From: Linnemannia elongata
Lineage: Eukaryota > Mortierellomycota > Mortierellomycetes > Mortierellales > Mortierellaceae
NCBI GenBank assembly: GCA_036320915.1
Contig: JAXBDG010000008.1
Coordinates: forward strand, 2,418,001-2,482,000
Reading direction: 5' to 3'
DNA: 64,000 nucleotides
Shown here piece after piece: positions 1-64,000 of the stretch; position 1 is the first letter of the stretch, and the number at the start of each line of letters is the position of its first letter. The notes below the pieces were generated by a model, which was not told the DNA's origin, did not search any database, and saw only the letters and a list, made by a program, of their open reading frames with translations. The translations under genes and the position numbers were made by a program.

Positions 1-587
1 GTATCCCGGTGTCATCGTCATCCACTTGGAAGTGCGATCCTTCCAAGGAAACGAGGAGTAAAAAAAGAAAAGAAAAAAGAAAAAAAGAAAAAGAAAAAAG
101 AGAAAAGAGAAAAGAGAAAATGGAACAAAAGAAAAGAATAAGGAGGAGGCTGACCACGGGCTAAGTTGTTCGTTGACATCATGGTGCATGAAAAAAAAAA
201 CGAGGCGGTGTCTGATTGAAAGTGAGGGCAAGGGGAATGGGAACAGAAAGAAGGGGAAAAGAGAAAAAGAAAAAGGATAAGTCGACTGATCCGAGCTCAG
301 GGCTAAGTAAATTAAAGCGGACATTTCTTTGATTTTTTTTTTTTTTTTATGCTTTCCTCTTCTCGCCTCTTGTCAACGCGCCATGGTTGTATGCTCGCTT
401 GCATTCAAAACTTTAAAACAACAACTCGATAAATACACCTTCTGGTACCCACATACTTCTTCTTGATCGAAACCATCACTTCAAATCCTCTTCTTCAATC
501 ATCAAAACCAACACTTTTGTACTTCCTCTTTCTCTTCTTTTTCTTATCCACCTCTCCTTCTAAATCCACAGCCTTCAAAAAATAATA
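1..587. other. 5' flank of first gene, low complexity
   Basis: No gene is recognised. The left part is an A/G-rich homopurine tract. From about 400 the sequence turns pyrimidine-rich (CTTCTTCTT, CCTCTTTCTCTTC) directly before the ATG at 588, as expected for a fungal promoter and 5' UTR of the next gene. Confidence 0.5.
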
Positions 588-1250
588 ATGGAAGACCATA
601 TATTTGAGTGCGACGGTATCAAATACCGTTTCTCGCTCGTCGTCCCCCTCAACCAGACCCACCGAACAACCGAGCCAAACTTCACGATGAAGTGCAACGT
701 AGCCCTTCCGTGGTACAGTATCGTCGTGGCCGTGATGTATTGTTACTGGATCACGTTTATTATCTTCCCCTCAATCTTCAACCACATCTCGCCCTATCAT
801 TATTCTTGGTGGAAAGTCGTGTTTGTCAACGTCGGCACGTTTGTTTGGAACCTTGCTACCTGTTGGAGGAGTCCGAAGTCCTATCAGTCTATGCCGACCC
901 GCGGATCCTCACAAACGAGCACTACCAGCGGCGTCACCACCATCACCCCTGTACCGTTGGAGCCTAGCACGCCAGTCCTCCCGCTCACCACGCTTGATGG
1001 TCCTGACAGCACTACATCTACAAATCTGTCTCCCAGACGCGGCTTCTTTGCATGGACCAAGTCCTTGTTCTCCAGAAACCAGCCTACGACATCAGAGACC
1101 ACGACGGCCCACGAACGGCGTTCCAGTACGGAGCCACGGGAAAGCCGCATGTCAGAGTCGACTCTAACGGATGTCGAGATGGCGAGACCAGTCCGGAATC
1201 TGACCTGGCGGCGAGGCACTGAAGAGACTCTTACTCCTTACCGCACGTAA
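588..1250 (+). CDS. hypothetical small membrane protein, 220 aa
   Basis: Single-exon reading frame opening at ATAATGG after a pyrimidine-rich leader. I do not recognise the family. Residues about 40-62 (LPWYSIVVAVMYCYWITFII) form a clear hydrophobic segment, and residues about 75-92 form a second amphipathic, aromatic-rich one, so one or two membrane passes are likely. The C-terminal half (about 100-220) is Ser/Thr/Pro-rich and looks disordered, with basic patches near the end. No signal peptide is obvious. It converges on the snapin-like gene 141 bases downstream. The hydrophobic and disordered segments are visible; any function would be a guess. Confidence 0.55.
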   Translation: MEDHIFECDGIKYRFSLVVPLNQTHRTTEPNFTMKCNVALPWYSIVVAVMYCYWITFIIFPSIFNHISPYHYSWWKVVFVNVGTFVWNLATCWRSPKSYQSMPTRGSSQTSTTSGVTTITPVPLEPSTPVLPLTTLDGPDSTTSTNLSPRRGFFAWTKSLFSRNQPTTSETTTAHERRSSTEPRESRMSESTLTDVEMARPVRNLTWRRGTEETLTPYRT

Positions 1251-1391
1251 ATAGCCCAGATGTATCCAGTGTATTACATCCCCCTCTTAAACAAACTGTT
1301 CACTTTGCCATATCCTTGTCAATTGCAATTGCTGATATCTCTCTTGTTGAAGGTCGAATCAACAGAGGGGAAGGAGTCGATGGTTAATTAT

Positions 1392-2073
1392 TTATTTTTT
1401 TTGCTGCTTTTCGATTTGGTGATGCATCCTGTCAACGCGTTCCTGTACTGTCTTGAGAGTCGAGTTTGCTGCCATTATCTGCCTCCTTGCCTTGATGAGT
1501 TTCTGAACTGCTGGCTCAACCTCAGGCGGAGATGCTGAAGAGGCCAAGAACAACTGTAGTTCTATTTTTTCATTCGATTTTCGTGGTAACATCAATTACA
1601 AACGCGCCGGTAGTTAGGTAGTCTGTTCGTAGTAAAGCCCAAGGCAGGAATTACGTCCGTAGAAGAAAGAGAGAGAAGAACATACCTGCCATCAGACGCT
1701 CAATCTCCTTCTCAAGTTCACTCTGACTTTTGCGGACACTGACAATATTGAAATCCATCTCCTGAACAACAGGTCCCAAAAGGGACATGATCCCGTCTGC
1801 TAACCGTGTAGTGGTATCCTTTTGTTGCTGTGAATCAGACCCATCACCGCCGGTGCCTGTCTGTTGGCTGGATGTATCTTGTTGTGTATCGGGATGTTGG
1901 TCCTTGGTGTCTTGTGGTAGTGAGTTGGCTGTTGTTTGAGAGTGAGAGTGAGGATGAGTCGAGTCGATGGCTTCTGCGACTGCTGCCGAGATGTCTTGAG
2001 CCGAGTCGCGTGGGTCAGGAGTGACGATGACTGGTTGTGGGTATGCGCTATAGTCCTTCTTAAAAAACGACAT
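1392..2073 (-). CDS. snapin-like BLOC-1/BORC subunit, 185 aa
   Basis: Two exons, 1686-2073 and 1561-1392, joined by a GT-AG intron in phase 1 (donor GTATGT). The protein has a Gln/Ser/Thr-rich N-terminus (about 1-85). A helical core follows that matches the snapin pattern: a segment ending in VVQEMDFNIVSVRKSQSELE, then a Leu-rich stretch, then VQKLIKARRQ and VQERVDRMHHQ. Animal snapin has the equivalent LLNARRRV and AQERLRRLNH blocks. Snapin is a small coiled-coil subunit of BLOC-1 and BORC, which act in endosome/lysosome positioning and SNARE-linked traffic. The start MSFFKKDY was chosen because upstream in-frame codons are low-complexity and lie in the apparent promoter. The gene is divergent from the neighbour starting at 2344, with about 270 bases between them. 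Confidence 0.75.
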
Positions 2074-2343
2074 TGTCGATGCTTGTCCTTGTCCTTGGCC
2101 GTGGAGTTGTGAAAGTGTGTGTGTGAATGAACAGGAGGAATGCGCAATTGCAGGGCAGAACAACGAAGTCTGTCGTTTCCACACGTGATCATTTGGTATT
2201 TTGTGATCCTTCGCGCGTGTTTGTGACGATAAGTTGGGTTACATTTTGTCCCTCCTTCCCTTTCCCTTCTTCCCTTCTGACACCCACGGTACAAGCAAGC
2301 AACTCCACCCACTCTCGCCACCAACACTGCAACAGGGACACGC
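2074..2343. promoter_or_regulatory. divergent promoter between snapin-like and 1129-aa genes
   Basis: Only 270 bases separate two start codons on opposite strands, so the promoters must overlap. The stretch holds pyrimidine-rich tracts (CCCTCCTTCCCTTTCCCTTC near 2258) facing the + strand gene. No strong TATA box is seen. The role is inferred from position. Confidence 0.5.
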
Positions 2344-5300
2344 ATGGATTCCATATGGCAACTCGATCCGCTGGACTGGTCCCCCGAAGGTACATAGCAA
2401 ACCAAAACACCCCCTCAGTATGACTCGCGCCACCAAGTTTGCAACGTTCTAACAAACTTTATTGGGTATTAGAACTCACCGACCCTTCCCGCGATCCATC
2501 CTTTTCTCTCTTCTTTGACAAGACTCAACCTGTGGCTCGATCTACTTCAGGTATGTACCTATCCTTCTTCATTTGTTTCGAACTCACCCTTTGTTTGTTC
2601 TTGTGTTTCCCCGCAATCCATTTCACGGCTGCTTTTTTTTTTCTCTTATGGTTTGCGGCAGTGGACCCTGACAGCACAGACCTCATTGTTCTAGATCCCG
2701 ATCCTACCGAAGATATCGCCTCTGTGCCTTCTCCTACATCTTCATCCGACACAACAACCGCCGATGTGTCAAGAGCCACCCTCGAACACTGGCTAACGCA
2801 ATCTCTAGCATCCCCTTTACCGGACCTTGCCAGCCTGTATGAGACGGGACATCCTCCTTGCTCGATCTCGCCAGAGGTTGCGCCTCTTGTCAGCGTGAAT
2901 GTGCTGTATCATGTCTATGAACAGTACGGTTGTCTTCCTACTAGAATCTCCTCCATCGACTATGACGCGCCTCTTACGACATACCTCATCGAGTTGCCTT
3001 CAGTGTCATCCTCTTCCTCAACACTCCGGGTCGCGGTGTCTTGGCCCTCTGTCAAGCGTCGTGAAGCGACAAGTCAGCATCGGCTGACTGCAGGAAGTCT
3101 TTCTATGCAAGCAGCTTTCAGCTATGAACAGCCTGTGTCCATCAACATCAGATCCTACCTCCGCAACAACCTCCAGCTCAGACGTATGGGTCTTGCTAAT
3201 TCTTCCCCAGCGCATCAACAAGGTACACATGCACCAGCCAGGGACCTGGTACTCGCTCCTTTTGACATTTGGCCGTCAGCCAAGTACTCGTCAACACCTT
3301 CTGACAAGATCACTTCCGAAGATGCAGAACTGAATCGCAGAGCATGGCCAGCCATCCGCTGTATCAAACCGCAGGATCAGTTCACTTCTTCTGACACATC
3401 AGTACAGACCAAGGAGCCTTCGGACAATGTACCACTTTTTCTCAGCCAGAGAGAGACCGATAGTGGAAAAGGATTAGAGCGATTCGAACCCACGCTCCTC
3501 ATGAAACGGCTCAAGAAGTGGACAGAGGAGGTTCAGGAGGAGGAGCATTTGCCCGATGATCTTGACATTGATCTGGGAGCGCCGGATCTTGAAGAGGATC
3601 TGCGACTGCTGGAGGAAGAGAGCGAGTTTCTGTTCAGGAACGGAATGGATATTGAGGATTATAAGGGTCTTTGTGCGAGGCATGGTCTCCCACGCATGCT
3701 CAACGCTGCCGCTGGCGAAGGTAAGATTTAGACTTAAAAATGATCATTTAACCAGTTTGATGCTGTTTAGCATAACTAATTTTGGTTTATTATTTCTCAT
3801 ATATGACAAGCAGCAGTAGACGACATCATGGACCAGTTTCTACGTATGGAGCACGACGATATACCGACAACTACTACCTGTGACGACCAGGAAGTCCTGT
3901 GTGAGGATACTGGCACTGGAGACATGCTGCTGGGTGGACAAGGTGCCGTCATAGACCTACCTCGGGTCGTAGGTTGGACAGCGCTCAATGCAGAAGTTTT
4001 ATCTTCAACGACAATGGAGTCGGGTCGAGCGATGGTGGACCCTGACTTTGTCCTGGAACAAGATCTGGCAGGTTCGAGTGGCAAGGTTGTTCGAGGGACA
4101 CTTAAGGAGATCTGGCCTCGTCTAGAGAGAGTCCAGCAGGGTCGCCTTCTGGGCCAGTTGGCAAGGATGCTGGTAGTTATTTGGGACAACTTTGATATTA
4201 TGGATGACGATCCATGCGATGACCCGACAATACAACAAGGGCTGGTCTCTGGCAAGGTCGACGCTTCTACGGATGACTACGAGGAGATTCACCGCCAGAC
4301 TCGGCCTGATGGTGCTGGACCCTGGTTCATACAAGACCTTGTGGAACAAACTGCGACAGCATCGATTACGGCACGACATTCGGCAGAGGAGTACCTTCGC
4401 CTGCTGGAGGACGAGTTTATGACTCGGTCCTTCCTCGACGCCGTCAGTGAAGCAACTAGACCTGGGCATTCTCAGTCTGTCGGACACGGTGATCATGGTC
4501 AAGATGGCAACGGTCTCCTTACCAGGTCATCGGGGGATTTACTCACCATGAACACTGCCAGCAGCGGTGTATCGCCAGCAGAACGTGCTCGCCCACCGTG
4601 GGACTTGGGCGACATTGATAAAGTGCAACGAATGACAACCACTCGAGCGAGAGCCAAGGAGAGCCAGTTCGCCCAGGAAAAGTCGTTCATCTTGCCCCTG
4701 CGTCCAGACAGCACTCTAGAATGTGGGTCAGTCCGTCTTTTTGATTTCTCCTTGGATGACCTACTCATTCAGGCCCACATTTGTCCAGAGGCAGCACCAT
4801 CGTCGTCGCTTCTGCTACAGAATCCCAAGATTATTGGCGTCTCGAGATGGAAGAGCATCGGTCCACGACCACCTTCGACACCTTTTGTACCGCCCCCAAA
4901 GGACTTGCTACCGCGTAGCACGAATGTCTTTCAAACGACGGCTCAAGGATCTCCTTACCCTCTTGTCCACGTCTTCAGTCTGCCTGATGTGTTCTGTCCA
5001 GTTCAGTTTGGAGGCCAAGAGGAACAAGATGATCAAGAGGAGCAAGAAGGTCTTGCCCATGACTTGGCACGCTCATTGGCGAAACAAAGACCTTTGGCGG
5101 CCGAGTTCTTGACAGAGGAGGTGGAGGACAAGGAACGGAGGATGTATCATCGATGGATGGCGGCGTGGCATGAACGATCTCCTCGGGCACCCAAGGCGAC
5201 AAGGACGCGGTTTGAGATGATGGAGATTTTGCGTAAGCATTGTCAAAATGGAAGGAGGCTGTTTGGTCAAGTTCAGGGCGACGATAATAACAGATACGAT

Positions 5301-6023
5301 CGGGACTACTATTTCAGCCGAGGAGGAGGAGGAGGAGGAGGAGGAGGAAGGGAAGGGTACAATAGCATTCCACATGTGGGATCAAGACGACCACTACCAC
5401 CACGACAGCCACAGCCCGAGAACAAGGAGGGAGCGGACTTTACTACGGTGCCGCCTTCAGCCCGCTGTTCGAGATGCAGGGACGAATGGAACGAGCAGGA
5501 GAGGACTCGGCAAGAAAAGGAGCAGTTCCACAAAGCCTGTCAGGTTTGGGACAAGTTGGCAGTCGATGGCGACCATTTACAAAGAAAGGAAGAACATAGG
5601 CAAGGTTGGGAGTATGGGTATGGACAAAAGCGGACAGTCGATGATGCACAACAGACTCGCTGGGACCAAGTTGGGAAGGAGGAGGAGGAGGAGGAGGAGG
5701 AGGAGGCAAAAGTGGCGTTAGGAGGTCTAGGCTTGAGCAACGCCCAACAGCACAGCCTTAGGCAGCTCCTCGGTCTTAGTCTTGAATTGGGTTTGGGCTT
5801 GGGTTCTGTTGGCTTTGGTGTTGGTATGGGAAAGTCCATTTTGACCAGTGTTGCAGAGAAGGGAGTTATTAACCACAATGATGGTGTTGAGGGCAAGTTA
5901 ACTCCTGGAACGACCGCTACAGAAACGACACCGAGGACAAGGACACACCCATGGCGACTGTCCGAGGAGGAGCAGGCGATTGTGGAGGCGCATCTGTGGG
6001 GGCGATGTGGCAGAGAGGATTAG
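2344..6023 (+). CDS. hypothetical protein, 1129 aa, four exons
   Basis: Exons 2344-2389, 2473-2550, 2662-3720 and 3817-6023 join by GT-AG introns, all in phase 1, and the frame stays open throughout. The start (ATGGATTCC, protein MDSIWQLDPLDWSPE) lies in a short first exon. I do not recognise the family. Visible features: a Ser/Thr/Pro-rich stretch early in exon 3; an acidic, Leu-rich segment (VQEEEHLPDDLDIDLG to EEDLRLLEEE) near 3530-3630; a mostly globular middle; poly-Gly encoded by a (GGA)n run at 5319-5348; a CxxC pair (CSRC) near 5466; poly-Glu encoded by (GAG)n at 5680-5705; and a Gly/Leu-rich tail. There is no signal peptide or membrane helix. The length, acidic patches and Gln/Glu-rich segments would suit a nuclear scaffold, but nothing proves it. 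It may be lineage-specific. Confidence 0.65.
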
Positions 6024-6654
6024 ACCAACAGCAATAACAGGAGGAAGACCGTGAAAGTGAGCGAGGATGATTTTTTTTTTTTTTTGAACGTAGACAAGAA
6101 TAGGAACCAGCAGGAGTGAACCCAGGAAAGGGGGCTAGACAAGAGCCAGTCAGGCACCGAGGGTGTTGAGAGATGAGACTAGGCACCAATGAGACCGGCT
6201 ACAGTCAATTGGACTCACTGGGGATAGTAGTATGGCAGTAGTGAAGACAGTATCGGGTGTTTACTTTTCTACCTTCCAGTGCCTTTTCCTTTGACCAGGT
6301 GGGCGAACAAACAACAGGAACAATGAAGCAGAATAAAAGTGAGAGCAGAGCAAAGTAAGCAAAGGCTGCATAAAAACAGAGCACACTTTTACTCTCCTTT
6401 CTTTTCTCCACCTTTTTACTTTTTCAACCTTTTCTCGACCCTGTAACTCTCTCACACTCATTCACGCTTACATTACTTTGTCTACTCTTCATCGCCACTT
6501 TTTATTACTTTCTCTTTTGTTTGTTTGTCTTTGTCCTCCTTCTCTTTCTTACTTCTCTCTTATTACCGCCTCCGTCGATAACTCTCCTTTTTCCTTACAA
6601 CACCTCTCACTTTTACGTTACACTTTCCCACATTCAACAAGCACACTTCACAAC
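6024..6654. other. intergenic, promoter side of PSD2
   Basis: No gene or RNA recognised. The first half is the 3' flank of the previous gene with a T tract at 6071. From about 6380 the sequence becomes long CT-rich runs (TCTCCTTTCTTTTCTCC and similar), typical of the transcription start and 5' UTR of the following gene. Confidence 0.5.
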
Positions 6655-9600
6655 ATGCTCGGAAGAAAGGAATTCAGTAACGACCCCAATACCACCCTCG
6701 ACGACGACGAGTCGCTCACTGTCCGCATGCGAGTCTATATCTCAAAAGCAACAAACCTCGCCGTTAAGGACTTGGTATGTCACGCTTTTCCTCTCGAGTT
6801 ATAGAAGCACACTTTGGATTGATTGTAGTAGAAGCAAGGGGAAGAAACATACATACCACAACAAACCTCTAACGAACCTTGCATTATTACTTTGTCCTCT
6901 TCTTCATTACTGCCCCTACCACTTCTACTCCTTCAAAAAAAAAGAACGGGTTCTCAGACCCATATGTGAAGGTCTCGATCGGCGGCCACAAATTCACGAC
7001 AAAGGTGGTCCCAAAGTCATTAAACCCCGTCTGGGACGCGTTCTTTGACTTTGACCTCGAGGCCCAGTCTTTCCCTGACCAAGTCAACCTCGTCTTCTGG
7101 GATAAGGATTTCATTGGCAAGGATGACTTTATGGGAGCTGTGGATATTCCTTTTGATGAGTCGTCTCTCTGGGGGGATGCTACTCCTAAGCACTTTGACG
7201 ACCCTAGCAATCAGGCAAGTTTCTTTTAGTAGTGTTTTAGACTTTCTTTTATTTTATTTTTTTGCAGGACGGTTAGCAACAGCCAGGGGACGACGCCGAG
7301 GATAAGCAATATAGCTCTGGATGGCATGACGTGGGTGGGAGGTAGAAGGAGAGAGACCCAGACAAAGAAAGACGGCGGCCCTTTGTTTTCTCGGGGAGTG
7401 GGAGTGAAGGGGAGGCGCACTAGGGTTAGCGGGTAGTGAACTTGGAGCTTGGATGTGTGTGAGTATGGTCCACTACGTCAGACTCAGCCAGTCTCCCTTC
7501 TTTTTTCGCTCACTCTTTCGCCAAAAAAAAATCCAAAGAGAGAAAATGTTAGTCCATGACAAGAGAAAAGTGGGAGGACCCGACTTTGGTGCGTGGCATG
7601 GAGGGGGTCAAAGCATTGACCATTGTCATTATGTGTTACTCCAGCTGGACTGACCTCATTCTTACTTTGGACAATTTTCTTGGTTGTATAATAGGCTCAA
7701 TGGCACACGCTGAAGACCAAGCCTGGCAAGTCTTCTAAAGTCAGTGGCGAAGGTATGTATCTCTTGCGAGAGATGGAATGGCGCTATGGTTGTTTTTGTG
7801 AAGGATCAACTCTTTTCCCGAATGTTTGTTCTGTTTGTAATTATGTGTGGAAAAGTAAAAGGATGGTGACTGACGATCGATGCGCCTCCTCCTCTTCTGT
7901 CCCTCCGCACATGCATTCTTTTTTCCTTTTTCCCGTCGTCGTGGCTCTCAGTCGAGATCAAATTCGGATTTATCGACACGGCACTGGCACCCGTCTACAC
8001 CAACTCTCGGGCCGAGTGCCAGCGGATCTGGAGCGCACTCTCGAGCGGACGCAACAAACTGGGATTGGGTCAACGAGTCATCCGCAATGCCGATAATTCA
8101 ACTATCGCCATGGCAGATATCCCCATGGCATCGAGCGAAAGCAGTGGCTCTGCTGCCAACGTCCCTCAAGAGGCTGTCCTCAATGGATCCCACGGCTCCT
8201 CGTCTCACAACCTCCAAGGTGTCGTCTTTATGGAGATCGTCTCGGCTGCGCGTCTGCCCAAGCTCCGCAACATGACAAGGACAGGATTCGACATGGATCC
8301 ATTTGTGATCATCTCGTTCGGCAAGTACATCTTCAGGACGAGGGTCGTCCGACACAATCTCAACCCGATCTGGAAGGCCAAGCTCATGTTCAGAGTCCAC
8401 CACGGCGAGGACTCCTTCAACATCAAGTACTCTGTCCATGACTGGGATAAGTTGAGTGGTAACGACCATGTAGGTATCGCCACCATGCCTGTCAGCGACC
8501 TCATCCAGGCTGAAGGTCAGAGTGACGCCGGTGCGGTCCCAGCAGAGGGAGAGAGTGGACTGTTGGATCCTGAGATGAAGGACTATGTGCTCAAGATTGA
8601 TCTTTCCGCCAAGGCCGAAAATATCAAGGGCACAGCCGAGGAGGAGTCTTCACTCCGTGTCCGAGCCAAGTTTGTGTCGTACCGCAACCTGAGGAGACGC
8701 TTCTGGTTGGGTCTTGCCAAGGCTTACGACACCGCTGACAATGTGAACGGCGGAGGTCAGTTCAGCAAGGTCCAGATCCAGACGATGCTCGAGGGTCTCG
8801 GATCGACTTTGTCTGGCAAGACGATTGACAACTTCTTTGAGCACGTTAACAAGGATCCAGACATGCACGAGCTGACGTTTGACGAGCTTTTTGACCAATT
8901 GGAGCAACAGGTCAAGCTGGATGATGGTGGATACGGTCAAGATGTCTCTCCTAGGAAGAAGTTCTTTGGCCGTTCGCGTGCGTCGATCAACTCCATGGCG
9001 GATTTGAAGACCGGAGCTGAGCAGGAGGCAGAAGAGAGGGAGATCAGAGAGTCTTTTGAGGAATCAGTCAAGCTGGCGCACAGTCAGGTTGAACCAGGTT
9101 CTAACCCACAAGCAATCGATATTATTGAGCCTACGGACGCCGACTTTGACACCCCTTCCCCTGATGGCGAGCACTTGATCCGGATAACCACATGCCCCAT
9201 TTGCCATGACCCCAGTCTAGGCACCAAGTTGGAGACAGACATTATTACTCATATTGCTGTCTGCTCGGGCAACGATGGCTTCAACCTTGACAAATTGATT
9301 CTTGGAGACTTTGTGACCGAGGCCAATGCTCAACGCAAGTGGATCACCAAGGTCGTCAAGTCTCTTGGCTATGGTCGTTACGTCGTCGGCAAAGTACGTT
9401 TTTGTTTTGTTTTTTTGGCGCTCACTCTGTCTTTGTATTTGTCGGTTTGGACCGCCACAGTAATTAATTCGTTGACGATTTATTTTCTTTTGTTTATTGT
9501 AGAGCAATGCAAACATTATTGTGCAGGATAGAGCAACAGGCGCGATGCTGGAGGAAAAGATGCCAACGTTCATCCGCCTGGGCATTCGCCTGCTCTACAG

Positions 9601-10524
9601 AAGCCCCGCTCAAAAGATCCACGTCGGCAAGATCCTCGCCAACATGTCCTTCAAGCAAGGCAAAAAATTCGACGACCCACGCTCCAAACGCGACATTGAA
9701 CCCTTCATCCAGTTCCACCGTCTCGAGTCCCAGATGCAAGAAGTCCTTGAGCCCATCCAAAACTTTAAGAACTTTAACGAGTTCTTTTACCGCAAGCTCA
9801 AGCCCGATGCCCGCGTGTTGGCGTCTCCTGGGGATGACCGAGTTGCGGTCAGTGTTGCGGATTGCCGGATGACCTGTTGGCAGACGATTACGGACGCGAC
9901 CAAGTTCTGGATTAAGGGTCGACAGTTCTCGGTGGGACGGCTTGTGGGTGATAATGAGCTTGCCAAGAAGTATGAAGGTGGATCCCTTGCCATCTTCCGA
10001 CTTGCCCCTCAAGATTACCACCGGTAATTATCTTTGCGTGTCTCTTTACAACTGATGCTTCTATGAGTGTAAACGTAATTGAAAGTACTAACGCGTGCTG
10101 TCGCATGTCTTCACTTTTCATTCATATTCATAGGTACCACATCCCAGTGAAGGGAGTGTTGTCAGAACCAAATTTTATCAGCGGCGAATACTACACCGTA
10201 AACCCAATGGCAATCCGCAGTCAACTGGACGTCTATGGTGAGAACAAACGTGTTGTCTCCACAATCCAATCCCCCGAATTCGGAACCGTCTCCTATGTTG
10301 CCATCGGTGCCATGATGGTCGGTTCGATTGTCTTGACGACTAAGGCCGGGCAGGCTGTGGAGAGGATGGATGAGCATGGATATTTTGCGTTTGGAGGATC
10401 CACGATTGTTGTGCTCTTTGAGCCCGGTGCAATTGTTTTTGATGAAGATTTGGTTAGGTCTTCCAAGGAGCAGATCGAGATGCTTGTCAAGGTCGGCATG
10501 CGTATCGGAGTCTCTCCTCGTTAG
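6655..10524 (+). CDS. PSD2: C2-domain phosphatidylserine decarboxylase (PSD2 type), 933 aa
   Basis: This enzyme decarboxylates phosphatidylserine to phosphatidylethanolamine; the PSD2 type acts on endosomal/Golgi/vacuolar membranes. Six exons: 6655-6774, 6945-7214, 7695-7752, 7952-9393, 9503-10023 and 10134-10524, all phase-consistent. Intron 2 uses a GC donor (CAG|GCAAGT). A first C2 domain spans exons 1-4 (FSDPYVKV, LNPVWDAFFDF, LVFWDKDFIGKDDFMG). A second starts near 8220 (MDPFVIISFGKYIFRTRVV, LNPIWKAKL). An EF-hand-like region with NKDPDMHELTFDELF follows. The decarboxylase domain fills exons 5-6, with NEFFYRKLKPDAR, APQDYHRYHIPV and the self-cleavage motif GGST. Ser893 would become the pyruvoyl group, leaving a short alpha chain of 41 residues. 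The layout resembles yeast Psd2, with the addition of a second C2 domain. Confidence 0.93.
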
Positions 10525-10916
10525 GATTTCCCCTCCTTCTATAGTCTTTTCTGTTTCGTTGGAAGACTTTTTATGAATATAATTGCCACTTTCCTATATT
10601 CGACATGTCTTTGTTGTTGCTACCTTGAGAATATTGGAAAACTCCTGAATGGTTGAAAGTTGAGCGACCAAGTCCATCACACGACGTAAAGAGAGGGGGA
10701 AGAGATGGACGGTTGGATTAAAGGATAATGAGAGTTGTTTATTCTGCTGCAACGAAGAATAGTATGAAAGGAAATTGAACAAGTGATCGAAAAAGGGGAA
10801 TGGAGAGGAAGGGGGGGGAAGTGAAAAAAAGGGGGAGGGATTGCCTAGTCGCAGGTTATGTACAGTGGTGGTTGTTGTTTGTCAGAAAAAATCTTTTCAA
10901 AGAAAAAAAAAAAGCT
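10525..10916. other. short intergenic between convergent genes
   Basis: The 3' ends of PSD2 and the reticulon gene face each other here. A T-rich stretch follows the PSD2 stop and a G/A-rich one precedes the reticulon stop. No gene or structured RNA recognised. Confidence 0.5.
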
Positions 10917-13512
10917 TTACTCGGTCTTGAGGGGAGCCTTCTTGAGGATACCCTTGTCCTTGGCAAACTGCTCGGCCTTGTTATAAACAGAATTCCACTG
11001 CTCCTGGGCGACCTGACGGCCCTTTCCGACATGAGCCTGAACGAGGTCGTTTGTCTTTGCGACCTGGGCGTCGATGAGGACCTGGTTGTCGAGGTAGAGG
11101 CGGGGGGCGGCAAAGAGCGAGATGATGATCATGGAGAGGAGGGTTGTGGTCGAGAACCAGGTTCTAAGAGTCCAGATAGCGTAAAAGATTCCGATGAACT
11201 AATTTTTTTTTAGAGAGTAGTGGAAAGGTAAGGAGAGCGTCATATCGGGGTTAGTTTTTGGTCCAAAGGAACTATAATCGTCTCTCACATTTCTTGTTTG
11301 TTGTTGGTTGTGGTGGTAGCGTTGTCGTTGCTGAACGGCGTGATAATGAACGAATGAAACAGGTTTCCGTGATCCCATGCTCGAAGAGAAATGAGAAAAA
11401 AGTACCTTAAGGGAGCGCTTGTTATCCTCGACAAGGACGACCTTGGCGAGCTCGGTGAGGACAATGTTGAGGCCGTCGGTGACATAGTCGACACGGCGGT
11501 GAAGACGGTCAGCCTCCAAGTGTAAGAATTCTTGCGAGCGAGAGTAGTACTTCCTATTAGTGGGACGAGAAATCAGGAGGGGATATAGGGTCAGTGCGGA
11601 TGCAAAAATGGAACAGAGGTCGCGTGCAACAAGAAAAAGGCCGTCATCTTCCTTCTCCCTCCTCCCGCTAACTCTCGATCAATCGGTATAGAACTTACTC
11701 CAGTGGGCGAGCGGCAGACTTGTTGGTGATGCGGTTGAAGACCAAGAGTCCGTTGACGTAGACAAAGGAGGCCGAGATACCAAAGACAAAGGCAGCACAA
11801 GCAACGTTGAGGAGCGAGATCCAGCGGCAGGAGAGGACAAGGGCCAAGGACGCGGCCAGGACACCTCCCGAGACGGCAGGCTTCTCCCAGAGGACGAGGG
11901 ACTTCAGACGGGGGGTCATGTACGCATAAGGATCTGCAAGTAGGTCAATCGGATAACATGCAGGGAGAGGTAAGGGGATGGGATGGTAAGGATGAAAGAA
12001 TGAGAGGGGGAAAAGGAGAAGGGGAGGGATGTCACGGTCAGTATCGATTGCAGGTTCTTGCATATGCACGCGGCAGCGGTATAATCAATTGTGCAGTTTG
12101 GTTGTTGATTGCCACTTGTCAGGAGAACAACAACGACAATAATAACAATAACCATCGACGATAATTGTCCATCATGACCGACGCTGCGAATACACAACTC
12201 GATTGGACTCGATAGAACAAAAGAGAACAAAGAAAAAGGGAGCAAACAAAAAGAAACGAAACCCATGTGAAGCTTGGCAACAACTGCGACAAGGGAAAAC
12301 TAAAAAAGGTTGCTTTTTGGTGGTCCGCGCTGTTAAACAACACACACTTGACTTGGACTGGGCACTCTGCTCTTCTCACACCGCCACGATTGCGATTGGG
12401 TATATGACATCCTGGAGTGAACAGATGTGCAATTCTTGCACCATCCTGTGTCTGGAAGAAGTAAGGATGACGGGATCATGAGCGGGAAAAAAGAAAGAAA
12501 AAAGAAATCGCTCCTTGTCCCAAAGATACACAAGAGAAGAGAGTTTTGCTTATGCTCTCGTGTGTGTGCTTTGCTTATGCACTTTTTGGTGCGATGTGGT
12601 CTGAGAGAATCGTGTGGTTGTGAGAGCAACGACGGGATCCAGGCGCAGGAGAAGGGCAAGGGTAAGGGCAAGGGAAAAAAAACACTCAAGATAAGCAAGA
12701 GAAGAGTATGTGTGTGCGCAAGAGAACAAACAAACATGTGTACTTTTGGTTTTTCTTCCGTTTGTTTGTTTGTTCGTCGACATGGCCCCCTGTCCCTCTC
12801 TTGTGAAGTTATTGTCAACGGTGCTCGGGGTCACCAACTCCCTCATCGCCACACCCCTTCCCTGTCTCCCTGTGGGAGGTGTGTGTCATTTCCCCCTTTC
12901 CCTTGCAGTTTCCCACACACACACATAAGCACGCTTTGCTTCGTTTTTCTCCCGCTGGGACCACCACTCATTGACACGAGTGGACAATCAACTATGTCCC
13001 CTCTTATTCATCTTTCCCGTTATTGCAACTGTTTCTCCGAGCGATGAGAGGCAGGAGTGCAGGGGGGCCTGGATCTTTTGGATACTCTTGTTCGTTTTCT
13101 CACTGTCTTGTTCAATCCTTTCATGTCTTTATCCTTGCTCACTCAAACCGAGGAACAAACGCACAAAAAGGGGGAACAAAAGACAGAGACAATAAAGAAT
13201 GGTGGCAAAGAAGAGCCAAAAGAAAAGAAAAGAAAAAACAAAAAATGACAGTAACTGCAACAAAGCAACGATGAAAACAAGAAAAAAAAATGAAGGGCAA
13301 AAGGACTAACCAGCAGACTGCTTGTCGGTGGAGTGCTTGTTATCGGGCGAGTCCGAGGAAGAGCGGTCGCGAGGAGCGGGGATGGGCTGGATGGGGGAGG
13401 ACTCTGAGGCGTTCTCGGTGACGGTAGATTGGTGCTCGGCAAAGGTCTTTTGCTGAGGGACGGTCTGGTCAACCTGGAGATAGGCGAGCGAGGGGTCGAG
13501 TTGCTGGGCCAT
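10917..13512 (-). CDS. reticulon-like ER membrane-shaping protein, 288 aa
   Basis: Four exons: 13311-13512, 11699-11933, 11406-11553 and 10917-11198, with consistent phases (1, 2, 0). The N-terminal 78 residues are polar and disordered. The reticulon homology domain begins with SLVLWEKPAVSGGVLAASLA, the hallmark of the family, and carries two long hydrophobic hairpins, about residues 90-135 and 196-230 (FIGIFYAIWTLRTWF). They are separated by a polar loop with EFLHLEADRLHRRVDYV. The C-terminus is basic and helical (YNKAEQFAKDKGI). Reticulons wedge into the cytosolic leaflet of the ER and stabilise tubules. Intron 1 is long (1377 bases) and contains only low-complexity sequence. The length fits fungal Rtn1-like proteins. 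Confidence 0.9.
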
Positions 13513-14601
13513 GTTGAATCTGTTTTTTTGTTGGTTGTTGTTTGTTGGTGTAAGTGTTGGTGGTGTTGATAGTGGTGAAGGATGGAGGGAAGGAGAAGAG
13601 AAGAGAGAGAAGAAGTAGAAGGAAAAGAAATGAGGCGAGTGGGTTTTTATCAGCGGTCATCATCGCCTCTCTTGTTTTTCGGTCCTTATCATTCAGTCCC
13701 GCTCAGCGCATGAATCTTCCTCTATTAGGTTTGAATGAATGCGATCATCATGAATTCACGCACTAAGAGTGCTTGGCTGGATCTTACGTTTTGTTATTCT
13801 TCTTCGTGAAGAGAACCCTTCTCGACAACTACTGTCCTTACTCGTATCATCCCCTCATCACTGCTTCTTCACTTTTTCCGTTTTTCTTCTTCTCACTCAG
13901 ATACCAAAAAAGCATGTTAGAAGAAAAAAGTAATAAAATAGAAAGAGGCCCATGCCCACTTTCCCACTTTTCCCTGCCTCTCTCCACTATAAAAACAATT
14001 GCCAGGGGGTGAACAGGCAGAGAATGTTTTGCGTGGATTCAAACAAAAACATCAAACACCAAAAGCCAACCAAAGGATCAAGGCAAGCAAAAAAGAAAAA
14101 AGAATGACGGCGGAGGGAGGGGACAACTGGGCGCAATGATCGTACTGCAATCGCAAATTGGTTCAATATTCGCCTCCATCACGCGAGAATATCGATAAAG
14201 GTACATGAAGCAATCGGTTTGGACGAGACCCATGAATTCTTTAACAAGGACTCTTGACCACTTTCCAGACAGAAAGAGACAGCAGTGAAGGTCGACGAAT
14301 GAGAAAGGATCCATCACTACCGTCCTTTTGCTTATATATGAACATGTGTCGTTTTAAAAGGGTGTGCGAGAGTGTGGCTCGTGCTCGCCTGGAAGTCTCG
14401 TGTGCATCCGTACTCGTTCTTCTGCCCTTTTTTTTTCTTGACTGTACCACACGACATTACAACAACCATAGCAAACAACCCTTACACGCATAAATAACGA
14501 CACCATGAGAAGTAATACACAAGAGGCGACAAAAAGACAAAAGAGAAGGACACGGATAAAAAAACGCGCACGTAAGGGGGCCGCTTTTATTAGAAACACG
14601 T
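13513..14601. other. intergenic, reticulon promoter and uL23 3' flank
   Basis: No gene, tRNA or other RNA recognised. The sequence is A/G-rich next to the reticulon start (GGAGAAGAGAAGAGAGAG near 13580), becomes mixed, and ends near the uL23 stop. The short open frames have no coding character. Confidence 0.45.
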
Positions 14602-16106
14602 TTAGATGAATCCAATCTTGTTGGCAACATCAAGAGCATCGACGTCGGCGGTGAGCTTGATGTAGGCCTTCTTGTTGCCGTCGGGGCTAGTTTGTTTGAA
14701 GGGGAGGGGTTTTGCGGTTAGTTTGATGACTTGTGTAAAATATATGAAGTGTTCAGACCAGGAGTTGCGTTGTATCCTTATAGAACGAAGGACGCGTGGC
14801 AGTGGTGTCTATCAAAATTGCCACCAAGTTCGCGTATGCAGACAGACGCGTTTGGCTCTTTTTTCAACTCGCATCCTGAGGATAATCAATGATCAATGAT
14901 CTCCACCATCCTGATTTTCTCGTTTCAACCAAGGGCGTCTCCAATGCTAGCCCATGACCTCACATACAACAACCAAAAAACGAAGAAAAAAAATGACGAG
15001 ACGTACCGGATGAGGGTGTTGACCTTGAGGGCGGTAACATCGTACATCTTCTTCAAGGCATCCTTGATCTGGCGCTTGTTGGCCTTGACATCAACGATGA
15101 AGACGAGGGTGTTGTTCTCCTCGATCTTCTTCATGGCAGACTCGGTGTTGAGGGGAGTCTTCAAGACCTTGTACTGGTCCAAACGGGGAACGTGAGGGAC
15201 CGACTTGCGGGCGTACTTGGGGGAACGAGCAAGCTTGAGGGTCTTGGGGCGGTTGAAGGTGGTCGAGGTGCGGATCTTGCGAGCCTTCTGACCGTTAACA
15301 CCCTTCAAGGCAGCCTTCTTGGCGGCGAGAGCCTTGTTCTTATCCGAAGGAGCGGCTATTTGATTGTTGTAGTGGCGCATAGGCAGATATGAAGAAAGTC
15401 AGTCTGGCTGCTCGTAACGACTTGTGCTGATAATGGTCTGAAAACCCTCTTCCTTCCTGGTTTGATGTATGATGGAGTGTGTCAAGTCTGAAGCCAAAGG
15501 TTTCCTCCTGTGCGATTGAGGTCGTTGCTGTTGAGTGGCATCTGCCTGTGAGGATTGTGCAGTTGGTGAAAACTCCTTTCCTGGTCCTGCTCTGCTCTTG
15601 AGGACAACCATCATAAGGGCTCGATCCCGAAGCATCTCTTTAATCCCTCTTTTCGACTGGAACAGGTGTGAAAAGGACATCGAGATGTCTCCTTCAGCCT
15701 GATTCCAGACTCGTGAGTGCTTGTTGAAAAAAGATATTGTTCTCTTCCTTAGGTGATGGAAGGGATGGATGGTGAATCATAGTTCCTGGATGAACAGTCG
15801 AACAGCAGTGTTCCTGCTCTCGAAGGTCATGGGATGCGCCCAAGGTCCTGGTGTGAAAGTTGAATCGAGATGTATGTAGCCTCCCTACTCCACCCCTCCC
15901 AGACTCGAAAAATGAAAAAGTCGATAATATCCTGAAAAAGACGAATAGTTGGGTTGTCAATGGTGGTGTCGATAATTGAAGGAGATGATGCCGGTTGCGA
16001 TGCGATGGTCGATGGTTGGTTGTTGGTATGTGAATAGTGACCGATGGATGCCCTTTATGTCCTCCACAGTAAATCCATCCGTGACAGATGCCGCACCTTT
16101 CGACAT
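14602..16106 (-). CDS. RPL25: 60S ribosomal protein uL23 (yeast L25 / human L23a), 147 aa
   Basis: This 60S protein lies at the peptide exit tunnel and binds 26S rRNA; it is also a docking site for signal recognition particle. Exon 2 (15007-15355) and exon 3 (14602-14686) are unmistakable: [59 protein letters not shown], then [20 protein letters not shown]. Exon 1 is inferred as ten bases (16106-16097), encoding MSK plus one base and joining to give [13 protein letters not shown]. The donor (AAAG|GTGCGG) is weak, but a first intron after a few codons is also the arrangement in yeast RPL25. The alternative is a start at 15380 (MRHYNNQ) with no first intron. On the coding strand, a pyrimidine-rich stretch (CTTCCTCTTTTTTCGTCTTT) lies just upstream of exon 1, as in many ribosomal protein genes. 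Confidence 0.85.
15356..16096 (-). other. uL23 intron 1 containing coding-like fragments
   Basis: This 741-base interval would be the first intron of the uL23 gene. On the same strand it holds stretches that read like protein but in different frames. One (about 16052-15830) includes [20 protein letters not shown] and has no ATG. Another (15680-15399) is a 93-codon frame opening [20 protein letters not shown]. No splice combination I tried joins them convincingly. They could be a decayed insertion or a nested gene. I do not recognise the sequence. Confidence 0.35.
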
Positions 16107-16298
16107 GGTTTAAAAGACGAAAAAAGAGGAAGGGATTCGATCGTGCACCACAGCCAGTTAAAGGGCCATCTGTTTTAATGAACAGTCACAATTACCGCTG
16201 TCAATTGGACCCATAGCAAACATTCACCCGCCCATACGGACACAAAAAAACAGATCTCTTTTTTCATTTCTCAACACTCCCCACTCATCCAACCAACC
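16107..16298. promoter_or_regulatory. bidirectional promoter, uL23 and COX7A-like
   Basis: A 192-base gap lies between start codons of a ribosomal protein gene (-) and a respiratory-chain gene (+). It contains an inverted CCAAT motif (ATTGG at about 16205), a pyrimidine tract for each direction, and no clear TATA box. Shared regulation is inferred from position only and depends on the inferred uL23 first exon. Confidence 0.5.
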
Positions 16299-16961
16299 AT
16301 GTCCCTCATCAACCGCCCCAACCCCGTCCCCCACCTCCAGCGCCTCTACCAGGTACAATAACACACCTCAACAACGCCATAAGCAAGCCTAGCGCTGTTT
16401 TTGATGAAAACAAGCACAGGAAGTCAACCCGGAGTCTGCTAAATACTGGACAAGGAAGAACTCGGAGGAAGCGACTGATGTGATGACTCTCACATCAGGG
16501 ACCTAGAGCGACGGAACAGAAACGATGGATGAGGAGAAATACACAATGCCATCTTATTAGGACACTATGAACACGAAAGTAGAACAAAAACGGGACAACA
16601 CGCTACAACACACAAGGACAGGAACGATTACGCGCCGGATATCACACTTTTCGGACAAAGACACGGCCCTAACACACCCGATCCTTCGGAACATATGATA
16701 ACCCTCATATTAGGCCCCCACCCACGTCCCCATCTACCTCAGAAAGGGTGGTGACAAGTTCATCATGACCGCCTTCGGCAGCATCATGCTCGTCGGCCTC
16801 GTCGGCTCCCTCTACGGTGCCACCAAGATGGCCAGAGTAAGTATCTTCATTGCTATCTTAAAGCATAAGCGCCATATTTGTTCTAACTGTGTCTTGAACA
16901 ATCATACTGACCATTCTTACTATTGTTGTCGATTGAACATTTGTAGGGTGTCAAGAACTAA
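16299..16961 (+). CDS. cytochrome c oxidase subunit 7A-like, 63 aa
   Basis: Three exons, 16299-16352, 16714-16836 and 16947-16961, all phase 0. The predicted protein is MSLINRPNPVPHLQRLYQ, then VPIYLRKGGDKFIMTAFGS, one membrane helix (SIMLVGLVGSLYGATKMA), and a short basic tail ending VKN. The LQRLYQ..(VP)IYLRKGG...GS..LVG..YG pattern matches COX7A, a small single-pass subunit of complex IV in the inner mitochondrial membrane. Spacing from LYQ to the VPIYL block equals that of animal COX7A (LFQ...IPVHL), which supports splicing out the whole 361-base intron 1. The last exon is only five codons including the stop. Length is normal for the family. Confidence 0.75.
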
Positions 16962-19356
16962 ATGGGAGCAGCAGTACGCCTCTCTTTGTTATTCTCATAG
17001 ACTGTTCGCCTACACTTAAACTCCATAGACAAACAAACAATGATATTTTTTTCAACCATACGCGCTTCTTGGATCAACTTACGGGACATGTTTTGTTTGA
17101 CTGTTGTCATGTATTCCAGCCTTTCAGCCTAATAATGCTTTATTTATTCGAAAATGTCCGAGTAAAAAAGCAATGGATGAAGAGTGCAAGGACGGTTGGA
17201 CGCCTAAACTGCGGGTGTAAGCAATAGCCTACAGCCTACAGCCTGCAGCCTGCATCGAAACATGAGGAATGGAAAAAAAAAAATGCAGGAGGCTTCAATT
17301 GTTTATTTCTTTTGGACAAGCGAAGTATTTTCCTAGGCTATCAAATACTCTACGCTTGTGCGCGCTAGTTACATTCGATTGTTGACATGAAGCCTGCGTC
17401 GTTCTCAAGTTGGGATTCTGGCAGTTGTTGAGTTGCCAAAAAAAAAAAAAAAAAAAAATGACAAAGAGAGTAAACTATCTGCAGGAAAGGAGACGATGCT
17501 CCCTTCCCATATAACTAAAGCAAGGGAAAGGGTGAGGGATGGCTACAGATCAGACGGTGGATCTCCAGCAGGGGGAGATCGGAAGGCAAACTGAGGGAGG
17601 GGGTGACCGTAACACGGTTCGTTCTTTTGAGGAGATAAGGATAAACATGTACCATGACCCACTCACACACCATCGTGACGACGGAACGAGACTAAGAGGA
17701 GAGAACGAGAAGCTGAAGTACGCGTAACTTCAAATCTATCCTGGTCTAAAGCTCGGCATTGAGGATTTCTTTTCCTCGTGCGAATGTGGTTCGAGGACAC
17801 CGGCTGGTTCTACGGCGTGTCTTTACGTTTTTACTCTCGATGTCAGGTCATCTCTCCACATTCACATTTAACCCAGAGTGGGATCATATTCTCGGTGTAG
17901 GGAGAATCCACACCTGCAAGAGGTGGAAAGAAATCTACGCGAAGTCATAAGGATACTTGGATGTCTCTTCCCCTTTGTCGAGGGAGAACGAGAAAGAATG
18001 ACGCAGCGGAACAGCTCAATGGTCGATGTGAATGCATCGATGGTCATTCAAGAGAATCGTCTTACACATGCCTCCAACGATAAAGGGGGACTGTAAAGCC
18101 GAGACACTCGTTTTTTTTATCCTCGAGTACATCCTCCCTTGTTTCCAGTCTTTATTCTTTAGAGCAAGAAGCAAGAGGAGAACGAATGCTCCTTTGACCA
18201 TGCCATACTAAAAAAAAATAGTCCGTAGTTGATCTCGCTTTCTTTCGCGCAGGTTTGTTTAGTTCTTTTTCTGACCCAACAAAGTGAATCAAGAGGAGGA
18301 TATTCGATGCTCCCTGACTTCATCTCGCGTCTTTTTTCTCCTTTCTCCTCCTTTGTGTCTCCCTTTGTCTCCTTTTTTTTACATAATCTCCCGTAGCATG
18401 CAACCCCCCACCCCACTCTCCTTGTTACGGTTGATCACATCTACCCTCCACCCTGTGAACAAAGTCGGTCTGTCGAGTCGCGGCCTTGGTCTTGTACCTC
18501 CCTGCGAGGTACCCCCTTCCCTTCACTCTCACCCACAGTGGGTGACTGACATCCTGACACCCCTGACACCCTGACACACATTCCCATCCATGCAAAAAAA
18601 CTCAAAATAAGCATTTTCCAAAAGGAAAAACTTTCAGAGAGGAATATGCGTAATAACGAGTCAGCAGAAACGTGTAAACAAAAAAAAAAAAAAAAAAAAA
18701 AAAATGACCACCAGCAAAATTTTGCCCAAGCGAACAAAAAGCGCACAAAAAGTCCGCGTCCGGGAGACACTAAAATGGACGAAAACGAGTTGGGTTGCAC
18801 TATCCAGTAGTAGGGACATTGGAGTGCACATTGGCGTGGGGAGAGTGTGTTTTGTTGACATGGCGGCGTAAAATGGGACGGAGGAGAAGGGCGAAAGGAT
18901 AAAAAAAATAAGCATTGGGATCTTCAACTCCGAAGATGAGCGTTGAAGACAGAGGAAGAGGAAGAGGCATTTCGACAAAAACAGAGATGCAAGGTACACC
19001 TCGCCTTGTAGGCGTGCATGGCATGGGCAATGCATGGCATTTGGTCCTAGAAAAAGTATACAATTGTTGGCTAGTCTCTCTCGGCTGGCAGGGTTTAGCT
19101 CACGTTCTTTTTATTTCTAGAATGAGCAAAAGGGGTTTGGTACATCCCTCATCTGCTGTCCTCTATGTACGTTCGATGACTACCTACAGATCATAAGGGA
19201 GGAGTGAGATGGTTTAGCACCACATTGCCCATGTTGTTACTTCCAATGACGGTTTGTTTGTCACAGTCGGACAGTTTCTTTTTTCTTCGTTGTTGTGTTT
19301 GTGTTTTGAAAAGAAGGGTCAAAAAGAAGGTTGGCATGTGCAGTCAGTGTCAGTCA

Positions 19357-19439
19357 ACAGACAACAGACAACAAACAACAAACAACTAACAACAAACAAC
19401 AAACAACAAACAACTAACAACAAACAACAAACAACAAAC
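19357..19439. repeat. AACAAAC/AACTAAC simple repeat
   Basis: About 80 bases built from ACAACAAACAACAAACAACT-like units, with a longer period marked by recurrent CTAAC steps. It has no spacers of unique sequence, so it is a minisatellite and not a CRISPR array. Confidence 0.8.
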
Positions 19440-21409
19440 CAAAAAAACGACGATGGACAGGTCCCGATCCTACACCATTCAAGAAAAATAGGCCATGGTA
19501 GTTTGCGTTGTCTGGCATTGGACCCATAATAGTGTCATTGGTGTCAGGCAGAAAGAGAAGGGAAGCCCCAAAACGTCTAGTAAACGGTAAGTTTGAAGTT
19601 TGAACAGAGATCAAAGACATCCCTTCGCTCACCACATCCTACCTTGGTATCTCAATGAGCATGAGATACGAACGGTAAACTCTCCGATTCTCGCAACCCC
19701 TCCGTCCACTACCGAATGGTAGGCAGTAACAAAAATAGATGTAGGGAAAAGGTGGACTTTCGGTCCCTTTTTCGTTCCGGGGAACAGAGGAGTCTGTCTG
19801 TCCCTCTGACCCAACTATTTCTATTCTCTCTCACCTTCGGTCTCTCTCATTCCTTCTAATCCGCATGCAACTCCTCCCGCATACCCTTACCCATAGAAAC
19901 AAAAAAAGAACTCAGACATTCAGAACATTGTTCATTGAGCCCTGCTTTTCCCAATTTATTGCGTGTCGATGTGGAATCGAAGAAAGGCGAGTGAAAAGGA
20001 TGGAAGGAAAGACAGGAAGAAAGAACGGAAGTGTTGCATAAAGGAAAAAACCTCGGTTGTTGTTAATGCCTATGATGTCGTGTGTGTCCGGTGGTATTTT
20101 GCTTTTTGTACGCGGACGGACGATGAATGAACAAAGCGAACGCTGAAATGAACGAATCATTGATGTTGACAACAGCCATGGTTCCGTTCTGCCGTCAGAG
20201 AGGATTTTTTACTGGCGCCAGCCGGCCAAGCATTATGTGAGGAAAAAATAGGCGAGGACCACAGCCAGAGACGATTTTTTGCTTGGCGTTTAATGGACCC
20301 TTGCTTGCTTGGCTTATGACTACGGGAGGTATGGTATCCAATGCCTTGTGGATGTGTGGTCGTGTGTGTGTTGTTTTCGCACAAAGGATTGGATAGGAAG
20401 GAAAGGAAAAACCAGGTAGATCTATCGTGCCTAGATATGGAGACGATCATTGTTGTTCCCTTTATCCTTTTCTCCACCTACCTTCTTTGTTTTCTTTTTG
20501 TGTCCACAGGGATATTTAGGAGTACAAAGAAAAGATGAAAGAGAGGACACAATACGATACGATGCGAAACGACATTTGTTTTACCATCCGCCAAGGATTC
20601 TCGTTTTAGGGCGTCAATCGGGGGTAGCAACTTCATTATCTACGAGGTCCCTCCCTATTCACGAACGCAGGGACTGAAGTGAAAGAGGATGGGTAGGGTT
20701 GTGGTTGGTGTGTGAGTTGACTGAGTCTGTAAGGCAGATGAGTCGCGCACCAGTCGGTGAGCAGGAATGAATCGCACACACCCGCAGACAAGTAAGCAAC
20801 AAAGCAGCACACTGACGGTGATGATGAAAATGATGCGGATGACCTAGCTTAGCTTGTTTGTTGATAGCCGTTTGACAGGGCTACTAAATAAAGCCGTATC
20901 TTGGACCTATCCCCGCTTGGTTTTTAATTAGCTTCTCAATGCATGCACCAAGTGTCTGTCAATCGTCCATTGTCAGTTGTCAATTATCGATCGTCAATGA
21001 CTATGATGGATTGTCCAAGGTAACCCATGACAATGGTTGAATGAATGCACAATTAGTAGTATCCATTGGTAGGGCTGTAGAGGAATCGGCTTTCCCCTTT
21101 CCTGCCCTTTGATAGATCAGTGATCAACAATCAGTATTGTTTATTTTGTCAGATTTATCTTTTTTTTTTTTATATAAAGGACTGTGCCGCCCTGTCTTTT
21201 TCTTTTCCAACTTTGATTTTCCTCCCCCTTTTTTTTCTCTCCCTCTCTTCCTTTTTCTTTTTTTTTTTTTTTTTCTTTCCCGTTTTCTCTTTTTAACTTC
21301 GTTGCTACCCTCCCCTCGGCGACTTGCACTTTGTACATACACCTCATACGCTTACACCGAATATCAATCCGTTCCACGCCTTCACTCTCTTCCTGTCCTT
21401 ATCCTCTCC

Positions 21410-21413
<4 letters not shown>

Positions 21414-21457
<44 letters not shown>
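21414..21457. repeat. (CT)n microsatellite
   Basis: Uninterrupted CT dinucleotides for about 44 bases, preceded by T-rich pyrimidine tracts from 21170 on. Confidence 0.9.
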
Positions 21458-21458
<1 letters not shown>

Positions 21459-21610
21459 ACTTTCCTCCGCTCCGCCCAACTTTATCCTGAACAAGATAAC
21501 CCCCCACCGTCATGTACGTATAATTACACACTCCTTCACCACCACATACCCAACCATGCAATCCATCCTTCTCTTCTCCCCAATTAGTCCGCAGAGTTGG
21601 TCCCCCGCTC

Positions 21611-21647
<37 letters not shown>

Positions 21648-24201
21648 GCTCTCTACCTTCTTCTTGGTCTGCTCTCGCGACATGGTGAATGGGTTGATTC
21701 ACTTCAATCATTGGCAGAAGCAGGGGCCATTGGGCCAATTGAGATAGGAATCGTCAATCTCTGAACCGAATGGGGTTCAAAGATAGTGATTTCTATCTGT
21801 CCTACTATATCCATTGACACCCATGGCACTCTCAATTACACTCAGCTCAATCCACTTTGTCCTCTGTTTCTCACTTGCTTGCCTCAATAACTGGACTTGA
21901 TGTCCGTGGTCTACACACCCACCAAAAAGTTCATCTCCACACACACATCCAATGCACACGCATTCATTCCATCTATCCTCAGGGCAAATGAGGCTGTCAA
22001 CTGCAGATCAGCATCATCATCGTCATCCCCTCTCTTTCCTGCTACTACTCTTCCTATCCCTTTCAACACGAAACCAACAACCTTTTCTCAAAAAAGGCGG
22101 CAGATGCATGCTTAGAGGGCATGCCTCGAACCTCTACATCCCTTTCCACAAAAAAAACACAGGGGTTGAATGTGAGAGAAAGATTGAGCGCATGCTGCTC
22201 TGCTGTTGCTTTTGCTGTCTGACCACAAAAGAGGGGAAAGGAGATATACCATATGGTCAAAGCTCGCAGACAACATACTCCCCTCTCAACACCAGGCTTT
22301 GCGTTTTCTTCTCTCCTTTCAACCATCTTTGTTTTCAGTCTACGATTCTCCTCCTTTTCTTTTGATTTGACTCGTTTGCGCTCTAATTTTTTTTTTGTTT
22401 GCTTCCCCTGTCTTTTGCCATGCGACGAACGCTCACGCCAGTCAGGCCAAATGACATGCCATGCTATGCCAGGCTCCCATCCCTTTCTTTCGTCCTCCTC
22501 CTCTCCCTCCATCATTCTCTCTCCCTTTCTCCTTTTTTTATACACGTACTGTCGGCTATCCAACAGGCCAACATTCTCATTCCGGAACATTTCCAAGAAG
22601 AGACACATTTTCGAACTATGCCTGCTACGCTATGTACAAATAGATATCTTGCAGACAAAGTGGTAACTGTAAAAGAGGGTTAGGATCGAGTACCTGTCAA
22701 CAAATGGGAGTTTTCCTCTATCTTACCATTCCGCCTCTTGTCTATTTTGCTTTGGACCTAACTTGGACCATAGGATGGTACATGGGAGGAGACGCTGGTT
22801 TAGGGTTTTCTTTCTCTCTCTTCCCTGTCGCCTGAGAGCCCTTACCCTTTTTTTCTTCCGTCTTTCTGTTTTGGTTCCCGTTTTTGTACACCTTTCCTTC
22901 TACGCTTTTGGTGCGGTTTGCACTCACAGTGTACTCAACCTATGAAGTTGTTTCTTCTTTTTTCGAGTGCCGATCTATGGGTTGTTTGTTTGGTTGAAGG
23001 TGATGGTTGTTGTATGTTGTTTTTTTTTGCATGCGCACCTTGCTTTATTTTTTCAGTATACCTAAATGAGTATGGCACAAACAGAAAAGAAAAAAGGCTT
23101 CCTGGCAATCGTACCCATATCCCATTCATCCTCGTGGCCCCCCTTTCCCTCGTACTTTGCCTCTTCGTTTAACGGACAACTGAGCAAAGAGAGCAGCAAA
23201 CGTCAAAAAAAATGAGCATAATGGCAAATGGCAAACGGATGAGGCAGAGGTCGGGGGTCGTAACAAGAGGAAGAGGAATACAAACAACGCTTATGCCAGG
23301 TCTGTTGTTGTTGTGTGTCAGCCAGTATCCCAACAGGAGAGCTCATGGAGGAAAGGAAAGGGGTGACAAACAGACGGCAGATCTTTGCTCTCCGCTCGAT
23401 TGCTCGTTCGCTCACTCTTTGGCGTTTGTTTTGCAAGCTTGGCCAGCCCTAGCGCACCACACTCATTGACCAGCCATGCAAACATGGTCATGAGCAATCG
23501 AATATTGTGTGCATTCACTCTATCAACAATAAGCAAACAAAAAGCAATTGGTGATGAGCAACCACAATAATGACACGATGGCCATTTACTATGACATACA
23601 ATGACAACCAACCAACAAGGGAAACAAATAATACTAATAATTAAAAAACGACAATGAACAAAGGGAAAAGGGAAAGGGGGAGGGGGATATTTGAGGGTTT
23701 TGCATATGAGAGTTCAGATGTGGCGAACCAAGTAGCTAACGGGGGACTAGAAGGGAAAGGAGGACGGCGAGAAAAGGAGAAGAGAGTTCAATTGGGTATA
23801 TGTGTACCATGATGCACCCATACAGTTGTCATTGAGGATGGGATGCGCCTCTCTCTCTCTCTCTTTCTCTGTCTCCGCAATCCATTCAATGCATGCAACC
23901 AAAAAGGGCTTGCATCGGTGTATCGCCCTATCGTTAAAGTTTTTGTATACCACAATCGTCGTACCAAGCTTTTACTAACTCTTCTGTCTCTCTTTTTCTT
24001 CTTTTCTTCTTTTCTTCCTTCTCTTCCTTCTCTTTTGTTTTGTTTCTTTATCTTCTTTTCTCTCCTTCCCCTCATCCCCACCTTTTCCCTTTCTTCTCTC
24101 CTCCACAGATCATCTCCCTCTCTCCCTCCTGCCACCTTTCCTTCTTTTCTCCACTTCACCCCAACCACTCCATCCATCCCGAAACGACAAGATAAACCAT
24201 A

Positions 24202-25818
24202 ATGACCGTAGCAAGGTTGGCCGTTCAGCCCGCACCTTCTAAAGCCATACGCACCTCCACCTCGTCAACAACCACGACCACCATCACAGCCAACGATTCG
24301 ATCGATCCAAAAGCAACCCTTCGACTCACCTCCTCCCCATCTCCCAACGACAAGGGTAAAGGTTCCCCCACCTCCCTCGCATCCTCAACAGCAACAGCAG
24401 TATCCCAACGACCATCATCCTCCACGGCAGAACAGCAAGAACTGCCGCTCTTCACGCCAATCTGGGATTACGATCGGTTCCCAATTGGTCCCTGTGTCCG
24501 GGAGAACAACCGCTCGTCCCAGGAACACGAAAACCCGTTCCTGATGCTCGAGTATCACCAGCAGAACCATCGCCCTCAGAGCAACGGTCGTCCTAACCCC
24601 AATACTGCTCAGATGATGCGGTCGGGGTCTTCTTCGTCTTCTGCCTCTGCCTCTTCCGCCACATCCTTTCAACAACAAAAGAACTACAGCAAGCAAGGCA
24701 GCAGTCGGAGTAGCAGTAGCAGTAGACATGGGAGCCGAAAGAATCTTCATATCAATGTCCTCGGCAAGTCCTTGTCAAATGGCAATGGCGTCTCCGAGTT
24801 TCTTCCTGGCGCCAGTTTCTCTGCTCCTCCTTCTCCTTCTCTTAATGTCGCCGATCCATCCATCTCGCCAGACCTCCTCCTCTTCTTCCAACCGCCGTTC
24901 AACGGAGGTGGTGACCACCACCATCTTGCCGATCTGGACCAAGAGCCCAATAGCGCAAAGCCAACAACATCAGCAACAGCACCACCAGCAGCACCAGTAC
25001 CCACGAGCAAGTTTGACCTGTACAAGGCTCAAATGGACCGTGTCCGATCCTCACACCGCCTGCACGGACGATCCGCCTCTGCCTCTGTCTCTGTCTCTTC
25101 ATCCTCCCCAACAACAACGGTTAAGGGAGGACTCCCTTTTCCGTCGACTCCTTCGTCGTCGGTCTATTCGCCCCCTAGTACATCATCGCCCACGACTATT
25201 TATACACCCTCTTCCTCATCCTCCGTTGCTGACTCCTTTGTCGCATCCTCAAACACCATCTCCAAAAAGGGACACCACCAGCACACTATTTTCCCGAAAC
25301 TGTTCAAGAAACCCTCCCTTTCGAAATCCTCCCGCATTCGTAATCTACCCACTGCACAGCCCCCAACACCTGCAGCTACAGCCACTCCTTCGATCGCCAA
25401 CAGCAACAACCACAGTCGAGACGGGTCCAGAGCCTCACTCCCCCTCTCCCGTCGTGAATCCCGATCCATTGAACACCCTCAGCTTCAAAGATCCCCCATC
25501 GAGGAACAACAAGACCGCTGGCGCGAAGAATGGCTCCGCCCCTCGGGCGCAATCCATTCCATGTTCCGTGACGGTCCCTCAAAATTCAACTGCCCCCACT
25601 GCGGGGCTATGAAAGTCGTCTCCAACATCCAGTATGTCCCCGGGTTGATGTCGTACCTAGTCGCATTCGGACTGATGTTCTTGACACTTGGCACGTTGAG
25701 CTATTTGCCGTTCCGGAAGGACCATGAGGGGACCAAGGATTGTATCCATTGGTGTCCCGAGTGCGAGCGCAAGGTTGCCCGGTTCAACCGAGCCAACTCT
25801 ACCTGGGAGTGGATCTAA
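24202..25818 (+). CDS. LITAF-domain protein, 538 aa
   Basis: Single exon. The first 450 residues are Ser/Thr/Pro/Gln-rich and look disordered. The C-terminal 75 residues form a LITAF (SIMPLE-like) domain: a CPHCG knuckle, then a hydrophobic membrane-inserting segment (GLMSYLVAFGLMFLTLGTLS), then CPECERKVARF. In animals the two cysteine pairs bind one zinc and the hydrophobic part inserts as a hairpin into the cytosolic face of late endosomes and lysosomes. A similar endosomal location is inferred here. The long disordered N-terminus is unusual against animal LITAF (about 160 aa) but large fungal versions with the domain at the C-terminus are plausible. The start follows a strong CT-rich leader (ACCATAATGACC). 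Confidence 0.85.
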   Translation: MTVARLAVQPAPSKAIRTSTSSTTTTTITANDSIDPKATLRLTSSPSPNDKGKGSPTSLASSTATAVSQRPSSSTAEQQELPLFTPIWDYDRFPIGPCVRENNRSSQEHENPFLMLEYHQQNHRPQSNGRPNPNTAQMMRSGSSSSSASASSATSFQQQKNYSKQGSSRSSSSSRHGSRKNLHINVLGKSLSNGNGVSEFLPGASFSAPPSPSLNVADPSISPDLLLFFQPPFNGGGDHHHLADLDQEPNSAKPTTSATAPPAAPVPTSKFDLYKAQMDRVRSSHRLHGRSASASVSVSSSSPTTTVKGGLPFPSTPSSSVYSPPSTSSPTTIYTPSSSSSVADSFVASSNTISKKGHHQHTIFPKLFKKPSLSKSSRIRNLPTAQPPTPAATATPSIANSNNHSRDGSRASLPLSRRESRSIEHPQLQRSPIEEQQDRWREEWLRPSGAIHSMFRDGPSKFNCPHCGAMKVVSNIQYVPGLMSYLVAFGLMFLTLGTLSYLPFRKDHEGTKDCIHWCPECERKVARFNRANSTWEWI

Positions 25819-26290
25819 ATGTCCTTAACAATTTTTCTTTTTGCTTTTTTTCCTTTTTGCTTTTTTGTTTCGTTTTGCGTTTCGTTTTTTTTGTTATTAC
25901 CTTACAACTATTACCCCCCACCATTTTAATTAGCATAAGCACATCCTTGTTTCGCCTCCCTTTCTTCATTTTGTTTCTTCACTCTGCATCCAAAAAGACA
26001 CATGTCCTCTGTATCATATAGTCATTCTCACATTACTACTCTATCATAGTCCATACCCCATTGCCTCTCATACACCAAAAGAAGCGACACATGTCCTGAA
26101 GTAATAGCATCATAATAAATAAGCCGCCCGAGCCCACCTGAGCTTGGGCCTTCTCTTTTCATCTATCCTCTATTCGTGCCATCCGTCGGTGATCTTTCCT
26201 CTTTCTTTTCCACAACTCTACTCGCCAGCCACCTTTCTCCACCCTCCCTTTCCTCACTCACTCACTCACTCACATTCCATCCTACCAAGA
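25819..26290. other. intergenic, LITAF 3' flank and Mpo1 promoter
   Basis: T-rich after the LITAF stop, then mixed sequence with AATAAATAAG at 26115, which could serve as a polyadenylation signal, and a CT-rich leader with CTCACTCACTCACTCAC before the next ATG. No gene recognised. Confidence 0.5.
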
Positions 26291-27500
26291 ATGTCAAAAC
26301 TCTTCGACATAAAACACCAACTCCTGCAATACGCAACCCACCACAACCACCCGGTCAACGTCGCAATCCACCTAACCTGCATCCCTCTTATCCTTTGGAC
26401 CGCCCTCGTCTTCGCCGCCACCTCCGGGCCCCTCCTCCCTTCCCCTTCCCCAGCCGCTGTGGCATCGGGTGCGACCTTCCCGGTGGTTGTGGATAAGGTG
26501 TTCCAGTTTGCGACGCCGAATTTGGCGTGGGCGGTTATGATGGGCTATGTGGGGTATTATTTTGCGCTTGACAAGGAGACTGCCGTAAGTATCCATCCCT
26601 TCTTACAACTTTGTTCAAGAGCCTTTTTTTTTTTTTCTGACCGCTTGTTTTTTCTTAGTTTTGTAACCTTTGCCTGAATGACGGAGCCATTTAAAGAAGC
26701 GTGTGTGCTTTCCTTTTCAAAGAACACAAGGGCACACACATGGACATACAGCAAAGCGCATCACGCGTTCCTTGCAGTTGTTGTTGTTGTTAATTTTTTT
26801 CTCACACTTACACCCATCTCTCTCTCTCTCTCTTCTTTTTCTTGTTCGCCTACTTTTTTTATCTCCTGTTGGGGCATGCTCTGAAACCAAAACCATGCAC
26901 CTGCTCGCGTCCGTTTGTTGATTTTCCGCGTTCGGATATACGACCGACCTCCCCCCTCACCCATCCGACATCCAAATCATCCGACCCAACTTCGCAACTC
27001 GGACCTTACACCCCCACCCCCCTCTCGACAACACGCCACGCCACCCCTAACAACTCCAACCCATCCCACCCTACTCCTTCCTCCTTCCCCCATACCATAA
27101 CACACACACCCACAGTTCATAAGCGCACCTCTATTCCTAGGCGCTGCAAAATACGCCACGTACTTCTACCAGACCAACCCCTCCGCAGTCCGGATCGCAA
27201 CTTATATCCACATCGCCGCCTGGATCGCCCAATTCATCGGCCACGGGATCTTTGAAAAGCGCGCCCCAAAGTTGACCGAGAACTTGATCCAAGCTCTGGT
27301 CTTGGCACCTTACTTTGTTGTCTGGGAATTATTATTTATGGTCGGTTATAGACCTCAATTGAAACGGGAGTTGGATGTCTTGGTTGATGTGGATGTGAAG
27401 GCTTTTAGGGCTCGGAAGGCAGCTGAGAAGGCTGCGAAGGAGGCTAGGAAGCAGAGTGCGGGTGCGACTATTGCGGCTCTTGTTGAAGAGAAGAAGGAAC

Positions 27501-27505
<5 letters not shown>
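26291..27505 (+). CDS. Mpo1-like 2-hydroxy fatty acid dioxygenase (DUF962), 227 aa
   Basis: Two exons, 26291-26584 and 27116-27505, both phase 0, with a 531-base intron. The DUF962 signature is clear: HHNHPVNVAIHLTCIPLI near residues 16-33, several membrane helices, and FIGHGIFEKRAPKLTENLIQ followed by APYFVVWELLF. Yeast Mpo1 is an ER membrane, iron-dependent dioxygenase that removes one carbon from 2-hydroxy fatty acids in phytosphingosine breakdown; the conserved histidines bind the metal. The C-terminal tail is charged (RARKAAEKAAKEARKQ). The stop codon is the first of nine consecutive in-frame TAG triplets (27503-27529). Confidence 0.9.
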
Positions 27506-27531
<26 letters not shown>

Positions 27532-27602
27532 CCTGTTGTTGTTATTGTTGTTCTTGTTCGTCCTGTTGTTCGGAGGGGCCGCCGTTTCTTTTGTTTCTTA
27601 TG

Positions 27603-27608
27603 AATAAA
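27603..27608 (+). terminator. polyadenylation signal AATAAA
   Basis: Canonical AATAAA about 100 bases after the Mpo1-like stop, the likely 3' end signal of that transcript. Confidence 0.55.
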
Positions 27609-28447
27609 ATCCCGAAATGAACATGAAAAAATGAAGACCCTGCCCTTGCAAAAGGTATTTCCCATATTGTTCAAATCATACCAAATCATTTTGCTGGATG
27701 CCAGATAATTGAGATTGAGATGTTGGTGTGGTGAGGTTTTTATCTTTTTTTTTTTTTGTTGGTCTGTTTGAAATAGCTTGTGAGAAGATACTAAAAAAGA
27801 ATAAAAAAAAAATAAAAAAAACAAGCAAGCAAACGCTATGGAATTGATACGTATCGGAAAGAAAGGCGGCAAACAGCAGCAAAATGTAGTGGCAGCAGCA
27901 GTTGAGAAAAACGAAAAAAAAAAGAGAAAAGGAAAAAGAAAGAAAAGGAGAAAGAAGCGAAGGAGTGACAAACTCGACAGAAAAAGAAAATAAATTAGAA
28001 AAAAAAAAACAAAAAGGAAAGAAACATTAAAAAGAAAAAAAAGGACATGAAAATGAAAATGGGAATGGCGAATACAAGAACGAAAGGGAAAGAAAACAAA
28101 GAAAAGAAAAACAACAAAGTAAAGGAAAGAGAAAAGACAAAGAAAAGACAAGTATAGCAGGCAACAAAGAAAAAACAACAAGAAACATAAAAATGAAAAA
28201 AGAAACAAGAAACAACAAAGATCCTGAGCGTCCTGGAGTCCTGGGTACAACGAACATCCAATGGCTCAACAGATGGAGAGTGAGTTTGATCCTACTCATG
28301 ACGACCGCCAGCTGCTGAAAGGGGTCAGAGAACGGCCACAATCCGACAGGCCCAGGCCTTGTCCAGACAGAGTCCGTGCGAGTCATGCAAGTGCTGTCAG
28401 GTAAGCACTTGGAGATCCGATAACGAAGAACGATAGAGAAAGTTAAG
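27609..28447. other. intergenic, A/G-rich
   Basis: From 27770 to 28220 the + strand is almost entirely A and G with short AAC/AAT breaks. Long antisense frames here are artefacts of this bias. No gene recognised. Confidence 0.5.
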
Positions 28448-28850
28448 CTAGGCAATCTCCATGGGGGTGTCCATTCCGTCAACGACATCGCCCATCGATG
28501 ACCCACTGCCCTCAGACCAATCGCCCTTGCGCCTCTTGGGGTCGGAATGTCCAGAGTGCATGCCACCCGTGGGAATAAACTGTGGATGATGGTGCTGGCC
28601 GCTACCATCCATAGCAGCACCAGCTCCGGCCCATGGATCCTGATGAGGTTGGCCCGACTGGCTGTCAAATCCTACGAACGTTTGGCCGGCCGCAACCGCA
28701 TCCACTGACATGTCTTCCTCCGTCTCGAGTCGTGTCCGCTTGCTCAGCTTTCGTTCCAGGAAATTCACCTGTTGCTGGTGCTGGTGCTGCTGCTGTTGGT
28801 ATTGCAGCTGTGCCTGATGTTGTTGTTCTAGTTGCTGTTGTAGTTGTAAG

Positions 28851-28882
<32 letters not shown>

Positions 28883-28988
28883 TAATTGCTGTTGTTGAAG
28901 GTGCTGGTGCTGTCCCTGCTCTAGTGGCCATGGCTCCTGTGTGGATGCCGAGGGCATGTGCTGGTGTTGGTGGTATGGGTTGGGTATG
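28448..28988 (-). CDS. Gln-rich reading frame, possible alternative C-terminus of PKA
   Basis: The frame from the PKA stop (29029-29027) continues in the same phase without another stop to 28448. It encodes a CAG/CAA-rich Gln tract and then a segment with HPQFIPTGGMHSGHSDPKRR and a Gly/Ser/Asp/Met tail. Codon use looks like real coding sequence. Two readings: an alternative PKA isoform, made by removing a 60-base GT-AG segment (29048-28989) that contains the stop, or by stop readthrough; or a separate small gene starting at ATG 28957. The acceptor CAACAGCAG is acceptable, the donor AG|GTCGCT is weak. Confidence 0.4.
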
Positions 28989-29026
28989 CTGCTGTTGCCT
29001 TGGGTGCCAATCTTTCCGGTATCATA

Positions 29027-32000
29027 TCAAAAGTTCATGAACAGCGACCTGTAAGGGTCGCCCTGGGTAGCGTCGTCGTCCGTCACCTCGGGATACTTTT
29101 CAAAGTTGCCAGTATCGCCTGGATGCACATAAGGTGGTACAATGGGTGCCTTGACAGTCCTGTCCAGCAATCCCTGCCAATCGACTCCTCTAAACCACTT
29201 GTGATTCTTGATATCATCCGACCCGTCCTATTAAAACCGAATAACAACAGTGTTAACAGACCTAGAGTTTTGTCACGGCGAGGAGAAGAAAGACGAATAG
29301 ATAAGATGGGGTACCTTGAGGTTTCCGAGTCGTTTTGTTCGGTCAGCGGTGAGCAGCTTTTTGATGAGATCCTTGGCGGTGGGGTCGATTTGTGCTGGGA
29401 AGTAGATGCGGCCGGCCAGAATCTTTTCGTAGATGCCGAATGGGTTGTCGTCAAAGAACGGTGGGTATCCTGCCAACATCTCAAAGATCAAGATGCCTAA
29501 TGCCCACCAGTCCACAGCCTTTCCGTGTCCTTTTGACTGAATAATCTCGGGTGCAAGATACTCGGGTGTTCCACATAGCGTCCACGTTCTAAGGTAGTAG
29601 GTTTCATTTAAAGGCTGTTAGCGTACTGCAACGCTGCACAATTCGGTTGACGCCATGCAGGTTTAAATAGGTGCTTACCTGTCTGAAACGCGCTTGGCAA
29701 AGCCGAAATCTGTAATTTTGACATGTCCTGCCGAGTCGAGAAGGAGATTCTCTGGCTTGAGATCACGGTAGATGATGTCTCTTGAGTGCAAATATTCAAT
29801 GGCGAGGACGATTTCTGCGGCGTAGAAGCGTGTCATGTCGTTTGTGAACTGTCCTGCCCTTCGCAAGTGTGAAAACAGCTCGCCTCCAATAACGTATTCC
29901 AGCAGCATATACAAGTTGCGATCATCCTGGAATGTCGTAAACCTGTTTATCAAGTACAGCGAAAGGGGAATACGGTGAGTATTGTGTTACTTTGTCTGTT
30001 TTGTTTGTTGCGGAGATTGATACCGCCTCGTTTTGTCGCATTTTACGCTAGCGGGAGAAAAATAAAGAACAGTTTCGGCTGTAACTTACAGGTTGACGAT
30101 GAATGGAAAGTGCACTTGGGACAGGATCTGTTTCTCGGAATTGATGTGCTCAACCTGCTTCAGTCGCACCACTTCTGTCTTCTTCAACACCTTCATGGCA
30201 TAGAATGAGTGGTCATGACGGAACTTTGTGAGATACACTCGTCCAAACGTGCCCGTTCCTATGTGATGACGGGATCAAAGAGAAAACGACAGTAGGAAGG
30301 AAACATTTCGGTTAGTTTTTGTGTCTTTTTTTCGCTGGAAAAGGTACGTGTCAAGTTGTACCGAAACAACTGGATAAGTTTTTTCCTCCGGTTCAACTGT
30401 GTCCAGAGAGACAGGATATAAAAAAGAATGCCCTGTCAACCCAACCACATTGACCATCGCAACCAACAATAATGAAAGACCACATATAGGGATTTCCATG
30501 ATCGGATAACAGACCCTCCTCGCAGAAGAATTAAAAAGGGGGGAAAGACAAAGAGAAAAGAGGTGAGAAAGGAAAAGGCTGCAGCACCTCTGTAGACTGT
30601 GGTCCGGACCCAACAAAAGTCCTTTTTCAATTGAAGAATACCCTTCCCTCCTCCTTCTTTCAAACTACTGCCACTTCCGCCAGGATTGAACAACAATGAA
30701 ACAACGAAGAACGATAAAAATACTGAACAGTTTGGAAAAAATACACTTTGGACAACCCCAACATGCCCCCACTCTATCCAGCCCACTTTTCACGTTGCCA
30801 CAATTTCGCTGGGAGAGTGTCTTATCCACAGCCGCTGACAACGTGTCGTAAGGCAGAACGACCGGACCAGACCAGACCACAAGGGAATCGCCCGATATCG
30901 GTATCTGTCCACAGTTGTGTCGAAAAATCCCATTCTGTTTTGTCGACGCCCTGTGTGCACCCATATGCTGCCTGCCTGCCTGCCTGTCGATCCAAAATTC
31001 AATCCTTGGTCTGGTCTCCCGTGCTCTGTTGTCAATAAGGGAGTGAGGGTTGGGCAAAGAATATAAAACCTCATCAAAAGGGGAAGGGGGCGGAGGGGAA
31101 AGAAGAAGGGAGCGATGACAAGAAGAAGGGGTGCAGTCCGTCGAGTTGGTCTGGGGCCATGAATGTTCCATTGTCCTGTTTGCTATGCCGTGTCCGCCCA
31201 CAATGTTCCCCTTTGTGTTTTGTGTTTTTTGTTGTTGTTTAGTCCTTTGTGCTTGCTCCCGTCCCTTGTCCTTCCTTGCTGTATGTTTCCATGGTTAGGG
31301 TCACTGGTGTGTCCTCTCTGTCGGATTCCCTGGTCATAGAGTGCCCTGTGTCTGGACTGCTCTGGTCAAGGGGGTGTCTGATTGATTGCATTTTCAGGGT
31401 ACATAATTCAAGAGCGAAGGTCTCTTCCATAGGTTCCAACCTCTCCTTGAACCATGCGTCATTAGCCCTCTTCTCGCCTTGCCCCGCCTCGCCTCGTCCT
31501 CGTATTGTATCGTCGATATAATTGAGAACAACGACCGACCAAAAGCGAAAAGTACAAACGAAAAAAAGAGCGAAGAAAAAAAAAAGTCCGCCTGTCTGGT
31601 ATGCTTTTTTCCCTTTTGCCCGCCTTTCATTCATCCAGTCCCGATACTCTTTTTTGCTCCTTAGTGCGTGCACGCACTCTTCGCTTCTCTTTCAAAAAGG
31701 CAAGTAGGAGTGCGAGTAGAAAGTAAACAGAAGTGAAAAACCAAAGTAAAAAAAAGTGTGTCACCCCCCTCCCCCTCTTTTGACCCATGGGTCAAGGTGG
31801 GACAATGGTTCAGAAGGGCTAGACAGGACAACTCAGGAGAAGAGAGAAAGAAGGAAGGAAAGAAGGATGGAAAGGCAGGGTTGTGGTGTCGACCGCGTGC
31901 CCTTGCTCTCTCCCTCCCTCTGTCTCCTGCACAAGGCCTGCGGGGTCCCTGTCCTGAGTCCTGGCTCAACCAATGCTCACCCTCTTCTTTTATTCTTTTA

Positions 32001-33163
32001 TCTCACTTCCTTTTCAGTCAATTCACTCGTCTTCACTCTCTCTCCGTCTTCTGTGCCGAATGTCTGTGTTTGGTCACCTCTTTTTTTTTTTTTTTTTGTC
32101 CTCTCTGCTTTGTCTGCCTGTGTGTCTGTCCAATCTGTCCCTTTTCCTTTATGTCTGTCTGCGAGCGTGCCTTGCTGTTGCTTGCTTTGTTGTTTTTGTT
32201 TTGTTGATAGTTTGCTGTTTGATTGCCAATACTATCCTTTTTTTTTCTCAGATTCCATTGTTGTTATAGTTGTTGTTTGATGCCACTGTTTTCTTTTGTC
32301 TTCTTTTTTGATGCTAAAAACATGGGCGTATAATCCTCTCCAATGCCTGCTCTTTGACTCCCTGTTCTCTGTTCATTGCTGATGTTGCTGCTGTTGTGCT
32401 GCTGCTCCTTGCGTTTCTTTGTATTTGCTCAGCTCCAATGTTTTGTCCTGACGCTCTCATCCCACACCACCACCCCACCACCACCACGACCATGACCAGC
32501 ATTCATTGCTTGGTCTCCAAAGATTTCCTTTCCTCTCTTCAATTGGATGATATTCAGGCACTCTTCTCTCGTTCAAATGTTCCTCTCTTATTCGCTGCTT
32601 AATGGCACCTTTAGACGTGGAATAAAGCACCTTCCGTGAAAAAGGCGAATGATGATTGAGAGTGAAAAAGAAAAAGGCAAAGAAAAGATGATGACCGAAA
32701 TATAAAGGCGCTCTCTTTGCGTGTGATGTCCAATGAATAGATGATGAATAGAACACACAAAGCATGCGTGTGTGTTGGCGATGGAGATGATGATGTGCCA
32801 TCAACCAACCAACAAACAAACAAACAAAAAAAAGTCTCGCCATGAATGCTTACCAAGGGTCTCGAGGAGTTCAAAGTCTGCGAGTCCGTATTGGGGTGTG
32901 GCGTCGTAGCATGGGCTGGCTTTGGGCTCGATGTAGTGGCCCTGGGCGGTGAAGTAACCATCGCCGGAGACGGGATCGTGCGGGTGGGTGGCGGTCTGGA
33001 GACCCATCTGGTGCTGATGTTGAAGTCTGTACTTTTCCTGGAGTCTGAGCTGGTGTTCCTGGTATTGTTCGTTGCGTAGGGCTGCCTGTGCGGCCTCGTC
33101 GTGTGGACTGATGCTGGCCATGGCCATCCCGCCTGGCTCAAAGTTGCCATGTCCGTTGCTCAT
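29027..33163 (-). CDS. cAMP-dependent protein kinase catalytic subunit, 405 aa
   Basis: Five exons: 32854-33163, 30090-30258, 29679-29942, 29315-29588 and 29027-29227, phases consistent. The N-terminal 95 residues are Gln/His-rich. The AGC kinase domain follows: Gly loop [17 protein letters not shown], catalytic YRDLKPEN (Asp220), ITDFGFAKR (Asp238), and activation loop [15 protein letters not shown], with Thr251 the phosphorylated residue by homology. The AGC tail has NFEKYPE and ends in the hydrophobic motif SLFMNF, so it is complete. The [10 protein letters not shown] loop is specific to PKA among AGC kinases. It acts in cytosol and nucleus downstream of cAMP, held inactive by a regulatory subunit. 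Intron 1 is 2595 bases, far longer than the other three (87-147). Confidence 0.95.
30259..32853 (-). other. 2.6-kb first intron of PKA gene
   Basis: No second gene is recognised within it on either strand. It holds GC-rich unique sequence near 30800-31200, CT/T-rich tracts near 32000-32300, and many short frames without domain similarity. An alternative promoter or first exon is possible but not shown. Confidence 0.5.
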
Positions 33164-35831
33164 TATTGGTTATTAGAAAGTAGTATGGAGAGAAAGGGTG
33201 GTGGTGGGACAGAAGGAGAAGAGGAAGGGTAAGAGGGGAGAGGAAGAAGAAGAGCGGAGCGGAGAGGAGGAGGAGGAGGAAGGGAGGGCGGTCAAGGTCG
33301 TCTTTGTTGTCGTCGTCGCTTTTTGTATGTGTAGAGGTATGTCAGGAAGTAATAAGAGGGGAATAATTCGTCAAGGGGTGTAGGAAAGTAAGGTATGAAG
33401 ATGGGGCAAGGGTAGAAAAGGGTTAAAGAAAAGAAAAGAAGAGAGAGAGAGAGAGAGCGAGAGAGAGCGAGAGCAAAAGGAGGAGGAGGGACAGGAAAAA
33501 GGGGGGGGGGAAGAGAGAGAAAGCGAGAGAGAGAGAGAGAGAGAGAGTGAGTGAGTGAGTGAGTGAATGAGTGAGAGGGTAGAAGAAAGAAAAGTGAGAG
33601 CAAAAAAAACTATCTTTCGTACGACATACTACATGATGTGAGTGTACACTGTATACAGTAGAGTGTGTACCCCCACAGACATACACGCATATACTTACGT
33701 GCTACGGGCACACGGTATGTTCACAGTCTTTCTTGAAAAGAAAAGCAAAAGCGGAAAGGGAAAAAAGAGTGCGAAGGGAAAGAAAGACGGATGTATGATG
33801 ATGATGATGATGATGATAATAGGAAGAAAGAGGATAGAAAACTATTTTCCTACCGTAGTAGAATAATTATATTAAATAAAAAGTAGAAGGTGCAAAAGAT
33901 GGTTGGTTGGGTTGATAGCCGTAATATGAAAAAGGGTAAAGTGAAAGGTGAAAATGGTGTTGTTGCTCAGAAGAAGCGAACGAGAAAGAGGCAGTCAGCG
34001 AATGACGGATTTAAAAAAAATAAAAATAATAAAAATAACGGAGGGATGTTGACTGCTTGCCTGTCCGTCTGTCTGTTGAACAGGTAAACGAACAGAAAGG
34101 GAAAACGGGAACAAAGAACAACCGACAGAAGGAAATGAATGAACGACAAGAAAAAAAAAAAAAATAACGGGGTGAATGAAAAAGACAATGCGAGAAAGAG
34201 AGAGAAAGAGAGAGAAAGAGAGAGAAGTTAAAGAAAAAGTGGGCATTTTTTGGAGGTGTGGAGTGGGATTAACACATCTTTTTTTTACTCATTGCCATTT
34301 GTCTCTTTTTTTTTTTCCTTTCTTTTGTTTTGTTTTCTTTGCATCGGCGATCATTCGTGTGAATTGAGGATATGATGATATATGCATGCATGTTGACATC
34401 TATCTCACTCTCTCTCTCTCTCTTTCTTTCTCTCTCTCATCTACACACATTGTCGGATATGAACGCTATTAATAAGAATAAGCATGTGTGCGTGTGTTAA
34501 ATGAAGAGATGCAAAATGAGGAGAGAGAGAGAGAGAGGGAGAGGGAGAGAGAGATGAAGAGAGCGAGAGAGAACGAGAGCGAGAGTAGAGAGAGATGGTG
34601 GATGGTGTGGAAAGAAGGGCATCCAACTCGGTAACCACAACGGTTGATCAAACAGCATGTTTCTTCAGTCAGTGAAATTTGGTGGCAAAAAGATCACTTA
34701 TGACCTTGTATCCCATGAACACACAAAATACACACTTCGTGCAAATGCTATGCTTCGTTATTTACGCACAATACCACTCCCATATGTGACACGAGAACAA
34801 AGACACCGCCGTCTGGGCTGGGTAAAAATAAACCAGACATCCTCTTTCTCTTTTCTCTCCACCCCGCTTCGCCCCTATGTATGTATCCCACGCCCCTTTT
34901 CTCGCTTCTGTTCTTTTTCCCGGCTCCACCTTCACCTCCTCTCCATCCTACTCATTGTTCCCATGCTCCCCAACAAACCACCACCCCCTTTTCCCTTTTT
35001 CTGTTTTCCCTTTTCCCTTTTTTCCTTTTGCTTTTCACTTTTACAATTCGCCCCTGCTTTTCTATTTCTTACTCAATTGCTTGCTTGTGCAAGAAGAGTG
35101 TGTTTTTTTTTTTGGCTCCGCTGTGCTCAAGTACCATATCCGACATGTCGGTTCCCTTTTGCTTTTTGTACCTTCTTCTTCTTCTTCCCTTTCTCTTTTC
35201 TCTTTTGCCTTCTTCACGGACTGGCTTAATGAACCAACCTCCGGGCCGGGAACAAGGCGTTAATTCATTTCTAGGGCACTCAATTTTTGATGGCCTACCT
35301 CATAGTCAAATATGACACGAGAAATTAAAGACGCGAAAAAACATGGCATAGCCTTGGCATTCTCTCTCTCCCCTTTCGGTTTTTTGACGTCGATGTCTCC
35401 TACCGAGGTTAGTTCAGTTCAAGAGAGCGAGGGCTGTAGCGATCACTACGTTTACTATGCTGTCGCATAACAGCACTTCCCAGGGGAAGGAAGGCCTCAA
35501 TAGTCCATGGGGTCCTATCCTCCTTGCCGCCTCTTCTAACCCCACCTCTTTACCACCGTCTCCTGTTTTTTTTTTCTTTCCTACCATCCTCCTCCTCCTC
35601 TTTTTTTTTTTTTTTTTCGCCCTCGTTTTCTTTTTCTCTCTCTCTCCTTTTCTCTCTCTTGGACGTCCTCGGACGGCTCAATTCCTTTCTTCTTTTACCC
35701 TTCATAATCTTAGTCTACGTTTTTTTTTCCTCCTTTTACACCTTTTTTTTTTTAACCATCCTCCCCTCCATTCATTCCTCCCTCCAATCCTCGTCAAACC
35801 ACACATATCCCGCATAGACGCACGAAAAACA

Positions 35832-35866
<35 letters not shown>

Positions 35867-35883
35867 CAAACACTTCAAAAAGA
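33164..35883. other. 2.7-kb divergent intergenic, repeat-rich
   Basis: Lies between the PKA start (-) and an acyltransferase start (+). It contains GA microsatellites (33439-33575, 34195-34225, 34520-34595), a (GAGT)n run (33546-33567), a (GAT)n run near 33797, CT runs at 34405-34440, and long T and A tracts (35600, 35831-35863). No gene or RNA recognised. The last 300 bases are the CT-rich leader of the acyltransferase gene. Confidence 0.5.
33439..33575. repeat. GA-rich microsatellite cluster
   Basis: Compound GA, GAGC and GAGT dinucleotide/tetranucleotide repeats interrupted by a G10 run at 33501. Confidence 0.8.
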
Positions 35884-38769
35884 ATGATGCAAGGCGATCC
35901 CCATGACGAATCAGCCCCTCACGGCACCACCACCACCGCTTCAGGTCTTTCACCACCAATCCCCTATCCAACCACTCCTACCAACACGACAATAACCCCT
36001 ACAAACAAATTCTCATCTACATCTTCATCATCTCCTGCTTTCTCTGCCTCTGGAAGAACTCACTATACCCACCCGCTGCTCAACCAACAAGGCCTCCATC
36101 GTAGACGCGGCTCTGCGGCCTCTGATCACTCCACCTCCACCTCTCCATCCTCGCCCAAACAACCGCCCTCTCGACATGTCGATGGGCTGACATTTAACCC
36201 CGACCACCTATCCCGACAACAACAACAACAACAGCAACAACAACGACACCAAGGGCTATATCAAAGCGTCGTCGTTGGAGGCAGTGGTGGTAACAGTAAC
36301 AATGACACATCCCATGTCCATGCCCTGCATCCAAATATAACCCACCACCCCTCCTCCAACTACTCCAATACCTCCAAAATCTCAGGGCCTGATTTTAAGG
36401 AGTCGACAGTAATAACAACAACTGCGCCCTCCAACACACATACAAAGGACAACTATAACAACTCTGAGAGTCGATTGAGGGACACCCTACAGCCCAACCA
36501 CAACCACCTACAGCTACAGGAATATAGTGATCACCCGCATGCACAGACTGCAGATTCTTTGGCGTCTTTGGGCGGCGTCAGCGGAGGTGGAGTTGGAGTT
36601 GGAGGAGGTGGAGTCAACAACGATGATGATGATGAAGATGCAGAGTTTGAGGTCAGGGTGATTGCGAACCGGGCGAACGTTAACAAGGACGGGAACGACG
36701 ATGACAGTCATCATCGCATCCAAGTCCTCCACAATAATGAACACGTACCGCCATCATCCATCGCTGCATGCACCGCAACCGCCAGTACTACTCCACAACA
36801 ACAGGGCACAGGGGCGCGAACAGGGGAAGGAGGAGGAGGAGGAAGAGGAGAAGCAGGAAAACCTAAACGGCTTCAATCGCTCGACATCCTACGCGGGATC
36901 ACCATCATTTTCATGGTGCTCGTCAATACCCAGGGCGCAGACCCCTTCGACCAACTCGCCCATACCCCCTGGTTCGGCTACACCCTCGCCGACTGGGTCT
37001 TTCCAAATTTTATCTTCATGGTTGGTATGGCTGTCGCTATCGTCCTCTCACCCACTAAACTCGTTACCCTCTCTCGGTCCTCCGATAATCACCTACTTCA
37101 GCTACAACAAAGCGGTGTGAAGGGGATGTGGAGACGGCACGAGACACGGATCTGGATGTCTCTCAAAATCTTAAAGAGGAGTTGTATCCTCTTTGTGATA
37201 GGATTGGGATTGAATGGGTTGGAGATGATTGGGACGGAGGCGAGTTGGATCCGGATCCCAGGGGTCTTGCAGAGGATTGGGTTCTGTTACCTTGTCCTTG
37301 CACTTTCTGTTCTCTGGTCTCCCGTCCGAACCCTTCCTATTCTTGATGGTTCAACCGCTGCCAATGCCAATCAAGCACAAGCAAAGAGGGGCCGTGCGCA
37401 ATCACCATCACCCTCCTCCTCCTCCTCCTCCCCTTCCTCAGCGCCACCAAACCCATCCAGGCGCAACAATACAACACAAGCACCAATCTTAACAAAACTC
37501 ACTTCCTCACGACGCGTGAAAATCCTCCTCCCCGTACTCTGCACAACCCTCTGGTTCATCCTCACCTACACGATTCAATCCTCCGCCACACAACCCATCC
37601 CCACCTGCCTTTACCCCTCCGTTGCTACCCCTACCTCCTCTTCCTCCACAAACTCCTCCTTCTCATCCGAGACAATCATCCTCCCGGGCTACGCCCCCTC
37701 ACGCGGCCAACTAACCCCTGCAGAATGCACCGCCCAATCCGCGTTGGACACATGGCTGTTCACAAAGGACAGGGACCCGAATAACCCAATCTTTGATGCC
37801 GAGGGGACGTTGGGGACGTTGATGGCAGTTGTGACGGCGTGGGTTGGATGGATGGTGGGTGGGCTAGTTGTGGAACAGCAGAGGATGTGGAAGGGTGTTT
37901 TGAAAGGTGTTGTTGAGGACTTTGAGCGGGAGACTGAGGCTGAGAAAATGGTGGAGAGGGAAACGACTGGAGGTAGAAGGAGAAGGGAGATTGTAGATGA
38001 GAGTCCCAAGGATACTAGCGAAAGCTCCTCCTTCTCCCAACACCAACAACAATCCTCGCCACAAGCCATGGAGACCATCCCTCTCCCTCCCTCTCCACCC
38101 GCACCACAACCAACAAAACAAGGAACCCTCCAACGCCGTATAACAATCCACCAAAGAACCCGCCTCCTCTCCCACCTCGGAGAATGGTTCATGCTCGGAA
38201 TCTGCACAATGTTCTCCGGAACAATCCTCGGATGGTTCCTCCCAATCTGCAAATCCCTCTGGACCCCTAGCTTCACGCTCTACTCTGCAGGCATTAGCAC
38301 CAATACGCTTTGTATCCTCATGTACCTTTATGATGTCCCCTCCCTCCCTTCTTCTTTTTCTCCTTCTCCTCTTTCAACCTCGCCAACAAAACAACCTTCC
38401 TCCACAACAACAACAACAACAACACCTTCAACCATCAAACATCACTTACACACCACCCTCATCACCCAAACAACACGTCGCCTCCTAACTATAACCTCCA
38501 CCTTCACAACCAACCTCCTCATCAGCTACGGCCGCAACCCAACCCTGATCTACATCCTCTCAGAGCTCTTCAAAATCATCCTCGAAAAGATTCCCGCCCA
38601 CGGTGGGTTTCCTTGGGTCCAAACCGTCTGGTCCTGGTTGTTCTTCAATAGCTTTTATAGGTTCTTGCCACCTGCTTGGGCTAGTCTAGTGTTTAGTTTG
38701 TGTTATGTTTTGTTGTTTGGACCGGGTTTGTGGTACCTTGACAAAAAGGGTGTTTATCTTCGTGTTTAG
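35884..38769 (+). CDS. HGSNAT-like membrane acyltransferase, 961 aa (paralogue 1)
   Basis: Single exon. Residues 1-325 are disordered (His/Asn/Ser/Gln/Gly-rich). The transmembrane acyltransferase core begins with KRLQSLDILRGITIIFMVLV and AHTPWFGYTLADWVFPNFIF. These match the start of the catalytic domain of heparan-alpha-glucosaminide N-acetyltransferase, including the histidine that accepts the acetyl group in the human enzyme (here in AHTPWFGYT). Further blocks are LGLNGLEMIG, GVLQRIGFCYLVLALS, FDAEGTLGTLMAVVTAWVGW and, near the end, SYGRNPTLIYILSEL. About ten membrane helices are expected. Two polar inserts (about 490-530 and 685-750) enlarge it beyond the family norm. Fungi lack heparan sulfate, so the substrate is unknown; a cell-wall or glycolipid sugar is conceivable. 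It faces a paralogue tail-to-tail. Confidence 0.85.
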   Translation: MMQGDPHDESAPHGTTTTASGLSPPIPYPTTPTNTTITPTNKFSSTSSSSPAFSASGRTHYTHPLLNQQGLHRRRGSAASDHSTSTSPSSPKQPPSRHVDGLTFNPDHLSRQQQQQQQQQRHQGLYQSVVVGGSGGNSNNDTSHVHALHPNITHHPSSNYSNTSKISGPDFKESTVITTTAPSNTHTKDNYNNSESRLRDTLQPNHNHLQLQEYSDHPHAQTADSLASLGGVSGGGVGVGGGGVNNDDDDEDAEFEVRVIANRANVNKDGNDDDSHHRIQVLHNNEHVPPSSIAACTATASTTPQQQGTGARTGEGGGGGRGEAGKPKRLQSLDILRGITIIFMVLVNTQGADPFDQLAHTPWFGYTLADWVFPNFIFMVGMAVAIVLSPTKLVTLSRSSDNHLLQLQQSGVKGMWRRHETRIWMSLKILKRSCILFVIGLGLNGLEMIGTEASWIRIPGVLQRIGFCYLVLALSVLWSPVRTLPILDGSTAANANQAQAKRGRAQSPSPSSSSSSPSSAPPNPSRRNNTTQAPILTKLTSSRRVKILLPVLCTTLWFILTYTIQSSATQPIPTCLYPSVATPTSSSSTNSSFSSETIILPGYAPSRGQLTPAECTAQSALDTWLFTKDRDPNNPIFDAEGTLGTLMAVVTAWVGWMVGGLVVEQQRMWKGVLKGVVEDFERETEAEKMVERETTGGRRRREIVDESPKDTSESSSFSQHQQQSSPQAMETIPLPPSPPAPQPTKQGTLQRRITIHQRTRLLSHLGEWFMLGICTMFSGTILGWFLPICKSLWTPSFTLYSAGISTNTLCILMYLYDVPSLPSSFSPSPLSTSPTKQPSSTTTTTTTPSTIKHHLHTTLITQTTRRLLTITSTFTTNLLISYGRNPTLIYILSELFKIILEKIPAHGGFPWVQTVWSWLFFNSFYRFLPPAWASLVFSLCYVLLFGPGLWYLDKKGVYLRV

Positions 38770-39012
38770 GGGGGGTTAGTAGTAGCCGTTGTGTTGGTGG
38801 GTGGGTAAGAGGGGGGGAGGGGGTGTAGATAGAAGGAGTGGTTTTTTTATTTACAAGTAAAAACAAGTGCTTTGTGTGTAGTTCACTCTGACAAGGAGAA
38901 TATTAGGAAGAGATACGAATAAATGGTATGGGATAAAAAAGCAAAGGAAACAGAGAAGAAAAGAATAAAAAAAGGGGCGCCTCTCTTCTGCTGTACAACA
39001 AAAGTCTGCATT

Positions 39013-41443
39013 TTAGACCTTGAAGTACCATTTCTTGTGGTCGAGGTAGATAGCCAACAGGACATGCAACGCCGCAAAGCCCAAGGAATAAAACAAACTA
39101 GCCCATCCACCAATATCCAATGCCCCCCAGGTATGCAAGAACGCTGATGTGCACAGGTCAGGACTCTTCTCACCCGTCACTGGATCCGTAGGCCCTCCAG
39201 GGATCAAGGAACAAGTTCCCTGAACCAACTCGGAACACATGTACATTAGAATTGCGTTGCGACCCATACTGCCCAGGACAACAATGATGGAACGACGGAA
39301 CCAGTGGCGGAGGAAGTGGTCTGCTTTGAAGTAGAGCGCCAGCGCACTCGAGTAGTTGCTGCGACCGGCGGAAGAGTGCTCAGAGTCGAGGGGGAGGGGG
39401 CGGTGGTGGTGCGAGAGCTGGTTGTTGGAGAGGTAGATCTGATGGTCCCTGTGGAGTGTCTCAAGACGCTTGGCTTTGGGCTGGGCATCGAACTTGTAGA
39501 ACAGGACCGCGAGCGCCGTCTGCGAGACTCCAGAGCTCATTACTGCAAAGGTGGCAGTCCAACTGGGCTTGGACAGAGGGAGACCAAGACTGAAGAGCCA
39601 ACCAATAAAGGTCCAGAGGAGGCCGTACCAGAACCAGGTGTTGCAATGTTGCAAGTGAATTCGAACATGTGTCTCTTGTTCGAGAATGTCTTCCTCCAGA
39701 GCCTGAGCCTCACTGACAGTTGTACCACTAGCAGAGGTAGCCTCGCGGTGGGCCTTGAAGTCTGACGTGACCTGCTTGACCTGAGCGTTGAGGGTGCGGA
39801 CCGTGCAGCCAATGTACCATCCGAACCAGACGTTGAGAATCGAGGTCAAAGTCGAGAGGGAACCTTCGGGATCAAACTCCAGATGGCGATAGGTATGGGC
39901 TTTACCAAAGATCTTGAGGTCAAAGTAGGCCTGAGGACTGCATTTGGGGTCCTCAATCATGGCACGGTAGGGGCATCCCTCGACTTGAACACTGTAGGTG
40001 CAGATCAACCAAACAACAAGACAGATAACTGGCAAGTAGAATGGCAAGGTGACACGGACAAACCATGGCCACGCCCCATGTTCGACAACCTCCTCCTCCA
40101 CTCTCTTGCCACTATCAACTCGATCGACAGCCTTGTTGCTGGATCGGAAGAGGTAATCCAAAGAAAGGGGCTTCTCATCCTTACGACCCTTGGCCAAAAC
40201 CAAGAGATGCATCCATCCAACGACCAAGTAACAGAATCCAATTCTGTTCAAGACACCGGGCCAACGGAACTGGTCGGCGGCGGCGTGGAGCTGAACGAGA
40301 CCGTAGAGGTTGAGAATCACACCGAGGCCCCAGATGATGAGGGATCGCTTGAGGATGCGGAGGGCATGATTGCGGTAGTATTTGTTGCCGGGCGTAGGGT
40401 TGGGGTCTGCGCGGACGGACAGGGGGAGGGTGCAGCCCGTGATGAACAGGAAGCTTGGGAACACCGTGTCTATTTTTGTTTGTTGTTAGCGACAAGGGAA
40501 GGAAGGAGAAGGTTAGAGAGATGTACGGTAAAGCATAATCGAGAGAAGAGAGCGACGTGAGGGGTTGGATAGTCAACAAAGACAAGCAGCAAACAAACAA
40601 ATGTGGAGGTCCAAGCAACCAGTAGTCGCAGCGTCCCTGTGTTGGCGATGTTGTTTATCCCTTGTGGCACAAAGGGTGACAACGAACGCCCTCTCTTTGG
40701 TTTGATTTTTTCTTATCGTTCCCATCGTCGATGTCCATGAGAAAAAAAATGCACAGGGCAACCCTCCTTTGTTGTTGTTGTTGTTGTTATTCTATGGCGC
40801 AAAAGTGGTCGAATAGAGCAAAGGACGTGGGCGCACGCTTTCTTACCGGCAATGGTGAATCCAATCCACTCGGGGTGAGCTACATGATGAAAATGGACAG
40901 AGTAGATGATTGTTGATGCATTAGTACACATAATGGTGAAAGAAGAGGACCCCCTCGAAAACAGCCAGCCAACCCGTTCGGAGTAATGAGAACGTTCTTG
41001 ACATCTTCCCTTTTCTTTCTTTCTCCCCCTCCCTCGACATATACAACAACACATCGGAACCAACCTCCCTCTTTCAACAGCAATAAGAGATACTTACTGA
41101 CGATCCAGAAGGCATTATCGCCCATCTGAGCATTACAAGTAATCATGATCAAGATCGCAAGACCACGCAACAAGTCCAGCGACAACAGGCGGTTCGCACT
41201 CAACTGCAGGCGGCTCTTCAGCCCACCAGCCCTGGGCGTCATCGCCACGTTATCGTGGGCTGGTTCTGGGATAGGGGGGAGGGCAGAGTCCTTGTGGACA
41301 GCGGTGTTGGTCGAGACGGGTGAGAGGATTTGAGGGTCATCGACGTTTTGGTTGTTGCTGCTACTGGAGGCGTTGTCGCCTCGGTGAGGGTGGTCAGCAC
41401 CGACTGTTGCGGGTGCGTGTTGAGGCTCCATGGTCGTTTTCAT
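39013..41443 (-). CDS. HGSNAT-like membrane acyltransferase, 611 aa (paralogue 2)
   Basis: Three exons: 41098-41443, 40847-40879 (only 33 bases) and 39013-40469, phase 1 at both junctions. Same family as the convergent gene to the left: RLLSLDLLRGLAILIMI, then across the micro-exon THPEWIGFTIAD, then TVFPSFLFITGCTLPLSV, ILKRSLIIWGLGVILNL, GVLNRIGFCYLVVGW, FDPEGSLSTLTSILNVWFGW and GSMGRNAILMYMCSELVQGT. The putative acetyl-accepting histidine is in THPEWIGFT. The N-terminal 80 residues are polar and much shorter than in paralogue 1. An ATG four codons in (41431) has a better context (GACCATGG) and may be the true start, giving 607 aa. The catalytic and substrate assignment carries the same caution as for paralogue 1. 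Confidence 0.87.
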
Positions 41444-43738
41444 TCAGGTAGGTGTGCGAATGTACTACTGTGAAAAGGAGAGGAAGAGACCGAGAAGAGA
41501 TGGAGACTGGAAGGTCGGGCAGGGATCAAGAACTCAATGCAAGGGAAGAAGGGCGGATGAACGGAGAACAAAAGAAAAGAAAGGGAAGAAGAGAAGAGAA
41601 AATGAGGCGCCTTAAAAAAGGAAAAGTTAGGGCAAAGGGCGAAAAGAGGAGACGAAGGAGAAGGAGGATTTGAATCCGGGCGACCTTTTCTTTATCCCAC
41701 GAAACAATAGCCCTATTCAGAGTTGAAAAAAGATTTCTGTTCGTTTTCCATCTTTGGGAATCGTACATAGGGATTGAAGCTGTTCGTTTCCCAAACATGG
41801 AAAACGGACAGAAATCTTTTTTCAACTCTGAATAGGCCTAATCTCATTCATCCCCCACTAGCCCACAACAGAGTAACGCCCAACTACCAACCCAACTCAA
41901 TTCAATTGACTACCTACCATAAAGCGTCCTTGCGACTCTGTATTCCCAGGGAACAACAACAGCAACAACAAAGAGTTTGGACATGGGACCTTGCAGTTCA
42001 TGCGTCCCTCCTGGCTTACATACAGAAGATGTACCAAAGCTAGCTCGCTTTTCCTTTCTGTGTTTTGGCCTTGGCTTGGTTTGTCACGGTTTTAGAGTTG
42101 AACGGGTTTAGCGTTATCGCATGCAAGGCTGCAACTCTATCGCATCACACAATAGGATTGGTTTAGACCCTCTCTGCCCAACAACAGCAACAAGGACATA
42201 CAACTCCCTTTGGCCTGCGTCTTGTCAGTTTTTTTTTGTCTCTTTGTAGCTTCAGGCAGCAAGGAGTTTTTTTTTTTTTGAGTAGGGGGGGGAGGGGTGT
42301 GAAGGGTGGGCGTACAATCGATCGTTTATGCAACCTTGTCCTCATTTTTGTCTTCTTTGGTTCCTGTCTATCAATTTTTTTTCTTTCATTCCTTCATTCT
42401 TTCTCTCGTTCCCTGACTACAGTATCCTCTGTAGCCAGTGGGGATAGTTTTTCCCCACCACCCTCACCGAGTCAAGAAAGAAAACCAAACTTTACCATGG
42501 GTTGACTTGTTCACTCTGCGGCTTCGGCGACTGCTCACACGACAATATAAAGACCTTTTTTTTTCAAACTCATATGCGATCTGAATCCGATGAAGAAAAA
42601 AAAAAAGAGCATGCACGCGCGTGCGCACGCTCAAACAGTACGTACTCTTGGGCAGATAACGTTTACAGGCGTTGGGGGGGGAGGGTTCGTTCGGGTTGGG
42701 TTGGGACCCTGAACAATCGGCGCGCCATCTATTGAGTTTTTTTTTTTTTTTTTTCTGTTGTTTTTGTTTGTCCATGGTTATTTTTTTTTTGTTTATCATT
42801 CCAGAATCACAAATCAATCGCTCTACAATGTACTATCAACAAGCACAGTAGGAAGGGGGTGGGGTTCTTCTTGAGAGAGTAAGAAATTGATGTGGGATAA
42901 GGAGTCAATTGCTATTGTTTGGGGGTAACCGTGAAGAATAAACGAAGTGATCCGGGTAACGAACAAAACAACGAAAAAGAAAGTTGGGAAGAGAGGAAGA
43001 GGAAGAGGAAGAAGAAAAAAAATTGTTACCCATATGGGCAACAACCATGCAACCGACCTTACTTTCTCCTTCATGTCATTCCCTGTCACGCTAGAGCAAC
43101 CACACTCATCTTTTCCTCCTTCCCTTTAACTCTTTCGTATTGTTTCCTTTGTGAAACCAAAGATAGGTTTCTTTGTTTGATCGCTCGCTTCTTTCTCTTT
43201 TCCTCCCAATTCAATCAAAAACACCGACCAGGAACCCATTGGAGAATAGACAGACAGACAGACAGATACACAGGCAAGGGGACAAGACTTCGCACGCCCC
43301 TCTTCTCTCCTTCCACCCTGTCATACAAACAGCACGATAACCCACTGAGTGAGTGTGCTCCTGGAGATTTATGTGCCACCTAAGAAAGTGCGGCTTGCTT
43401 GATCTTTATCGCGCGAATCATCTTCTTCATCTTCTTCCTCTATGTCAAAAGGAACACTAACCATGGAAAGTTTTTTTTTTTTTTTTTTTTTTTTGTGTGT
43501 GTTTAGTTTTGAAACTACTCAAAACTAAAGTACAAAAAGGAGCAAAGTCAATAGGAAAAGAAGGATGGAGGTGAGGTGCGCCGCTGGCCAATGGTAGTCG
43601 AGTCGACAGCCTTGTCCATTGACAAAAAGAGTATTACGTTGTAGTAGGGAAAGGGAATATGACAAAGAGAAAAGAAAAGAATTTCGCAGAGTAAGTACTC
43701 TCATGCATGCTGATAAAGCCAAGGAAAGGTCGCGCTTC
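41444..43738. other. 2.3-kb intergenic with a long hairpin
   Basis: Between the start of paralogue 2 (-) and the end of the syntaxin gene (-). Contains the inverted repeat described separately, T runs at 42268, 42737 and 43470, and a (GACA)n run at 43251-43265. No gene recognised; short frames lack domain similarity. Confidence 0.5.
41708..41840. repeat. near-perfect 53-bp inverted repeat (hairpin / MITE-like)
   Basis: The left arm (41708-41760) and right arm (41788-41840) are reverse complements with only a few mismatches, separated by a 27-base loop. The best-matched core of 49 bases (41712-41760 against 41788-41836) has two mismatches. The arms start with TAG/CTA ends. The size and near-perfect pairing suit a young foldback element or MITE remnant. 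It lies 265 bases upstream of paralogue 2, so a transcript would form a long double-stranded stem. Confidence 0.85.
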
Positions 43739-46427
43739 TTAGATGATTTGAGTCTATCGAATGAAAAAAAAAAAAAAAAGTAGAGCACAAGAACGAACGT
43801 TAGTTATAATGGACTCAAAAAAACCAACAGCTTCTACGCCGACGAAAACCACTCAGAGCATTTCAAAAGTAACCAAACGACTTACAACTTTGAGTACGAC
43901 GATAACGATGATGATGAGGAGAATGAGCGAGATAAAGAAGCAGATCCACTTCTTTCTACGCGCTCCTTTGGCATTGTCAATCGCAACGTCGACTTCCTTG
44001 TTTCCTGTCTCCAGATGAGTATCAGCCTGTTGAGTGTTCTCCTCAATCGTGTTCATCACCTCCGCCTGCTCAGTCACAAGGGTCTCCATGTCAATAAACA
44101 ACTGGTTCAATTCCTATATAAAAGAAAAAAACGCGACAAAAGGTGGATCAATTTCAATCATTCGTTGTTGTTTTTTGGTCTGATTTGTCTTCATCCAAAC
44201 AAAACAAGTCATTGGAAATGAAATCGATGGTGCAAATATTGAGCAGGTTTAACGTACCACAATCGTCTTTTCAATCTTCTTGATATCGTCGTGGCGAGAC
44301 TGGACTTCGCGAAGAGCGCGGTTAGCATCGCCGTAGCGTGTGCTTTGGAGAACCTAGAGAAACAAACGCGTCAACACGAGCGACGTATTAGTAGACTATC
44401 ATAGCCATATCTTGATCCAAACAACATGTCCCATGTCCATGATCGATGAAACAGTGCTAGACCCTTACCGACTGGGCAAAGATCTGGGGGTTGTCAGACT
44501 CGGTAGCCTGGGCAATCTCAGCAGGGGTCGCGTCAGGCTTGACTATGAACGTGAATATGGCAAGAGATGAATGTCAGCCTTTAAACTGTCCTAAAGATAA
44601 ACCCCCCCCCCCCCCCCCACGAAAGTAACGCTTCCAATGACCCTTAAAGACTCACCAATCTTGTACTGTCGCTCCATGCGTCCTTGGTACTTCTTTCTGG
44701 CTTCACTCTCTGAGCTCTGGTAGCGGCGAAGGGTCTTCAAGAACTTGTCCTTCAATGACTTGGCTTGAGTGCTTCGAATCTGAATGTTGGGGGACCTGGC
44801 CAAACGAAGGTTGGCAAGCTCGATATCTACCATAGTCAATTCGAACGAGAACAAGACATTATTATGCGAACGAGAAGAGTAGTAGACAATTTCCAGTATC
44901 AAACTGACACGTGTCGCAATCGCCAGGTTAAAGGTCAAAGCGTACCCTTGATTCTTCTCTTGATCCTGTTGGAGAGCTGGGTGGTGTCGGCTGTAATACC
45001 CTCCAATTGACGGTTGGTGCGGGCGGCCTGGTCCTCGCTAGAGACGCTGTTGAGAGAAATGTCGTGCAACTCTTCGATCTGAGTAATGTTCTGCTCTAGC
45101 TTGGTAATATCCTCGTTGATTGCAGTGACCTAATTAGTGTGCAAGAACAGTAAAATAGGTATGCGTTAGTCTCCAATAGGCCAGATTTCGTTCTTTTTGT
45201 TGGAACACACAATGGACTCTTGCCGCAATGATCGTTGGGATGAACCATTTTATAATCCAGTTGTGTTGTAGGTCATACCTCTGCAAAGAAGGCATTCATG
45301 TCATCGGAGGAAGTGGCCGAGACGTTGCTCATCTCGATTCTGACTGGAGGAGGGAACTGCTGCTGCTGTTGACGAGGCTGTTGGTACTGGGACTGTTGAG
45401 CAAACTGCTGCTGGTTGTTGTACTGGTTCTGCTGACCGCCATATTGTTGTTGGCCGTACTGCTGCTGGCCGTACTGTTGCTGGGGTGGATATTGCTGCTG
45501 GGGTGGATATTGCTGCTGGCCGTACTGCTGTTGACCATACTGCTGTTGTTGGCTGTTGGAATAGAAATAGAACAAGCGAGTCAGGGCTTGCTACTCAAAA
45601 CGACCATGCCATTGATAATGGCAATAGAAATAGAGCAGCGACGACAGCGAGGGACAATAAACAAACACAAACACAAACACAAACAAACAAACAGACAAAA
45701 ACAAGAGCCACAGAATGATATCATTGTAGTGTATGCATGTACACTGTTCAAGTTTTGTGTTCAGAGCAATGGCAAGTAGAAAATAACATGTGTGTGAGTG
45801 TGTGTCGATTGGGCTACAAGATGTAGATGTAGACCTTCTATCACACTCACACCTTCTTCGGAACAACGGGAAAGAGTACAGCCTTGCCTGGTCTCGGTGC
45901 GGACCGAAAATCGTCGCAGTGACGACTGCACAAGAAAAAAAATCGATAGTAGGGCCGAGCACGATTGTCAAAGAAAAAAAAAACGAACGACTTGTTGCAG
46001 TTCTTAAAATAGAGCGTGCTCCTCCCCCCTTCTCTTTCTACCTGTTCCTTCCCTCGCCCACTGTTTGCATGGCTCTTGCAGACTGTTGTTGTAGTTGAAG
46101 AGTGCAAGGAGTGAATAGGTGCTGTTACCCAACTTACCCATAGCCTTGGTTGTTGTTGGGCTGGCCCTATGAGAAGTAAAAAGTGAGGAATGAGTACACT
46201 TGCATGAAGGAGGGGGGGGGTTTGTTTTCTTTTCTTCCTAGACAGTTGTGAATCAAGTTCCGGTATTCTTTCATGAGCAAAGAAAAGAGAGCACAGAATA
46301 GAAGATACAATAATCCAAGCGTCGTTATGACAGATAGCTGAGAAGGGCTCCTTGTTTTTATCCCTGTCGCTCTTTGACTTGAGTCCCAAGTTACCTGGAA
46401 GTCTGCTAAACGATCTCGTCCGCTCAT
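43739..46427 (-). CDS. Qa-SNARE, plasma-membrane syntaxin (Sso/syntaxin-1 type), 367 aa
   Basis: Nine exons: 46395-46427, 46138-46166, 45279-45552, 44946-45129, 44656-44826, 44469-44542, 44258-44353, 43886-44113 and 43739-43753; every junction is GT-AG and in phase. After a 20-residue start comes a Gln/Tyr/Pro-rich segment (about 22-95), then a syntaxin N-terminal three-helix region (DMNAFFAEV, NITQIEELHDISL, NRQLEGIT). The SNARE motif follows, with a zero-layer Gln in LVTEQAEVMNTIEEN, a basic juxtamembrane ARRKK, and a C-terminal anchor (WICFFISLILLIIIVIVVLK). It would fuse secretory vesicles with the plasma membrane together with SNAP-25 and synaptobrevin partners. The last exon (five codons) was chosen because a long T tract precedes its acceptor; without that splice the protein would end 9 codons after the anchor, in SRLVTFEML. 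Confidence 0.9.
44605..44620. repeat. poly(C) run in syntaxin intron
   Basis: About 16 consecutive C bases within an intron of the syntaxin gene; G-rich on the transcribed RNA. Confidence 0.8.
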
Positions 46428-46773
46428 TGTTGAATGGGAGAGAGAGAGAGAGTGAGTGAGTGGAAAAAGAAGAGTTTAGATTAGACGAAAGAGGGTGTAA
46501 AGAGAGTATTAAAAAGATTGGGAGAACAGAGGAAGGATGAAAGGGTGTTTGGTGGCAAATAAAAATAAGAGTGACGAAAAGGAAAGGAAGAGGAGGGAGT
46601 GTATGGGGGGTGTGACGGAACAAAAGACAAGAAAAGAAAAAAAAGAAAAATGAAAGACACGAGCATCTTTCACCCGCCACACTTCCCTCGCTTGGAGACA
46701 TCACCCGTTCTTCCCAAATCGTCCCACTCTCGTTAAAGGCTGCAAGAGTTGTTTCGAAATACAAGCTGCGCGA

Positions 46774-46804
<31 letters not shown>

Positions 46805-46850
46805 TGCAAGGCGACAACGACATCTCTCCCACGTCTTTCTCTGTCGCTCA

Positions 46851-46917
<67 letters not shown>

Positions 46918-48668
46918 TCTCTGCACAAATACAGCCCTTGCTCGTTCTCACTTGTCTGTATACACAAGAAAACTACTCTACACTGGTGCAACTACCATCC
47001 CTGCTGTGGCAAACACATTTACTTGCCCCTACAATACAACCGCAAGTTGACGCTCACATTCAATCTTGGAAAAAACCCTTCAGCAAAGTGCAAACTTTTT
47101 GTATCCGTGTGTTTGATGGCACCATTGACAGATCTGAACAATCGCCAAGAACATTTTCCCCTTATTGAACAGGGTTCCCAGTTTCATGTGTACAAGAGAA
47201 TAGAATGAATGGAAGGGCGGGTCCCGGTCGCTTCTAGGGCTAATTAGATATATACTGGGGAGTGGCTGTGTTTTCTTTCTTGGTCATCCTTGGCACCAGC
47301 CCAGTCAATTAGCTCGATTTTGATCGTCTTTTTCTTTTGTCTTTTTTTCAGTCTACACAAGATTTGGTGGCGTCAAATATATCGATCAACGCGCCAGACT
47401 TGTGTTAGCTACAAGGAGAAAAAAGCGCGCGTTGTAATGACTTTTAAAAGGATCCAGAATTGGGCATTCGTATCCTCATGGATTATCAACCATAGTTAAT
47501 CATACTATACGCTCATCGCTCATGCAAACATCCATCCATTCAGTTCAATCCCGCGTGAGGTGTAATGCATGTTGTGTGTGGACAAAGAGTGAGGGGTCGG
47601 CGGTTCATCACGGAGACAAAGACAAACAAACAAGGAATGTGCTCTTCGTACTCTCTTTTGGCGTCCTCCTCCTATCCTCTGCGTACTCGACTCGTCTGCA
47701 TCGTTACCTCTCTCATTCTCCATGGCATGCGTATAATCACATACCTTAGCCAAGAAAGAGTGAGAGAGTGCCAACCAGACAGACGGACCCCCTTTTATTC
47801 TAGTTGGCCAGTACTTGATTGTCTCCTTTGTCTAAATGTTGCAAAAGCAGAGAAGACTACATTCATATGGATTCGAGGGATGGAAGGAAGGGTGACCCTT
47901 TTTTTGTTTATTTTTATTCTTTTTTATTTTCGTCGTTGCATGCCATCCTGCCTGTATGTCCTACGTCCCTTCTCCTTGTTCTCCTTGCCTTTTTGATCTC
48001 GATGACCTTCCATGAGGTTGTTGTGTTGTTGCATGGAGTGTGTGCAAGAATGTGAATGTGGTCCATGGGCTGTGGGTGACATTCAATGCTTCGACCACAC
48101 ACACACAGACACATGCTTGCTGCACTCCCTCCTGCTGTCCGTCCCTTGTCCCCTTGTCCCCCCCTTGCTGTACTTGTCCGTTCCAATTCCTGTGCTCGCT
48201 CAAGCTTGTTTGTGTATGCCAATTGAGTGTACAAAAAAAAGAAAAGATCGATAAAAAGTCAAACGCATCAAAGACAGAGCTTTCAAGCCATTTTTTTTAT
48301 TTTGCTACTTTGCCCTTCACCAATAAGAACGAACTCTGACCCTTTTTTTTTTTTTTTTTTTTTTTTTTTATTCATTCATTCTTCCTCCTCTTCTCGTCTG
48401 TCTCCATTCCGCATCGTCACTCCCTCTCTTCTCCTTCCCCTCCTTTGCTTCATAACCCCACCTTCCTCCTTCTCGTATTTTGCATTCATTTCTTTTCTCT
48501 TAACGTGCGCAACTCTCATCCACCTCACTCGTACACACACTCACTTGCTGCAAAACGTAGTTGGTTCCATTCATACATCATCTCACCCTCCAAGGCAACC
48601 AACCAACCAGCCAACCAATTGCAACCTAGCAAGCACGCATTACTAGGACAACTGCAAGAATCGTAACC
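46428..48668. other. 2.2-kb divergent intergenic
   Basis: Between the syntaxin start (-) and the F-box/WD40 start (+). Contains a (GA)n/(GAGT) leader next to syntaxin, a long T tract (46778-46803), a long (TC)n microsatellite (46853-46911), and a T tract at 48342-48369. The last 300 bases form the CT-rich leader of the F-box gene. No gene recognised. Confidence 0.5.
46853..46911. repeat. (TC)n microsatellite
   Basis: About 29 uninterrupted TC dinucleotides, followed by CACACACTCTC. Confidence 0.9.
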
Positions 48669-50317
48669 ATGGCTACTACCACCTCAGCGACAACACAACA
48701 ACCGCAGGATGATATCGACTCTGCGCAACAACAACCAGCCCTTCACCTCGCCGATACCTCCATGGAACTGGTCACAGAGTCCTCGACCCCGGTCCCTCAA
48801 GGCTTCCCCTCCGAAGAAGAACGTTCCAGCCTCATGGATAAAATCTACAACACACTGCTAGACGGTCCACGGATAGATATCCTCTCGAAACTGCCCTACG
48901 AGATGGCCACCCATGTCCTCCACTTTATCGACATGCCCAACCTGGCCAAGGTCGCCTCCATCTCCAAGACCTGGAACGACCTCACAAAGGACAATTCAGT
49001 CTGGAAGAACGTATATCTTCACCAACAGCAGTGGCGTATCAGGACCCCCAGTCGAAAGTCGGCCCCCAACACCGCCGCCACCATTGACCCCGAACAAGCA
49101 TCCTCGCAGCACGCAATAGGTGGGCCAACAAGAGGAGCATTAATGGGCTCCATCATCAAGACTCCGCTGGATTGGAAGGAGCTTTGCCGTAACCGTAAGG
49201 CACTCGAAGCCCGATGGAAGAAAGTCCCGGCAAAAAAGACAAAACTCCATGGTCACGAAGACAGCGTCTATTGTATCCAGTTCGACAACACCAAGATTGT
49301 GACAGGATCAAGGGATCGAACCATCAAGTTCTGGGACTTTCAGACCTTGAAATGTACCGACACCCTCAGGGGCCACTCCCAATCGGTCCTCTGTCTCCAA
49401 TTCAACGAAAAGATGATGGTTTCTGGATCGTCCGATAACACCATCATCGTCTGGGACATGGAGACCCATCAGCCCATCTCACGACTCCACGGCCACTCTG
49501 CTGGTGTGCTCGACGTCTGTTTCGACGACCAATATATTATCAGTTGCTCCAAGGATACAACGATCAAGGTGTGGGATGTCCGGACGATGGCTCTCATCAA
49601 GACTATGACAGGCCACCGTGGACCCGTCAATGCAGTCCAGCTGCATCAGGGCCAAGTCGTTTCTGCATCAGGAGATGCATTGGTTAAGCTGTGGGATGTT
49701 GCTACGGGAGTCTGCATACGGGATTTTATTGGACACGAGCGTGGACTGGCATGTGTGCAGTTTGATGGCAAGACGATTGTCTCTGGATCGAACGACAAGA
49801 CCATCCGGATATGGGACGTAGCCTCGGGAAGATGCACCAAGGTCTTGACAGGACACGAAAATCTGGTCCGGACGCTGCACTTTGACCAGAACCGGATTGT
49901 GAGTGGGAGCTATGACTATACGGTGAAGGTCTGGGACATGACGACGGGCGAGTGCATACTAGATCTTGACAAGGGACATGTCAGCTGGGTCTTTGATGTC
50001 CAGTTCTCAAGCAGCCGCATCATCAGGTAACTATCGCGTCGTTTTCTTCTTTCTTTTTTTTTTCTGTATGCTGTTGTTCGTTTCATGCTCTATTTATTTT
50101 CTTGTTCTCCTTTGGAAATCTCTGTTGTGCTATGGACATGACCCCCATGGTCACATTGACACTGTACTCACATTCGCATCTCTCTTTTTTTTTTCTTCTT
50201 TTATGCATCTCTTTATCTCTTTCCTTATTTATTTTACTACACAGCACATCTCAGGATAGAAATATTGTCGTGTGGGATTTCGCCGATTCAGAAATGGATA
50301 CAAGCATGTTTGAATAG
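48669..50317 (+). CDS. F-box/WD40 protein, 476 aa
   Basis: Two exons, 48669-50026 and 50245-50317, phase 2. An F-box lies at about residues 75-120 (LSKLPYEMATHVLHFIDMPN, then VASISKTWNDLTKDNSVWK). Seven WD40 repeats fill residues about 190-470; examples are GSRDRTIKFWDF, GSSDNTIIVWDM, CSKDTTIKVWDV, GSNDKTIRIWDV and, on exon 2, STSQDRNIVVWDF. Such proteins are substrate receptors of SCF ubiquitin ligases: the F-box binds Skp1 and the propeller binds phosphorylated targets. The layout is that of Cdc4, Met30 and beta-TrCP; the substrate cannot be told from the sequence. The N-terminal 60 residues are polar and disordered. Confidence 0.92.
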
Positions 50318-50447
50318 AGACGCGTTTTTTTCTTTTTCTATTTTTTTTTTTTTACAACTACGGATAATGGTGTGGGGTTCCTTTTTGAAATGGGGATGAC
50401 AAATGAAGGGCGGTGTCCAGATTAGAAAAACTATGCGCGCGTATCAA

Positions 50448-50482
<35 letters not shown>

Positions 50483-51100
50483 GAAAGACGAGAAAAAGGA
50501 CAAAAATAACGCCAGATGACAGCCCGTTGAGTAAGTTACCATTTGGTATTTACCCATTTGTTGTTTCTCTTTCTCCCCATCCATATCTGTCGGTAAAAGA
50601 CTTAAATAACATTGCCGATGGGGATTAAAAGAAGAGGAGTAGGGGGAGGGGGGGGGGGGGGGGGGGGGAAGGGGACCAAAGGGACAAAGCACCAATGGTC
50701 CAAAACGACAGAAAACGAGTTTGGTTTTTGAATTGATACCGTTGGGGATACATCAAAAGGTAAAACGTGACCCCTTCTTTCTTTTTGCTCTTGACTCCAA
50801 CTGATGGTCCAGTGTCTGTGGGTCGGTTGCACATACATACATACGCACATACAAAAAATGTCGTCCCTGGGATTTTCCCTTTTTGCGTGCGACGCTTGAG
50901 GAGAATAAAAAGGGAGAATTCTGGATGCTTCTTTTTTTTACTTTCATTCCTTCCTTCCATACACCCCTCCCCTCCCATCTCCCAATACATACACACGACA
51001 CAAACACACACGACACATTCATTCTCCCCCACATCTATTCTTCCCCCCACCCCCCACCCCCCACCCCCCCCCCTTGCCCACAAAAACACATAACAAGAAG
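50318..51100. other. intergenic with poly(A), poly(G) and poly(C) tracts
   Basis: Follows the F-box stop. Contains an A tract (50450-50480), a G21 run (50648-50668) and, just before the next gene, repeated C5-C9 blocks (51044-51073). The C-rich leader could form a quadruplex on the opposite strand. No gene recognised. Confidence 0.55.
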
Positions 51101-53151
51101 ATGACTGATACTTCCATCGCCCCCGCCCCACAGGCCATCATCGAGACCAAGGTCGAGACCGTCGAGGTCCACGAGTCGTCCTCCGCATCCTCAGAAGCCA
51201 TCATCGCTGCCGTCAAGGAGACCACTATCGCGACCTCCCACCAGCACGAGTCCTCCACAACCGTCGAGGAACGATTCTCGGAACTCTCACTCTCTGTCAC
51301 CTCGTCTGAGTCTGCCCATGTCGTCACCGAGGAATCGACCGCTGTTGCCGTTGGTGCCGTTGTCGTGACCTCTGACGCCAAGAAGGATAAGAAGCTCAAG
51401 GAGAAGAAGGAGAAGAAGGACAAGAAGAAGGATAAGGACTCTGGTTCCGAGTCCGAGTCTGGATCGTCGTCGTCTGGTTCCGAGAGTGAGAAGGACGAGG
51501 AGAAGAAAAAAGACAAGAAGGAAAAGAAGGTCAAGAAGGAGAAGAAGATCAAGGAGAAGAAGGTCAAGAAAGATGATGGTAAGGACTCTGGGTCCGAGTC
51601 CGAGTCTGAGAACGATGAGGACAAGAAGAAGAAGGAGGAGGAGAAGAAGCTGAAGAAGGAGGCTAAGAAGCTGAAGGAGAAGTTGAAGGAGAAGAAAGAC
51701 AAGAAGAAGGAGAAGAAGGAGAAGAAGGAGAAGAAGCACAAATCTGGTTCCGAGTCCGAATCTGAGAAGGATGATGAGGAGAAGAAGAAGAAGAAGGAGG
51801 AGAAGAAGAAGGCCAAGGAGGAGAAGAAGCTCAAGGAGAAGTTGGAGAAGAAGGAGAAGAAGGCCAAGAAGGAGGGATCTTGCTCTGATTCTGAGTCTGG
51901 TTCCGACAAGGAGGACGACAAGGAGAAGGAGAAGAAGGAGAAGAAGAAGGCTGAGAAGGAGGCCAAAAAGGCTGCCAAGGAGGCCGAGAAGGTTGCCAAG
52001 AAGGCCGAGAAGGAAGCCAAGAAGGCTGCCAAGGCTGCCGCTGCTGCTGATATTGCCACTACTACCACCGCTACCACGGAGGGCAAGGATGTCAAGACCG
52101 AGACGACTGAGGTCAAGACGAAGACCATTCTCGATGAGCTCAGCGTAAGTTAACTTGCCTCTTTGGTTTGCTTTTCTTTTCACACGCTCACAATGCCATT
52201 GGTTGGTCGGGCATAAATGACAAGTCCATGACTTTTTTTGATGTTCCCCTTTACGCCACCAAAAATATCAGCGCGCTAATGATTGACCTTCTATTTCGTT
52301 GCCCCCTGTTATTTTAGTCGGACGATGAGTCGGATGAGGATTTCAAGCCAAATTCGGACTCGGAGAGTGGCAGTGGAAGTGACAGCGACAGCAGCTCGTC
52401 ATCTTCCTCTTCTTCCTCCTCTTCTTCCTCCAGCTCAAGCTCCTCCTCCTCGTCTTCCTCCAGCTCGTCCTCTTCCTCCAGCAGCAGCGAGAGCGATTCT
52501 GACTCGGACTCGGACTCTGGCTCTGACAAGGATTCCAAGAAGTCTGACTCGGACTCGGACAAGGTTTGTTGACCAGATAACCCTTTTTCTTTTCTTTCTT
52601 GTGCAAGCCTACAATAGCTATTTTTTTGTGTTTGCTAATCATCGCCTCACTTGATGGTATCGTCATGTAGGAGGACAAGATTGACAAGGAAGAGGTCGAG
52701 AAGTTGGCCAAGGAGGCTGGTAAGTTCATTTTTCTTTTTCTTTGCATCTGCTTTTCGCGTGTCTCCTCGGTAATGCATCGGACATTGTTGCGTTTGCAGC
52801 ATTTTTATTTACAACTCTTTATCTAAAATCACGCCTTTCCTTTCTTTCTTTTCCTCCCTTTTCCCGCGTGCATTAATCCTCCTCACAGTCGAGATTGGCG
52901 CTGGTCTGGATCAGGACCACAAGGTCTTGCGCACTGGCAAGGTGATCGAGGTCGAGTCGTCGAGCTCCACTACCGAGACTTCTGCAGTTGTCTTGGAGTC
53001 GGTAACCCAGGAGACGGCTGTCAAGGCCCAGGTCTTTGAGGAAACCACGGTCACCTCCGGCGTTGTGACAGACAAAGTTCTCAAGACTGAGGTCACTGTT
53101 GAGGAGACTATTGTCACCCCTTCCAACGCCAAGCTCGTCTCTGAGCCCTAA
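51101..53151 (+). CDS. Lys/Glu/Ser-rich repetitive protein, 533 aa
   Basis: Four exons: 51101-52144, 52318-52563, 52671-52719 and 52889-53151, phases 0, 0, 1. The N-terminal 90 residues are Thr/Ser/Val/Glu-rich. Residues about 95-310 are almost entirely Lys, Glu, Asp and Ala, broken by regularly spaced SGSESESGSS-type acidic blocks (DSGSESESGS, KSGSESESEK, SCSDSESGSD). Exon 2 encodes an acidic Ser tract. The C-terminal 90 residues resemble the N-terminus in composition (VETV, TTVT, EETIVT). I do not recognise a family. The SD/SE-rich blocks look like casein kinase 2 targets, and alternating basic and acidic blocks recall nucleolar proteins such as Srp40/NOLC1, but no defining domain is seen. 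Nuclear or nucleolar location is inference. Confidence 0.75.
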
Positions 53152-53628
53152 ACTGGGATCATCTCTTTGCGCGACGACTTTTCAAGCAAAAGGAACACAC
53201 ACCACTCTCGAAATAACACAAAACACCTGACTGTAAAAATACACCGTTGCGATTGAACCTCGTTCCTCCCTTTGTTCTTATTGATTCCCTACCTTTTTTC
53301 TTCTCTGCTTTCTTGCGTTGCCCTTTCGCCTTCCCCACTCAGAACCAAGATGGCACCCGCTCTCATTTCCGCAACCCCAAGATTCCAAAAGAAAAATACA
53401 TACCACGTTCCAGAAATAGTTTTTTGCAGGCCCTCCCCCCTCCTAGCTACCGTATCTCTGACTCTTTTTCTTCAACCTCTTTGCAAATAAAAAGTGTGTT
53501 TCCAGCTTGACTTTTTCTTGACCACAACTATTATCCAATTGCTCCATGATCAACACCAAGGACTTAGAGAGATGAGACAATTGAGGTAACGACCACTCTG
53601 TTTACGTGGAGAGACACGCAAAGAAGTG
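53152..53628. other. intergenic, 3' flank of the Lys/Glu-rich gene
   Basis: CT-rich and mixed sequence with an AATAAA at 53486-53491 that may end the upstream transcript. No gene recognised. The stretch ends at the target-site duplication of the retrocopy. Confidence 0.5.
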
Positions 53629-53640
53629 TGCAAGTAGAGG
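53629..53640. repeat. target-site duplication, left copy
   Basis: TGCAAGTAGAGG, repeated at 54538-54549 on the other side of the retrocopy. The following base is T in both copies, so the duplication is 12 or 13 bases. Confidence 0.8.
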
Positions 53641-54537
53641 TTTTTTTTTTTTTTTTTTTCGTACACAATTTTATTTCTCTGAAGAATAGAACAAAGGAGG
53701 CATTTGGAAGTAAAGGGAACTACAGACCAAACTCTTCAGTGAACCATCCGTCAGTCACAGTCCGGTCCGAAACCTGGCTCTGCGCAACAATTGTAGCTGC
53801 TCATCACAGCAATAACGGAAGAAAATAGAACTAGATACGAATGTAGGGGACTCTTCCCATCCTCTCCATCAATGACAACCTCCTCCTTCCCAACAAACTT
53901 TCCAACAGCCGCTCATCAGCTGCGCGTGGTTCCTTGGTCGCTCCAGGGCAGATCCTATCCTCATGTGTGGCTAGCGAAGCGCCACACGGGCAGAAACCAT
54001 CACGCGTGATGTAACCATATCCTTGACTCCAGTCGCACGGGGGCCTGTGTATTTTGATGTTTTGTCCTTGGCAGAGATGCCCTGGGTCTGCTCCCACGCG
54101 ATCGTCGCGGAGCATCGGGGTTTCCAGATCCTCTCTGAGGCCTGCGTCTCCAGATAGCCAACAAATTTGTGGAGGACCGTCTTGGCGATCGACTGTGGGG
54201 TTCTGAAGACCGCGCACCATTCGGTCAACATGCTCTTAGGGGTGATGCCGCGGAGTAAGTCCGATGCGTTCCATTTGGGGTTCTCATCGCGATCGGGAGC
54301 AGGACTACCGCTGTGCACGCCTCGAGCTCCACCGATAGAGGAGAATCCCTGCACATGATCCGCATCTCGGAGGGACCGCCAGTATACGGGTACTGGCCTC
54401 GGGGCTAGACGACCGTTATCCACCGCGCGTCTGTGTTCTCGATTCCTGGCTGCATTGTAGCTGTTTGTCGCCTGTACACCCCACTCGTCGATCTTGCCCA
54501 TAGCCTCCTTCCAGATCGCAGTGATAGTTTCAGCTGC
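53641..54537 (-). pseudogene. 5'-truncated, frameshifted retrocopy of an unknown gene
   Basis: Read on the minus strand, this begins right after a TGCAAGTAGAGG(T) duplication. It codes for about 170 residues (KEAMGKIDEWGVQATNSYN, VPVYWRSLRDADHVQGF, MLTEWCAVFRTPQSIAKTVL), then loses frame by one base near 54030-54040. In the next frame it continues with GYGYITRDGFCPCGASLATH and EDRICPG to a stop at 53831-53833. The 3' UTR carries AATAAA (53675-53670), and ten bases later there is a 19-base poly(A) ending at the second duplication copy. No intron interrupts it. This is the signature of a LINE-mobilised, 5'-truncated cDNA. The CxC-His-Cys cluster may bind zinc. The parent gene is not in the window; I believe similar proteins occur in Mucoromycota genomes but cannot verify it here. 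Confidence 0.75.
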
Positions 54538-54549
54538 TGCAAGTAGAGG
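54538..54549. repeat. target-site duplication, right copy
   Basis: TGCAAGTAGAGG matching 53629-53640. The sequence beyond (54551 on) would have been contiguous with 53628 before the insertion. Confidence 0.8.
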
Positions 54550-54908
54550 TAGTAAAGAGGAGATGGTAGGAATGTTCCATGATTTCCATGATTCGTCCAC
54601 GCGGCCAGCCTTTATCACTCTACCACTTTTCTTCATTTTTTTTTTTTTTTTTTTTTTTTTTGGAACGGACGAGGCCTGCCTTTTGGCGTTTTGGATACAG
54701 CCTGTTCCTATGGTTCAGAGCTTATCGTATGAGCAGATTTTCTCTTTCACTCTCCACCCTACTCATTTTTTTGGATTCTTCCTTTTGACCTAAAATCGGC
54801 TGCAGGACAATTGGCGCCAAAATGACGTCACCGAGGTCGCGTCATCGTGAAACCAATCCCCACAATCCGTCACTAATGCGTGGTGTCGCACACGCGTAAA
54901 ATTCTAGT
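54550..54908 (-). other. 3' flank of the FEN1-Fanzor gene, possible guide-RNA region
   Basis: This non-coding stretch follows the Fanzor stop on the minus strand. It has a T24-type tract (54637-54661), a perfect palindrome TTGGCGCCAA (54811-54820) and TGACGTCA (54823-54830). In Fanzor and TnpB systems the guide RNA is usually made from the end of the nuclease gene and the flank after it, so this is where one would look. No guide structure can be proven by eye. Confidence 0.3.
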
Positions 54909-57900
54909 CTAGGCTCGTGTCGATTTCCCACGCCTTCCCTGATCCTGACTGGAGGCGGCCATGGTTCTCTTGCGACGTCCAGGGGCTCGATCGGCGGAGG
55001 TGCTGCTGTTGGCCACACTGCTCGAAGTTGTGCTGGATCCCTCGTCAGAGCTAGCCTTCCAGGGGTATGTACCATCCGCGTTGATAGGCTGGAGGTAATC
55101 CGGCCTCTCATGCCTCACCAGGTGTCCTAGAGCGATCTTGCACATGTTCTCGGCAGCCATGACATCTCTATGATGAAAGATCTGACAGTGGAAGCAGTAG
55201 AAGGTCCGTAAGGTCACTTGTGCGACAAAGTGGGTGCACCTCGGACACTTCTTCGACGTATAGTACTCGTTCAGTCCTACAACCACATATCCTAACGATC
55301 GCGCCTAAAATTGTGAATAAAATCATGTTAGTATTTTTTTTTTTTTTTCATTCAACGACATTCACTTATAGTGCTTTGAATCAAAGTTATCAATAAAACA
55401 GGCCTACCTTCTGAACGAAATACGAAAGAAAAGTCGAGTGTAGCGACGAGAGCCTGGACTTGCTTGAGAATTGCCCGAGACCAACGCCAATTAGGATCGG
55501 ATCTGTGCTCTTGTTATCTTCCACACGCCGACCCAGACTACCGCCAACAATGCCGAGCAGACTCTCCGCGATGGCTTGGTACTCTGCTTGCCGCGCCCGC
55601 CTCATGTCCCAATGATGTCTCTGATACCGATGGTCGTCGCCAGAATAGAACTTTTTCAGTCGTTGCTCAACCTGTTCAAGCTCTCTCACATACTCAACAA
55701 CGCTCGCACCTTGTCCTCGAAGGGGTGGTAGATGGGTCTCGATGTACGCAATGGAGTCGTCCTCCTCGCCTTGTAGTGTAGTCAGTTTCTGATTCTCGAG
55801 CCACCTTCTAAAGCGAAATGTTGGCTGATACACAGCTTTCTGTTTCACCGCCAAGTTATAGAAGGCAGGTTTCGATAGGGTCACGAGCGAATCCGTTACT
55901 GGGGGTTGCGCGGAGGTGAAGGTGGAGGCTGACGCGGGAACTGGATTCAAGGTTGTTGTCCATTGGCTAGCGGGGCTGGTCGATTCCTGATTGGTGGTGA
56001 CGATTCCGTCCATGCTGGAGCCCTCCTCAGCCTTCTCCTTGCCATCCAGGCCATTGGGCAAATGTGCAAATGCGCCAACTACGCATGCCTGGCCCCCGTC
56101 TAAAGTGAGAATCTTCATCCTGTCCACATCTTTGCCAGGCCAAAGCTCTCTGATATCCTGCTCACTCCTAATCACGTTCCTGATTTCCTGAAGGAAACTG
56201 TTGGTCCCAGCAACGGTTGTTGTGATTCTTGAGGGCATATCCTCCTCGGCTAACCTTTTGAAGCGAGCATCCTGCCGTTCTCGTAACTTGAAAGTTAGAA
56301 CTTGTACCAAAAAGCCATCCGTTCGGATCGATCCTTGCGGGATGTAGCCGCCTTGGTGATAGTCCCTTGGCTTGGTCTCTTCAACTAGCTTCAAATGATC
56401 TCGTATCTGGTCCAAGGAGATCAGACTAATGGCCCCGCGATGACCAGCCTTGCGCTTTTGACGGTTTGACAGTCCAACTGGATCAATGTCTGAGATGAAA
56501 TGCTTGATAATAACCCCAGGCTCTCGACCTCCAATCCAGTCCTCGAGATCCTTAATAGATGTGAGAGTGGTAATGTCTTCGTCCAAGAGGGCCAGCTCGA
56601 CCAATCGCTGCTTCAACAAAGGTCGCTTCCAAAAGAACGCAGCCAACTCACGTTCTGAGAAAGTCACAAACGGTTGCTTCGAGGACGTGACGGGGGCGAG
56701 ACGCCAGCTGTTCGGAATGAGTTCGTTGAGGGCAAGGTAGTTTTCGGCGGCCGAGATGTTTTCCTGAATCCGGATATCGATGTGGGCTTCTATTCGTCCC
56801 TTGTCCTTCGAAGCTTTGACCTACAGTAAAAAGTCAAGTATTAGCAATAAACTTTATAGTAAAAACTTCAGTGCATTCTTGTTCGCACCACTTGTATCCT
56901 TACCTGATCGTGCAAAAGGTGGGAGCCGTTATTATACATCTTCTTCAGTTCCACAGAAAGTTGTTCTGCGACGGACCGCACCAGAGTGCTCGCTGAGAAC
57001 AGCATTGTTTCGTTTAGCTCGCTCCGATTTCTACAGATGTCGAAGAGTTGAAGCCCTACCAAGATGTTGATGAAAGTGTTGACGGATTTGCCGATTTTGG
57101 AGTTCTTGTCTGGAAGATTTCTTGAGTACAGGTACGTCAGGAAAGACCGAAGGAACATGGAGTGTTTGTTGTCCTTCCTTTCTGCATCCAAGTCGCCTGA
57201 ATCCTCCTGGATATCGTCGCCGTCGGCGTCGGCGTCATCACACTTGTTGGTCAAGGGCTCAATCCTCCCACACAGATAATCCAAAGTATCTCGCTCGTCC
57301 ACTGTCACCGCATCCCGCCGTGCCTCCAACCGCTCCGACTCCAACATGGTCTTGCCTGCTTTCCTCAGTTCCTGTCGCTTAGACTCCTCCGCGGCCTTCA
57401 TACGGATCTGCAACATCTCCAGAAACGCACCAATGAGGCGTTGAGCCTTTCTCTTGATATCCACTGCTAGCGCTGAGCCCTCGTTGATACAGTTGATCAC
57501 CTCAAGCTGTAGATCAGGCCGATCGATCAAAGCTCGTTCAACGTTGGTTTTCAAAGTACCGACCTCCAGCGATGATATGGGGTGGTGCCAGCCGAGAGAC
57601 CTAATGAGACTCTGCTTGCCCTTCTCTGCGTTCGATTTCGGTCCCTCATCGGATGACGTCTTTTTCTGGGTCTTCTTCGCCTTCGCATCCTTCTTTTTGC
57701 TGTCCTTCTTGGTGCTGCTGGAGGAGGTGTCGTCGGGGGACTCGGGAACCTTCTTGGGCGGTTTCCAAACAAGTTGCTTGGCCTTGGGTGGGGGCTCATG
57801 AGCCAACTTCCCTTGTCGCTCCTTGAAGGAAAATCGCTGACGATGTCGAGGTATCCGTGTTCTTGTTAATGGTGGATGACTATGGTCTTGCGGATTCGAA

Positions 57901-59244
57901 GATGTCGAACCAGAAGGCTCCAAACTAGCAATGGATGGCTGCTGAAGGAAGGATTCAGAGTTCTTGGTCACCGGTGCTGGGGATTCGATAGTCCGATACC
58001 GATTAAAAGATCTCGGAACTCGCAATCGTGCGATAGCATCGTTGGAGGATCTATCAATTTTTTTTAAGAAATACAAACATGATGAGGTACGATTCACACA
58101 TATAGATTGGTCTCGATTGGCGTAACAGTAAATAGTTACCTGGGCTGAGCTCCCCGTATTTGACTCTGTTTGTGTTGATCATATCGCATGCAGAAATCCT
58201 GAAATCGGACCTGTAGTTGCTCGAACATGATCTGAGAACCGGGCCGGGATCCATCAGTTTCAAGCCTGGTTTGTTGGAGATCCACAAAGACTCTGGTCGA
58301 GTTGGCGAAGTCCTGATTGTTGGTGTTTTTTGAGATAACCCGGTTGTCAGATAGATAACCCAACACAATGTCCTTTGGGTCTATTAAGTAACGCAAGATA
58401 TCAACCACGGTCAGAGCTTCATCTGAAAAAGAAACCAATATCAATGGATAAAAAATCCCACTTGATCATTACCTGCACGGTCGATTGACTTGATAATAGA
58501 AAAATTAGTCGCAGGGCCGAGGGAGTGAATGTTCTTGTTATAGTCGTTACGACTCACAGCCGCCAGAGCAGTCAACTGGGAACGAGAGACGCCAAGAGCT
58601 TTCAAAAGATCTGGAACGTTGTACACGAGGATGAGACCTCTGGATATGGGACGCCATAGAGTTCGGATGGAGGTGTACGCCATCATGTCCGAGTCCCTAG
58701 AGATAACAATGTCGTCTGGCTGCGCATCGATCGCAATGGCCAAGTCCGCTTCGGTGTCGGCAAGTTTAACAGTCCAGCCCGCGTTCTGCATGTACTGAGC
58801 AAATCCCGAGCGACTTTCCCGAGACCAGTAAAAAGACGAGGCCAGGCTCGACCGAACATCAACAAAGTGATGTTTGCTAATGCGGAGACCGTTGTCCAGA
58901 CGGGAGTCAAGAGTGTCCAGGGCTGTGGTGGTGCGTTCTAGTGCTCTGTCCCGTACTCTCTCTCGCTCGGCGGCTGTGTAGCTCTTTTCCACTGCCTGAT
59001 AGCCGTCGATGTAGAGTGACATATCCAGGGAAGACCCATACCGACGGACTTCCTCCTCGAGCATGCGGTGTGCGACATCTGGTGGATTGTTGGAGTAACT
59101 GTTGCGAATGACCTGGTAGCATGTTCCGAGGACATCAAGTCTGCGATGTTTGTCTGGAGCGATTTTGGCGATGATCGACTGGTACAATAAAGCAGGGTTG
59201 TAACCCTTGCGTCGTATAAACGGGAACCAAAAAGATATACCCAT
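54909..59244 (-). CDS. FEN1/XPG-type nuclease fused to Fanzor (eukaryotic TnpB) nuclease, 1336 aa
   Basis: Five exons: 58473-59244, 58140-58422, 56904-58050, 55408-56820 and 54909-55304; all GT-AG and in phase. Residues 1-257 are a flap-nuclease module: MGISFWFPFIR start, Asp37, YIDG (Asp80), DTEAD (Glu165/Asp167), SRDSD (Asp184/Asp186), and NDYNKNIHSLGP (Asp234) as the helix-hairpin region; all the FEN1 metal ligands have counterparts. Residues 353-734 form a linker with a basic cluster (KKDSKKKDAKAKK, about 466-478, possible nuclear signal) and a long helix. Residues 735-1336 are Fanzor-like: RuvC-I ILTLDGGQA (Asp975); a RuvC-II strand ILIGVGLGQF lacking the usual Glu; NEYYTSKKCPRC (Glu1218, Cys1225/1228); YCFHC (Cys1242/1245); and HRDVMAAEN (Asp1252, RuvC-III). 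Fanzors are RNA-guided DNA nucleases. The first in-frame ATG of exon 3 is deep inside it, which favours one fused gene. The tail is basic and Ser-rich. Confidence 0.85.
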
Positions 59245-59907
59245 AGCGGCTGTTGCGGGCTCATGGGAGGAAGAAAGGAAAGAAAGAGGAGAGAGAGTTC
59301 TTTATTGTGTACGTGCTCAATTTATATGAGATGTTTACCAGTTGATACTTGCAGGTCGTATCAACTGTATGTTCGATCACGTCACCCAGACGAGACAGTA
59401 TAAAGATCAGCTATGGGAGCGAGTCATCTCGCACAGGGAAATCGGCTACAGACAAAAATAAGCTTAGCTTCTCTTTGGAGACGATACTTTCGCCACAGTT
59501 CCTTCTTTAGTGCAGAGGTAGGACTGAAAAGAGAAAGAGGCTGATTTAGTGGCCAAATAGGCCAAAGCATTCGAGGACAGCAAGGCAGAGTTAATGGCCC
59601 TTCTTGAGAAGATATACCATGCACTCGAGGCTAAAATGAAAAGAAAGTGCTCGTTACAGTACCTCCGAGAAACAGTAGCTTTGCTACACAGCGCCTATCT
59701 TCAAGTCAAAGGCGTAAATAAGAGTGGTGCTGGACGAATAACTACTGTATTGTGTCAAATGATCTCATTGAGCCGACTTTCATTGTATTATGGTGTCAAA
59801 TGAAAGTAAAATCAATCACGTGTCGTCACCGTATATCCATAAATCGTAAATACTGTGCTAACATAATAAATAGATTCTAAAAATTAACGGAAATATCGAA
59901 ATGACAA
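59245..59907. other. intergenic between Fanzor gene and tRNA-Trp
   Basis: Promoter side of the fusion gene (GA-rich leader at 59265-59302 on the + strand). A 69-codon frame (59594-59803) has no recognisable domain and I do not call it. A short repeat, GTGTCAAATGA, occurs twice (near 59754 and 59793) with an ACTTTCAT/ATGAAAGT inverted pair. No clear terminal inverted repeat of the element was found. Confidence 0.4.
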
Positions 59908-59980
59908 GGAGGATTGGCGCAATTGGCAGCGCGTCCGTCTCCAAAGCGGAAGGTCGGGAGTTCAAGTCTCTCATTCTCCA
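59908..59980 (+). tRNA. tRNA-Trp (CCA)
   Basis: Full cloverleaf by eye: acceptor stem GGAGGAT with ATTCTCC, D-arm with GGCGC..GCGC, anticodon stem TCCGT/GCGGA around loop CTCCAAA (anticodon CCA), variable loop AGGTC, T-arm GGGAG/CTCTC with loop TTCAAGT, and discriminator base A. No intron is present. A TTTCTTTT stretch follows at once as a Pol III terminator. Confidence 0.93.
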
Positions 59981-62199
59981 CATTTCTTTTGTCTTTTGGC
60001 TCCCTGTTGGTGTTGTCCGTGTGTGTGTGTGTGTGATTGGGGGGAGCCTGGTTTTTTTTTTTTTTTTCTAGTTGGCAAGCAGAACGGGTTAGCCTTTTTT
60101 TTTTTCTTCTAATAACTCTCTCAATATTCTCTTTCTCTTTTACTGCAGGTTTCATGACGACTGTCCACCTTTTTTTCTGTGTGGGCTTCGACTCTCATTT
60201 TTTTTTTTCGAATTTGCACTCGCCACGTTTTTTGTCTAGATTGTTTGCCAAGAACAGTTAGACAGAAAAATAAACAAAGGTGGGTAAAATATGCACAAGG
60301 GTATCCAATCCATCCTTGGCCCGGAGAGGTAGAGGGAGAAAAAAGGCCGGGACCCCCTTTCCCCCCACCCTCCCCATCTCATCCTTTTGGAGCACCTTTT
60401 GGTTTTCGAGTAACCGTATCGCTCTTCTGTATTCTACCACCCTCGAAAGGTCGACATGGACACAGAAAACGCCAAGCTACCGATATGATGGGAATATCAA
60501 GGCTTGCCCAAATAATCAATTGAATGTGTTCAAAGAGGGTAAGAGGAAGGTAGGACTCTGTCTAGCAAAAAAAAAAGAAAGTGAGATGTACACTGCGTCA
60601 GAAATAACGTCGGGATCGAACACAAGTGCGCGATGTAAACAGCAGAAGGGGAGAATAAAGGAAAAATACAAGGAGGAGTTACAAAAGGGAAGAAGAAACA
60701 GATGATGGTGCTGGAACGAGAGAGGAAAGGGTAAGAAAAAGAATGCCATTTATCACAGGGAGAGGAGGATATATGCTGGCGTAAAGTTGAATAGGTGGGG
60801 CGTAGTTCTGGCTCAGATGATGAGGGAAAAGAGAGGCAGATGTTGACGTAGGTAGGGATTGGTGTTGGCGCCGGGGATATACGGTGATAGCATAGGTGAT
60901 GGCACAGGAGATGGTGTCGAGGAGGGCGAAGGTTGAAACAAAGCAAGAAATAGTCGACGACATCTTTACATGTTGGGAGAACCAACAACAACGGCAACTC
61001 ACTCGCTTGTAGAATATTGCCACTTGGTTACAAAACTGCGAGATGACACAACGCTGAGGGAATTCATCCGTCCCGGCACAGAAATAAAAGGGGAGAATGC
61101 ATAGTCGACTATGCAGGGCAATGGCTGTAGTGAGTTCCTTCGGTAACTCGTACTCATAAAAAAAAAAAAATAGTATACCGTAGCAGTTAGGGTAAACTCC
61201 TTTTGTGCTTACTTTTAGGTTGTATGCTCAGGAGCGTGGCGTAGAACAAAAAAGAACATTGGCAGGATGAGACTAACAGAAAAGGGAATTCGTGGGAGCA
61301 TGAACTCCATGAACCATGGGCAGGCTATTCATGGCAAGGTTTCTTCTTTCCTCGTTAGAATTGAATGCAGGTGCGTAGAACAATAAAGAAATAAAAGAAG
61401 GGCGATGCCAAGCGTCAATTGAAATAAGGTATTGGCGAGATGGACACGGGGCAGAATGGACAAAGGATTCAAGTGTCGATTGTCGCTTTGGTGCTCGTGG
61501 CATAACGAGGCAAGCTCATCCACTCTCACTTTATGTCAGTTCTCGTTGCATGGGCAAAGCAAAGAAACTTTCTCTCCTTACTCCAAATCGACTTTTGTAC
61601 ACGAACATGGGTAGTCCCTCCTTGGCGCGTTCAGACTGGCAGATAAAAAATAAAACAGTCGTCCTCTTTGACACCCCTACACTCGCACTGGCCAGCATCT
61701 GATGCCAAGCCTTATTGATGACTTTATTTGTCGGAGAAAGAGAGTGGAGGAACGACGCTTGATTGAACAAGATCGGGCGCATGGCTGCAAACAGGGCACA
61801 AAGGGGGACAAAGGCAAATAATTTTCTTCTTTTTGGATCTAGCCTTTTCTTGTTTTATCCGATTTTCCGCAGCTGCACTTTCCTTTGAACGTAATGAAGC
61901 TCTTTCATATTTTTCTGTCGTTAAACAAGGCAAGGCAAGGCAAGGTAAGGCAAACTTCCAAAAAAAAAAAAAAAAAAAAAAGATGGGCGTAAAGGGGCCA
62001 TCCTCTTTCCCTCTGAATATTCGCTATCTTTGTCATTTACTCCTTTTCTGCCTTGAGAGGTGTCTGTCCACGAATAAATAGAAAAAAACTCTTCACCAGG
62101 ACAAGATTTTTTGGCGCTTGTCAGGAATGGAGGATACCCATGCACACACACACATGGACTTGGCAGAAATGTGAGAGCACATATAACGCATAGAGCGGC

Positions 62200-62230
62200 A
62201 GAGGGACAGAGGGACAGAGGGACAGAGGGA
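62200..62230. repeat. GGGACAGAG minisatellite
   Basis: About three and a half tandem copies of a 9-base unit. Confidence 0.8.
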
Positions 62231-62635
62231 GGGCACATAGGTTAATCTTTCGTCATACATGGTGAATTGTGCAAAGAGTACTCTAGTACCTCTTGAAGTA
62301 TGTGTGTTTTTTTTTTGTTGAAGCCATGGCGAAGGATGGAGCAGCGGAATTGACGGAGCAGAAGGAGCAGCAAAAAAAGCTGATGGTACAGAGCTGCGGG
62401 GAAAAGAGGGGAATGTAGCAAAAGGTGAAAAAGGAGAGGAGAATCAAATGGACGTGTGCGTTAGGTATGGGTAGCATGAAAGCGGTGGGCAATTAAAGGC
62501 TGCGGGGCGGATGATCGTTCCGTTTCTCTGTTTGTTGTTGCCCCTGATCTCGATGGTCAGCGTTCTGTTGTCGTCAATTGACATAACCAAAGCAGCATCC
62601 TGTTACCCCATCCCTCTTTTCCCTTGACCTTTTTC

Positions 62636-62644
62636 TATTTAAAG
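62636..62644 (+). promoter_or_regulatory. TATA-like box of the arrestin gene
   Basis: TATTTAAAG about 165 bases before the ATG at 62806, followed by a CT-rich leader. It is the clearest TATA-like element in the window. Confidence 0.4.
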
Positions 62645-62805
62645 GGGCATCGGGTCAACAGTTCGTTTTTCTTGTTTTATCTTTCACTGTTTTCTTTTCT
62701 TTTCCACCCCGCTCTACCCTCTTCTCACTTTCATTCATATCATTCTTGCATTCTCACTCACCTTTCATTTTTATCTCTTGATCTTTTAAACCTCAAAAAC
62801 TAAGC

Positions 62806-64000
62806 ATGGTCTCTTCATCATTAGTAGAAGAATGGTTCTCCATTCAACTCGATAAACCCCACATCGTGCTTGCTGGTCAGCACGGTTCCCTTCCTTCTGC
62901 CACGTCCTCCCCTACTTCTCCTAATTCCCCTGCCATACAAACTACGACGCGACACGTCTTGACAGGAACCATTGCCCTCACACTCAGCAAGACCATGAAT
63001 GTACGTTCACTAAACATCCAGTTCTCTGGCCTGGCTCGAAGTGCCTACTTTTTCGACTCGTCCTCCCTCTTTGAACATGCCCAGCCTTGCCTCCCTTGTG
63101 GTAATTTTCTCTCCTCCATGCCCTTCTTATTTCCTACTTTTTGAACGTCTAAATGACGCTTTGCCCAATCAGCCCATCCATGCAAAGAAATCCCCTTGCA
63201 ACAAACTGACATGATATCGTGACATCAACGGCGTTTAATATTGCATCCCTTGTAGATAAGTTCAGTTACAGTTGCGAGCTAATCGACAAACGGATACCCA
63301 TCCTCTCAACAAACCCCAAAGAACCTCGCACACTCTCCGCCGGTCAATACACGTTCCCATTCTCCATCCCACTTCCCGAGTCCCTCCCCTCCGTCCTGAC
63401 GACTGACTCCGTCAACATCAACTACCAACTCACCGCCAGCCTCCAGCCAGTTTCTTTCCTCCCCTTTGCTCAACCCTACCAGACCACCAAACCTATTATT
63501 CTTTTGCGAGTGAATGATGTTCCTGGGGACAGCTTTTATAGTCCGAGGCAGGTCCAGTTTGTATCGAAGCGGACGGACCGTGTGCTGGGCGAGGTGCGAG
63601 TCCCTCATAGGGTGCTACCTAGTGGTGGAACTGTTCCTTTGAACCTGCATCTGAACCTTCGTGGGAACTTGACGAATGTTTCCAAGGTGGCGATCGAACT
63701 CTGGGAGAGGGCTTTTCGACTGCAAGAGCCGCCAGCTGGAACCGACGGCAGCAATAATTCAACAACATCGAGAGTGCAGGTGGATGAGCGACGAGTGAGT
63801 TGTCAGAGCTGCCCAATCTCGGACTGGCCAAGCTGTTCGTCTACAGGAGAGACCATCGAGGTCTCGAAACGACTCTTGTTCAAGGTGCCCCAGATGCCCC
63901 TCGATGTCTGGGCGGACGAGCCCGATCGTATAGTTTCCACCGACCGTCGATCTTACCTACCCAAGGGATACTGCAACAACTCAGGCGTGCATTCGTTGGT
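62806..64000 (+). CDS. arrestin-like protein, N-terminal part (runs off window)
   Basis: Exon 1 62806-63100 and exon 2 from 63256, phase 1, open to the window end; about 346 residues are visible. The N-terminal arrestin fold is indicated by an opening beta-strand pattern (WFSIQLDKPHIVLAG, LTGTIALTLSKTMNVRSLNI), then FSYSCELIDKRIPIL, LSAGQYTFPFSIPLPESLPS and VNINYQLTASLQ, and in the second half LPSGGTVPLNLHLNLRGN and VAIELWERAF. Fungal alpha-arrestins (Rod1/Art type) recruit Rsp5-family ubiquitin ligases to plasma-membrane transporters; the PY motifs needed for that would lie beyond the window and are not seen. The linker around 63725-63850 is Ser/Thr-rich. Confidence 0.8.

Follow-up and report, generated by a model that had tools for sequence, protein, structure and literature searches.

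Does the locus considered here, from the soil fungus Linnemannia elongata, encode a single protein uniting two nucleases, and, if so, what might such a protein do for the DNA that carries it? In the window, by which we mean the whole 64-kb stretch of L. elongata DNA that was analyzed (all features given below lie on its minus strand), the stop-free join of five exons yields a protein of 1,336 amino acids, which bears out the exons, coordinates, strand and continuous phase given in a preliminary description of the locus. Exon 1 (58473..59244) codes for the core of a FEN/XPG-type nuclease (residues 1-257) and is followed, after intron 1 (50 bp; 58423..58472), by exon 2 (58140..58422), which completes the FEN half at its C-terminal side and ends within codon 352. 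Intron 2 (89 bp, phase 2; 58051..58139) falls at the junction of the two halves, just as described earlier, and exon 3 (56904..58050) then supplies, from codon 352 to residue 734, a basic linker and the start of the Fanzor half. Beyond intron 3 (83 bp; 56821..56903), exon 4 (55408..56820) encodes the Fanzor REC/WED region and RuvC-I, and, past intron 4 (103 bp; 55305..55407), exon 5 (54909..55304) encodes the alternative catalytic glutamate, the C4 zinc ribbon, RuvC-III and the stop codon. All four introns of the window copy are of the GT-AG type, and in no case is the length a multiple of three.

Intron 2 has an identical position and phase, with its splice sites kept, in all four families compared. 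The first methionine in the frame of exon 3 is residue 564, in keeping with the earlier remark that the Fanzor half has no ATG near its 5' end; hence, separate initiation of the whole Fanzor half is unlikely. The order of a FEN module followed by a zinc ribbon recurs in 33 of the 54 zinc-ribbon matches of the fungus's own genome, and the survey of other proteins suggested earlier recovered it in 63 of the 161 retrieved, which places it beyond chance. Fortuitous neighbors are ruled out by the repetition within the genome, and a gene-model artefact by the junction intron kept in the four families and the many gene models that join the halves. We are nearly certain that the FEN and Fanzor modules form one fused gene.

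The N-terminal half contains the full set of seven FEN1-type acidic metal ligands previously read from it, namely D37 (59136-59134), D80 (59007-59005), E165 (58752-58750), D167 (58746-58744), D184 (58695-58693), D186 (58689-58687) and D234 (58545-58543). All seven are kept in each of the 26 FEN loci of the same genome, which are not independent of one another, and are intact in 50 of the 56 public rows that have all seven ligand columns, the other 6 showing a ligand change. The gateway lysine and arginine, defined as the residues 7 and 14 positions after the second aspartate, and which we take to be K93 and R100 in human FEN1 numbering, are K87 and R94 here and invariant in all seven aligned sequences; the gateway pattern matched 21 of the 26 own-genome loci, with both residues in every one, and left 5 unmatched. 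A structure model covering the exon 1 part of this half, followed by structure comparison, yielded the FEN-type fold anticipated for residues 1-257, with residues 235-254 at the end of the exon being of low confidence. Identity between this half and the solved chains of the FEN family that are listed above E 0.001 is 13-19%. Profile searches were divided: Pfam TNB (PF07282) matches the C-terminal half with 48.8 bits, above its cut-off of 26.3, but XPG_I (PF00867) scores 14.1 bits on the window copy, short of the curated cut-off of 24.9. In the public relatives P0004, P0008 and P0117 both domains, XPG_I included, appear in the precomputed annotation. The pN/pS of the FEN half is similar to that of the RuvC. 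In-frame stops lie within the matched stretch of 9 of the 26 FEN loci, some of them intronic and two or more within the FEN exon itself, which indicates that several copies have decayed. The resemblance to FEN1, EXO1, XPG (Rad2) and GEN1 extends to the fold, the seven acidic ligands and the gateway lysine and arginine, which are identically spaced from the DG motif; unlike these, the present version is no host repair gene, since it resides in a transposon and is joined to an RNA-guided nuclease. We consider the FEN fold to be well supported, and predict that this half acts as a FEN/EXO1-type 5' nuclease.

The C-terminal half had been described as a RuvC/zinc-ribbon module of Fanzor type, an assignment that is well supported, with a departure at RuvC-I. 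Beyond the TNB match, the RuvC-I aspartate D975 (56100-56098, exon 4) and the RuvC-III aspartate D1252 (55166-55164, exon 5) delimit a match to the Fanzor motif D-X(125,275)-[TS][TS]XX-[C4]-X(5,50)-RD of Bao and Jurka 2013 (PMC3627910). The published fingerprint further includes an alternative catalytic glutamate placed six residues ahead of the zinc finger (PMC10711439), found here as E1218 (55268-55266, exon 5); this column has glutamate in 28 of 30 non-gap rows and lysine in 2, with gaps in 5 further rows. The same fingerprint holds DPG at RuvC-I to be near-exclusive to Fanzors (PMC10711439), but the window has DGG, and DPG occurs in 3 of 34 non-gap rows, the window included. The structure model of this half is poor (pLDDT 51), and its weak match to SpuFz in structure comparison (E 3.7e-3) comes from a model too poor for further interpretation. 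Going by its sequence, this half appears to work like Fanzor1 and looks related to it, but is not a fingerprint-typical member because its RuvC-I reads DGG rather than DPG.

The fusion gene is the only recognized protein of a 5-kb terminal-inverted-repeat transposon, of which near-identical copies exist. Inverted repeats together with target-site duplications are seen in these sister copies: of 14 flank pairs, 8 share an identical 8 bp, one more shares 9 bp and 5 are unmatched. The window copy retains the right inverted repeat only (54798..54822, ending CTGCAGCC), flanked by the 8-bp GATTTTAG (54790..54797), a presumed target duplication whose left partner is lost. On the other side lies the 5' non-coding part of the element (59245..59817), with about 66 bp including the left inverted repeat missing beyond 59817, at a possible 4-bp microhomology (GATT); next to it, at 59818..59828, come the target motif of the left flank, TGACGACA, a consensus in the sister copies, and 3 further nt (CGT). 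The insertion point lies at a fixed distance of 11 nt from a motif resembling TGACGTCA, and this motif is also found, inverted, inside the right end of the element. Between the stop codon and the right end, sequences folded one by one give a structured segment (54798..54908) with a hairpin and a long stem, the 3' arm of which is the right inverted repeat; we regard it as a likely candidate for a guide (omega/right-end) RNA. Against this, RNAalifold on the sequence alignment of this 3' segment returned 5 pairs, with no compensatory change among them. The transposon, the candidate guide RNA, the left-end deletion and the DGG at RuvC-I all lie outside the preliminary description.

How, then, does the element insert? 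By size and eye, no DDE transposase of its own was recognized within it, the other open frames reaching at most 133 aa and mostly overlapping exons. A FEN half adjoins 18 of the 21 left-repeat matches in the genome. Two of those without it, L039 and L040, are fusion elements that have decayed or suffered internal deletions, and they contain transposase frames (DDE_1, hAT dimerisation). These frames belong to elements nested inside, each bounded by its own inverted repeats (89 bp in one case, an exact 150 bp in the other), which is why L039 and L040, seriously considered as partner transposase elements, were set aside. Among the 21 matches (L041 aside) and 3 of the further degenerate-repeat loci, the frames of the latter being judged by eye, no element that shares these ends and codes for a transposase was recognized. 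Families with about 39% in common in their FEN halves have left ends that are 80-90% alike, the pattern expected if a single transposase served them all in trans. Such a trans-acting enzyme probably performs the insertion; duplications of 8 bp are also left by hAT-type enzymes.

We give roughly even chances to the proposal that the protein is one bifunctional nuclease, in which a FEN/EXO1-type and a Fanzor-type RuvC nuclease are joined within a terminal-inverted-repeat transposon and FEN trimming is coupled to a guided cut. Several results weigh against it: the XPG_I score below cut-off, the DGG at RuvC-I, the poor model of the Fanzor half, the RNAalifold outcome, the low-confidence end of exon 1, the decayed copies, the ligand changes in public rows and the limited agreement between the trees of the two halves. 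The coupling of targeted cutting with the trimming of flaps, already put forward in the preliminary description, is plausible and is our leading mechanism. The 3' structured segment would serve as the guide-RNA scaffold and the right flank as the guide, directing the Fanzor half to cut the same site where it lacks the element, be it on the homologue, the sister or the donor site once the element has been excised. Removal of 5' flaps or resection of 5' ends arising from this cut might then fall to the FEN half, and such trimming would disfavor simple end-joining and favor repair from a template, by which the element would be copied in. The insertion step itself would fall to the trans-acting transposase and not to the fusion.

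Other readings of the protein itself were also weighed. Were intron 2 retained, or the Fanzor part started separately, the locus would make two proteins; retention does lead to a stop shortly beyond the FEN half in the window, L083 and L085, three of the four families displayed, and several annotations split the locus into neighboring genes (among them P0034/P0093 and P0011/P0013). Set against the kept splice sites and phase of that intron, the lack of an early methionine in exon 3 and the many joined gene models, we find this reading most improbable. The FEN half might instead be a DNA-binding or targeting module devoid of nuclease activity, as could be read from the low-confidence end of the modeled exon, the weak XPG_I score and the ligand changes among the public rows; given ligands intact in every own-genome locus and pN/pS comparable to the RuvC, this seems very unlikely. 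That the FEN half is an RNA processor, trimming the 5' side of a guide RNA contained in the fusion transcript's own 3' UTR, we deem quite unlikely.

The remaining alternatives concern mobility. The fusion could be the element's own mobilization enzyme, dispensing with a DDE transposase and using its RuvC and FEN activities to cut and trim the transposon ends and the target. The short open frames, the want of a recognized transposase element with the same ends alongside the 18 FEN-adjoined left repeats, and the fixed 11-nt spacing from the TGACGTCA-like motif with its inverted copy inside the right end would fit this reading. Yet several known fungal Fanzor1 elements with MuDR-like inverted repeats likewise lack a transposase (PMC3627910), the left ends are far more alike than the FEN halves, and beyond the left-repeat matches the search for a partner took in just three degenerate-repeat loci with frames judged by eye; we hold it to be unlikely. 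A stronger form, with a slim chance, would make the fusion a self-sufficient RNA-assisted transposition enzyme that recognizes the TGACGTCA-type motif, which also lies inverted within the candidate guide RNA, makes staggered cuts giving the 8-bp duplications and trims ends with the FEN half, all without a DDE transposase.

Returning to the bifunctional nuclease, its RuvC/zinc-ribbon region, alternative catalytic glutamate, inverted-repeat transposon and right-end structured segment that includes the inverted repeat are shared with Fanzor1 (SpuFz1, GtFz1, PpFz1). Unlike Fanzor1, it carries some 350 aa of FEN-type nuclease at its N terminus, and the RuvC-I of the fusion family is usually DLG, DGG or DAG instead of DPG. 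The extra domain of PpFz1 is the cyclophilin-binding FRI, which differs from FEN (PMC11423790). The Mucorales elements ROr-4, PBl-3 and MCi-4 are MuDR-like Fanzor1 elements with inverted repeats, no transposase and 9-bp duplications (PMC3627910), unlike the 8-bp duplications and the motif at a fixed distance seen here; the accessible text of that paper has no XPG, fusion or nuclease-domain wording for them. Likewise, a FEN/XPG-Fanzor fusion was not encountered in the accessible parts of PMC10711439, PMC10432273 and PMC3627910. The literature searched had no joint mention of Fanzor with XPG or with Mortierella; Fanzor with FEN1 returned only prime-editing FEN1 with Fanzor in a reference title, and TnpB with "flap endonuclease" returned the same context plus a phage paper. 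We found no description of a natural FEN-Fanzor fusion, an earlier mention being possible in what is reportedly a large Fanzor survey by Jiang et al. (2023, Science Advances).

Cas12 arose from TnpB ancestors of the TnpB/Fanzor line. In the engineered editors T5exo-ErCas12a and EXO1-Cas9, a FEN-superfamily 5' nuclease is joined to an RNA-guided nuclease so as to change how the cut is repaired (PMC8945719, PMC11107001); the former has the same N-to-C order as the natural fusion, in which, unlike these editors, the pairing is evolved and mobile. Evolution appears to have reached the engineers' exonuclease-nuclease layout in the TnpB/Fanzor line and to have kept it across a fungal group, offering a natural two-nuclease scaffold. 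What Fanzors bring to transposons, an open question, becomes directly testable here because the element combines a single protein having separable active sites with copies that are nearly identical, ends that are known and a candidate for the guide RNA.

The two halves share only 10 of 32 tree splits. FEN is missing from 21 of the 54 own-genome zinc-ribbon matches, and the upstream regions of five of these (L086-L090) were inspected; no FEN-less Fanzor lineage was recognized among the five. In three the absence looks like truncation, and in two there is little beyond the last exon. Of the three that look truncated, one is cut, by eye, by a retroelement-like insertion, one retains by eye the exon-2 tail and intron 2, and in one the match begins at residue 1052. 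In Umbelopsis, the P0159 model is without FEN, and its annotated start resembles, by eye, the start of exon 3.

The fusion gene lies on the minus strand, and its five exons (59244-58473, 58422-58140, 58050-56904, 56820-55408 and 55304-54909) join in continuous phase, as the preliminary description had proposed, into a 1,336-residue conceptual translation. All four introns are GT-AG, and none of their lengths (50, 89, 83 and 103 bases) is divisible by three. The junction of the FEN and Fanzor halves is indeed the 89-base phase-2 intron described earlier, and a GT-AG intron with a phase-2 split codon recurs there in three further families, L083, L084 and L085 (84, 116 and 87 bases, respectively). 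Exactly one frame is open across the exon join in three of the four families; in L085 three are open, among which the phase-2 frame is the homologous one. The retention of this splice site in place and phase, despite 27-66% identity of these families to the window protein over aligned stretches, is expected of one gene and not of two neighbours. The claim that the Fanzor half has no ATG near its 5' end was likewise borne out, the first Met in exon 3 being residue 564. Across 35 proteins with both halves, the window protein included, pairwise distances in one half correlate with those in the other (Mantel r 0.685; maximum of 2,000 permutations 0.282), and 10 of 32 tree splits are common to both. 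Some annotations cut the locus into adjacent genes (e.g. the public proteins P0034/P0093 and P0011/P0013). We consider it nearly certain that the fusion is real and encoded as one gene.

Profile searches, which the preliminary description had suggested for both halves, gave a divided result: residues 1195-1258 match the Cas12f1-like TNB (zinc-ribbon) domain at 48.8 bits, above the Pfam cut-off of 26.3, whereas XPG_I at residues 165-234 reaches 14.1 bits, below its cut-off of 24.9. Sequence searches against solved structures linked exon 1 to yeast Rad2 (E 0.0035) and the RuvC region to the mimivirus TnpB-like protein L79 (E 2.7e-4). The motif that defined Fanzors, as given in an excerpt of PMC3627910, is present from D975 to D1252, with E1218 six residues ahead of the zinc finger; an excerpt of PMC10711439 presents an alternative Glu position of this kind as typical of Fanzors. 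The catalytic triad is D in 34/34, E in 28/30 (Lys in the other two) and D in 29/29 non-gap rows. The same excerpt of PMC10711439 gives DPG at RuvC-I as near-exclusive to Fanzors; in contrast, the window protein has DGG, and the 34 non-gap rows comprise DLG (15), DGG (7), DAG (7), DPG (3) and others (2). Given this departure, we name the half Fanzor-type instead of filing it as fingerprint-typical. Its structure model is poor (pLDDT 51.3), with SpuFz as top structural match (probability 1.00, E 3.7e-3, TM-scores 0.10-0.17). The FEN half is very probably active as a nuclease, and with little less confidence we predict that the Fanzor half is RNA-guided.

In the 51-Mb genome, where the window is G000:C31:2418001-2482000, 33 of 54 TNB matches have a same-strand FEN-half match within 6 kb upstream, and four FEN exon matches stand without a TNB partner. 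Queries of public proteins with the full-length sequence, with the FEN half and with a relative's Fanzor region together listed at least 161 proteins (both profiles in 63, FEN only in 68, Fanzor only in 30), a non-random sample with many partial gene models, in which the best ~8,000 candidates were scored per search. The same domain order, which the preliminary description had proposed seeking in other Mortierellomycota, was seen there, with FEN preceding Fanzor in all 63 two-profile proteins among the matches listed. Of the matches with a named host, all but one come from genera we take to be Mortierellomycota, a placement confirmed by look-up in the case of Linnemannia and Benniella and taken as given for the rest; the exception is a protein of Umbelopsis ramanniana (P0159), whose annotated model lacks FEN. 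Database names include 'XPG-I domain-containing', 'Cas12f1-like TNB domain-containing' and 'putative transposase'; P0116 and P0132 carry the label 'Elongation of fatty acids protein 2', yet match both profiles, which looks like mis-annotation. We found no description of a Fanzor paired with FEN/XPG in the open-licence collection searched, among whose entries at least one major Fanzor survey did not turn up, nor, within the same scope, of the fusion under Fanzor in Mortierella or TnpB with 'flap endonuclease'.

The element body, delimited against three close copies (identity in the left part 99.7, 99.6 and 94.4%), spans 54798-59817; sister copies start with GGGTGCAGGACAATGGACGCCATAAT and finish with TGGCGCCAATTGTCCTGCAGCC, an inverted repeat. 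Among 14 left/right pairs, leaving out end-less copies and strongly diverged ends (L026, L027), the flanking 8-mers are identical in eight, 9 bp are common in one more and five are unmatched. A second family has two copies with 99.96% identity across ~2.5 kb, so that movement looks recent. A TGACGTCA-like octamer (at least 6/8) lies exactly 12-19 bp ahead of the element in 10 of 19 left flanks, with 0 or 1 at each of the five next-best offsets listed. The left-flank consensus, TGACGTCAC, preceded by weaker A's, is the reverse complement of the right end's most conserved stretch, GGTGACGTMATTT, and the right end of the element L055 has another element, L034, inserted 11 nt past the TGACGTAA of L055. 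Such nesting in right ends near a TGACGTMA-type motif, at L034/L055 (G000:C31:23364-25697) and at L029 beside G000:C4:912811 (L054), yields tandem arrays. By eye, ATG-initiated frames start a few hundred bases past the insertion in the right flanks of the copies L002 and L003, hinting that the target motif directs insertion upstream of genes.

No transposase was recognised within the element, and none was assignable to any element with the same ends. A FEN half adjoins 18 of 21 left-repeat matches, one of which (L029) has no paired zinc-ribbon match; the others are L039, L040/L093 and L041. At L039 what is left of the fusion element (left end, last-exon remnant and right end) surrounds a nested DDE_1 element bounded by 89-bp inverted repeats; at L040/L093 nested elements, one with an exact 150-bp inverted repeat and a hAT dimerisation frame inside, lie between a left end and a right end of 119 bp that matches the L084 one exactly. 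Both are fusion elements internally deleted down to their ends, save the last-exon remnant of L039, and invaded by other transposons. By eye, no partner transposase element was recognisable at three further loci. That the fusion is a self-sufficient transposition enzyme, acting without a separate transposase, appears unlikely to us: families that are ~39% alike in their FEN halves have left ends 80-90% alike, which favours a shared trans-acting transposase. The left 300-400 bp of L009-L012 and L031-L036, alike to this degree, seem to have been exchanged or to be under common recognition. Duplications of 8 bp would suit a hAT enzyme.

Fanzors are RNA-guided DNA cutters, and the known activities of FEN/EXO1 enzymes are 5'-flap removal or 5'-end resection. 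With a trans-acting transposase moving the element, we posit that the fusion would cut sites without the element and then process their 5' ends, whereupon repair would copy the element back. In excerpts of the respective reports, an engineered N-terminal T5exo-ErCas12a gives efficient knockout and knock-in (PMC8945719), and an EXO1-based Cas9 editor raises templated repair and lowers end-joining (PMC11107001); the fungal fusion may affect repair alike. We give the whole explanation, including the coupling of guided cut to 5'-end processing, about an even chance.

A candidate guide RNA lies between stop codon and right end, where all seven sequences folded, from different families or subfamilies, form a small hairpin and then a long stem in which the right inverted repeat supplies the 3' arm (z-scores -1.97 to -5.00). 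Cognate arms of the seven families pair at a mean of -27.9 versus -21.3 kcal/mol for non-cognate ones and are best in 5/7 rows and 5/7 columns of an arm-swap comparison drawing on nine of 13 aligned sequences. RNAalifold on the sequence alignment gave five pairs with zero double changes, which counts against a guide-RNA stem.

The window copy retains an intact right end, flanked by GATTTTAG, and has lost ~66 bp on the left, where the flank TGACGACA-CGT abuts the internal GATTGATTTTACT, consistent with deletion at a microhomology of 4 bp. Such a copy can probably still make the protein and probably cannot move by its own ends. The left inverted repeat is lost in several copies, including the window copy (break 59817), L030 and L014, the first two breaking a few bases apart. 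A tRNA-Trp gene lies at 59908-59981, and a separate repeat, 92% identical between 53641-54064 of the window and 851-1275 of L014, lies close to fusion elements. Divergent zinc-ribbon matches close to contig starts (G000 C2:8289, C32:6152, C6:6338 and C3:12111) are possibly subtelomeric remnants; the one inspected, L089, consists of little beyond a last-exon fragment and, by eye, adjoins an F-box/LRR-like open frame.
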